A stretch of 42,090 nt of DNA from contig JAGVNJ010000045.1 of assembly GCA_020053305.1 (NCBI GenBank), forward strand, positions 1-42,090. Reading direction: 5' to 3'. Positions within the stretch are counted from its first letter, which is position 1. Every line of letters starts with the position of its first letter. This document shows positions 1 to 42,090 of the stretch, one piece after another. A program made the position numbers and the translations under genes. Below the pieces are notes generated by a model. It saw only the letters and a list, made by a program, of their open reading frames with translations, searched no databases and was not told where the DNA came from. The DNA is from Candidatus Edwardsiibacteriota bacterium. GTDB lineage: Bacteria > Edwardsbacteria > AC1 > EtOH8.

Positions 1-51
1 ACAGAAACGGCCCCATCATGTACGGAGTTATTTTAAGCATCCCAAAGCGTC

Positions 52-1041
52 CTATGCTGCATAACTCTTCACATATTTATTTGCCGGAGTAATATTATAA
101 TCGTTATAGCCGATTTTTACAGCTTTTTCTAAATAATCTATTGCTCTTTCTGTTTTACCCACATTAACATAACATAATGCAAGTGCGACATAATAAATAG
201 ATATCTGTTGATTACAGGAAATCGCTTTTAGGTAATATTTTTCGGCATCTTTATATTTACCCGCTTTTGAATATACAATGCCAATATTATGATAAGTATC
301 TGAATAGCTTGGATCAATTTTTATAGCTGTAAATAAATATTCCAACGCTTCGGCATCTTTATTTTTTTTAATTAAAATACAGCTAAGATTATTATATGCC
401 TTTGCATAATTGGGGTTATATTTTATAGCGTTTCGGTATCCCTTTTCGGCATTTTCAATATCATTTAGTTTTGTTGAATAAAAAGCAGCAATATTATTGT
501 ATCCTTCGGCATATTCTGGGTTTAATTCTAATCCCCATTTATATTCTTTCAAAGCATCCTTTGGGTTTGTGGATTCTAATAGAAGGCCCTTAAATGAATG
601 AGCAACCCCAGTATTTACACATTTCAGAGATAAATCAATATAATATAATGCTTTATCTCTGTCATTATTTCTTATTGCATTACTGCTTAATCTCCACATT
701 TTAATAGCCCTATCCCTTTTAGTAATATTTACCTCCCCTGTTTTGTTAATTTCTTTTCGTAACGCATTAATATCTTCAACTATTCTTTGTTGTACTGCAG
801 GTGTAACATTACTTAAAGCTTCAGTTATGCTTTGCTCTAATATTAATTCTTTTTTTGAATCTACTTGGATAAAATAATTTAACAAAGGTAAGAAAATGGC
901 AATTGCTACAATGGTTATTGAAAAAAGTACGTATTTGTTTTTTGGCCATTCCCTAATCTTATCCGCATATTTTGGTATTGCAAGAGCTGTTAAGCAAAAT
1001 GCAGAAATGGCGCCAAATATTAATAAGATTATCTCTTTCAT
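52..1041 (-). CDS. Membrane-anchored TPR-repeat protein
   Basis: A 329-residue protein of unknown specific role. The N-terminus has two hydrophobic segments (about residues 3-21 and 38-58), so it is probably anchored in the inner membrane. A short, probably coiled region follows, then several tandem tetratricopeptide repeats from about residue 115 to the end, recognisable by repeated blocks such as YNNIAAFYS, YNNLSCILIK and YHNIGIVYSKAGKYKDAEKYY. TPR arrays are protein-binding scaffolds, so the partner cannot be read from sequence. An AGGGA ribosome-binding site precedes the ATG. The gene is visibly AT-rich like the restriction-modification genes upstream and unlike the ATPase operon, which suggests acquisition. 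It starts 34 bases after the stop of the atpK 3'-end remnant. Confidence 0.85.
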   Translation of the reverse strand: MKEIILLIFGAISAFCLTALAIPKYADKIREWPKNKYVLFSITIVAIAIFLPLLNYFIQVDSKKELILEQSITEALSNVTPAVQQRIVEDINALRKEINKTGEVNITKRDRAIKMWRLSSNAIRNNDRDKALYYIDLSLKCVNTGVAHSFKGLLLESTNPKDALKEYKWGLELNPEYAEGYNNIAAFYSTKLNDIENAEKGYRNAIKYNPNYAKAYNNLSCILIKKNKDAEALEYLFTAIKIDPSYSDTYHNIGIVYSKAGKYKDAEKYYLKAISCNQQISIYYVALALCYVNVGKTERAIDYLEKAVKIGYNDYNITPANKYVKSYAA

Positions 1042-1075
1042 ATTAATTCCCTAAACATTATTTACCTCAATGATT

Positions 1076-1158
1076 TTACTTCAAAATAAACGTCATCGCC
1101 AGAGCGAGCACCGCGTAGGTCTCCGGCATGGCCCCGGCCACAAGTGTCAGAATTGCCC
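1076..1158 (-). pseudogene. Remnant duplicate of the atpK 3' end
   Basis: Read on the minus strand, this stretch encodes a startless tail ending VAGAMPETYAVLALAMTFILK and a TAA stop. That is the C-terminus of V-ATPase subunit K, including the ion-binding PET glutamate. It matches the end of the intact atpK at 3613-4116 over about 63 bases (1080-1142 against 3617-3679) with three mismatches; the protein changes are V to A and F to L. In-frame upstream codons run into a stop at 1163-1165, and the methylase stop codon abuts it, so it cannot be an expressed gene. It marks the far edge of the restriction-modification cassette. Confidence 0.85.
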
Positions 1159-2715
1159 CTATTTATCTTCCTTGTTTTTTACATTTTTCGAGTTGAATAG
1201 TTCTGTACCTTCACGTATTTCCATCCCGTTTCTAGCCCAGCAGTGTTGTATACTATCATAGTGCCATCCTTTATTTTTTATTATGTCGGTGAAAGCCTGC
1301 TTACTTATGGATACAGCGCTTAGTGCGCCTTTTTCCCAAGCATCCATTATTACCCGGTTAAATAGATATTCACCATAGACATAATTGCTTTTCACAGAAC
1401 TCAAATAGTTTGCTACGCTATCCTCTACATTAAAATGTGCATTGCTCTTATTTTTCTTTACTTTTCCACTATTAAAGAAAGTTAGTATCAGCTCGCCGGC
1501 AAGAACAGATTCACTACCCTTCTTTTTATGCATCGACCAAATAGGATCGCCAACTTGTGATACTGCCGCCTGAAGCTCCATACCTGATTCAGAAGCAGAA
1601 CGTAGAATGGTTTCAAAATATATTGTATTCCAATGTTGAAATACTATTGACAGCCATCTGCCTGGCTTTAACATTTTTGCACACGCCTTAACAGACAACC
1701 CCAAACGCTCAACATATTCGTCTTCAGTATGATTAAAATCACCGCCAACTATAAGCTCCTTTTCTTTAGCTTCCTGGGGTAACGCAAGGCCCAACCAACC
1801 ATTCCATAATGTGGATAAATCGAGATATGCAATATGAGCGCCGTATGGCGGATCTGTGTATATATAATCAATTTGCCCCCTCAATTGGTCAGCAATTTCT
1901 ATAATATCTTTTTCATATGTAGCGAATTGGCCTTTCCAACCCACCGTCATTTTTTTTACTTCAATTTCCTTGTCAATTTCTTTTTTTGCTTCGAAAACAT
2001 TAGAAGCTCTTTCATGAAAGGTTTGCCAAGCTGGTAATGACACCGGCTGTTTTGCCACCTTGTAACGATAAATACTAAACAAACTTGAACCGCCCCGCGA
2101 TGCAAGGCGTCCTTCAGAAGAAAGAAATGTCTTGTTTAATTTCGTTAATGTTGCTGACCATGCCAATAGAAGGCCGTTTCGTACATATTCCTTTTTAATT
2201 CCATCTATTGCTTCTTTTAGAATTGCGAGGTTAACAAGCTGATGTGGAAGAAACAACTCATGGTATGTCACAACATCCGAATTCGCAGGAAGATTAATAT
2301 TGGGAGGCAACGTGATTTTTTTATACCATTTCTTTACTGAATTTTCATCGCTGCCTTCTATGATTTCTATATTTTTTTGACAAATATTTTGTATATCAGA
2401 CAACGCTGCATAATATTCAGAAATATTTCCTTTGTGTAAATCTGCAATACCCTGTGCTATAAAATTTGCAAATGGGTTGATATCATTTTGTATGCCCATA
2501 CGGTTGCATAGAAAGGCTTCTATGGCTGTTACCCCAGACCCACCGAATGGATCTAGAACCTTATCACCTTCTTGCGTATAATGCTGTATATACTTTTTTA
2601 CCACATTATATGGTCTGCGAGTAAAATATGGATGAACACCATAGTGCCGCCTTGCACTCTGTCGTTCGGCACTTATAGGCTTGTCAATCGGTGATATATT
2701 CTTATAAGTATTCAT
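1159..2715 (-). CDS. DNA methyltransferase (N6-adenine or N4-cytosine) of a restriction-modification pair
   Basis: A 518-residue S-adenosylmethionine-dependent DNA amino-methyltransferase. The SAM-binding motif DPFGGSG is at residues 55-61 and the catalytic DPPY motif at 288-291, with over 200 residues between them. Motif I before motif IV with a long insert fits the alpha-class layout, the insert presumably recognising the target. The HPYFTRRP block near residue 28 is also typical of such enzymes. Modification of the host site protects DNA from the partner nuclease. Its ATG overlaps the stop of the upstream nuclease gene by four bases (ATGA), so the two are translationally coupled. The gene is AT-rich against the ATPase operon. 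The methylated base and recognition site cannot be told from sequence. Confidence 0.85.
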   Translation of the reverse strand: MNTYKNISPIDKPISAERQSARRHYGVHPYFTRRPYNVVKKYIQHYTQEGDKVLDPFGGSGVTAIEAFLCNRMGIQNDINPFANFIAQGIADLHKGNISEYYAALSDIQNICQKNIEIIEGSDENSVKKWYKKITLPPNINLPANSDVVTYHELFLPHQLVNLAILKEAIDGIKKEYVRNGLLLAWSATLTKLNKTFLSSEGRLASRGGSSLFSIYRYKVAKQPVSLPAWQTFHERASNVFEAKKEIDKEIEVKKMTVGWKGQFATYEKDIIEIADQLRGQIDYIYTDPPYGAHIAYLDLSTLWNGWLGLALPQEAKEKELIVGGDFNHTEDEYVERLGLSVKACAKMLKPGRWLSIVFQHWNTIYFETILRSASESGMELQAAVSQVGDPIWSMHKKKGSESVLAGELILTFFNSGKVKKNKSNAHFNVEDSVANYLSSVKSNYVYGEYLFNRVIMDAWEKGALSAVSISKQAFTDIIKNKGWHYDSIQHCWARNGMEIREGTELFNSKNVKNKEDK

Positions 2716-3596
2716 TTGTATTCCGCAAGTTCTTGTAGGTTGAAGTTAGCTAACGCATCCAATTCAATAATATCGATATGTCTTGGGGTTTCTTTGCGCC
2801 CTTTAGTTGCGCATAGCAGAACAGCCCTGGATAATTCATCCTTTCCATATTTTTGCATCTGATATGTAAAACCGTCACTATTACGTTTCAATTCCACTGG
2901 TATTGTGTAGGTTGGGTAATTGCCGAATTTAAACTCGGTCAAGCAATCATAACCTTTGCCAACAAAACCTCCAAGTGATACGCCTAAATGCTTGAGTGGG
3001 CCTGATGCCCGAAGAATATCTGTTTCTTGAATGTGCTTGAGCCACGTTGGTCTGCAATGATCTCTGGAAATTCTTTGGAATTCTTCCTTACACCAAGAAA
3101 TAAGCCATGGGATTTCTTTCGCCATAGTAGCCATTTGTTTAAGCCAAAACGGACTACGATATGACTTGGTAAAAGTTAATGGTTTTTCTATGCTGGGGAG
3201 TCTAATTTTCTTAGATACGTCTGCATACTTACAAGCTAACGGTGTGATATAAAATGAATTATCTCGTATTTCTATATCCACATCTATTCTCTCAAAATCG
3301 CCGGTTTGTAGCTGATACCAATCACGTATAGATTCACCTATGCTTTCTTCGGCATAACCTTGTTGGATACGATCATGCCCTACTTGTCCTTTTACTAGAC
3401 GATTTCGCCCATCAAGCTTTTTATCTTTATCGACAGCGATATAATCTGATTTAGTTGCACCATAAGGGGTAACAAGTGCTACACGTACAGCCCCTTTTTT
3501 CCGTAGATGTTTTTTTACTACGGGGGTTAACTCGTGAAAGTAGTACTGAGGTCCCCCGGTATCTCTGCTTTGGCGTTTTGTTTGTTGAAGATGCAT
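2712..3596 (-). CDS. Putative restriction endonuclease (PD-(D/E)xK type)
   Basis: A 294-residue protein with no family I can name. The C-terminal third carries a PD-(D/E)xK-like pattern: Asp217 in GKGYD, a beta-strand-like stretch, then Glu235 and Lys237 in PVELK. This is the usual metal-binding nuclease core. The gene directly precedes and overlaps a DNA methyltransferase by four bases, the arrangement of a type II restriction-modification system, which is the main reason for the call. An AGGGG ribosome-binding site lies about nine bases before the ATG, only 16 bases after the stop of atpK, so it is probably co-transcribed with the ATPase operon. It could instead be another nuclease or a regulatory partner of the methylase. 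Confidence 0.6.
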   Translation of the reverse strand: MHLQQTKRQSRDTGGPQYYFHELTPVVKKHLRKKGAVRVALVTPYGATKSDYIAVDKDKKLDGRNRLVKGQVGHDRIQQGYAEESIGESIRDWYQLQTGDFERIDVDIEIRDNSFYITPLACKYADVSKKIRLPSIEKPLTFTKSYRSPFWLKQMATMAKEIPWLISWCKEEFQRISRDHCRPTWLKHIQETDILRASGPLKHLGVSLGGFVGKGYDCLTEFKFGNYPTYTIPVELKRNSDGFTYQMQKYGKDELSRAVLLCATKGRKETPRHIDIIELDALANFNLQELAEYK

Positions 3597-3612
3597 TTTG
3601 TATATCCCCTAA

Positions 3613-4116
3613 TTATTTCAAAATAAACGTCATCACCAGGGCGAACACCGCGTAGGTCTCCGGCATGGCCCCGGCCACCAGCGCGTTCCCCAGCGTGTTC
3701 TTCCCCTCCTGGATGCTCTTTATCCCCGCGGCGCAGACGATCCCCTGATACCAGGCGCTGACCAACAATATCACGCTGGCGATGGCGGCCTTGCCGGCCA
3801 CGGTGTAGGGATCGGTGGCGAAGCCGTTAAGATTGGTGAAGAATATCACCATTCCGTAGATCCCCTGGGTGGAGGGCATCAGGGCCACCGCGATGTTCTT
3901 GTAAAAATTCTCCTCGCCCCCGGCTAAAAGAGCCTGGAAGGATATCACCAGCCCGATGGCCGAGCCGGTCAACGCCAGCGACAGGCTTAAACCCATGGCC
4001 ATCTTGGCCAGCAGCGGCGCCCAGCTAAAAGTTGCCGGGGCCTCCTGGGCCAGGGCCGGGGCGGCGGCGATCATTGCCAACAGGAACATTGCCGGGATGG
4101 TAAGTTTCTTTTTCAT
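3613..4116 (-). CDS. atpK: V/A-type ATP synthase subunit K (rotor ring proteolipid)
   Basis: The membrane rotor subunit, 167 residues, with two tandem helical hairpins after an N-terminal signal-like stretch ending ALAQ near residue 24. The second hairpin carries the ion-carrying glutamate, Glu153 in AMPETYAV. The first has MPSTQG at 80-85 instead of a glutamate, so each subunit carries one ion site over four helices, as in V-type rings. Thr83, Gln84, Gln124 and Glu153 align with the sodium ligands known from Enterococcus hirae NtpK (Thr64, Gln65, Gln110, Glu139), pointing to sodium transport. It follows atpI by two bases. The last ~63 bases recur at 1080-1142 beyond the restriction-modification cassette. 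Confidence 0.95.
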   Translation of the reverse strand: MKKKLTIPAMFLLAMIAAAPALAQEAPATFSWAPLLAKMAMGLSLSLALTGSAIGLVISFQALLAGGEENFYKNIAVALMPSTQGIYGMVIFFTNLNGFATDPYTVAGKAAIASVILLVSAWYQGIVCAAGIKSIQEGKNTLGNALVAGAMPETYAVFALVMTFILK

Positions 4117-4118
4117 GT

Positions 4119-5918
4119 CTATCCTCTTTCGGTTTTGAATGGTTTGTATTCCATGCCCCCACCCTGGAAGAAATTCTTAAAGGCCTCCACAAAATGGAGC
4201 CGGGCGGAATGGACCGTGCTTCCTAGTATGGACAACGCCAGGTTGAAGCTGTGGCCGGCGATCAGGATCAGCACCGCCAGCGGAATGCCCAAAACAGGAC
4301 CGGCCGAGCCGTAGACCATCCCGGCCAGCTGGTTCATCACCGAGGCGATGGCCGAGGTGGCGATGCCCAGCCCGAACAGCCGGGCGTAGGATAAAAGATC
4401 GCCGATCAGCCCGGTCAGCCCGTAGATGCTCCACAACCCCAGCCCGATGCGGGCCAGCCAGTTCTGGTGGTCGGAGGAGAACAGCAGGGTCAACAACAGC
4501 CCCAGGATGATCAGCCCCGAACCGGCGTAATAGAGTATCGGGCTGTATGCCGCCTCGGCGAACCAGATGTTGCGGCTGACTAAGCTTACCCCGCCCCACA
4601 GGACCAGAAGAGTGGCTAATTTCTGCAGAACGCCCTGAAAGTGATTGGCCTGGAGCATCCCCAAAAGATACGAGAAGGAAAGATGCAGCACCCCCATGCC
4701 CAGCGCCAGGTAGAAGAACAGCATGGGATCCCCCACACCCACCGAGACGTCCAAAAGGATCCACTGGCGGCTGGCGAACTCGTAGCCGAACACCGAGCCG
4801 GTGATCAGCCCCACTATGATGGTGGAAACGGCGAAGGCCTGGCAAAGTTTCAGCGGCAGAATTAAGGCGGGGTTTTTCGGACCCAGTTTCTTTTCCATCA
4901 AATGGGCCGCCAGCAAAAAGACCAGCCCGTAACCGGCGTCGCTTAAGCAGATGCCGAAGAACAGTATCATGAACGGCGCAAAGAAATACGAGGGGTCCAG
5001 GTCACGATACCGGGGCAGGCCGTAGAGCTTCAGCAGGGGCTCGATCCGCCTGATGAACCAGTTGTTCTTTAAAAGCAGAGGCGGCTGTTCGTCCGGCGAA
5101 GGCCGGCGCATCTCCAGTTTTAACGGGAGGCCGCTGTCGCTGACGGTCCGCTGTAAAAGGGCTTTATTTTCGGACGGCAGCCAGCCCTCCAGCCCGAAAA
5201 GGTATTCCTGCTGGTAGAGCGCCGCGATGCTGTGATCCAATGCCGCCCGGTTGAGCGCTTCGATATATTGCTTTTTGACGGCCTCCCTTCTGCCGGCCAA
5301 TCCGGCCAGGGATCTTCTGATCTCTTCCTGCTGCTGCGACAGATCTTTATGCTCCCGGCGGGCCTGCTCCAGGCCCATCTCGGGCCAGCCCAGCAAAGTA
5401 GCGTGAAATACTTCCAGCTCGGGATGGTGGGAGATGACGAAGAACAGGGGATATTTCTTCTGCGACACCACCTGGAGATAGGCGTCATCGGGGATATTTA
5501 TGGTCTCCGGGTCCTTTTGGGTCGCCCGGTAGCGGTTGACATACAGCCCGTGCCTGCGGAGCTCCTCGGCATGGGCCGGATCGAAGTCGCCCCAGGGCTC
5601 CAGCTCGGTTATCAGATCCTCCAGATGGGCCAGCCGGGCGGTAGCCTCGCTCAGCCGTTTGGACAGCGATTCGATATAGAAGACCAGTTCGCCGTCGCTG
5701 ACATCGTTTTCGCCGTCGCCGTCCCCGCCAGAATACTTGTCCAGCAGCTTCAAGGCCGAATCGATCCGCTTGAGCTCCGGCAGATCGGCGATCTTGGAAA
5801 CTTTTTCCTTGGGCAGATCGATATGCACCACCCCGGCGCTTTGCAACAGGGCCATGGCCCTCTCCCCGGCCTGGGAGGGGCCCACCATGTAAATGCGTGT
5901 CATCGGGGCTATCGACAA
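4119..5918 (-). CDS. atpI: V/A-type ATP synthase subunit I (membrane stator)
   Basis: The large membrane stator subunit (homologue of eukaryotic subunit a). The N-terminal half is soluble and coiled-coil rich, binding the peripheral stalk. The C-terminal half has about seven membrane helices, with the characteristic SDAGYG near the first, LSYARLFGLG carrying the essential arginine, and a conserved end around HSARLHFVEAFKNFF. I place the start at a TTG (codon 5916-5918): it gives the family-typical MSIAPM start and has GGAG eight bases upstream (5927-5930). An ATG at 5903 is also possible, and an upstream ATG at 6017 adds residues unlike the family. From the TTG the protein has 599 residues. 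The gene is separated from atpD by about 350 bases of repeats. Confidence 0.93.
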   Translation of the reverse strand: MSIAPMTRIYMVGPSQAGERAMALLQSAGVVHIDLPKEKVSKIADLPELKRIDSALKLLDKYSGGDGDGENDVSDGELVFYIESLSKRLSEATARLAHLEDLITELEPWGDFDPAHAEELRRHGLYVNRYRATQKDPETINIPDDAYLQVVSQKKYPLFFVISHHPELEVFHATLLGWPEMGLEQARREHKDLSQQQEEIRRSLAGLAGRREAVKKQYIEALNRAALDHSIAALYQQEYLFGLEGWLPSENKALLQRTVSDSGLPLKLEMRRPSPDEQPPLLLKNNWFIRRIEPLLKLYGLPRYRDLDPSYFFAPFMILFFGICLSDAGYGLVFLLAAHLMEKKLGPKNPALILPLKLCQAFAVSTIIVGLITGSVFGYEFASRQWILLDVSVGVGDPMLFFYLALGMGVLHLSFSYLLGMLQANHFQGVLQKLATLLVLWGGVSLVSRNIWFAEAAYSPILYYAGSGLIILGLLLTLLFSSDHQNWLARIGLGLWSIYGLTGLIGDLLSYARLFGLGIATSAIASVMNQLAGMVYGSAGPVLGIPLAVLILIAGHSFNLALSILGSTVHSARLHFVEAFKNFFQGGGMEYKPFKTERG

Positions 5919-6265
5919 TTCAAATGCTCCAAAAGGATTTTTTTGATATATAGAAGTCTCTGTGAAATAAACCACGGAATCACGGAAGACATAAAAACAC
6001 TGAATAAAACCATTCAATACTTTGGTAAATATTTAACGCAATATGTCATGCCCGTGGAAACGGGCATCCAGGCCTGGATTCCCGCCGGTCCGCCATAGGC
6101 GGATTATACTGAATGTAATGAAGTGCGGGAATGACAATAAAAATGTTCTAAAAACGGATATGGGTTATTGATCTATTAATTGCCGGGGCAATAATCGGAT
6201 TGTCTTAAGCAATATTTCTTCACCAATTCAGTGTTTCCGTGGTAAAGAGTACTTATTTAAACGAT
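5919..6265. repeat. Intergenic repeat cluster between atpD and atpI
   Basis: About 350 bases without a convincing gene. The outer parts form an inverted pair: 5971-6005 contains ACCACGG and AAACACTGAAT, and 6226-6243 reads ATTCAGTGTTTCCGTGGT. Inside, from about 6048 to 6137, is a second palindromic block starting with a CATGCCCGTGGAAACGGGCAT hairpin-like stretch and ending in GCGGGAATGAC. Similar blocks occur elsewhere in the window (near 23396-23475 and 14262-14318). These look like dispersed non-coding repeats; the insertion splits an otherwise tight operon. The atpI ribosome-binding site lies at the low-coordinate end. Confidence 0.7.
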
Positions 6266-6868
6266 TTAAAACGATACGGCGCTTAGCCGCTTGGCCGCCT
6301 TGGCCACCCCCACCGCCACCGCCCGCTGATCCTGGAGATAGACGTTGATATGCCGGATGGCATCCCGGCAGTCCGGCATCAGCCGCTGTTCATAGAGGTT
6401 TATCCGCTGGCTGGTCTTGCGCAGCCCCTCGGACAGCAGGGCCTCCTGGTCCCGCAGGAATTTCAATTCGGTCTTCAAGTAGATGATGTTCCGGGCCGTG
6501 TCCCGCACCGCCTCCAAGGAATACGGCGTGTCGAAGAAGCCGTAGGCCGGCTGGCGGAAGACGATGCCGTCCAGCTGCGGCACCTTCAGGCCGGCGAAAT
6601 TCTTCACCGAGCTTTTCAGCTGCTCGATCTCCAAAAACGGCCTAAGGTGTCCCTCCATCTCCCGGAACAGCGGCGAGAAGGATTCGGCCGCTTTCAGCGA
6701 AGCCTCCAGCTGAAGCGACTTCTCCCGGATGGCCTTTCGGACCTGGGACTGCTGCAGCAGAAACAGCTGCTTCCGGGCCTCCAGGGCCGGCAGAAACCGC
6801 TGGTACATCCCCAGCTTCTGCTTCTGCTCCCTAAGGGAGACCTTATTTAGCTTGATGTTCTCCGGCAT
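6266..6868 (-). CDS. atpD: V/A-type ATP synthase subunit D (central rotor shaft)
   Basis: A 200-residue central-stalk subunit that transmits rotation between the membrane ring and the A3B3 head. The sequence is largely two long helices, with the start typical of the family (KLNKVSLREQKQKLGMYQRFL) and a matching C-terminal helix rich in charged heptads. The length matches the usual ~200 residues. The gene starts three bases after the stop of atpB, so the two are in one transcript. No subunit F, the usual partner at the base of this shaft, is encoded in the window. Confidence 0.92.
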   Translation of the reverse strand: MPENIKLNKVSLREQKQKLGMYQRFLPALEARKQLFLLQQSQVRKAIREKSLQLEASLKAAESFSPLFREMEGHLRPFLEIEQLKSSVKNFAGLKVPQLDGIVFRQPAYGFFDTPYSLEAVRDTARNIIYLKTELKFLRDQEALLSEGLRKTSQRINLYEQRLMPDCRDAIRHINVYLQDQRAVAVGVAKAAKRLSAVSF

Positions 6869-6871
6869 GGC

Positions 6872-8176
6872 TCACTTCTTCTGGGGCCAGTATTTATCTA
6901 TCATCTCCTGCTTGATGCCCACCTCGTCCGGCGAAAAACATTCGGCCAGGGTCTGCCAGCCCAGGTCCAGGGCCTGTTCCAGGCCGATATCCACCTTCAG
7001 GTCCAGGAACCGCCGGTAGAATTTTTGGGAGTAATCCAGATAGCGGTCGTCCTCCGGGGTCTTGTCGAAGCCCATGGCCAGCTTCTGCTCCACCTCCCGG
7101 CTCTTGGCGTACAGCCGGATCATGCTGTTCATGATATGGCCGTGATCCTCCCGGGTCACCTTGCCGATCACCAGCTGTTTCAAGCGGGACAGCGAGCCGA
7201 AGGGCTCCACCACCCCCTTGCGCAAATAGAACTGGCCCTCGGTGATGTAGCCGGTGTTGTCCGGCACCGGATGGGTGACGTCGTCGCCCGGCATGGTGGT
7301 CACCGCCAGGATGGTGATGGAACCGGCCCCCTCGAAATCCACCGCCTTTTCGTAGCGGGCCGCCAGGTCGCTGTACAGCGAACCGGGGTAGCCCAGGTTG
7401 GAGGGAACCTGGTCCATGGAGATGGCGATCTCCTTGAGGGCGTCGGCGAAAGCGGTCATGTCGGATAGCAGCACCAGCACCCTTTTCCCCTGCACCCCGA
7501 ACTGCTCGGCCGCCGCCAGGGCCAGGTCCGGCACCAACAGCCGCTCCACCACCGGGTCGGAGGCGGTGTGGATGAACATGATGGTCCGGGACAGCACCCC
7601 GGCCTGCTCGAAGGAATTCTTGAATTTTAGATACTCGTCATATTTCAGTCCGATGCCTCCCAGAATGACCACGTCGGCGTTGGCCCGCATCCCTATCCGG
7701 GCCAGCAGTTCGTTGTAGGGCTCGCCGGCCGCGGCGAAGATGGGCAGTTTCTGGCTCTCCACCAGCGGGTTGAAGACATCCACCATCGGCACCCGGGTCT
7801 CGATGAATCCCCGGGGGATGATCCGCCTGATGGGATTGACCGACGGCCCGCCGATCTCTATCTTGGGCAGGGAGGTCAAGACCGGACCGCCGTCCATCGG
7901 CTGGCCCGACCCGTTGAAGATCCTTCCCAGCAGGGCCTCTCCGAAAGCCACCTGCATGGGATGTTTGAGGAACCGTACCTGGTCGCCGGTGGAGATGCCC
8001 CGGGTCCCGGCGAACACCTGCAGAAAGACCTGATCGCCCTGCAGGCGGATCACCTGGGCCAGCGATGAGCGGCCCTGCCCCTTGACCGTGGCCAGTTCGC
8101 CGTTGCGGATGCCGGCGGCCTGGACGGTGATGATATCCCCCTGGATCCGGGAGATCAGATTATATTCCTTGATCAT
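6872..8176 (-). CDS. atpB: V/A-type ATP synthase subunit B (non-catalytic head subunit)
   Basis: A 434-residue subunit that alternates with AtpA in the A3B3 head. It has an N-terminal beta-barrel (to about residue 75), a central nucleotide-fold domain without a Walker A loop, and a C-terminal helical domain. Family blocks such as PINPxxR-like [29 protein letters not shown] and the GYITEGQ segment are present. It overlaps the stop of atpA by four bases (ATGA at 8173-8176), so translation is coupled and gives the 1:1 stoichiometry needed. Confidence 0.96.
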
Positions 8177-9942
8177 CTGGCCTCCTCCTTGCCCAGCATC
8201 CGTCCTATCTCCCGGCGATATCCCGTATATTTTTCTCCCTGGTAGGGGCTGTACTTCATCTGGAAGAACAGATTCTGCAGGCGGGTCATCTGGTCCCGGG
8301 CCTGCTGCTTGTTCTCGAAATCGAATTGGTGGCGGACCATCTCGGTCAACAGCAGGAAATCCTCTATCTGCCGCTGGCGCGAGGTGGCCCGGTCCACCGG
8401 GTCGAAGGAATCCTGCTGCAGGCAGGTGGCGTCCACGATCTCCGATTTCTGGTAGCTTACCAGGTCGGGCAGTGAGATGCCCTCCTCCCCCACCACCAGC
8501 ATCATCTGCCGGACGGCATGGCCGTCGGCCATCAGCTTATGGGTCTGCTTGACCCTCTCCACCCATTCCGGATGGCGCAGGTTCAGGAAATCCTCCATCT
8601 GCCTGAGGTACAGGCTCCAGGAGATCAGCGGATCGATGGCCGGATATCTCCGCTGGTCGGAGCGGCTGCGCGACAGCCCGTGGAAGGCCCCCACCACCTT
8701 CAGGGTGTTCTGGGTCACCGGCTCCTCGAAGTTGCCCCCGGCCGGGGAGACGCTGCCGATCATGGTCAGCGAGCCGGTGCTTTCGTTATGCAGTTTGACC
8801 ACCCCGGCCCGCTCATAGACCGCCGCGATCCGGCTTTCCAGGTAGGCCGGAAAGGCCTCCTCTCCCGGGATCTCCTCCAGTCGGGCCGATGACTCCCGCA
8901 GGGCCTGGGCCCAGCGCGAGGTGCTGTCGGCCAGCAGCAGGACCTTCAGGCCCAGCTGCCGGTAGTACTCGCCCAGGGTCAGCCCGGTGTAGATGGAGGC
9001 CTCCCGGGCCGCCACCGGCATGGAGGAGGTGTTGCAGATGATCACCGTCCGGTCCATCAGGGACCGCCCGGTCTGGGGGTCCTCCAGCTGGGGGAACTCC
9101 CGGATGGTCTCCACCACCTCGCCGGCCCTCTCCCCGCAGGCCACGATGATGACGATGTCGGCCTCGGCGTAGCGGGAGATGATCTGCTGCAGCACGGTCT
9201 TGCCGGCCCCGAACGGCCCGGGGATGCAGGCGGTGCCGCCCTCGGCCAGGGGGAAGAAGATGTCTATCAGCCGGCACTGGGTTAAAAGCTGCTTGTCCGG
9301 CAGCAGCCGCTCGCGGTAGGCCCGCATCGGCTGTTTCACCGGCCACTCCTGCTTCATGGCGACATTGATTTCTTGACCGTCCTGGTTTTTTATCCTGGCA
9401 ATATGAGAAGATATCTTATATTTGCCGGCCGGGGATATTTCCGTGATCTCCCAGTTGCCGGAAAGCGCCAGTGGCGCCATGATGGGATGGCCGAACAGCC
9501 CCTCGGTGACCTCGCCCAGGTATTCCCCCGCCTTGACCCGGTCCCCCTTTTTGGCCAGGGGCACGAAGTCCCAAATTTTTTCCTCGTCCAAAGGAGGAAG
9601 GTACTGGCCCCGCTTTAAAAAGAAGCCCTGGTTGTTCTCCAGCAGGGCCAACGGATTCTGCAGGCCGTCGTAGATATTGCCCAGCATGCCCGGCCCCAGC
9701 ACGGCCGACAGCACCTGTCCCGAGAAATCCACCGCATCGCCTATCATCAGCCCGGCGGTGCTCTCGAACACCTGCATGTCCACCTGGCGGCCCCTGATCC
9801 GGATGACCTCCGATTTCAGGGCCTGCCCCTGGCAATGGACATAGGCCACCTCGTTCTGCATCACCTCCCGGCCGGGATCGATCTCGGCCACCACCAGCGG
9901 CCCGTTCACCGATACCACTTTCCCCACGGTCCTGTCCGTCAC
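8173..9942 (-). CDS. atpA: V/A-type ATP synthase subunit A (catalytic)
   Basis: The catalytic head subunit, 589 residues, the usual length. It has an N-terminal barrel, the extra bulge domain of V/A-type A subunits (about residues 115-190), and the nucleotide-binding domain with Walker A GPFGAGKT near residue 240. A GERAGEV segment, a Walker B-like [16 protein letters not shown] block and the [14 protein letters not shown] segment follow. It hydrolyses or makes ATP at the interface with AtpB. The ATG overlaps the stop of the DUF2764 gene by four bases (9939-9942). Confidence 0.97.
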
Positions 9943-10667
9943 TTCACTCCTCCGGCAAATGTTATTTTATCCAGGTCGAACGGTTTATCCTGATCCTGCC
10001 ACCGGGAAAATATATAAGCTTGCGATAGATATCCCAGCAGGGCATCCAGCGAAAAGCCGTCATGGTCCAGGCAGCCCGAGATGAACCTCAAGCGCTCCCG
10101 GTCCAAATAAAGCTCGGCCTCCAGCGGGCCGGTGCATTCCTTGAGGCCGGAGAGCAATTTATCAAAGTTGTAGGCCGCATTGTTCGGAGCCACTAAGTAT
10201 CCGGCCGGGTCCAGGCCTGCCTGCCAGGCCCGCCAGGAGGTCAGCGTATTGCACAACTGGATCTCCCAGGGCAGATATTTTTTCAAAAAAATATTGCCGG
10301 ATCTCTCCGCCGTCTGCAGGACCCGGGCGTAATACATCTCCCACAGGCGGTCATAGACGTAGGGCCGGTTCGTTACCTGATCCTGCTCTTTCAGAAAATC
10401 GACGATCACCTCCGGCAGGTTTTCCTGAGTGTCGATATCCTCCGGGGTCAATCTTCCCCATGGCAAATATATTTCCCGGCCCGACTCCCGGCTGATGAAA
10501 TTGGCCACATCAGCGTACAGCAGATGCGCCTCCAAAGCTTCCCGGTCGGCCGGGGCTATATTCTGCCGGGCCTGGGCCGCCAGCCATGCCACCCCGGCCC
10601 CCGGGGGCTGGCCCAGGGCCGCCGGCAGAGGCGGCAGCAGGGACATCAGGTAATAATAATTTCCCAC
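9939..10667 (-). CDS. DUF2764 family protein of the V-ATPase operon
   Basis: A 242-residue protein with the start MGNYYYLMSLLPPL typical of DUF2764, a family found in V-type ATPase operons of Bacteroidetes, spirochaetes and chlamydiae. It is predicted to be helical and soluble, with no membrane segment or nucleotide motif. It sits between atpE and atpA, where other organisms carry subunit C, and no recognisable subunit C is present here. It is therefore a candidate functional substitute for the C subunit that joins rotor shaft and ring; this is inferred from position, not shown. Its stop overlaps the start of atpA. Confidence 0.8.
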   Translation of the reverse strand: MGNYYYLMSLLPPLPAALGQPPGAGVAWLAAQARQNIAPADREALEAHLLYADVANFISRESGREIYLPWGRLTPEDIDTQENLPEVIVDFLKEQDQVTNRPYVYDRLWEMYYARVLQTAERSGNIFLKKYLPWEIQLCNTLTSWRAWQAGLDPAGYLVAPNNAAYNFDKLLSGLKECTGPLEAELYLDRERLRFISGCLDHDGFSLDALLGYLSQAYIFSRWQDQDKPFDLDKITFAGGVK

Positions 10668-10673
10668 GGGTAC

Positions 10674-11294
10674 CTATTTCTCCTTGGAGGCAAAGAAATG
10701 CTTGCGGAAACGGGGGGAACAGAAATCGGACAGGGCCTCCACCAGCCCGTCGCTGAAGTTGAATTGGTTGCCGCTGCCCTGCAGGCCCAGCTTGAAGCCG
10801 AAGCTGATCTGGTCGGTGAAGTGGACGTCCACCCGGCCCAGCATTTTTTGGCTGCATTTTTTCAGGCACCAGGCCTCCAGCTCCTTCTTCTGCTTCTCCG
10901 GCAGCAGCAGCTCTATCCGGGCCTCCTCTCCGGCCGCCTTGGCATAGGCCGCCAGCACCTGTTCGATCATCTTGGGCAGGAATCCCGGGGCGGATACCGC
11001 CGCGCGCAGTTCCTCGGACAATACCGGACTGACCACCGAGGCCTCCAGCTCCTCCTGCACCTTCAACAGGAAATTGCGGGCCCCGGTGTCCAGGTCCGCC
11101 TCCATCTGCTTTTTTATCAGCCCGGCAGAGGCTTTGGCCTGGGATACCGTCTCCTCGGCCTGCCGGCGGGCCTGAGCCTTGATGCCCTCGGCCTCGGTCT
11201 TGGCATCGGCCAGGATCTTTTCGGCCTGGCCCTTGGCCGGCTCGATTATCCCGTCCTTGAGCTCCTTGGTGATATCGCCCAGGGTTCTGGTCAT
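10674..11294 (-). CDS. atpE: V/A-type ATP synthase subunit E (peripheral stalk)
   Basis: A peripheral-stalk subunit of 206 residues. The N-terminal half is a long Ala/Glu/Lys/Gln-rich helix (about residues 10-80), as expected for the stalk coiled coil. The C-terminal half is globular and would bind the head. I choose the ATG at 11292-11294, giving MTRTLGDITKEL, because an AAGGAG ribosome-binding site lies just before it; an upstream ATG at 11327 would place that site inside the gene. It is the first gene of the ATPase operon, with DUF2764 starting six bases after its stop. No separate subunit G/H gene is visible. Confidence 0.88.
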   Translation of the reverse strand: MTRTLGDITKELKDGIIEPAKGQAEKILADAKTEAEGIKAQARRQAEETVSQAKASAGLIKKQMEADLDTGARNFLLKVQEELEASVVSPVLSEELRAAVSAPGFLPKMIEQVLAAYAKAAGEEARIELLLPEKQKKELEAWCLKKCSQKMLGRVDVHFTDQISFGFKLGLQGSGNQFNFSDGLVEALSDFCSPRFRKHFFASKEK

Positions 11295-11392
11295 TTTATA
11301 TTCTCCTTCGCATAAAATCTTGTTCAAAAGGAAAGCTTTGATATCCGCTCATTGAAATCTTTTGTCTCTCTCTCGCCCTTTCTGTCCGGGCA

Positions 11393-11444
11393 GACCTCAC
11401 CCTTCCCTCTCCTAATGCTTTTAGGAGAGGGGTAGGGGAGAGGT
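11393..11444. repeat. Hairpin repeat R1, copy a (after dapL)
   Basis: A stem CCCTCTCCTAA / TTAGGAGAGGG with a short loop, flanked by outer GACCTC and GAGAGGT arms. A near-identical copy is at 29175-29228. It begins ten bases after the dapL stop, between dapL and the ATPase operon promoter region, and may act as an intrinsic hairpin at the transcript 3' end. The remainder of 11295-11454 shows no gene and no clear promoter. Confidence 0.8.
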
Positions 11445-11454
11445 TTTAGTTTTC

Positions 11455-12612
11455 CTAAAACTTTAGCTGGAATATCCTCTCCACCGCCTCGCTCATCCGC
11501 CGGCTGGGTATGGTCAGCGCCATCCGCACATATCCTTCGCCGTTGGCCCCGAAGCCGATGCCAGGCACAACCATCACCCCGGCCTTTTCCAATAAAAGAT
11601 TGGCAAAGTCTATCGATCCGGTTTTATCCGGGGTTTTCAGCCACAGGTAGAAGGTGGCCTGGGGCAGATCGAACTCCAGCCCCATCTTCTTCAGCCCGGC
11701 GGCCAGAATATCCCGGCGCTCCTGGTAGATCCGGCAGTTATCCTTGACGCATTCCTGCGAGCCCTCCAGGGCGGCGATCCCGGCGTACTGCACCGCCTGA
11801 AACACCCCGGAATCGGTGTTGGTCTTGATTTTTAATAAAGCAGATAATATCCGGCTGTTGCCCACCGCCATCCCTATCCGCCATCCGGTCATGTTGTAGG
11901 TCTTGGAGAGCGAGTGGAACTCGATGGCGCATTCTTTGGCCCCCTCCACCTGCATGATGCTGGGCGGCTTGTATCCGTCGAAGGCGATCTCGGAATAGAT
12001 CCCGTCGTTGAGGATGATGATCTCATTTTTGACCGCCCATTCGACCAGCTCCCGGTAGAAATCCAGGTCCGCCACCGCCGAGGTGGGATTGCTGGGGTAG
12101 CACAGGAATATAGCCTTGATCCCTTTGGTCGGCAGTTCGGAAATGACCGGCAGGTATTTGTTCTCCGGCCGGACCGGATACTTTACGATCTCGGCCCCGG
12201 CGAACATGGTCTGGGCGGCATAGACCGGGTAGCCCGGATCCGGGCACAGCACCCTGTCGCCCGGCCCGGACAGAGCCCAACAGATGTGGGCCAGGCCGTC
12301 CTTGGCGCCCATCAGGGCCACCACTTCCTTTTGAGGATCGAGGAGAACCGAGAATCTTTTATGGTACCAGCCGGCCACCGCCCGGCGGAAGGAAAGCATC
12401 CCGTCATAGGTGGGATAGCAGTGGTTCTCGATGTTGCCGGCTTGGGCGCACAAGGCGTCCACGATGTGCCGGGGCGTGGGCAGGTCGGGATCGCCCACCC
12501 CCAGGTCGATGATATCGGCTCCTTTTTCCTGCAGTTCCTTCTTCTTGGCGTTGAGCTGGGCGAACAGGTAGGGCGGCAGTTTTCGCAGCCGGTCGGCGGA
12601 GACGATCTTCAT
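11455..12612 (-). CDS. dapL: LL-diaminopimelate aminotransferase
   Basis: A 385-residue fold-type I PLP aminotransferase. The Schiff-base lysine is Lys237 in SLSKTYNMTG, with Asn175 in PSNPT, Asp203 and Tyr206 in NDGIYSE and an arginine at 245 binding the cofactor. The start LPPYLFAQLNAKKKEL and LGVGDPDLPTP match LL-DAP aminotransferases, which convert tetrahydrodipicolinate directly to LL-DAP and bypass the succinylase/acetylase steps. dapB and dapF in the same window support this over another aminotransferase. Its ATG shares one base with the stop of the upstream TPR lipoprotein gene (TAATG), so the two are translationally coupled. Confidence 0.85.
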   Translation of the reverse strand: MKIVSADRLRKLPPYLFAQLNAKKKELQEKGADIIDLGVGDPDLPTPRHIVDALCAQAGNIENHCYPTYDGMLSFRRAVAGWYHKRFSVLLDPQKEVVALMGAKDGLAHICWALSGPGDRVLCPDPGYPVYAAQTMFAGAEIVKYPVRPENKYLPVISELPTKGIKAIFLCYPSNPTSAVADLDFYRELVEWAVKNEIIILNDGIYSEIAFDGYKPPSIMQVEGAKECAIEFHSLSKTYNMTGWRIGMAVGNSRILSALLKIKTNTDSGVFQAVQYAGIAALEGSQECVKDNCRIYQERRDILAAGLKKMGLEFDLPQATFYLWLKTPDKTGSIDFANLLLEKAGVMVVPGIGFGANGEGYVRMALTIPSRRMSEAVERIFQLKF

Positions 12613-13355
12613 TATTTTCCCTTCAACTCCTTGATCTTCTTATTGGCAAAATCCACCTGGACCATGCTGCCCTGTCCGCTTTCCAGATATCTCTCCAGGG
12701 ACGTGATGGCTTCGGATGTCTCCTTAGCTGTCCTGCCTATCTTGACCGCCAGTCTGGAACCCAAAATATAGTAAGCCTCCATCTTCTGGTCGTCGCACAG
12801 TATGGCCCGCCGCAGGTAGCGGATGGATTCATCCGAATATTTGGGGTTGGTCATGGCATAGGCCAGGTTGTAGCTGATGTCGCTGCTGCAGGAATCCAGC
12901 TGATAGGCTTTTTTATAATAGACGATGGCCGAATCGGTGGCCGGCATATTGAGAAAACAATAGGCCATATTGCTATAAAAGGAAACCTCATTGGGATTTC
13001 CGTCCAGGCCTTTTTTAAGCGTTTCTATGGCCTGGTCGAATTTTTCCGTCCGGGCATAGGCCTGGCTCAGGGCGATGATGGCATCGGTATATCCCGGCTT
13101 GTATCTGATCGCCTCTTTAAAATATTTGACGGCCTTCTCCCGGTTCTCCGGGGTGGAGTAGCAGATCCCCAGGTTGAAATAGGCCGCGGCAAAATCCGGT
13201 TTGAGCCTGACGGCCTTCTGGAACTCGCCGATGGCCGCCAGAGTGTCGCTCTTCTGGAAGGCCTGGACCCCCAGTTCGAAGTGCTCATCGGGCGTCCCGC
13301 TGACGCAGCCGATGACAATTACGGACAAGATCAGGATCGATAAGATATTTTTCAT
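12612..13355 (-). CDS. TPR-repeat lipoprotein
   Basis: A 247-residue protein with a lipoprotein signal (MKNILSILILSVIVIGC), the lipobox cysteine being Cys17. At least five tetratricopeptide repeats follow, for example FNLGICYSTPENREKAVKYF and YSNMAYCFLNMP. It would be tethered to a membrane facing the periplasm and act as a protein-interaction scaffold. It lies between dapB and dapL and is coupled to dapL by a one-base overlap. That may only reflect operon packing; no lysine-pathway function is evident. Confidence 0.85.
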   Translation of the reverse strand: MKNILSILILSVIVIGCVSGTPDEHFELGVQAFQKSDTLAAIGEFQKAVRLKPDFAAAYFNLGICYSTPENREKAVKYFKEAIRYKPGYTDAIIALSQAYARTEKFDQAIETLKKGLDGNPNEVSFYSNMAYCFLNMPATDSAIVYYKKAYQLDSCSSDISYNLAYAMTNPKYSDESIRYLRRAILCDDQKMEAYYILGSRLAVKIGRTAKETSEAITSLERYLESGQGSMVQVDFANKKIKELKGK

Positions 13356-13385
13356 GTTCTTAATCTTTGGGTTTTATACTTTAAC

Positions 13386-13457
13386 TCATCCCTTCGCCCT
13401 TCTCTTGGACTTGTGCTGAGCCTGTTGAAGCAAAGAGAAGGGACGGGGTTGAGTTGG
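13386..13457. repeat. Hairpin repeat R2, copy a (after dapB)
   Basis: CCCTTCTCTT and AAGAGAAGGG form arms around a GACTTGTGCTGAGCCTG core, inside outer CAACTC-like arms (AACTCATCCC / GGGTTGAGTT). A copy lies at 18468-18545 with a few substitutions. This copy abuts the dapB stop codon. It is a dispersed non-coding repeat that may serve as a transcript-end hairpin. Confidence 0.8.
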
Positions 13458-14225
13458 TTATGCCAGCACGTCCTTCATCTCGTACCACCCCGGCTTGGCC
13501 TGGGCCAGGAATTTGGCGGCCAGCAGGGACCCTTCGGCAAACACCCGCCGGCTGTGGGCCCGGTGGGTGAACTCCAGCCGCTCGCCCGGACCGGCAAAGA
13601 CCACCGTATGCTCGCCCACAATATCCCCGGCCCGGATGGACACCACCCCGATCTCGCCCTGGCCTCTGGGTTTGCTGGAGCTTTCCCGCTGGTAGACCGG
13701 CTGGCCGCCCCGCACCGCGGTTATCTCCGACAGCAGTTTTTTGGCGGTGCCGCTGGGGGCGTCCTTTTTGTTCTTATGGTGGGTCTCGATGATCTCCACG
13801 TCGTAGTTGCCGGGGATGGTCTTGGCCGCCCGGGAGATGATATCGTAAAACAGGTTGACCCCGATGGACATGTTGGAGGAGACCAGCAGGGGGATCTTTT
13901 TGGAGAGTTCCTGCAGTTCCTTCATCTGATCGGGATTGATCCCGGTGGCACCGATAACCATGGGCTTTTTATGTTCAGTGGATATTTTAGCATTGCCCAG
14001 CGCCGCCGCAGGAGAAGTGAAATCTATCACCGCATCACATTTGTCAATTATTTTGCCGAGATCCGTCGACAGCTCCGGCAGAGTGTCCCCGCTTTTTTGG
14101 CCGATCATCGAATGTCCTTGGCTTTCGATTAGGCCAGCGACGTTAAACTCAGGATTCTCCCGGCAGGCTTCAATTAATGCCTGGCCCATCCTGCCGCCCG
14201 CCCCGCAGATGATGATGTTTATCAT
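13458..14225 (-). CDS. dapB: 4-hydroxy-tetrahydrodipicolinate reductase
   Basis: A 255-residue NAD(P)H-dependent reductase giving tetrahydrodipicolinate, the substrate of DapL, in lysine and meso-diaminopimelate synthesis. The dinucleotide loop GAGGRMG is at residues 8-14. The substrate-binding and catalytic segment ETHHKNKKDAPSGT at 147-160 holds the paired histidines, a lysine and the SGT turn. Length and motifs match the family. No good ribosome-binding site is seen before the ATG. Confidence 0.95.
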   Translation of the reverse strand: MINIIICGAGGRMGQALIEACRENPEFNVAGLIESQGHSMIGQKSGDTLPELSTDLGKIIDKCDAVIDFTSPAAALGNAKISTEHKKPMVIGATGINPDQMKELQELSKKIPLLVSSNMSIGVNLFYDIISRAAKTIPGNYDVEIIETHHKNKKDAPSGTAKKLLSEITAVRGGQPVYQRESSSKPRGQGEIGVVSIRAGDIVGEHTVVFAGPGERLEFTHRAHSRRVFAEGSLLAAKFLAQAKPGWYEMKDVLA

Positions 14226-14260
14226 ATCAGTTTTTTATAGTTGTAACTTTATAATTTTAT

Positions 14261-14275
14261 ATGACAACTTGTCAT
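14261..14275. promoter_or_regulatory. Palindrome ATGACAA-C-TTGTCAT upstream of dapB
   Basis: A perfect 7-1-7 palindrome 36 bases upstream of the dapB start, in AT-rich sequence that could hold a promoter. It might be an operator. However, the right half overlaps the GTCATTCC start of a dispersed repeat occupying 14270-14318, so the symmetry may be accidental. Confidence 0.3.
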
Positions 14276-14318
14276 TCCATCGCAGGATGGAATCCAGTAC
14301 CGGATATCCTGCGATGCC

Positions 14319-14975
14319 TTAATGCCGGGCGATGTAATCGTCCAGTTCCTGGTGCCAGGCGTCTGGCTCATAGGTCTGGGGCACCGTCTCCTCGGCGAAC
14401 AACAGGTCTATCAGGTACTGCGGCCTCTTGCCGCCTATATGCATTGATTTTATGCAGGATATGCAATAGACGGCCACCTCCTCCGCCGGCATCTCCCAGG
14501 CCCGCTTGGTCATCTGGGCCTTGACCTGTTCCACCGGAATGGCCCCGTAAAAGCTGTCGCCGCAGCAGGTGCTTCTGGTCCGGGTGTTGACCGGCTCCGC
14601 CACTTCGATATTCATCTTTTTAAGCAGGATGCGGACGGCGTTGTGCACCCGCGCTTGGTCCCGGGTGGGGCAGGCGTCGAGGATGGACATCCGCCGGCCC
14701 TTATGGTCCGGGAAGGCGAAAAAATCGCCCTCGGCCAGGATCTCCCACAGGGAGATGGTGGATGAACTCTTATAATCGTTCCGGAACCGCTTGTCACAGC
14801 CGGGGCAGATGTTTATCACCTCGGTATCTTCGGTGAATTGGGGATCATGGTGACAGCAGATATCCAGCCGGTCCACTTTATCCAGATTGTCATTCAGCAG
14901 GGAATGCAGCTTGTCGGCCAGTTCCGGCTTGTACAGCATCAGGCCGCAGCCCGGGGCGAAGATCCTTTTCTTCAT
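14319..14975 (-). CDS. CCG-domain (heterodisulfide reductase-like) cysteine-rich protein
   Basis: A 218-residue soluble protein with two cysteine-rich motifs of the CCG type found in HdrB, glycolate oxidase and succinate reductase subunits. The first is Cys10, Cys40-Cys41, Cys57, Cys60; the second Cys102, Cys137-Cys138, Cys171, Cys174 (CX34CCX32CX2C). In HdrB-type proteins these motifs bind non-cubane [4Fe-4S] clusters that handle thiols or disulfides. Both motifs are complete here, so a metal-binding redox role is likely. The partner is unknown, as no HdrA/HdrC-like gene is adjacent. It ends near dapB and is preceded by the NlpC/P60-like lipoprotein gene. Confidence 0.75.
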   Translation of the reverse strand: MKKRIFAPGCGLMLYKPELADKLHSLLNDNLDKVDRLDICCHHDPQFTEDTEVINICPGCDKRFRNDYKSSSTISLWEILAEGDFFAFPDHKGRRMSILDACPTRDQARVHNAVRILLKKMNIEVAEPVNTRTRSTCCGDSFYGAIPVEQVKAQMTKRAWEMPAEEVAVYCISCIKSMHIGGKRPQYLIDLLFAEETVPQTYEPDAWHQELDDYIARH

Positions 14976-15008
14976 ATCGCTTCTTTTTTAGGTGCTGGAT
15001 ATTTCCCG

Positions 15009-15923
15009 TCAGATGGGCCGGGCGATCAGGATCCCCTCCAGGCGGTTGTAATAATCGTAGCTTCCGGTCCACAGGCCGTACCACTTGCCCTCCAGCTTCC
15101 AATGGTATTTATACGGGCGGTTCCGGCCGTTGGTCGAAAGACCATACCGCATCCAGCCCACCCCTATCCCGCTGCCGTCCAGGCTGGCGGTGCCGGCGCT
15201 GTCCCGGGTGTCGGCATAATGGCCGCTGCTGGCGCAGTCCAGTATCTTGATGGTGGCTTCGCTGCCGATGATGATCGGCTGGCTCCAGGCCACCATCACA
15301 TGGCCGGTGCTGGCGTCCTTGTTCTCCTTGTCCTGGTATTGCTGCCGCCAATCCTCATCGTATTTCACCACGATGATGTCGCCCTTTTTGATGGAATCCG
15401 CCGCCAGGAACACCTTCCAGTATTTGTTCTGTCCCGCCGGGTTGGCCTGGCCGCTGGCGTCGTTGCCCAAAATATCCCGGAAATAATCGTAGAATCCCCA
15501 GGCCCGGGGGCGGGGATCGAAGGTATGGAAGGCATTGGCGAACAGGGCCAGGTCCTGATAATGGTCGTACAGCGCCTGCCGGATGACAAAATCGCCCACC
15601 AGGCCGGAGCAATCGTAGATGTAGGTGCCGGAGGCCTCGTCCATCACCCGGCCGGAGTAGTGCTCGTATTTGGTGGTGTCCAGGTTGTCCAGAATGGCCT
15701 GGGCCCGGGCCCGGAATATCCCGCTGGGAGCGGCCGCGCCGGAGGTGTCGTCTATCTGGACCGGAGGAGTGAAAACGGTGAGATCATATTCTACCGGGAT
15801 GATCTCGTAGTCCGAATGGTAGCTCTCGACAAAAGAGGGATCCTCTACGCTGGTGGGGGTTTCCTTGCTGCAGCCGAAGACCAGCAGCAACAAGCCAATT
15901 ATTGAAAGGACAAACCTCTTCAT
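15009..15923 (-). CDS. NlpC/P60-like lipoprotein
   Basis: A 304-residue lipoprotein. Translation is placed at the ATG of 15921-15923, preceded by AAAGGAAA, giving MKRFVLSIIG and a lipobox ending at Cys18 (LVFGC); an upstream ATG at 16025 would bury this signal. The mature part has Cys105 in YDCSGLVG, a GDIIVV strand at 181-186, His208 in TGHVMVAW and Asp229 in ILDC. That is the Cys-His-polar order of NlpC/P60-type cysteine peptidases, which cut cell-wall peptides or related amides. The overall sequence is divergent, with long inserts, so the substrate is uncertain. Confidence 0.65.
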   Translation of the reverse strand: MKRFVLSIIGLLLLVFGCSKETPTSVEDPSFVESYHSDYEIIPVEYDLTVFTPPVQIDDTSGAAAPSGIFRARAQAILDNLDTTKYEHYSGRVMDEASGTYIYDCSGLVGDFVIRQALYDHYQDLALFANAFHTFDPRPRAWGFYDYFRDILGNDASGQANPAGQNKYWKVFLAADSIKKGDIIVVKYDEDWRQQYQDKENKDASTGHVMVAWSQPIIIGSEATIKILDCASSGHYADTRDSAGTASLDGSGIGVGWMRYGLSTNGRNRPYKYHWKLEGKWYGLWTGSYDYYNRLEGILIARPI

Positions 15924-16041
15924 TGTATTTCCTTTAATTAATTTTCCAATATGCGAAGGTGTCACAAAGCATAGCTTGTATCTCTGCCGCCCACCCCGCA
16001 GATTATAAAATCTAATTTGGCACAATATTGTTTATTACCAT

Positions 16042-16767
16042 TTAAGGTTCATCGCAATTAACGGTATCTATTTTTATAAAATATGTTTTAAATATTTTTT
16101 CGGTTTTCCTTCTATTCTGATCAACACGCTTTACATCCTCATTTGCTGAATTCCACCACCCGTAAGTCATTAGCTCTATTTTCGCATATAATAAGCTGTC
16201 TCGAGATTTTTTCTTTTTAAAATGTTCTTCCCGCAGTTTTTCAGGATAACCATTTGTTTTACACTGTTCTTCAATTAAATTATCCCAACCTTCCATAATT
16301 TCTTGATTCGAACCATTTAATATTCTTGCATAATACTTTGCTTTACTATTGGCATCAATAAATGCGTATAATGTTTTTGGATATTTATATGCTTGGATTG
16401 TGATTTTTTTTAGATAATAAACGGAATTTAATTCATCAATATACGATAACCTTAGAGAATCCCAATAGGTATCCGGTAACAGTTTCAAAGATTTTAAGCT
16501 GTTCAACCTTTCCAAATACTCTATTTCTATTTTTTTATAACTAAGCTTGTCGATATCCGTTGGAATATTTGCATGAACCTGCGTTTCAAATCCTCCATAA
16601 TTTAAAAACCATAACTGATATGTATCCTCTAAGCTCTCCTTATTAATCTTTGCTGTTTCAAATTTTCCTAAATACTCACATGTTTCATCACTCCATCTGA
16701 AAAAATCTGTCTGAGCATAGATTTTAAAACTACAAGAAAATATTATAATAAATATTATCTGTTTCAT
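16042..16767 (-). CDS. AT-rich secreted protein of unknown function
   Basis: A 241-residue protein I do not recognise. I choose the ATG at 16765-16767 because it gives a signal peptide (MKQIIFIIIFSCSFKIYAQ, probable cut after Ala18); a longer reading from 16884 adds an unlikely N-terminus. The mature part is rich in Lys, Tyr, Trp and Glu and probably helical, with no metal or catalytic motif visible. The gene is strongly AT-rich between GC-rich guaB and the NlpC/P60-like lipoprotein gene. That contrast, and its Bacteroidetes-like codon use, suggest horizontal acquisition. Confidence 0.75.
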   Translation of the reverse strand: MKQIIFIIIFSCSFKIYAQTDFFRWSDETCEYLGKFETAKINKESLEDTYQLWFLNYGGFETQVHANIPTDIDKLSYKKIEIEYLERLNSLKSLKLLPDTYWDSLRLSYIDELNSVYYLKKITIQAYKYPKTLYAFIDANSKAKYYARILNGSNQEIMEGWDNLIEEQCKTNGYPEKLREEHFKKKKSRDSLLYAKIELMTYGWWNSANEDVKRVDQNRRKTEKIFKTYFIKIDTVNCDEP

Positions 16768-16908
16768 TTTATAACTCGCGGTAAAATTGTTATTTAAGCT
16801 ACCCATCGCTTCAAACACCGCATGCCTTTTATTATTGCATCTCAAACTGTAAACCCTCGCCCGACCTTTATCATTCCCCCTCAAACAACTATCCCGGCAA
16901 GCAGACAG

Positions 16909-18402
<1,494 letters not shown>

Positions 18403-18467
18403 TCATAAATATTTATAAGTTGTCACCCTGAGAAATCTGCCTGCCCGACAGGCTGAATGGGGAACAA

Positions 18468-18545
18468 ACTCATCCCCTTTATCCCCTTCTCTTGGGCTTG
18501 TGCTGAGCCTGTCGAAGCAAAGAGAAGGGGTTGGGGTTGAGTTGA
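18468..18545. repeat. Hairpin repeat R2, copy b (after dapF)
   Basis: A second copy of the 13386-13457 repeat: CCCCTTCTCTT and AAGAGAAGGGG arms around TGTGCTGAGCCTGTCGAAGC, ending GGGTTGAGTTG one base from the dapF stop. The rest of 18382-18546, upstream of guaB, includes a short CTGCCTGCCCGACAGG block and no clear promoter. Confidence 0.8.
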
Positions 18546-18546
18546 A

Positions 18547-19347
18547 TCATTCCGACCACTCCCCCTGAAAGACCAACTGCACCGCCCCCTCCAGGAAGAC
18601 ATCGCTGACCACTTCCCCTTCCAGCTTGAAGTGGATGGTCAGGGTCTCCCCGCCCCGGGTCAGGCATTCCACCGGAGATTCGGCCATCCCCAGCCGGGCC
18701 GCCACCACCGCCGCCGCGGTGGCTCCGGTGCCGCAGGCCAGGGTCTCGTCCTCCACCCCCCGCTCGTAGGTCCGGATCTTCAGGTGGTGCCGGTCGGCGA
18801 TCTCGATGAAATTGGCGTTGGTCCCGGCCGGCTGGAATCTGTCATGATGCCTGATCTGGCGGCCCACCTCGGCCACCGGAAAATCGTCCAGCTCGGCCAC
18901 CGGGATCACCACGTGCGGCACCCCGGTATCGGTAAAGCAGGCCGAATATCCCCGGGCGGCCAGGTCCAGCAGGAACCGCAGGTCGAAGTCGCGGGGCTCC
19001 CGCATCTGCAGTTTCACCCGGTCGTCATCGACCTCGGCCCGATGAAGGCCGTCCCCGGCCTGGAAGGTCATGGCCTTCCCGGCCGCTCCGATGGAATGGG
19101 CGAACCAGGCGATGCATCTGCCCCCGTTGCCGCAGAAGGCCACCTCCCCGCCGTCGGCGTTGAGATAGCGCATCCGGAAATCGGCCTGGGCCGACTTTTC
19201 GATGACCAGCACTCCGTCGGCCCCCACTCCGTTGCGGCGGTGGCATAATCTTTGGACCAGCGGAGAGAGGTCGGAAGGCAACTTCCCGTCACGGTTATCC
19301 AGCAAGACGAAATCGTTGCCGCTGCCGGACATCTTGTAAAAATTCAT
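18547..19347 (-). CDS. dapF: Diaminopimelate epimerase
   Basis: A 266-residue cofactor-free epimerase turning LL-DAP into meso-DAP for lysine and peptidoglycan. The ATG at 19345-19347 gives the family-typical MNFYKMSGSGNDFVLLD; a longer reading from 19404 adds unrelated residues. The two catalytic cysteines are Cys72 in CGNGGRC and Cys205 in ACGTGAT. With dapB and dapL here, it completes the later part of a DapL-type lysine pathway. Confidence 0.96.
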   Translation of the reverse strand: MNFYKMSGSGNDFVLLDNRDGKLPSDLSPLVQRLCHRRNGVGADGVLVIEKSAQADFRMRYLNADGGEVAFCGNGGRCIAWFAHSIGAAGKAMTFQAGDGLHRAEVDDDRVKLQMREPRDFDLRFLLDLAARGYSACFTDTGVPHVVIPVAELDDFPVAEVGRQIRHHDRFQPAGTNANFIEIADRHHLKIRTYERGVEDETLACGTGATAAAVVAARLGMAESPVECLTRGGETLTIHFKLEGEVVSDVFLEGAVQLVFQGEWSE

Positions 19348-19409
19348 ATTACCTGTATGCAATGATAAAAGATGAAAATAGAATATGGAATCTTGAATGT
19401 ACAATATTC

Positions 19410-19510
19410 AGGAAACCGTCATCGCGAGACGACTTTATAATTTTCAACCGAAGCGATCCATATATTCACCAGATTGCTTCGTCAGATACATAAAAGAATC
19501 CTCGCAATGA
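19410..19510. repeat. Intergenic palindromic repeat between the 69-residue protein and dapF
   Basis: The stretch begins GTCATCGCGAG and ends CTCGCAATGAC, with inner GAAGCGATC / GATTGCTTC arms. This is the form of the GTCATTGCGAG dispersed repeats common in many bacterial genomes. No gene is seen between 19348 and 19555. Confidence 0.6.
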
Positions 19511-19555
19511 CCGGCGCCCTGAGCCAAATTCTATATTCTGAATTCTTTATGATGC

Positions 19556-19765
19556 CTATTTTACCTTCAGCACATCCACCAGCTGATCTAATTTGGCCAG
19601 CAGTTCGTTCATCTGCTCATGCTTCGTGGTGCGATCATTAAGCTCCGATTGGTAATACTCGGTGGCCTTCTTAAAAAAGCGAAGGACGTAAATAAAGCAG
19701 ACTAGTCCCACTGCAAATATTACCAGAAGAAACAACCAGTTACTGATAAAGCTTAATATACCCAT
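19556..19765 (-). CDS. Small single-pass membrane protein with coiled coil
   Basis: A 69-residue protein of unknown role. Residues 5-30 form one hydrophobic helix and the remainder, rich in Glu, Gln, Leu and Lys, looks like a short amphipathic helix or coiled coil (NELLAKLDQLVDVL). A strong AAGGAG ribosome-binding site before the ATG supports it as a real gene. It lies just downstream of argF, separated by a hairpin, so co-regulation is uncertain. Confidence 0.7.
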   Translation of the reverse strand: MGILSFISNWLFLLVIFAVGLVCFIYVLRFFKKATEYYQSELNDRTTKHEQMNELLAKLDQLVDVLKVK

Positions 19766-19793
19766 TTCGGTTTTCTCCTTAGGCTGTTGTTTT

Positions 19794-19825
19794 TAGTGCC
19801 ACCGCGATCATTCGGGGTGGCACTA
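19794..19825. terminator. Hairpin between argF and the 69-residue protein
   Basis: A ten-base perfect inverted repeat, TAGTGCCACC / GGTGGCACTA, lies five bases after the argF stop. In the minus-strand transcript it is not followed by a U tract, so it may be a weak or factor-assisted terminator or a 3'-end stabilising hairpin. Confidence 0.55.
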
Positions 19826-19830
19826 ATATT

Positions 19831-20778
19831 TTATTTCTTCTTTTTGGCCTTGGGCCTCCGGGCATTGTTCTTGACCAGGGTGACCATTATCGCCTTCTGG
19901 ATATGCAGCCGGTTCTCGGCCTGGTCCAGCACCTGGGAGTGCGGGCCGTCCAACACCTCGCTGGTGATCTCCTCCTCTCGGTGGGCCGGCAGGCAGTGCA
20001 GGACCATGCAGTCCTTCTTGGCGGCGGCGATGATGTGCTTGTTGACCTGGTAGGGGGCGAACACCCGGGCCTTGAGGTCCTTCTCAGACTCCTGGCCCAT
20101 CGAGGCCCAGACATCGGTATAGATGACATCGGCCTGGCGGGCGGCCTCCCGCGGGTCGCGCACGATCTGCAGGGTGGTCTTGGTCTTGGCCGCCAGCTCC
20201 TGGGCCTTCTCCCAGATCCCCCGGTCCGGCTCGTAGCCCTGGGGGCAGCCCACCGTCATGTTGACGCCCAGGGTGGCGGCGGCCAGCAGCAGCGAATTGC
20301 AGACGTTGTTGCCGTCGCCGATGTAGACCAGCTTCAGGCCCTTGAATTTTTTCTTGTGCTCCAGAATGGTCAGGAAGTCGGCGAAGATCTGACAGGGATG
20401 CTCCAGGTCCGACAGGGCGTTGATCACCGGGATGTCGGTATTCTCGGCTATCTCCACGATGCTCTTGTGGGCGAAGGTGCGGGCCATTATCAGGTCCACC
20501 CAGCGGTTGATGTTGCGGGCAATGTCCGGTGTTGACTCCCTCTTGCCCAGGGACATTTCCAAAAATATTCCATGCCCTCCAAGCTGGGTCATCCCGGTCT
20601 CGAAAGTGACCCTGGTGCGCAGGGACGGTTTTTCGAAGATCATGGCCATGGTTTTGTCGGCCAATAATTTGGGTGACTTGCCGGCCTTGGTCGGTTTCTT
20701 GATTTTTATCGCCAGCGCAAAAAGATCGTCCATCTCCTTTTTATTCAAGTCCGCTACCGAGAGAAGGTCCTTCTTCAT
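19831..20778 (-). CDS. argF: Ornithine carbamoyltransferase
   Basis: A 315-residue enzyme making citrulline from ornithine and carbamoyl phosphate in arginine synthesis. The carbamoyl phosphate loop is SLRTR at 52-56, HPCQ is at 127-130, GDGNNV at 153-158, and the ornithine-specific SMGQE at 225-229. HCLPAHR at 260-266 completes the site. SMG and HCLP favour ornithine rather than aspartate or acetylornithine as acceptor. The C-terminus ends in a lysine-rich tail. The 5' region holds a promoter and a terminator-like hairpin that could regulate it. Confidence 0.95.
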   Translation of the reverse strand: MKKDLLSVADLNKKEMDDLFALAIKIKKPTKAGKSPKLLADKTMAMIFEKPSLRTRVTFETGMTQLGGHGIFLEMSLGKRESTPDIARNINRWVDLIMARTFAHKSIVEIAENTDIPVINALSDLEHPCQIFADFLTILEHKKKFKGLKLVYIGDGNNVCNSLLLAAATLGVNMTVGCPQGYEPDRGIWEKAQELAAKTKTTLQIVRDPREAARQADVIYTDVWASMGQESEKDLKARVFAPYQVNKHIIAAAKKDCMVLHCLPAHREEEITSEVLDGPHSQVLDQAENRLHIQKAIMVTLVKNNARRPKAKKKK

Positions 20779-20841
20779 CTGTTCCTCCGTTTAATGGTTT
20801 GTGAGCAAAGGTGTTACCCTTAGGTTGGTGATTTTTTATTT

Positions 20842-20878
20842 CAAAAATAGCCCGCAAGTTTTTAATCGCTTGCGAGCC
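20842..20878 (-). terminator. Terminator-like hairpin in the argF leader
   Basis: In the minus-strand RNA, GCTCGCAAG pairs with CTTGCGGGC (nine pairs, one G-U) around a ten-base loop, followed by A and five U residues. It lies about 60 bases upstream of the argF ATG and downstream of a good promoter. It could be an attenuator for argF, the terminator of the upstream V4R-like gene, or both. Confidence 0.6.
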
Positions 20879-20953
20879 AATATCCTCAACAATCTATATA
20901 TCCATACAATACAATATGTTATAAAATATGTTGCTATCGTTATTTAAGTGTTA

Positions 20954-20982
20954 ATTTTACCTTATTACAAGATTTTAGTCAA
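20954..20982 (-). promoter_or_regulatory. Sigma-70-type promoter upstream of argF
   Basis: Minus-strand TTGACT (20977-20982) and TAAAAT (20954-20959) are separated by exactly 17 bases. This predicts an argF transcript starting near 20947 with a leader of about 170 bases. The surrounding 20779-21061 is AT-rich and has no gene. Confidence 0.7.
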
Positions 20983-21061
20983 GAGAAAACGAAATGCATA
21001 ATTTGATCAGTTATTTTGCCTTGTCCTGCCCGGCACTTGCGTTTTTCTGTCATCTGGGGGT

Positions 21062-21616
21062 TTATGACCACCGGGTAATATATTCGCATAAGGCATCGCC
21101 CCTGCCCCGGCAGCGGTTATGTTCCACGCTGACGTCTTTTGCGCCGGACAGCTCCAGCCCGGCTCTGATGAAGCCCAAAACCACCGAACATAGCATCGGC
21201 CCTCCGCCCTCGATATTCTCGATCCTGGCCTTGGCGCTCTTGGCCAATATGTCGAAGACATAAAACCGCCCGGTATCATGGTATCTTTTCCAGATCTGGT
21301 TGGCCTCCATCACCATCAGCCCCGGCCCGCCGAACTTTATCGCCATTTTGTAGATGTATTCCGTGTCGTGTTTAACCTGAAAAGCGCCGAATTCCTGGCA
21401 GAACTGTTGCACCTCACAGGCCGCTTCGGCGGCCCCGGCATTCAATATATTAAAAAACAAATCGTAGGGAGCCCACTGTTCCTCGGTCAGGCTTTTAGCG
21501 CTTCTCTGGTCCGCATCGCTTAAGCGGCTTAAAACTTTGGAATAATCAACTCCCGGATATTTTTCTTTCAGAAAAGTTTTAATAAGAAGCAAGCTTCTGG
21601 CTGTGGTCTGTCCCAT
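21062..21616 (-). CDS. V4R/DUF2378-like small-ligand-binding protein
   Basis: A 184-residue soluble protein. The N-terminal half has a short helical region (FLKEKYPGVDYSKVLSRL), then a domain ending in a Cys-rich strand pattern (NRCRGRGDALCEYITRW). That ending resembles V4R/heme-NO-type domains, in which a C...GD..CE.. finish is common; the Myxococcus DUF2378 (TIGR02265) paralogue family has a similar layout. Such proteins often bind small hydrophobic ligands or haem and act in signalling. The family assignment is from pattern memory and is tentative. It may be transcribed from the long intergenic region at 21617-21885. Confidence 0.5.
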   Translation of the reverse strand: MGQTTARSLLLIKTFLKEKYPGVDYSKVLSRLSDADQRSAKSLTEEQWAPYDLFFNILNAGAAEAACEVQQFCQEFGAFQVKHDTEYIYKMAIKFGGPGLMVMEANQIWKRYHDTGRFYVFDILAKSAKARIENIEGGGPMLCSVVLGFIRAGLELSGAKDVSVEHNRCRGRGDALCEYITRWS

Positions 21617-21885
21617 ACTTTTTTAACCTTAATGATTTGAGATCTGTTTTTTGCAGACAATCGGCGTAAGGAATGAAACGGCGCCGTTCGGCCCGGGGAG
21701 ATATCACCCGGCAAGCATCATGGCACGCCCGGCCCGATTCTCCGCCGGGGGCGGATCCGCCGTCGCTTGGCAACCCTGTTTTCTGCCCTCCTACGGGGGA
21801 CTACAGTTAGTCGCTGGGGCATTTATGCTGCCGGCGGAGAACGGCTCGCGTTTTAAAACACCCGGTAGCGAAGATCTAAACATAA
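21617..21885. other. Structured GC-rich intergenic region between tRNA-Arg and the V4R-like gene
   Basis: About 270 bases with no credible gene but with dense inverted repeats. TTCTCCGCCGG (21738-21748) is perfectly complementary to CCGGCGGAGAA (21831-21841). Between them are the palindrome GGCGGATCCGCC and a GACTA-CAGT-TAGTC hairpin. It could be a leader RNA of the V4R-like gene, an independent small RNA or a dispersed structured repeat. I could not match it to a riboswitch class I know. Confidence 0.4.
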
Positions 21886-21962
21886 TGGTGCGCCTGGCCC
21901 GATTCGAACGGGCGACCTGCGGATTCGAAGTCCGATGCTCTATCCAGCTGGGCTACAGGCGC
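21886..21962 (-). tRNA. tRNA-Arg (anticodon TCG)
   Basis: A complete cloverleaf on the minus strand: seven-pair acceptor GCGCCTG/CAGGCGC, anticodon loop CTTCGAA with anticodon TCG, T stem GCCCG/CGGGC with loop TTCGAAT, discriminator A, and an encoded CCA at 21886-21888. There is one mismatch in the D stem and one at the top of the anticodon stem. It would read CGA and related arginine codons. Confidence 0.95.
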
Positions 21963-21994
21963 GTATTATAACTACCTTGATGCCTGGCTTACTT

Positions 21995-22060
21995 GCGTCT
22001 TATCCTGAGCGTCTCGACTGAGCTCGCCGAAGTCCTGTCGAAGGAAGCTACAGACACTTT
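21995..22060. repeat. Repeat-like intergenic sequence between the PLP lyase and tRNA-Arg
   Basis: Contains ATCCTGAGCGTCTCGACTGAG and GTCCTGTCGAAGGA, related to the TGAGCCTGTCGAAG core of repeat R2. No gene is seen in 21963-22150. Confidence 0.4.
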
Positions 22061-22150
22061 TTCCGAAGTTATGAAGATTTGAACTTATGAGGTTATATCT
22101 TATTATATGTTATTGATTTCTTATCTTCCAATCTTCTCAGCTTCCGAACT

Positions 22151-23344
22151 TCAGATTTTGGAAAGCGCCTGGTCCAGGTCGGCCATTACGTCCTCCGGGT
22201 CCTCGATGCCCACCGCGATCCTGACGAAACCGGCGGTCATGCCCACCGAGGCCAGGTCCTCCTCGGAATAGGCCAGATGGGTGGTGGAGGCCGGATGTGT
22301 CACCAGGGTGTCCACGCTGCCCAGGCTGACCGCCAGCTTGCACAGCTTGAGGTTGTTCTGGAATTTGCGGCCGGCCTCGCGCCCGCCTTTCAGGTCGATG
22401 GCCAGCACCCCGCCGTAGCCGCCGCTCATCTGCTTTTTGGCGACCTGATGGGCCGAACAGGATTCCAGGCCCGGATAGCAGGTGCGCAATACCTTGGGGT
22501 GCTTCTCCAGAAATCGGGAAACGATCATAGCATTCTGGGAATGCCGCTCCACCCGCAGGGGCAGGGTCTGCAGGCCGCGGGACATCAGCCAGGCGGTGAG
22601 GGGAGCGATGGATCCTCCCAGATTCTTGAAGGCCATGGGCCGGATCTGGTCTATCTCGGCCTTGGGGCCAACTACTACGCCGCCCATGGTATCCCCGTGT
22701 CCGCAGATATATTTGGTGGCCGAGTGCAGAACGATATCCACCCCCATCTCAATCGGCCTCTGCAGGCAGGGGGTGGCAAAGGTGTTGTCGATGACCACCC
22801 TCAGGTTATGCTTTTTGGCGGCCTTGACCGTCTCGGCGATGTCCACCACGTCTAAGGTGGGGTTGGCCGGGGTTTCGATATAGATCATCTTGGTCTTGGA
22901 ATTGACCTTGGCCGACAGCAGTTCGTGGATATCTTTGGCCGGCAGGTAGATGATCTCGATGTTCATCTTGGGCAGCAGGTCCTTGAACAACCCGAAGGTA
23001 CCCCCATAGATGGGGGCCGAGGAGATGATGTTGTCGCCGGGGCGGCAATAGGTCAGCATCACCGCGGCGATGGCCGCCAGCCCCGAGGCGAAGGATATTC
23101 CTTCATCGGTGCCCTCCAGCAGGGCCATCCGTTTTTCAAAATCCTGGCTGGTGGGATTGCCCAGCCGGGTGTAGACGAAGCCCGGCTCCTGGCCGGACAT
23201 CACCGCCGCGCCGTGCTCGGCCGAGTCGAAGACGAACTCCGAGGACTGGTAGATGGGGATGGAGACCGGCTTGATCTTGCTTAGGTCCGGCATGCCGGCC
23301 CCGTGCACCGCCAGGGTGTTGAACTTGACTTTTCCGTGAGACAT
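22151..23344 (-). CDS. Cys/Met-metabolism PLP-dependent lyase (methionine gamma-lyase-like)
   Basis: A 397-residue PLP enzyme of the trans-sulfuration family. The cofactor lysine is Lys211 in [12 protein letters not shown]; Tyr113 and the phosphate loop around SFASGLAA (84-91) are in place. Overall it looks like methionine gamma-lyase or O-acetylhomoserine sulfhydrylase. At the position of the methionine gamma-lyase cysteine (Cys116 of the Pseudomonas enzyme) it has Gly115 in IYGGTFGLF, so a strict methionine gamma-lyase call is unsafe. Cystathionine gamma-lyase or synthase activity is possible. It is flanked by a repeat-containing gap before oadB. Confidence 0.85.
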
Positions 23345-23395
23345 TATTGCGCCCTTCTTTTATTTTATGATTAGAAATTATTATAAAATACTTTG

Positions 23396-23475
23396 CCGCG
23401 GAAACACAGAGTGTTTGAAACTTAAAACAATAAGGAGAGTATTCCGTGTTTCAAAAATTTCAGTGTTTCTGTGGT
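23396..23475. repeat. Inverted repeat R4 between oadB and the PLP lyase
   Basis: CCGCGGAAACACAGAG at 23396-23411 and TTTCAGTGTTTCTGTGGT at 23458-23475 form imperfect inverted arms around AT-rich sequence with an inner GTGTTTGAAA / TTTCAAA pair. The arms match those of the repeat at 5971-6243. Confidence 0.6.
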
Positions 23476-23495
23476 TGGCTTCGTAAAAGCATGGA

Positions 23496-24620
23496 TTACT
23501 TCAACAGGGAGATCAGCACCCCGGCCGCCATGGCGGTGCCCAGCACCCCGGCCACATTGGGGCCCATGGCGTGCATCAGCAGGAAATTATGCCTGTTCTC
23601 GCGCTGGCCCTCGGTCTGGGAGACCCGGGCCGCCATCGGCACCGCCGAAACACCGGCCGAGCCGATCAGCGGATTGACCTTTCCCCCGCTCAGTATGTAG
23701 AACAGTTTTCCCAGTAGCATGCCGCCGAAAGTGCTGAATCCGAAGGCCACCAGTCCTAGGGCCACTATCTTCAGGGTGGACAGGCTCAGAAAATTGGACG
23801 CCTCCATGGTGGCCCCCACCGAGGCCGCCAGCAGTATGGTAACAATGTTGCACATCTCGTTCTGCAGGGTCTTGGACAGCCTTTCGGTCACCCCGCTCTC
23901 CCGGATGATATTCCCCAGCATCATGGTCCCGATCAGGGCGATGGCCTGGGGCAACAGCAGGGCGGTGATGATGGCGATGGCGATGGGAAATATTATCCGT
24001 TCCCTCTTGCTGACCGGCCGCAGTTGTTTCATCACGGTGGCCCGCTCCTTCTTGGTGGTCATCAGCCTCATGATGGGCGGCTGGATCAGCGGCACCAGCG
24101 ACATGTAGGTGTAGGCTGCCACTGCGATCGGCCCCAGCAGATGCGGGGCCAGCTTGCTGGCGGTGAAGATGGCGGTCGGCCCGTCGGCCCCGCCGATGAT
24201 GCCGATGGCCCCGGCCTCGGCCAGGTTGAAGCCCAGGGCGGTTGCTATCAGCAAAGCGGCAAAGACCCCGAACTGGGCGGCGGCCCCCATCAGAAAGGTG
24301 GTGGGATTGGCCAGCAGCGGGCCGAAATCGGTCAGGGCCCCTATCACCATGAACATCATGGTGGGCAGGACCTCGGTGGAGACCCCAACGTTGTAGATTA
24401 ATGTCAGCAGGCCGTCTGGGCCGATCACGTTGGACAGCGGCAGGTTGGCCAGAAAGGCACCGAACCCGATGGGCAGCAGCAGCAGCGGCTCAAAACCCTT
24501 GAATATCGCCAGGTACACCAGGGTCAGGGAGACCGCCATCATGATCACGTTGCCCAGGGAAAGATTGGCCATTCCGGACATCTGGACCAGCATTGAGAGA
24601 TGATGCAGGATGGTGTTCAT
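23496..24620 (-). CDS. Sodium-translocating acyl-CoA decarboxylase beta subunit
   Basis: A 374-residue polytopic membrane protein with about nine helices. It is the sodium pump that exports ions while removing CO2 from carboxybiotin. GGADGPTAIF at 143-152 carries the sodium-linked aspartate (Asp146, equivalent to Asp203 of Klebsiella OadB). The AYTYMSL segment at 169-175 and the C-terminal Asn355 region (GPNVAGVLGTAMAAG) match the family. Its length fits the glutaconyl-CoA or methylmalonyl-CoA decarboxylase beta subunit (about 370) better than OadB of oxaloacetate decarboxylase (about 430). It overlaps the gamma-subunit gene by four bases; the carboxyltransferase and biotin-carrier subunits are not in the window. 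Confidence 0.92.
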   Translation of the reverse strand: MNTILHHLSMLVQMSGMANLSLGNVIMMAVSLTLVYLAIFKGFEPLLLLPIGFGAFLANLPLSNVIGPDGLLTLIYNVGVSTEVLPTMMFMVIGALTDFGPLLANPTTFLMGAAAQFGVFAALLIATALGFNLAEAGAIGIIGGADGPTAIFTASKLAPHLLGPIAVAAYTYMSLVPLIQPPIMRLMTTKKERATVMKQLRPVSKRERIIFPIAIAIITALLLPQAIALIGTMMLGNIIRESGVTERLSKTLQNEMCNIVTILLAASVGATMEASNFLSLSTLKIVALGLVAFGFSTFGGMLLGKLFYILSGGKVNPLIGSAGVSAVPMAARVSQTEGQRENRHNFLLMHAMGPNVAGVLGTAMAAGVLISLLK

Positions 24621-24964
24621 TTTCTGCCCCCCCTGCTGGCCGCTTCCTGAAGGGAGACCAGCCGCCAGGTACTGCCCTGTCCGGCCGTGGTTTTGACCTG
24701 TCCGTCGGCCATATTAAGCTCCGCCGACAAGGCCCCCATCACCACCGCGGCGATCTCCCCCTCATCGTCCTGGTCTGCCGGGGGTGGAGTCGCTGAAACC
24801 GCTACTGCCGGCACCTGGCCCGCCGGGATCCCGTTTCGGTCCCCGGCCAGAAGGCCGACCAGATAGATCACTCCGGCCATGATGGCCAGGGCTATGAACA
24901 CTATGCTCTGGGCAATCAGGCAGACCGTCAGAGCCCCGCCCATCCCCACAAAATCTGAAGACAT
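24617..24964 (-). CDS. Sodium-pump decarboxylase gamma subunit (OadG family)
   Basis: A 115-residue small membrane anchor subunit. One helix (about residues 8-42) is followed by a Pro/Ala-rich linker and a short cytoplasmic domain with a IAAVVMGALSAE block. OadG-type subunits hold the biotin-carrying and carboxyltransferase parts against the beta subunit. It starts 11 bases after the etfA stop and overlaps the beta-subunit start, so etfA and both decarboxylase subunits are probably one transcript. Confidence 0.8.
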   Translation of the reverse strand: MSSDFVGMGGALTVCLIAQSIVFIALAIMAGVIYLVGLLAGDRNGIPAGQVPAVAVSATPPPADQDDEGEIAAVVMGALSAELNMADGQVKTTAGQGSTWRLVSLQEAASRGGRK

Positions 24965-24975
24965 CTTTTCCTTTC

Positions 24976-26175
24976 TTACTTTCCGCAGGTTTCCTGCAGT
25001 TTCTTGGTCAGGGCCGGAAGCACCTCGAAGACGTCGCCCACTATCCCATAACTGGCCACCTTGAAGATGGGGGCCTCTGGATCCTTGTTGACGGCGATGA
25101 TGCAGTCCGAGGACTGCATGCCCACCAGGTGCTGGATGGCCCCGCTGATGCCGCAGGCGATGTACAGCTTGGGGGCCACCGTCTTGCCGGTCTGGCCCAC
25201 CTGGTGCGAATAGGGTATCCAGCCGGCATCCACCGCCGCCCGGGAGGCGCCCACTGCGCCGCCCACCGCCCGGGCCAGGTTCTCCACCAGTTTGAAATTC
25301 TCCGGAGCCTTCAACCCCCGGCCGCCGGAGACGATGATGTCGGCCTCGGTCAGCTTGATCATGTTGGTGGCCTCTTCGATGACCTGGGCCACCGAGGTGC
25401 GGGAGGCCAAGGTGGCCTTATCATATGATTTTTTGATGATCTGGCCTTTGCGGGTTTTATCGCACTCGGCTTCCTTCATCACTTTGTGCCGCACCGTGGC
25501 CATCTGGGGCCGGTGGTTGGGGCAGATGATGGTGGCCATGATGTTCCCGCCGAAGGCCGGGCGGGTCTGGAGAAGGATCCTCTTTTCTTCGTCGATGGCC
25601 AGCGAGGTGCAGTCGGCGGTCAGCCCGGTGCGGGCCTTGATGGCCACCTTGGGGATCAACGCCCGGCCGATGGTGGAGGCCCCGCCCAGCACTATCTCCG
25701 GCTGGTATTCCTTTATCAGGTCGGCCATGATCCTGGCATAGGGCTCGTCGCAAAAATGCTCCAGGGCCGGATCATCCGCCGCATAGACCTTGTCAGCCCC
25801 GCGCCAGACCAGCTCCTGGCAGGCCTGGTCGATATTGTGGCCCATGATCACCGCCGCCAGTTCCACTCCCAGGGTGTCGGCCAGCTTGCGGCCCTCGCCC
25901 ATCAGCTCGTAGGAAATGCTCTGCACCTGTCCGTCCTTCTGCTCGGCGAACACCCACACTCCCTTGAAGCCGGAGATGTCGGCCTTCTCCACCGAATCCT
26001 TGCGGATTAAAATAGCATCGAAACCGCAGGAGGCCACGCAGGCCCCGCACAGGGTGCACTTGTCGTCGTCAATGACCGCCAGGTTGTCCTGCAGGGTGAT
26101 GGCCCCGTAGGGGCAGGAGGGCAGGCAGGCCCCGCAGCCCACGCATTTGTCTTGGATGATCTCTATATCGCTCAT
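24976..26175 (-). CDS. etfA: Electron transfer flavoprotein alpha subunit with N-terminal ferredoxin domain
   Basis: A 399-residue protein. Residues 1-60 form a two-[4Fe-4S] ferredoxin domain: Cys11, 14, 17, 21 and Cys40, 43, 46, 50. The rest is EtfA, with the FAD site around SGGRGL, GQTGKTV and [10 protein letters not shown] near the C-terminus. Fused ferredoxin-EtfA subunits occur in bifurcating acyl-CoA, caffeyl-CoA and lactate dehydrogenase complexes of anaerobes, where they pass electrons to or from ferredoxin. It accompanies etfB and the sodium-pump decarboxylase genes. The acyl-CoA dehydrogenase partner is not in the window. Confidence 0.95.
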
Positions 26176-26196
26176 TTGGCTCCTTGATTTTCTTTT

Positions 26197-26216
26197 GGAC
26201 GCTGATTACGCTGATT
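26197..26216 (+). repeat. Left terminal inverted repeat of the GxxExxY unit
   Basis: GGACGCTGATTACGCTGATT. Its complement with one extra base is at 26677-26696. The stop codon and last codons of the GxxExxY gene lie within this repeat, so gene and repeat belong to one unit. Confidence 0.75.
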
Positions 26217-26622
26217 GTTTCTGATTTTTTCTTAGGTTATTAAAAGCTTTTCTCTTTACTTCAGGCTTTATACCGAAGTTCAATAGTAGCCCGACTTCTG
26301 TTTCCGTGGCTTTAAGATAATTCAATAATTGTGCTTCATGCTCCACGGCAAAGCATTTCACAGCCTTTATTTCAACAATCACCTTGTTTCCCACCAGTAT
26401 GTCGGCAAAATATTCGCCGATCATTTGATTCTCATATAAAACCTTGATTGGAGCTTGGGCTGTCGCTTCCAAACCTTCTTTTTTCAATTCAATCAACAGA
26501 GCGTTCTCATATACTTTCTCAAGGAAACCATAGCCCAAAGCATTGTATACTTTATAAAACGCCTTTATTATTTTATCCGTTAGTTCGGAATATTTATAAT
26601 TCTGCGAATCGAGTTTCATCAA
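26206..26622 (-). CDS. GxxExxY family protein (PD-(D/E)xK-like)
   Basis: A 138-residue protein of the GxxExxY family, named for its Gly32-X2-Glu35-X2-Tyr38 motif (GFLEKVY). A nuclease-like pattern follows: Asp74 in EYFADI, then Glu84 and Lys86 in VIVEIKAV. Members are found scattered in many genomes and are thought to be PD-(D/E)xK-type enzymes; the biological role is not established. The gene is AT-rich and sits between etfB and etfA, bounded by inverted repeats, as an inserted unit of about 500 bases. Confidence 0.85.
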   Translation of the reverse strand: MMKLDSQNYKYSELTDKIIKAFYKVYNALGYGFLEKVYENALLIELKKEGLEATAQAPIKVLYENQMIGEYFADILVGNKVIVEIKAVKCFAVEHEAQLLNYLKATETEVGLLLNFGIKPEVKRKAFNNLRKNQKQSA

Positions 26623-26676
26623 TGGCCCTTGATTAAGGTTTATTTTAGGTTAAATTCAAATCATAAATCTGCGTTA

Positions 26677-26696
26677 TTCAGCGTAAATCAGCGTCC
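26677..26696 (-). repeat. Right terminal inverted repeat of the GxxExxY unit
   Basis: TTCAGCGTAAATCAGCGTCC, the complement of the left repeat apart from one inserted base. It ends two bases before the etfB stop codon at 26699, so insertion was almost flush with the end of etfB. Confidence 0.75.
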
Positions 26697-26698
26697 TA

Positions 26699-27484
26699 TT
26701 AAATTATCTGCTGTTCTTTAAGCCCGTTGACCACTTTCTCCACCGCTTCGTTTATGTCGCCCTGCAGGATCACTCCGCCGGAGCGCACCGGGGGGGTAAA
26801 TATCTTGACCACGTTGGTGGGCGAGCCGTTCAGCCCGATGTTCTTTTCATCGGCCCCGATATCGGCGGCCTTCCAGACGGTGGGCTGGAACGATTTGGCC
26901 TTCATCTTGCCCTTCAGGGACGGCAGGCGCGGCTCGTTGATCTCCTTGACCACGGTGAACATGGCCGGCAGTGTGGTGTCCACCACCTCGTAGCCCTCCT
27001 CGGTCATCCGCCAGGCCCGGGCCTTTTTCTCGTCGATCTGCTCGATCTTCTTGACGTAGGTCACCTGGGGGATATCCAGAAATTCGGCCACCCCAGGTCC
27101 CACCTGGGCGGTATCCCCGTCGATGGCCTGCTTACCGCAGAGCACCAGGTCACAATTCCCAATTTTTCTGATCCCCAGCGACAAAGTGTAACTGGTGGCC
27201 CAGGTATCAGCCCCGGCAAAGGCCCGGTCGGATAGCAATATGGCGTCATCCACCCCCATGGAGATGGCCTCCTTGAGGGCCTCGGTCACCTGGGGCGGCC
27301 CCATGGAAATGACGGTAACCTTGCCGCCCAATTTCTCCCGAAGCCTCAAGGCCTCCTCGATGGCATACATATCGAAGGGATTGATGATGGAGGGCACCCC
27401 TTCACGGATCAGGGTGTTGGTGGCCGGGTCTATCCGGACATCGGTGGTGTCCGGCACCTGTTTGATGCAGACGACGATGTTCAT
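26699..27484 (-). CDS. etfB: Electron transfer flavoprotein beta subunit
   Basis: A 261-residue nucleotide-binding ETF subunit that pairs with EtfA. The start NIVVCIKQVPDTTDVRID, NPFDMYAIEEALRL and CGKQAIDGDTAQVGPGVAE are characteristic; the last block is the flavin/nucleotide site found in bifurcating ETFs. A textbook promoter lies 54 bases upstream, but no clear ribosome-binding site precedes the ATG. It heads the module etfB-(GxxExxY)-etfA-oadG-oadB. Confidence 0.95.
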   Translation of the reverse strand: MNIVVCIKQVPDTTDVRIDPATNTLIREGVPSIINPFDMYAIEEALRLREKLGGKVTVISMGPPQVTEALKEAISMGVDDAILLSDRAFAGADTWATSYTLSLGIRKIGNCDLVLCGKQAIDGDTAQVGPGVAEFLDIPQVTYVKKIEQIDEKKARAWRMTEEGYEVVDTTLPAMFTVVKEINEPRLPSLKGKMKAKSFQPTVWKAADIGADEKNIGLNGSPTNVVKIFTPPVRSGGVILQGDINEAVEKVVNGLKEQQII

Positions 27485-27537
27485 AATCTTTTATTATCTA
27501 TTGAGTTATAAAATTATATTTTTTAATGCAGACGTTA

Positions 27538-27566
27538 ATTTTATCATAAATTTTATGGGGTGTCAA
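27538..27566 (-). promoter_or_regulatory. Sigma-70-type promoter of etfB
   Basis: Minus-strand TTGACA (27561-27566) and TAAAAT (27538-27543) separated by exactly 17 bases, about 54 bases upstream of etfB. It is the clearest promoter in the window and would drive the etf/decarboxylase module. Confidence 0.8.
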
Positions 27567-27600
27567 ATATAATAAAATGTGGGGAGCTGGGTATATGATA

Positions 27601-27636
27601 AGATAAAAAGGCTGCCGTGGTGCAGCCTTTTTATCT
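27601..27636 (-). terminator. Intrinsic terminator after the MATE gene
   Basis: A perfect 15-base inverted repeat, AGATAAAAAGGCTGC / GCAGCCTTTTTATCT, with a six-base loop. The T run in the arm makes it a good terminator in either direction. It separates the MATE gene (stop at 27678) from the etfB promoter. Confidence 0.85.
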
Positions 27637-27677
27637 CTAATATATATTTTGTTTTCAACAAGACCCATCAGGTCAGA

Positions 27678-29054
27678 TCACTCCACCGCCGGCGTTTCCG
27701 GATGCATTACCAGAGCCGGGGCCGCCGGCTCGATGACCCGCATGGCCTTCCATTTCCCGCCCCGGAACCGCAGGTAGAAAGCTCCTCCCAGAACGATCAC
27801 ATAGACCGAGGCCACGACCCAGGCCGAATAGATGCCGGCCTTCATCACCACTATGGCCAGGTAGCTGGGAATGGAAAGCAGTCCCAGGGAAAGAGCCAGC
27901 ACCATGTACATCACGAACTTGGTGTCCCCCGCCCCCTTGATGGCCGAGGAGAAGATGATGTTCAGCCCGTCGAACAGCGAATAGACCGCCACGAAACGCA
28001 GCAGGATCACCGTGGTCCGCCGGATATTTTCGAACCGGGCCGGGTCGGCCTTGGCGGCGAAAGGCATCAGGAAAAGATCGGGCCAGAAGAAATACAGCAG
28101 GGCCACCGCCGTCATGTAGATGAAGGTCAGGTGAAAGGCCGAGTAGACGCTGCGGCTGGCGGTTTTGGGATCTTCCCCGCCCAGATACTGACCCACCAGC
28201 ACCGAGGTGGCGATCCCGAACCCTATCATGGGCATGAAGGCCAGGGTGTTGACGTTGAAGGCGATATTGGAGGCCGCCAGGTTGTCGCTGCCCAGCCGGC
28301 CCACCAGCAGGATGAAAAAGGTGAATCCGGCCATGTCCACGAAGAACTGGATGCCGTTGGGAAACCCGAATTTCAGCAGGGAGACGAACCGGGTTTTGTC
28401 GAACCTCCATCCGCTAAGAGTGTTGAAAATCTTGTTATATTTTGGCCGGAAGATCAGCAGCGCATAGGCTGCCACCGAGAATACCGCCGAAAATACCGTG
28501 GCCCAGGCCGCCCCAGCCATGCCCATCTCGGGGAATCCCCAGTGTCCGAAGATCATCAGGTAATCGAAAATTATGTTGATGGCGGTGGCGGCAATATTGA
28601 CCCACATTACCGGCACGGTCTTTCCCAGGCCGGAATAGAAGCCTGACAGGGCCGAGGCCATCAGGGCCGGCAGAGCCCCGGCGCACAGGATGGCGAAATA
28701 TACCGCCTCGTTCTTCTGCACCAGCGGTTCGTGTCCCACCCAACGGAAGATGTCGCCGGACCAGGGGATCAACAGCAGGGTAAGCAAACCTCCGATGGCG
28801 GCGATATATATCCCCTGCCAGATCATGGGGCCGATCTGTTTTTCCTGCTTGGCCCCGTAGTACTGGGCCACAAAGGTGCTGACATACCCGGCGGTTCCCA
28901 GGAAAATGCACATCAGGGCGAAGTTCAGCATGCCGGCCGGCATGGCCGCGGCGATGGCCTCCGGGGAATACCAGGTCAGGAACATCCGGTCCACGAAATG
29001 CTGCACCGACCACGAGGCGGTGCTCATGATCAGAGGCAGGGCCAGTATCAGCAC
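27678..29054 (-). CDS. MATE family efflux transporter
   Basis: A multidrug/toxin exporter with about twelve hydrophobic helices in two similar halves; ALPLIMSTASWSVQHFVDRMFL and GFPNGIQFFVDMAGFTFFIL start the halves. MATE pumps exchange drugs or cations for sodium or protons. The start is uncertain: the earliest ordinary start is a GTG at 29054 with GGAGG about ten bases upstream, but in-frame upstream codons encode SPGGYREV, the family-typical N-terminus. An ATT near 29091 preceded by AGGA could be the true start. From the GTG it has 458 residues. A repeat and a terminator bracket it. Confidence 0.92.
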   Translation of the reverse strand: MLILALPLIMSTASWSVQHFVDRMFLTWYSPEAIAAAMPAGMLNFALMCIFLGTAGYVSTFVAQYYGAKQEKQIGPMIWQGIYIAAIGGLLTLLLIPWSGDIFRWVGHEPLVQKNEAVYFAILCAGALPALMASALSGFYSGLGKTVPVMWVNIAATAINIIFDYLMIFGHWGFPEMGMAGAAWATVFSAVFSVAAYALLIFRPKYNKIFNTLSGWRFDKTRFVSLLKFGFPNGIQFFVDMAGFTFFILLVGRLGSDNLAASNIAFNVNTLAFMPMIGFGIATSVLVGQYLGGEDPKTASRSVYSAFHLTFIYMTAVALLYFFWPDLFLMPFAAKADPARFENIRRTTVILLRFVAVYSLFDGLNIIFSSAIKGAGDTKFVMYMVLALSLGLLSIPSYLAIVVMKAGIYSAWVVASVYVIVLGGAFYLRFRGGKWKAMRVIEPAAPALVMHPETPAVE

Positions 29055-29174
29055 CTCCCTATACCCTCCGGGGGAATGCCAGCGGGATTTTACTCGAGTG
29101 AGAATAACTTTTTTCCTATTTCAAAAATAAAATGATTGCGCTGTTGTATTATATTGCTAATCGCTTTACGCTTT

Positions 29175-29228
29175 TGACCTCACCCTTCCCTCTCCTAATG
29201 CTTTAGGAGAGGGATCGAGGGAGAGGTC
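29175..29228. repeat. Hairpin repeat R1, copy b (after rlmI)
   Basis: A near-identical copy of 11393-11444: CCCTCTCCTAA / TTAGGAGAGGG with outer GACCTC / GAGAGGTC arms. It ends six bases from the rlmI stop. Sequence 29055-29174, upstream of the MATE gene, is AT-rich with no gene seen. Confidence 0.8.
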
Positions 29229-29234
29229 GGTCGG

Positions 29235-30407
29235 TCACTCTATGGCCATGAAGGCACACTTCAGGTACTGGGTCTCCTTGCTGGCCAGCAGCACCGGGTG
29301 GTCCTTGGCCTGGTGCCGGAACTCCAGAAGTTTGATGGTCCGGCCGGCATCCCGGGCGGCGTCCACCAGCATCACCCGGAACTGCTCCTCCTCGATGTGA
29401 TAAGAACAGGAGCAGGACACCAGAATCCCGCCCCGCGGCAGGAGTTTCATGGCCCTTAAGTTTATCTCCTTGTAGCCCTTCAGGGCCGGCTCCACGGACT
29501 TCTTGTTCTTGGCAAAGGCCGGGGGATCCAGGATCACCAGGTCGTACTTGACATCGGATTCCGACATGATCTTAAGTTCCTGCATCACGTCGGCCTTGCG
29601 GAACCGGCAGGTCTGCTGCAGGCCGTTGAGCCCGGCATTCTTTGAAGCCATTTTGATTGCCGATTCCGATATGTCCATCCCGGTGACCTCGGAGGCCCCG
29701 CCGGCCGCCGCATTTATGGCAAAGGCCCCGGTATGGCAGAAGCAGTCCAGCACCGTCCGGCCCCTGACGTAGGGATGCAGGGCCGCCCGGTTGTCCCGCT
29801 GGTCGAAGAACCAGCCTGTCTTCTGGCCGTGCATCAGGTCGGCCGAGAATTTCAGGCCGTTCTCCTCGATGGTGACCTCCGGCCTCAGCCGGCCGTACAG
29901 CTCGCCGATGGCCGGGACCAGCCCCTCCAGTTTGCGGGAATAGCTGTCGCTCCGCTCGTAGATGCACTCCGGGTCGAACTGCTCCTTCAACGATTCGACC
30001 ACGAATTCCCTGCGGCAGTCGGTCCCCAGCGACATGATCTCCAGCACCAGCTGCCGGTCGTAGCGGTCTATTATCAGCCCCGGCAGCCCGTCGGACTCCC
30101 CATAGCACAAACGGTAGAATTTGGATCCGGGATAGAATCTCTGCCGCAGGTCGTCGGCCTGCTTCAGCCGTTCTTTGATCAGCTCCCGGTCGAACTCCCG
30201 CCGCTCCCGGGAGTAGATCCGGACCGAGATCAGCGAATGGGGGTTGTAAAAGCCGCTGCCGATCAGGTGGCCCCGGGAGTCCGACACCTGGACGTCCTCG
30301 CCGGGATACAGCCTCTCCGGCATTTTCCAGATCTCGTTGGAGAACACCCAGGGATGCCCGGCCTTGATCCGCCGTTCCTGGTTTTTTCTAAGTAGAATTG
30401 TTTTCAT
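29235..30407 (-). CDS. rlmI: RlmI-type 23S rRNA (cytosine-C5) methyltransferase
   Basis: A 390-residue SAM-dependent RNA methyltransferase. An N-terminal PUA domain (to about residue 75, with HPWVFSNEI) binds RNA. The middle carries GESDGLPGLIIDRYD, and the C-terminal Rossmann domain has DCFCHTGAFAINAA for SAM, DPPAFAKNKKS and SCSCSYHI with the catalytic cysteines. This layout matches RlmI, which methylates 23S rRNA in Escherichia coli; exact target here is inferred. TATAAT at 30414-30419 on the minus strand ends seven bases before the ATG, which would fit a leaderless transcript, but no -35 box is seen. Confidence 0.88.
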   Translation of the reverse strand: MKTILLRKNQERRIKAGHPWVFSNEIWKMPERLYPGEDVQVSDSRGHLIGSGFYNPHSLISVRIYSRERREFDRELIKERLKQADDLRQRFYPGSKFYRLCYGESDGLPGLIIDRYDRQLVLEIMSLGTDCRREFVVESLKEQFDPECIYERSDSYSRKLEGLVPAIGELYGRLRPEVTIEENGLKFSADLMHGQKTGWFFDQRDNRAALHPYVRGRTVLDCFCHTGAFAINAAAGGASEVTGMDISESAIKMASKNAGLNGLQQTCRFRKADVMQELKIMSESDVKYDLVILDPPAFAKNKKSVEPALKGYKEINLRAMKLLPRGGILVSCSCSYHIEEEQFRVMLVDAARDAGRTIKLLEFRHQAKDHPVLLASKETQYLKCAFMAIE

Positions 30408-30548
30408 GATCTGATTATACTATGTTTTAAAAATATTGGCGATCTGGTATATCGTCGAGAACCCATCGCCACAATGGGCGTAGGACATATTTTACATGAC
30501 CCTTGGCGCCCTTTGCGTCTTTGCGGTCTGAAACTTTATGCAGAACGA

Positions 30549-30575
30549 AGAAGGCCGGCATGAAGCCGGCCTTCT
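30549..30575 (-). terminator. Hairpin terminator after rpoC
   Basis: An 11-base perfect inverted repeat, AGAAGGCCGGC / GCCGGCCTTCT, with a five-base loop, begins 11 bases after the rpoC stop. In the minus-strand RNA the following U tract is short and interrupted. It is the likely end of the ribosomal protein/polymerase operon. Confidence 0.7.
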
Positions 30576-30585
30576 GTGCAGTATC

Positions 30586-34680
<4,095 letters not shown>

Positions 34681-34683
34681 GGC

Positions 34684-38448
<3,765 letters not shown>

Positions 38449-38544
38449 GGTGGTGCTCCTTATTCGGCTTAACGGACTGGCCGGCGGGAAACTCCCCCGG
38501 CGCTAAAAAAATAATCGACCCGGCTTAAGGCCGCTAAAAACAGC

Positions 38545-38640
38545 GTTTGATGAAACCGCTTAATCTCCCGGCACCACATCCGGGAACGGCCCCATCAAAC
38601 GTATCGGGGACAGAAGACCGGGGACAACCACTGTCCCCGA
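38545..38640 (-). promoter_or_regulatory. Two hairpins in the rplL-rpoB intergenic region
   Basis: The 227-base gap has no gene. GTTTGATG (38545-38552) pairs with CATCAAAC (38593-38600), enclosing a CCCGG/CCGGG stem. TCGGGGACAG (38604-38613) pairs with CTGTCCCCGA (38631-38640), whose loop holds another GGGGACA copy that could pair instead. In Escherichia coli this gap carries an attenuator and an RNase III site that set polymerase to ribosomal-protein ratios. The same role here is inferred. Confidence 0.5.
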
Positions 38641-38675
38641 TCCCCCGTTATATGTCGACTAAAAATAAGCTGGGA

Positions 38676-39053
38676 TTACTTCAGCTCTACGGTAGCCCCG
38701 GCTGCTTCCAGGGTGGCCTTGATCTTCTGGGCCTCGTCCTTGGCGACGCTTTCCTTGACCGGCTTGGGAGCGCTCTCCACCAAGTCCTTGGCCTCCTTCA
38801 GGCCCAGGCTGGTGATGCCCCGGACTTCCTTGATCACCTGGATCTTCTTGTCTCCGCTGGAGACCAGGATCACGTCAAAGCTGGTCTTTTCCTCGGCCGG
38901 AGCGGCGGCGGCGCCGGGCATGGCGGCCATGGCAGCCATCGGGGCGGCGGCCTTGACGTCGAATTTTTCTTCCAAAGCTTTGACCAGTTCCGACAGTTCC
39001 AGCACGGTCATTGATTCGATGGCTTCCATTATGGTTTGTTTCTTGTCCGACAT
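38676..39053 (-). CDS. rplL: 50S ribosomal protein L7/L12
   Basis: A 125-residue stalk protein, dimerising by its N-terminal helix and recruiting translation factors by its C-terminal domain. The Ala/Met/Pro-rich hinge (about residues 35-53) and the C-terminal block [20 protein letters not shown] are characteristic. It follows rplJ by about 64 bases, where extra ribosome loading often supports its higher copy number. Confidence 0.98.
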
Positions 39054-39117
39054 TTTACAATGCTCCTTTTTATTCCTGATTGTTTTTTATTTTCTTTTGG
39101 GTCTTTTTTAAAACCGG

Positions 39118-39639
39118 TTATTTGGCTTCCTTCTGCTTGGCTATGGCATCCACCGTGCCCACGAACTTCTGAATGATCCCGCCCAGGGCCCCCACCAGGC
39201 CGGTAATCGGGGACTGCATGGCGGAAAGAATCTGGGATATCAGCACTTCGCGGCTGGGCAGCAGGGCCAATTGCTTGACCTGCTTGACATCAACCACCTT
39301 GCCTTCGACCAGGCCCATTTTGACCGAGGGCTTGTCGTCGTCCTTGGCGAACTCCACCAGGATCTTGGCCGGAATGATGGGATCCTTGACGCCGAAGGCC
39401 AGCCCGGTGGGGCCGGTCAGATAATCCAGCAGCATCTCCATCCCGGCGTTCTTGGCCGCCAGCTGGGCCAGGGTGTTCTTGACCACCTGGTATTCTACCG
39501 AAGCATCCCTCAGTTTCTTGCGCAGTTCGGTGGCCCGGACCACATCCAGCCCCGTGAAATCGGTCAGATAGATGGCCTTGGCTTCCTTCATCTTCTGGGT
39601 CAGTTCCTGGACTATCTTTTCTTTTTCTTGTTTTATCAT
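39118..39639 (-). CDS. rplJ: 50S ribosomal protein L10
   Basis: A 173-residue stalk base protein that binds 23S rRNA and carries the L12 dimers on its C-terminal helix. AIYLTDFTGLDVVRATELRK, YQVVKNTLAQLA and the GPTGLAFG loop are typical. It starts ten bases after rplA. The usual long rplJ leader, where L10-L12 represses its own operon in Escherichia coli, is absent, so autoregulation must differ or lie elsewhere. Confidence 0.98.
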   Translation of the reverse strand: MIKQEKEKIVQELTQKMKEAKAIYLTDFTGLDVVRATELRKKLRDASVEYQVVKNTLAQLAAKNAGMEMLLDYLTGPTGLAFGVKDPIIPAKILVEFAKDDDKPSVKMGLVEGKVVDVKQVKQLALLPSREVLISQILSAMQSPITGLVGALGGIIQKFVGTVDAIAKQKEAK

Positions 39640-39649
39640 CGTTTAGTCC

Positions 39650-40351
39650 TCACTTTCCTGTATTGGACAGCTCGGTCAGAGCGATTTTGATCCCGGGGCT
39701 CATGGTGGCCGATACCGACAGGCTCTTGATGTAGGTCCCCTTGGCCGACGATGGCTTGGCCCTGATTACCTCGTTGACCACCGCCCTGGCGTTGCTTACC
39801 AGCTTGTCGGTCTCAAAGGATTTCTTGCCCACCGGAAGGTGCAGGTTGCCCTGCTTGTCCAGCCGGTATTCGATCTTGCCGCCCTTGGATTCCTTGACCG
39901 CCTTGGCCACGTCGAAGGTGACGGTTCCGGTCTTGGGGTTGGGCATCAGCCCCCGGACGCCCAGGATCTTGCCCAGCTTGCCCACCTGGCTCATCATATC
40001 TGGGGTGGCAATGGCCACATCGAAATCGGTCCAACCCTCGGTGATCTTTTTGATCAGGTCTTCGGAGCCGAAATGATCCGCCCCGGCATCCCTGGCCTCG
40101 ATCTCTTTTTCGCCCTTGGCGAAGACCAGCACCCGGACCTTTTTGCCGGTGCCGTGGGGCAGCAGGACCGTCCCCCTAAGGTTCTGATCGGATTTTTTGG
40201 GATCCAGCCCGGTCTTCATCGACAGTTCCATGGTCTCGTCGAACTTGGCAAAGGCCGCCTGCTTGACCATCTCCATTGCCTCGGCCAGGGTGTATTCCTT
40301 GACCGCTTCAAATTTCTTGAGCGAATTGTTGTACTTTTTCCCTCTCTTCAT
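39650..40351 (-). CDS. rplA: 50S ribosomal protein L1
   Basis: A 233-residue L1-stalk protein that moves deacylated tRNA from the ribosome and, in many bacteria, represses its own operon by binding m[44 protein letters not shown] and the C-terminal [13 protein letters not shown] block are diagnostic. It lies between rplK and rplJ with about 106 bases before it. Confidence 0.98.
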
Positions 40352-40457
40352 CTTCCTCCTTTCTGGTTACTAACGAAGACAGCGCGGGTGACCCCTGAAA
40401 TCCCACCCTGGCTCCTCCCAGCGGGATTGGTGTTTTAACTTATATTTAGTCGGTTAA

Positions 40458-40883
40458 TTAATTGCCTATCTCTATGCCCATGCTGCGGGCGGTGCCCTTG
40501 ACCATCATCATGGCGGCCTCGACATTGGCGGCGTTGAGGTCGGCCATCTTCTTGGTGGCGATCTCCTTGACCTGGGCCTCGGTCACCGTGCCCACCTTAT
40601 TGCGGTTGGGAACTCCCGAGCCCTTGGCCAGCCCGGCGGCTTTCTTCAGCAGCACCGCGGCCGGCGGGGTCTTGGTGATGAAGGAGAATGACCGGTCCTT
40701 GTATACCGTGATCACGCAGGGGATGATCAACCCTTCCTGCCCGGAGGTTTTGGCGTTGAACTGTTTGCAGAATTCCGGGATGTTGACGCCATGCTGCCCC
40801 AAGGCCGGGCCCACCGGGGGCGCCGGGTTGGCCTGTCCGGCCGGGACCTGAAGTTTTACCATTGCGGTTACAATCTTTGCCAT
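40458..40883 (-). CDS. rplK: 50S ribosomal protein L11
   Basis: A 141-residue protein of the GTPase-associated centre. The N-terminal proline-rich segment [19 protein letters not shown] and the C-terminal RNA-binding domain ([24 protein letters not shown]) are complete. It follows nusG by about 31 bases. Confidence 0.98.
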
Positions 40884-40914
40884 ATCTTCTCTCTTGGTTT
40901 ATTTTATTTTTCTG

Positions 40915-41445
40915 TCACAGACTGTTTATCTGCATGGAATCGAGCTCCACCGGGGTGGTCCGCCCGAAGATGGTCACCATCACCCTGACCTTTCCGTGCT
41001 CGTTGTCTATCTCCTCGATGACGCCGGTGAAACTGGCGAACGGCCCGTCGATGATCTTGATGGTCTCGCCCTTTTGATAAGGTATCACCACCGGCCCCTG
41101 GCGTTTCTCCCCGTCCATCCTGGATATCAGGCGCTGGGCCTCGGAGTCCCGCATGGGCTGGGGTTTTCGCCTGGTGCCCAGGAAACTGGTGACTCCGGGG
41201 GTGGTGGATACCACGTTCCAGACCTCGTCGGTCATGTCCATCTCCACCATCAGGTAGCTGGGAAAGAGCTGTTTGGCGACGGTCTTGCGGCGCCCCTTCT
41301 TGATCTCGGTGACGTCCTCGGTGGGTATCAGCACCCGCCCGATCTTATCCTGAAAGCCGTAGCGCAGGGCGGCCGATTCCAGGGCCGATTTGACCCGGTT
41401 CTCATGCCCGGCGTAGGTATGTATGACGTACCAGCGCATTGCCAT
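40915..41445 (-). CDS. nusG: Transcription termination/antitermination factor NusG
   Basis: A 176-residue factor that binds RNA polymerase through its NGN domain (RWYVIHTYAGHENRVKSALE) and Rho or ribosomal S10 through the KOW domain (about residues 122-170, with KIIDGPFASFTGVIEEID). Length is standard. It starts directly after the secE stop. A second in-frame ATG two codons in is also possible. Confidence 0.98.
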   Translation of the reverse strand: MAMRWYVIHTYAGHENRVKSALESAALRYGFQDKIGRVLIPTEDVTEIKKGRRKTVAKQLFPSYLMVEMDMTDEVWNVVSTTPGVTSFLGTRRKPQPMRDSEAQRLISRMDGEKRQGPVVIPYQKGETIKIIDGPFASFTGVIEEIDNEHGKVRVMVTIFGRTTPVELDSMQINSL

Positions 41446-41637
41446 TTAAAATCGGCCCAGAAAGAATGTTATGCCTAACGACAGCAGCCGGTCGATGACC
41501 CCGATAAAAGCGGTCACCACCAGCGAAACCACCCCCACCACGATGGTGGACTGGACCAATTCGTCGCGGCTGGGCCAGCTGACCTTGGTGAACTCGACCC
41601 TGACATCCTTTACGAACTGCACTATTTTATTGAACAT
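41446..41637 (-). CDS. secE: Preprotein translocase subunit SecE
   Basis: A 63-residue single-helix SecE. The amphipathic VKDVRVEFTKVSWPSRDEL, with the conserved SWPS motif, precedes the membrane helix (about residues 32-58). It stabilises the SecY channel. It is adjacent to nusG, the usual arrangement. Confidence 0.97.
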   Translation of the reverse strand: MFNKIVQFVKDVRVEFTKVSWPSRDELVQSTIVVGVVSLVVTAFIGVIDRLLSLGITFFLGRF

Positions 41638-41692
41638 AATCTGGTCTTCCCTTCGTTTGTTCCAATCCCCTTTTTTGCCTATAAACCGGAAA

Positions 41693-41768
41693 TGGCAGGC
41701 CAGGAGGGACTTGAACCCCCAGCATCCGGTTTTGGAGACCGGCGCTCTACCATTGGAGCTACTGGCCT
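41693..41768 (-). tRNA. tRNA-Trp (anticodon CCA)
   Basis: Acceptor AGGCCAG/CTGGCCT, D stem GCTC/GAGC, anticodon stem CCGGT/ACCGG with loop CTCCAAA giving anticodon CCA, T stem with TTCAAGT, discriminator G, and CCA encoded at 41693-41695. It lies between rpmG and secE, a common position for tRNA-Trp. Confidence 0.96.
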
Positions 41769-41779
41769 TCGCCCGTGGA

Positions 41780-41929
41780 TTATCTGGTTTCCTTATGAGC
41801 GGTATGTTTTTTGCAGAACCGGCAGTACTTCTTGTATTCCACCCGGTCGGGGTGTTTGCGCTTGTTCTTGGTGTTGTTATAATTCCGGCGTTTGCAATCC
41901 ACGCAAGCCAAAGTGATTATCTCTCGCAT
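41780..41929 (-). CDS. rpmG: 50S ribosomal protein L33
   Basis: A 49-residue ribosomal protein. It has two CxxC pairs (CVDC near residue 9 and CRFC near residue 38) that bind zinc, with an Asn/Lys/Arg-rich centre ([16 protein letters not shown]) and the family-typical [17 protein letters not shown] end. The zinc-binding form is typical of zinc-replete growth. It lies between tuf and tRNA-Trp, as in many bacteria. It starts at the ATG of 41927-41929. Confidence 0.97.
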
Positions 41930-41990
41930 TTCATTTATCCGATTCTTTTATTTCCGATTAACTAATTACCTGTTTACGGTTTTCTAAAAA

Positions 41991-42090
41991 TTATTCCACG
42001 ATCTCGGTGACGGTCCCGGCGCCCACGGTGCGGCCGCCCTCCCGGATGGCGAACTTCAGGCCCTTCTCCATGGCGATGGGGGTCAGCAGG
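41991..42090 (-). CDS. tuf: Elongation factor Tu, C-terminal end (partial)
   Basis: The last 32 codons and TAA stop of tuf, the rest lying outside the window. The read-out [20 protein letters not shown] and VTEIVE end is the C-terminus of domain III of EF-Tu, which delivers aminoacyl-tRNA to the ribosome. It leads into rpmG-tRNA-Trp-secE-nusG. Confidence 0.96.

Follow-up and report, generated by a model that had tools for sequence, protein, structure and literature searches.

How did a restriction-modification (R-M) gene pair come to lie between an intact core gene and a second copy of that gene's end? The question is posed by atpK, the last gene of the atp operon in the window, by which we mean the whole 42,090-nucleotide stretch of DNA analysed here, from the Candidatus Edwardsiibacteriota genome G000. 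The intact atpK encodes the K (proteolipid) subunit of a V-type ATPase (3613..4116, minus strand; PF00137, E 1.3e-13, with matches of its product to V-ATPase K family profiles falling below the cut-off), is 98%, 93% and 88% identical to its counterparts in the relatives G002, G003 and G001, respectively, and is preceded by an intact core flank, the gene for V-type ATPase subunit I (4119..5900, minus strand; PF01496, E 1.9e-15). The last 69 bases of atpK (3613..3681, minus strand) recur as a direct repeat at 1076..1144 (minus strand), on the far side of the R-M pair, forming a remnant, or scar, that keeps the reading frame and ends in the same TAA stop as the intact copy (TTA on the plus strand). 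The two copies are identical at 64 of 69 positions, with five mismatches, and the flanks of the R-M pair match each other by blastn with an E of 3e-25. An earlier note on this DNA had correctly described a direct repeat with a shared TAA stop, but put its length at about 63 bases (69 here) and its mismatches at three (five here); the sharp edges that it reported are borne out on both sides, as likeness breaks off within a few bases of either edge of each copy. No further comparable copy of the atpK end was found in the 2.59-Mb genome searched. The next gene past the scar encodes a TPR protein (52..1041, minus strand, 30% GC) and also looks accessory. Because the contig ends at position 1, the join to lysC, which is on contig C35, lies outside view, and since atpK and lysC are on separate contigs in G000, the atpK-lysC interval of the window is incomplete.

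Only a nuclease gene and a methylase gene lie between the repeats and no integrase gene is present there, as the earlier note had said; it was also right that the pair is AT-rich, with a GC content of 38.8% vs 59.7% for the atp genes. The gene next to atpK encodes a putative restriction endonuclease of 294 aa (2712..3596, minus strand), and it overlaps by 4 bp the gene for a 518-aa DNA adenine/N4-cytosine methyltransferase (1159..2715, minus strand; PF01555, E 7e-16), which has the catalytic motifs DPFGGSG (55) and DPPY (288), as expected of the methylase in a Type II-like R-M system, and also matches MTase_II/PglX-type PADLOC models. The 294-aa protein had no match in Pfam, NCBIfam, PADLOC or PDB, and its AlphaFold model is poor (mean pLDDT 58), so its designation as a nuclease rests on linkage to the methylase and on a D-X17-E-X-K pattern (D217-X17-E235-X-K237) that is invariant in an alignment of the window protein with five homologues and that, by eye, looks like that of a PD-(D/E)XK nuclease. 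Homologues of this protein (~50-77% identity) directly precede the same methylase in six other records (L022-L027), labelled Zixiibacteriota, Acidobacteria, Chloroflexi and Candidatus Aquidulcis. The gene order in those genomes is the same as in the window but, unlike in the window, direct repeats flank the pair at none of the six loci, indicating that the repeats are a feature of the site or of the host lineage and not of the pair. The six repeat-free copies, together with the occurrence of the same scars beside other cargo, speak against a mobility peculiar to R-M genes, which the earlier note had considered.

The region downstream of atpK was compared in three genomes of the same genus (G001-G003) and in one of the same family (G004). 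This comparison, proposed in the earlier note, supported the insertion pattern but revealed no empty site, as all same-genus relatives hold other cargo. The accessory genes of the atpK-lysC interval differ between G001, G002 and G003, and they are separated from one another by truncated atpK 3' ends or lysC 5' ends. The atpK gene of G003 is followed by a hypothetical gene and a deaminase/HATPase_c_4 gene, and an atpK tail comes after these, 2.7 kb past atpK. In G001, a C5-methylase/unknown/Vsr set comes after atpK, and next to it is a fused scar in which a lysC 5' head joins an atpK tail of 38 bases at a GCGGTG microhomology. A search for other genes caught between an intact atpK and an atpK remnant, also proposed earlier, was thus successful in both genomes. 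Past their atpK tails, G001 and G003 have a common downstream sequence (AAATAGATAAG...TGTTTTCT) that leads to a homologous 188-aa gene. Because the scar runs into the same native downstream DNA in both, it represents the displaced original end of atpK, and the supposition that the window remnant is likewise a displaced original 3' end is most likely correct.

Copies of the lysC leader and first codons also part the accessory genes, with three copies in G001, three in G002, one in G003 and one in G000 (on contig C35, upstream of lysC). These heads end variously, from about +20 to +85, so they have no common core cut. The atpK tail scars are 38-69 nt long, and three of the four begin within about 3 bases of one another, at -67 to -70 (GTGGCCGG); the near-identical starts are at 1144 in the window, at about 13315 in L028 and at 9327 in L029. 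A junction between a lysC head and a 2-oxoacid dehydrogenase acyltransferase-type gene is common to G000 and G002, and a fragment of it is left in G001 (junction loci L091 7335-7380, L030 7085-7132 and L031 near 9290-9420), indicating that scars can persist or travel with a gene.

Other core genes have scars as well. Repeated gene ends that enclose cargo were sought by a mechanical scan of sampled stretches of the genomes. The scan yielded tails of serS, recN and an acyl-CoA dehydrogenase gene (ACD) in G003 (400-kb sample) and, in G002 (400-kb sample), a glyS head of 205 bases together with a gatD tail that is weak (L129, E 0.004). No further clear scar was found in the approximately 340 kb of G000 that were scanned; a targeted search located a serS tail scar in this genome at C59:17502-17541. 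At glyS, a site without cargo exists in G001 and G003, where a 268-aa gene lies directly upstream, and in G002 the scar and a 772-aa cargo gene intervene before that 268-aa gene. Similarly, pgsA directly follows recN in G004, and in G003 these two genes are separated by an FMN-reductase gene, the recN scar and a gene of 347 aa. No scar survived inspection in unrelated genomes (737 kb sampled), in which the matches were paralogues or spurious, and another genus of the same family (418 kb) yielded a near-tandem duplication only. An enrichment of scars in this genus is therefore suggested, from small numbers.

Several candidates from these searches were rejected as scars: L130 is a dispersed repeat in an antisense ORF, L167 is a tandem repeat of a gene tail, L158 is the start of a paralogue, those of L093 and L098 are spurious ORFs in repeats, and the V-ATPase B head in G000 (L175) has a counterpart in G006 that is a near-tandem duplication without cargo. 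We also rejected an assembly artefact as the source of the pattern, which recurs across separate genomes, including two that consist of about ten contigs. As a separate observation, a dispersed GCGATAGG...CCTATCGC repeat family is present in two genera where the 5' end of a second V-ATPase B gene is duplicated (L175 14690-15200 and L237 18358-18782), and a repeat similar to this family adjoins the serS scar of G000.

Scars can also be nested. In G003, a 14-kb island (L029, G003:C2:58000-77000) is bounded by a bamA-like gene on one side and by a second copy of that gene's tail on the other (repeats at L029 3768-3819 and 17917-17968). The tail copy and a truncated ADP-ribosylglycohydrolase-like gene form an in-frame fusion (this name and bamA-like being readings of the sequence, not family matches), such that the far joint of the island falls at a truncated gene. 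Within the island, an atpK tail and a lysC head bracket an AAA_13 gene and a DUF2971 gene, and these nested scars adjoin an EcoRI-type methylase and a GmrSD-type nuclease (GmrSD/HNH protein). The island as a whole is defence-like in appearance. The presence of an atpK tail and a lysC head in this distant island would fit modules that move together with their scars.

Because the relatives show many leftover gene ends beside newly gained genes, the window can be regarded as one footprint of a general, integrase-free gene capture. We consider it probable that the window was shaped by gene capture with homology on one side, and that the same process recurred at the atpK-lysC interval and at other core genes of the genus. 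In such an event, a foreign fragment composed of the 3' end of a related strain's atpK followed by the R-M pair would enter the cell and recombine homologously within atpK, such that the core gene stays whole, and the other end of the fragment would be attached by an illegitimate joint without homology. This could occur by end joining of the fragment to form a circle that then integrates by a single crossover, or by an inter-chromatid form of homology-facilitated illegitimate recombination (HFIR). The product would contain, in order, the intact atpK, the cargo, the truncated old atpK end and the old downstream DNA, and repeated action of the process would account for both sides of the atpK-lysC interval and for the other core genes. 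DNA uptake, the order of the steps and the use of this route in the window itself are what we infer.

Several lines of evidence bear on this model. Homology is present on one flank only, with likeness breaking off at the cargo side of the scar. Genes for ComEC and DprA were found in 5/5 genomes searched; both proteins are also found in bacteria not known to transform readily. Ku protein was searched for and is absent, so end joining would need to be Ku-independent. In E. coli, re-circularised linear DNA that integrated by a single crossover produced insertion with partial duplication in 56 of 60 clones by PCR, and the duplications made by this circle route were 109-950 bp long in 14 sequenced clones (PMC3240628). 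Unequal inter-chromatid integration has been described in pneumococcal transformation (PMC3784515). The combination of insertion and partial duplication seen here would match either crossover of an end-joined circle or inter-chromatid integration. Further points count against the model, in addition to the absence of Ku. In its classical form, with linear DNA, HFIR usually results in a loss of target DNA (PMC3240628), so that deletion of the target and not its duplication is predicted, and random joining would not be expected to place the starts of three of the four atpK tails so close together.

Alternatively, the pair could have been inserted with a long target duplication, in which a staggered break in atpK was filled in and both copies are the recipient's own gene. 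The structure of the window is as described for R-M genes of Helicobacter pylori (PMC1643837, PMC3031569). A local duplication predicts that each scar is closest to the adjacent intact gene, and the scars were therefore compared with the alleles of each genome. At least five are closer to another genome's allele than to their own intact gene: the G003 C6 atpK tail (62/67 to G001/G002 vs 51/58 to its own), the G003 C2 atpK tail (63/67 to G000 vs 50/57), the G002 lysC head (106/110 to G003 vs 99/111), the G000 serS tail (38/40 to G003 vs 25/28) and the G002 glyS head (178/205 to G001 vs 167/198). These data argue against simple local target duplication. The own-genome allele is the closest for the serS and recN scars of G003 and for the lysC heads of G001 and G000, consistent with such duplication, and the window remnant is a tie (64/69 to each of G000, G001 and G002), its codons GCT and AAG being those of G001-G003 at two synonymous positions where the intact end in G000 reads GCC and AAA. 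When scars were compared with intact genes, the codons that differ included 45 synonymous and 36 non-synonymous ones, vs approximately 22 synonymous expected from random or neutral decay; this result is supportive only, as the intact copy is itself under selection, which contributes synonymous changes too. Occurrence of the same R-M pair elsewhere without repeats also weighs against this alternative. We regard insertion with long target duplication as an unlikely explanation of the pattern as a whole; for the window alone, a local target duplication could be the explanation.

Under another alternative, the interval is a minimal mobile element, exchanged by homologous recombination in both flanking core genes, and the scars are older, decayed duplications carried along. 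Conserved flanks with interchangeable cargo are what is seen in Neisseria, where minimal mobile elements have R-M genes as cargo, and the lysC-head/acyltransferase junction in both G000 and G002 would fit modules that travel or persist with scars. This account leaves the origin of the scars unexplained, however, as well as the mid-gene truncated end of the 14-kb island and the fused lysC/atpK scar. Clean two-sided homologous replacement was not encountered at atpK-lysC, where scars remain, and we know of no gene-end scars in the description of the Neisseria elements. We consider this alternative improbable.

Site-specific integration, with the atpK end as attachment site and a recombinase that was lost or acts in trans, is more doubtful still. 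It would explain why the 3' end of the gene is restored in frame and why three of the four atpK tail scars begin at nearly the same base, but the insert contains no integrase, the cargo is wholly different between relatives, and lysC 5' heads in the same interval and the ends of other genes are duplicated as well, with variable endpoints and no common core. The attachment site specific to atpK that the earlier note had envisaged is thus not upheld. Finally, a decayed tandem atpK paralogue unrelated to the cassette is highly improbable, as the relatives, checked for two full tandem atpK genes, yielded none and have a single full atpK each (G001, G002, G003 and G004), the scar is sharply bounded and comprises the last 69 bases only, the pattern is repeated at other genes, and we found no support for such a paralogue.

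One-sided capture, our preferred explanation, bears similarity to several known systems. Insertion of R-M genes with long target duplication (Nobusato et al. 2000, cited in PMC1643837 and PMC3031569; Furuta et al. 2010 is also cited for it) resembles the window, to the extent that these citing papers describe it, in having R-M genes flanked by long direct repeats of target sequence, with no transposase. The scars described here differ from those accounts in their many types of cargo, in the involvement of both 5' and 3' gene ends, in their serial arrays, and in that several repeat copies derive from the alleles of different lineages. HFIR and single crossover of end-joined DNA (PMC3240628, and de Vries & Wackernagel 2002 and Prudhomme et al. 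2002 as cited therein) likewise involve homology on one side and an illegitimate joint on the opposite side, and in the circle route part of the homologous end is left duplicated; those events took place in the laboratory, whereas ours are deduced from natural genomes and have short duplications (33-205 nt). HFIR has also been proposed for serial insertions at the T6SS loci of Vibrio cholerae (Kirchberger et al. 2017, PMC5361080), where, as with our scars, arrays of orphan immunity genes reflect successive one-sided insertions beside a conserved gene, with the old ends shifted downstream. Those arrays concern one type of effector/immunity locus, whereas unrelated core housekeeping genes, varied cargo and many defence genes are involved here. 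The minimal mobile elements of Neisseria (Snyder et al. 2007), as cited in PMC3388099, are like atpK-lysC in having interchangeable cargo between fixed core genes and are, in that account, unlike it in being replaced by homologous recombination in the flanks. The process is known in principle; what is new is its extent, together with the arrays, which are serial and two-sided.

It is a tentative possibility that the gene ends serve as reusable homology handles, by which a module made up of cargo and its trailing atpK tail or leading lysC head could travel and recombine into the matching core gene of other strains. If so, such loci would be integron-like arrays without an integrase. Our results also suggest that, in some cases ascribed to insertion with long target duplication, the repeat may have been imported as the allele of a neighbouring strain and not have arisen by local duplication. 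Gene-end scars record the site and order of capture of accessory and defence genes, and whose alleles came along, and they make capture that is free of transposons and integrases countable in uncultured lineages.
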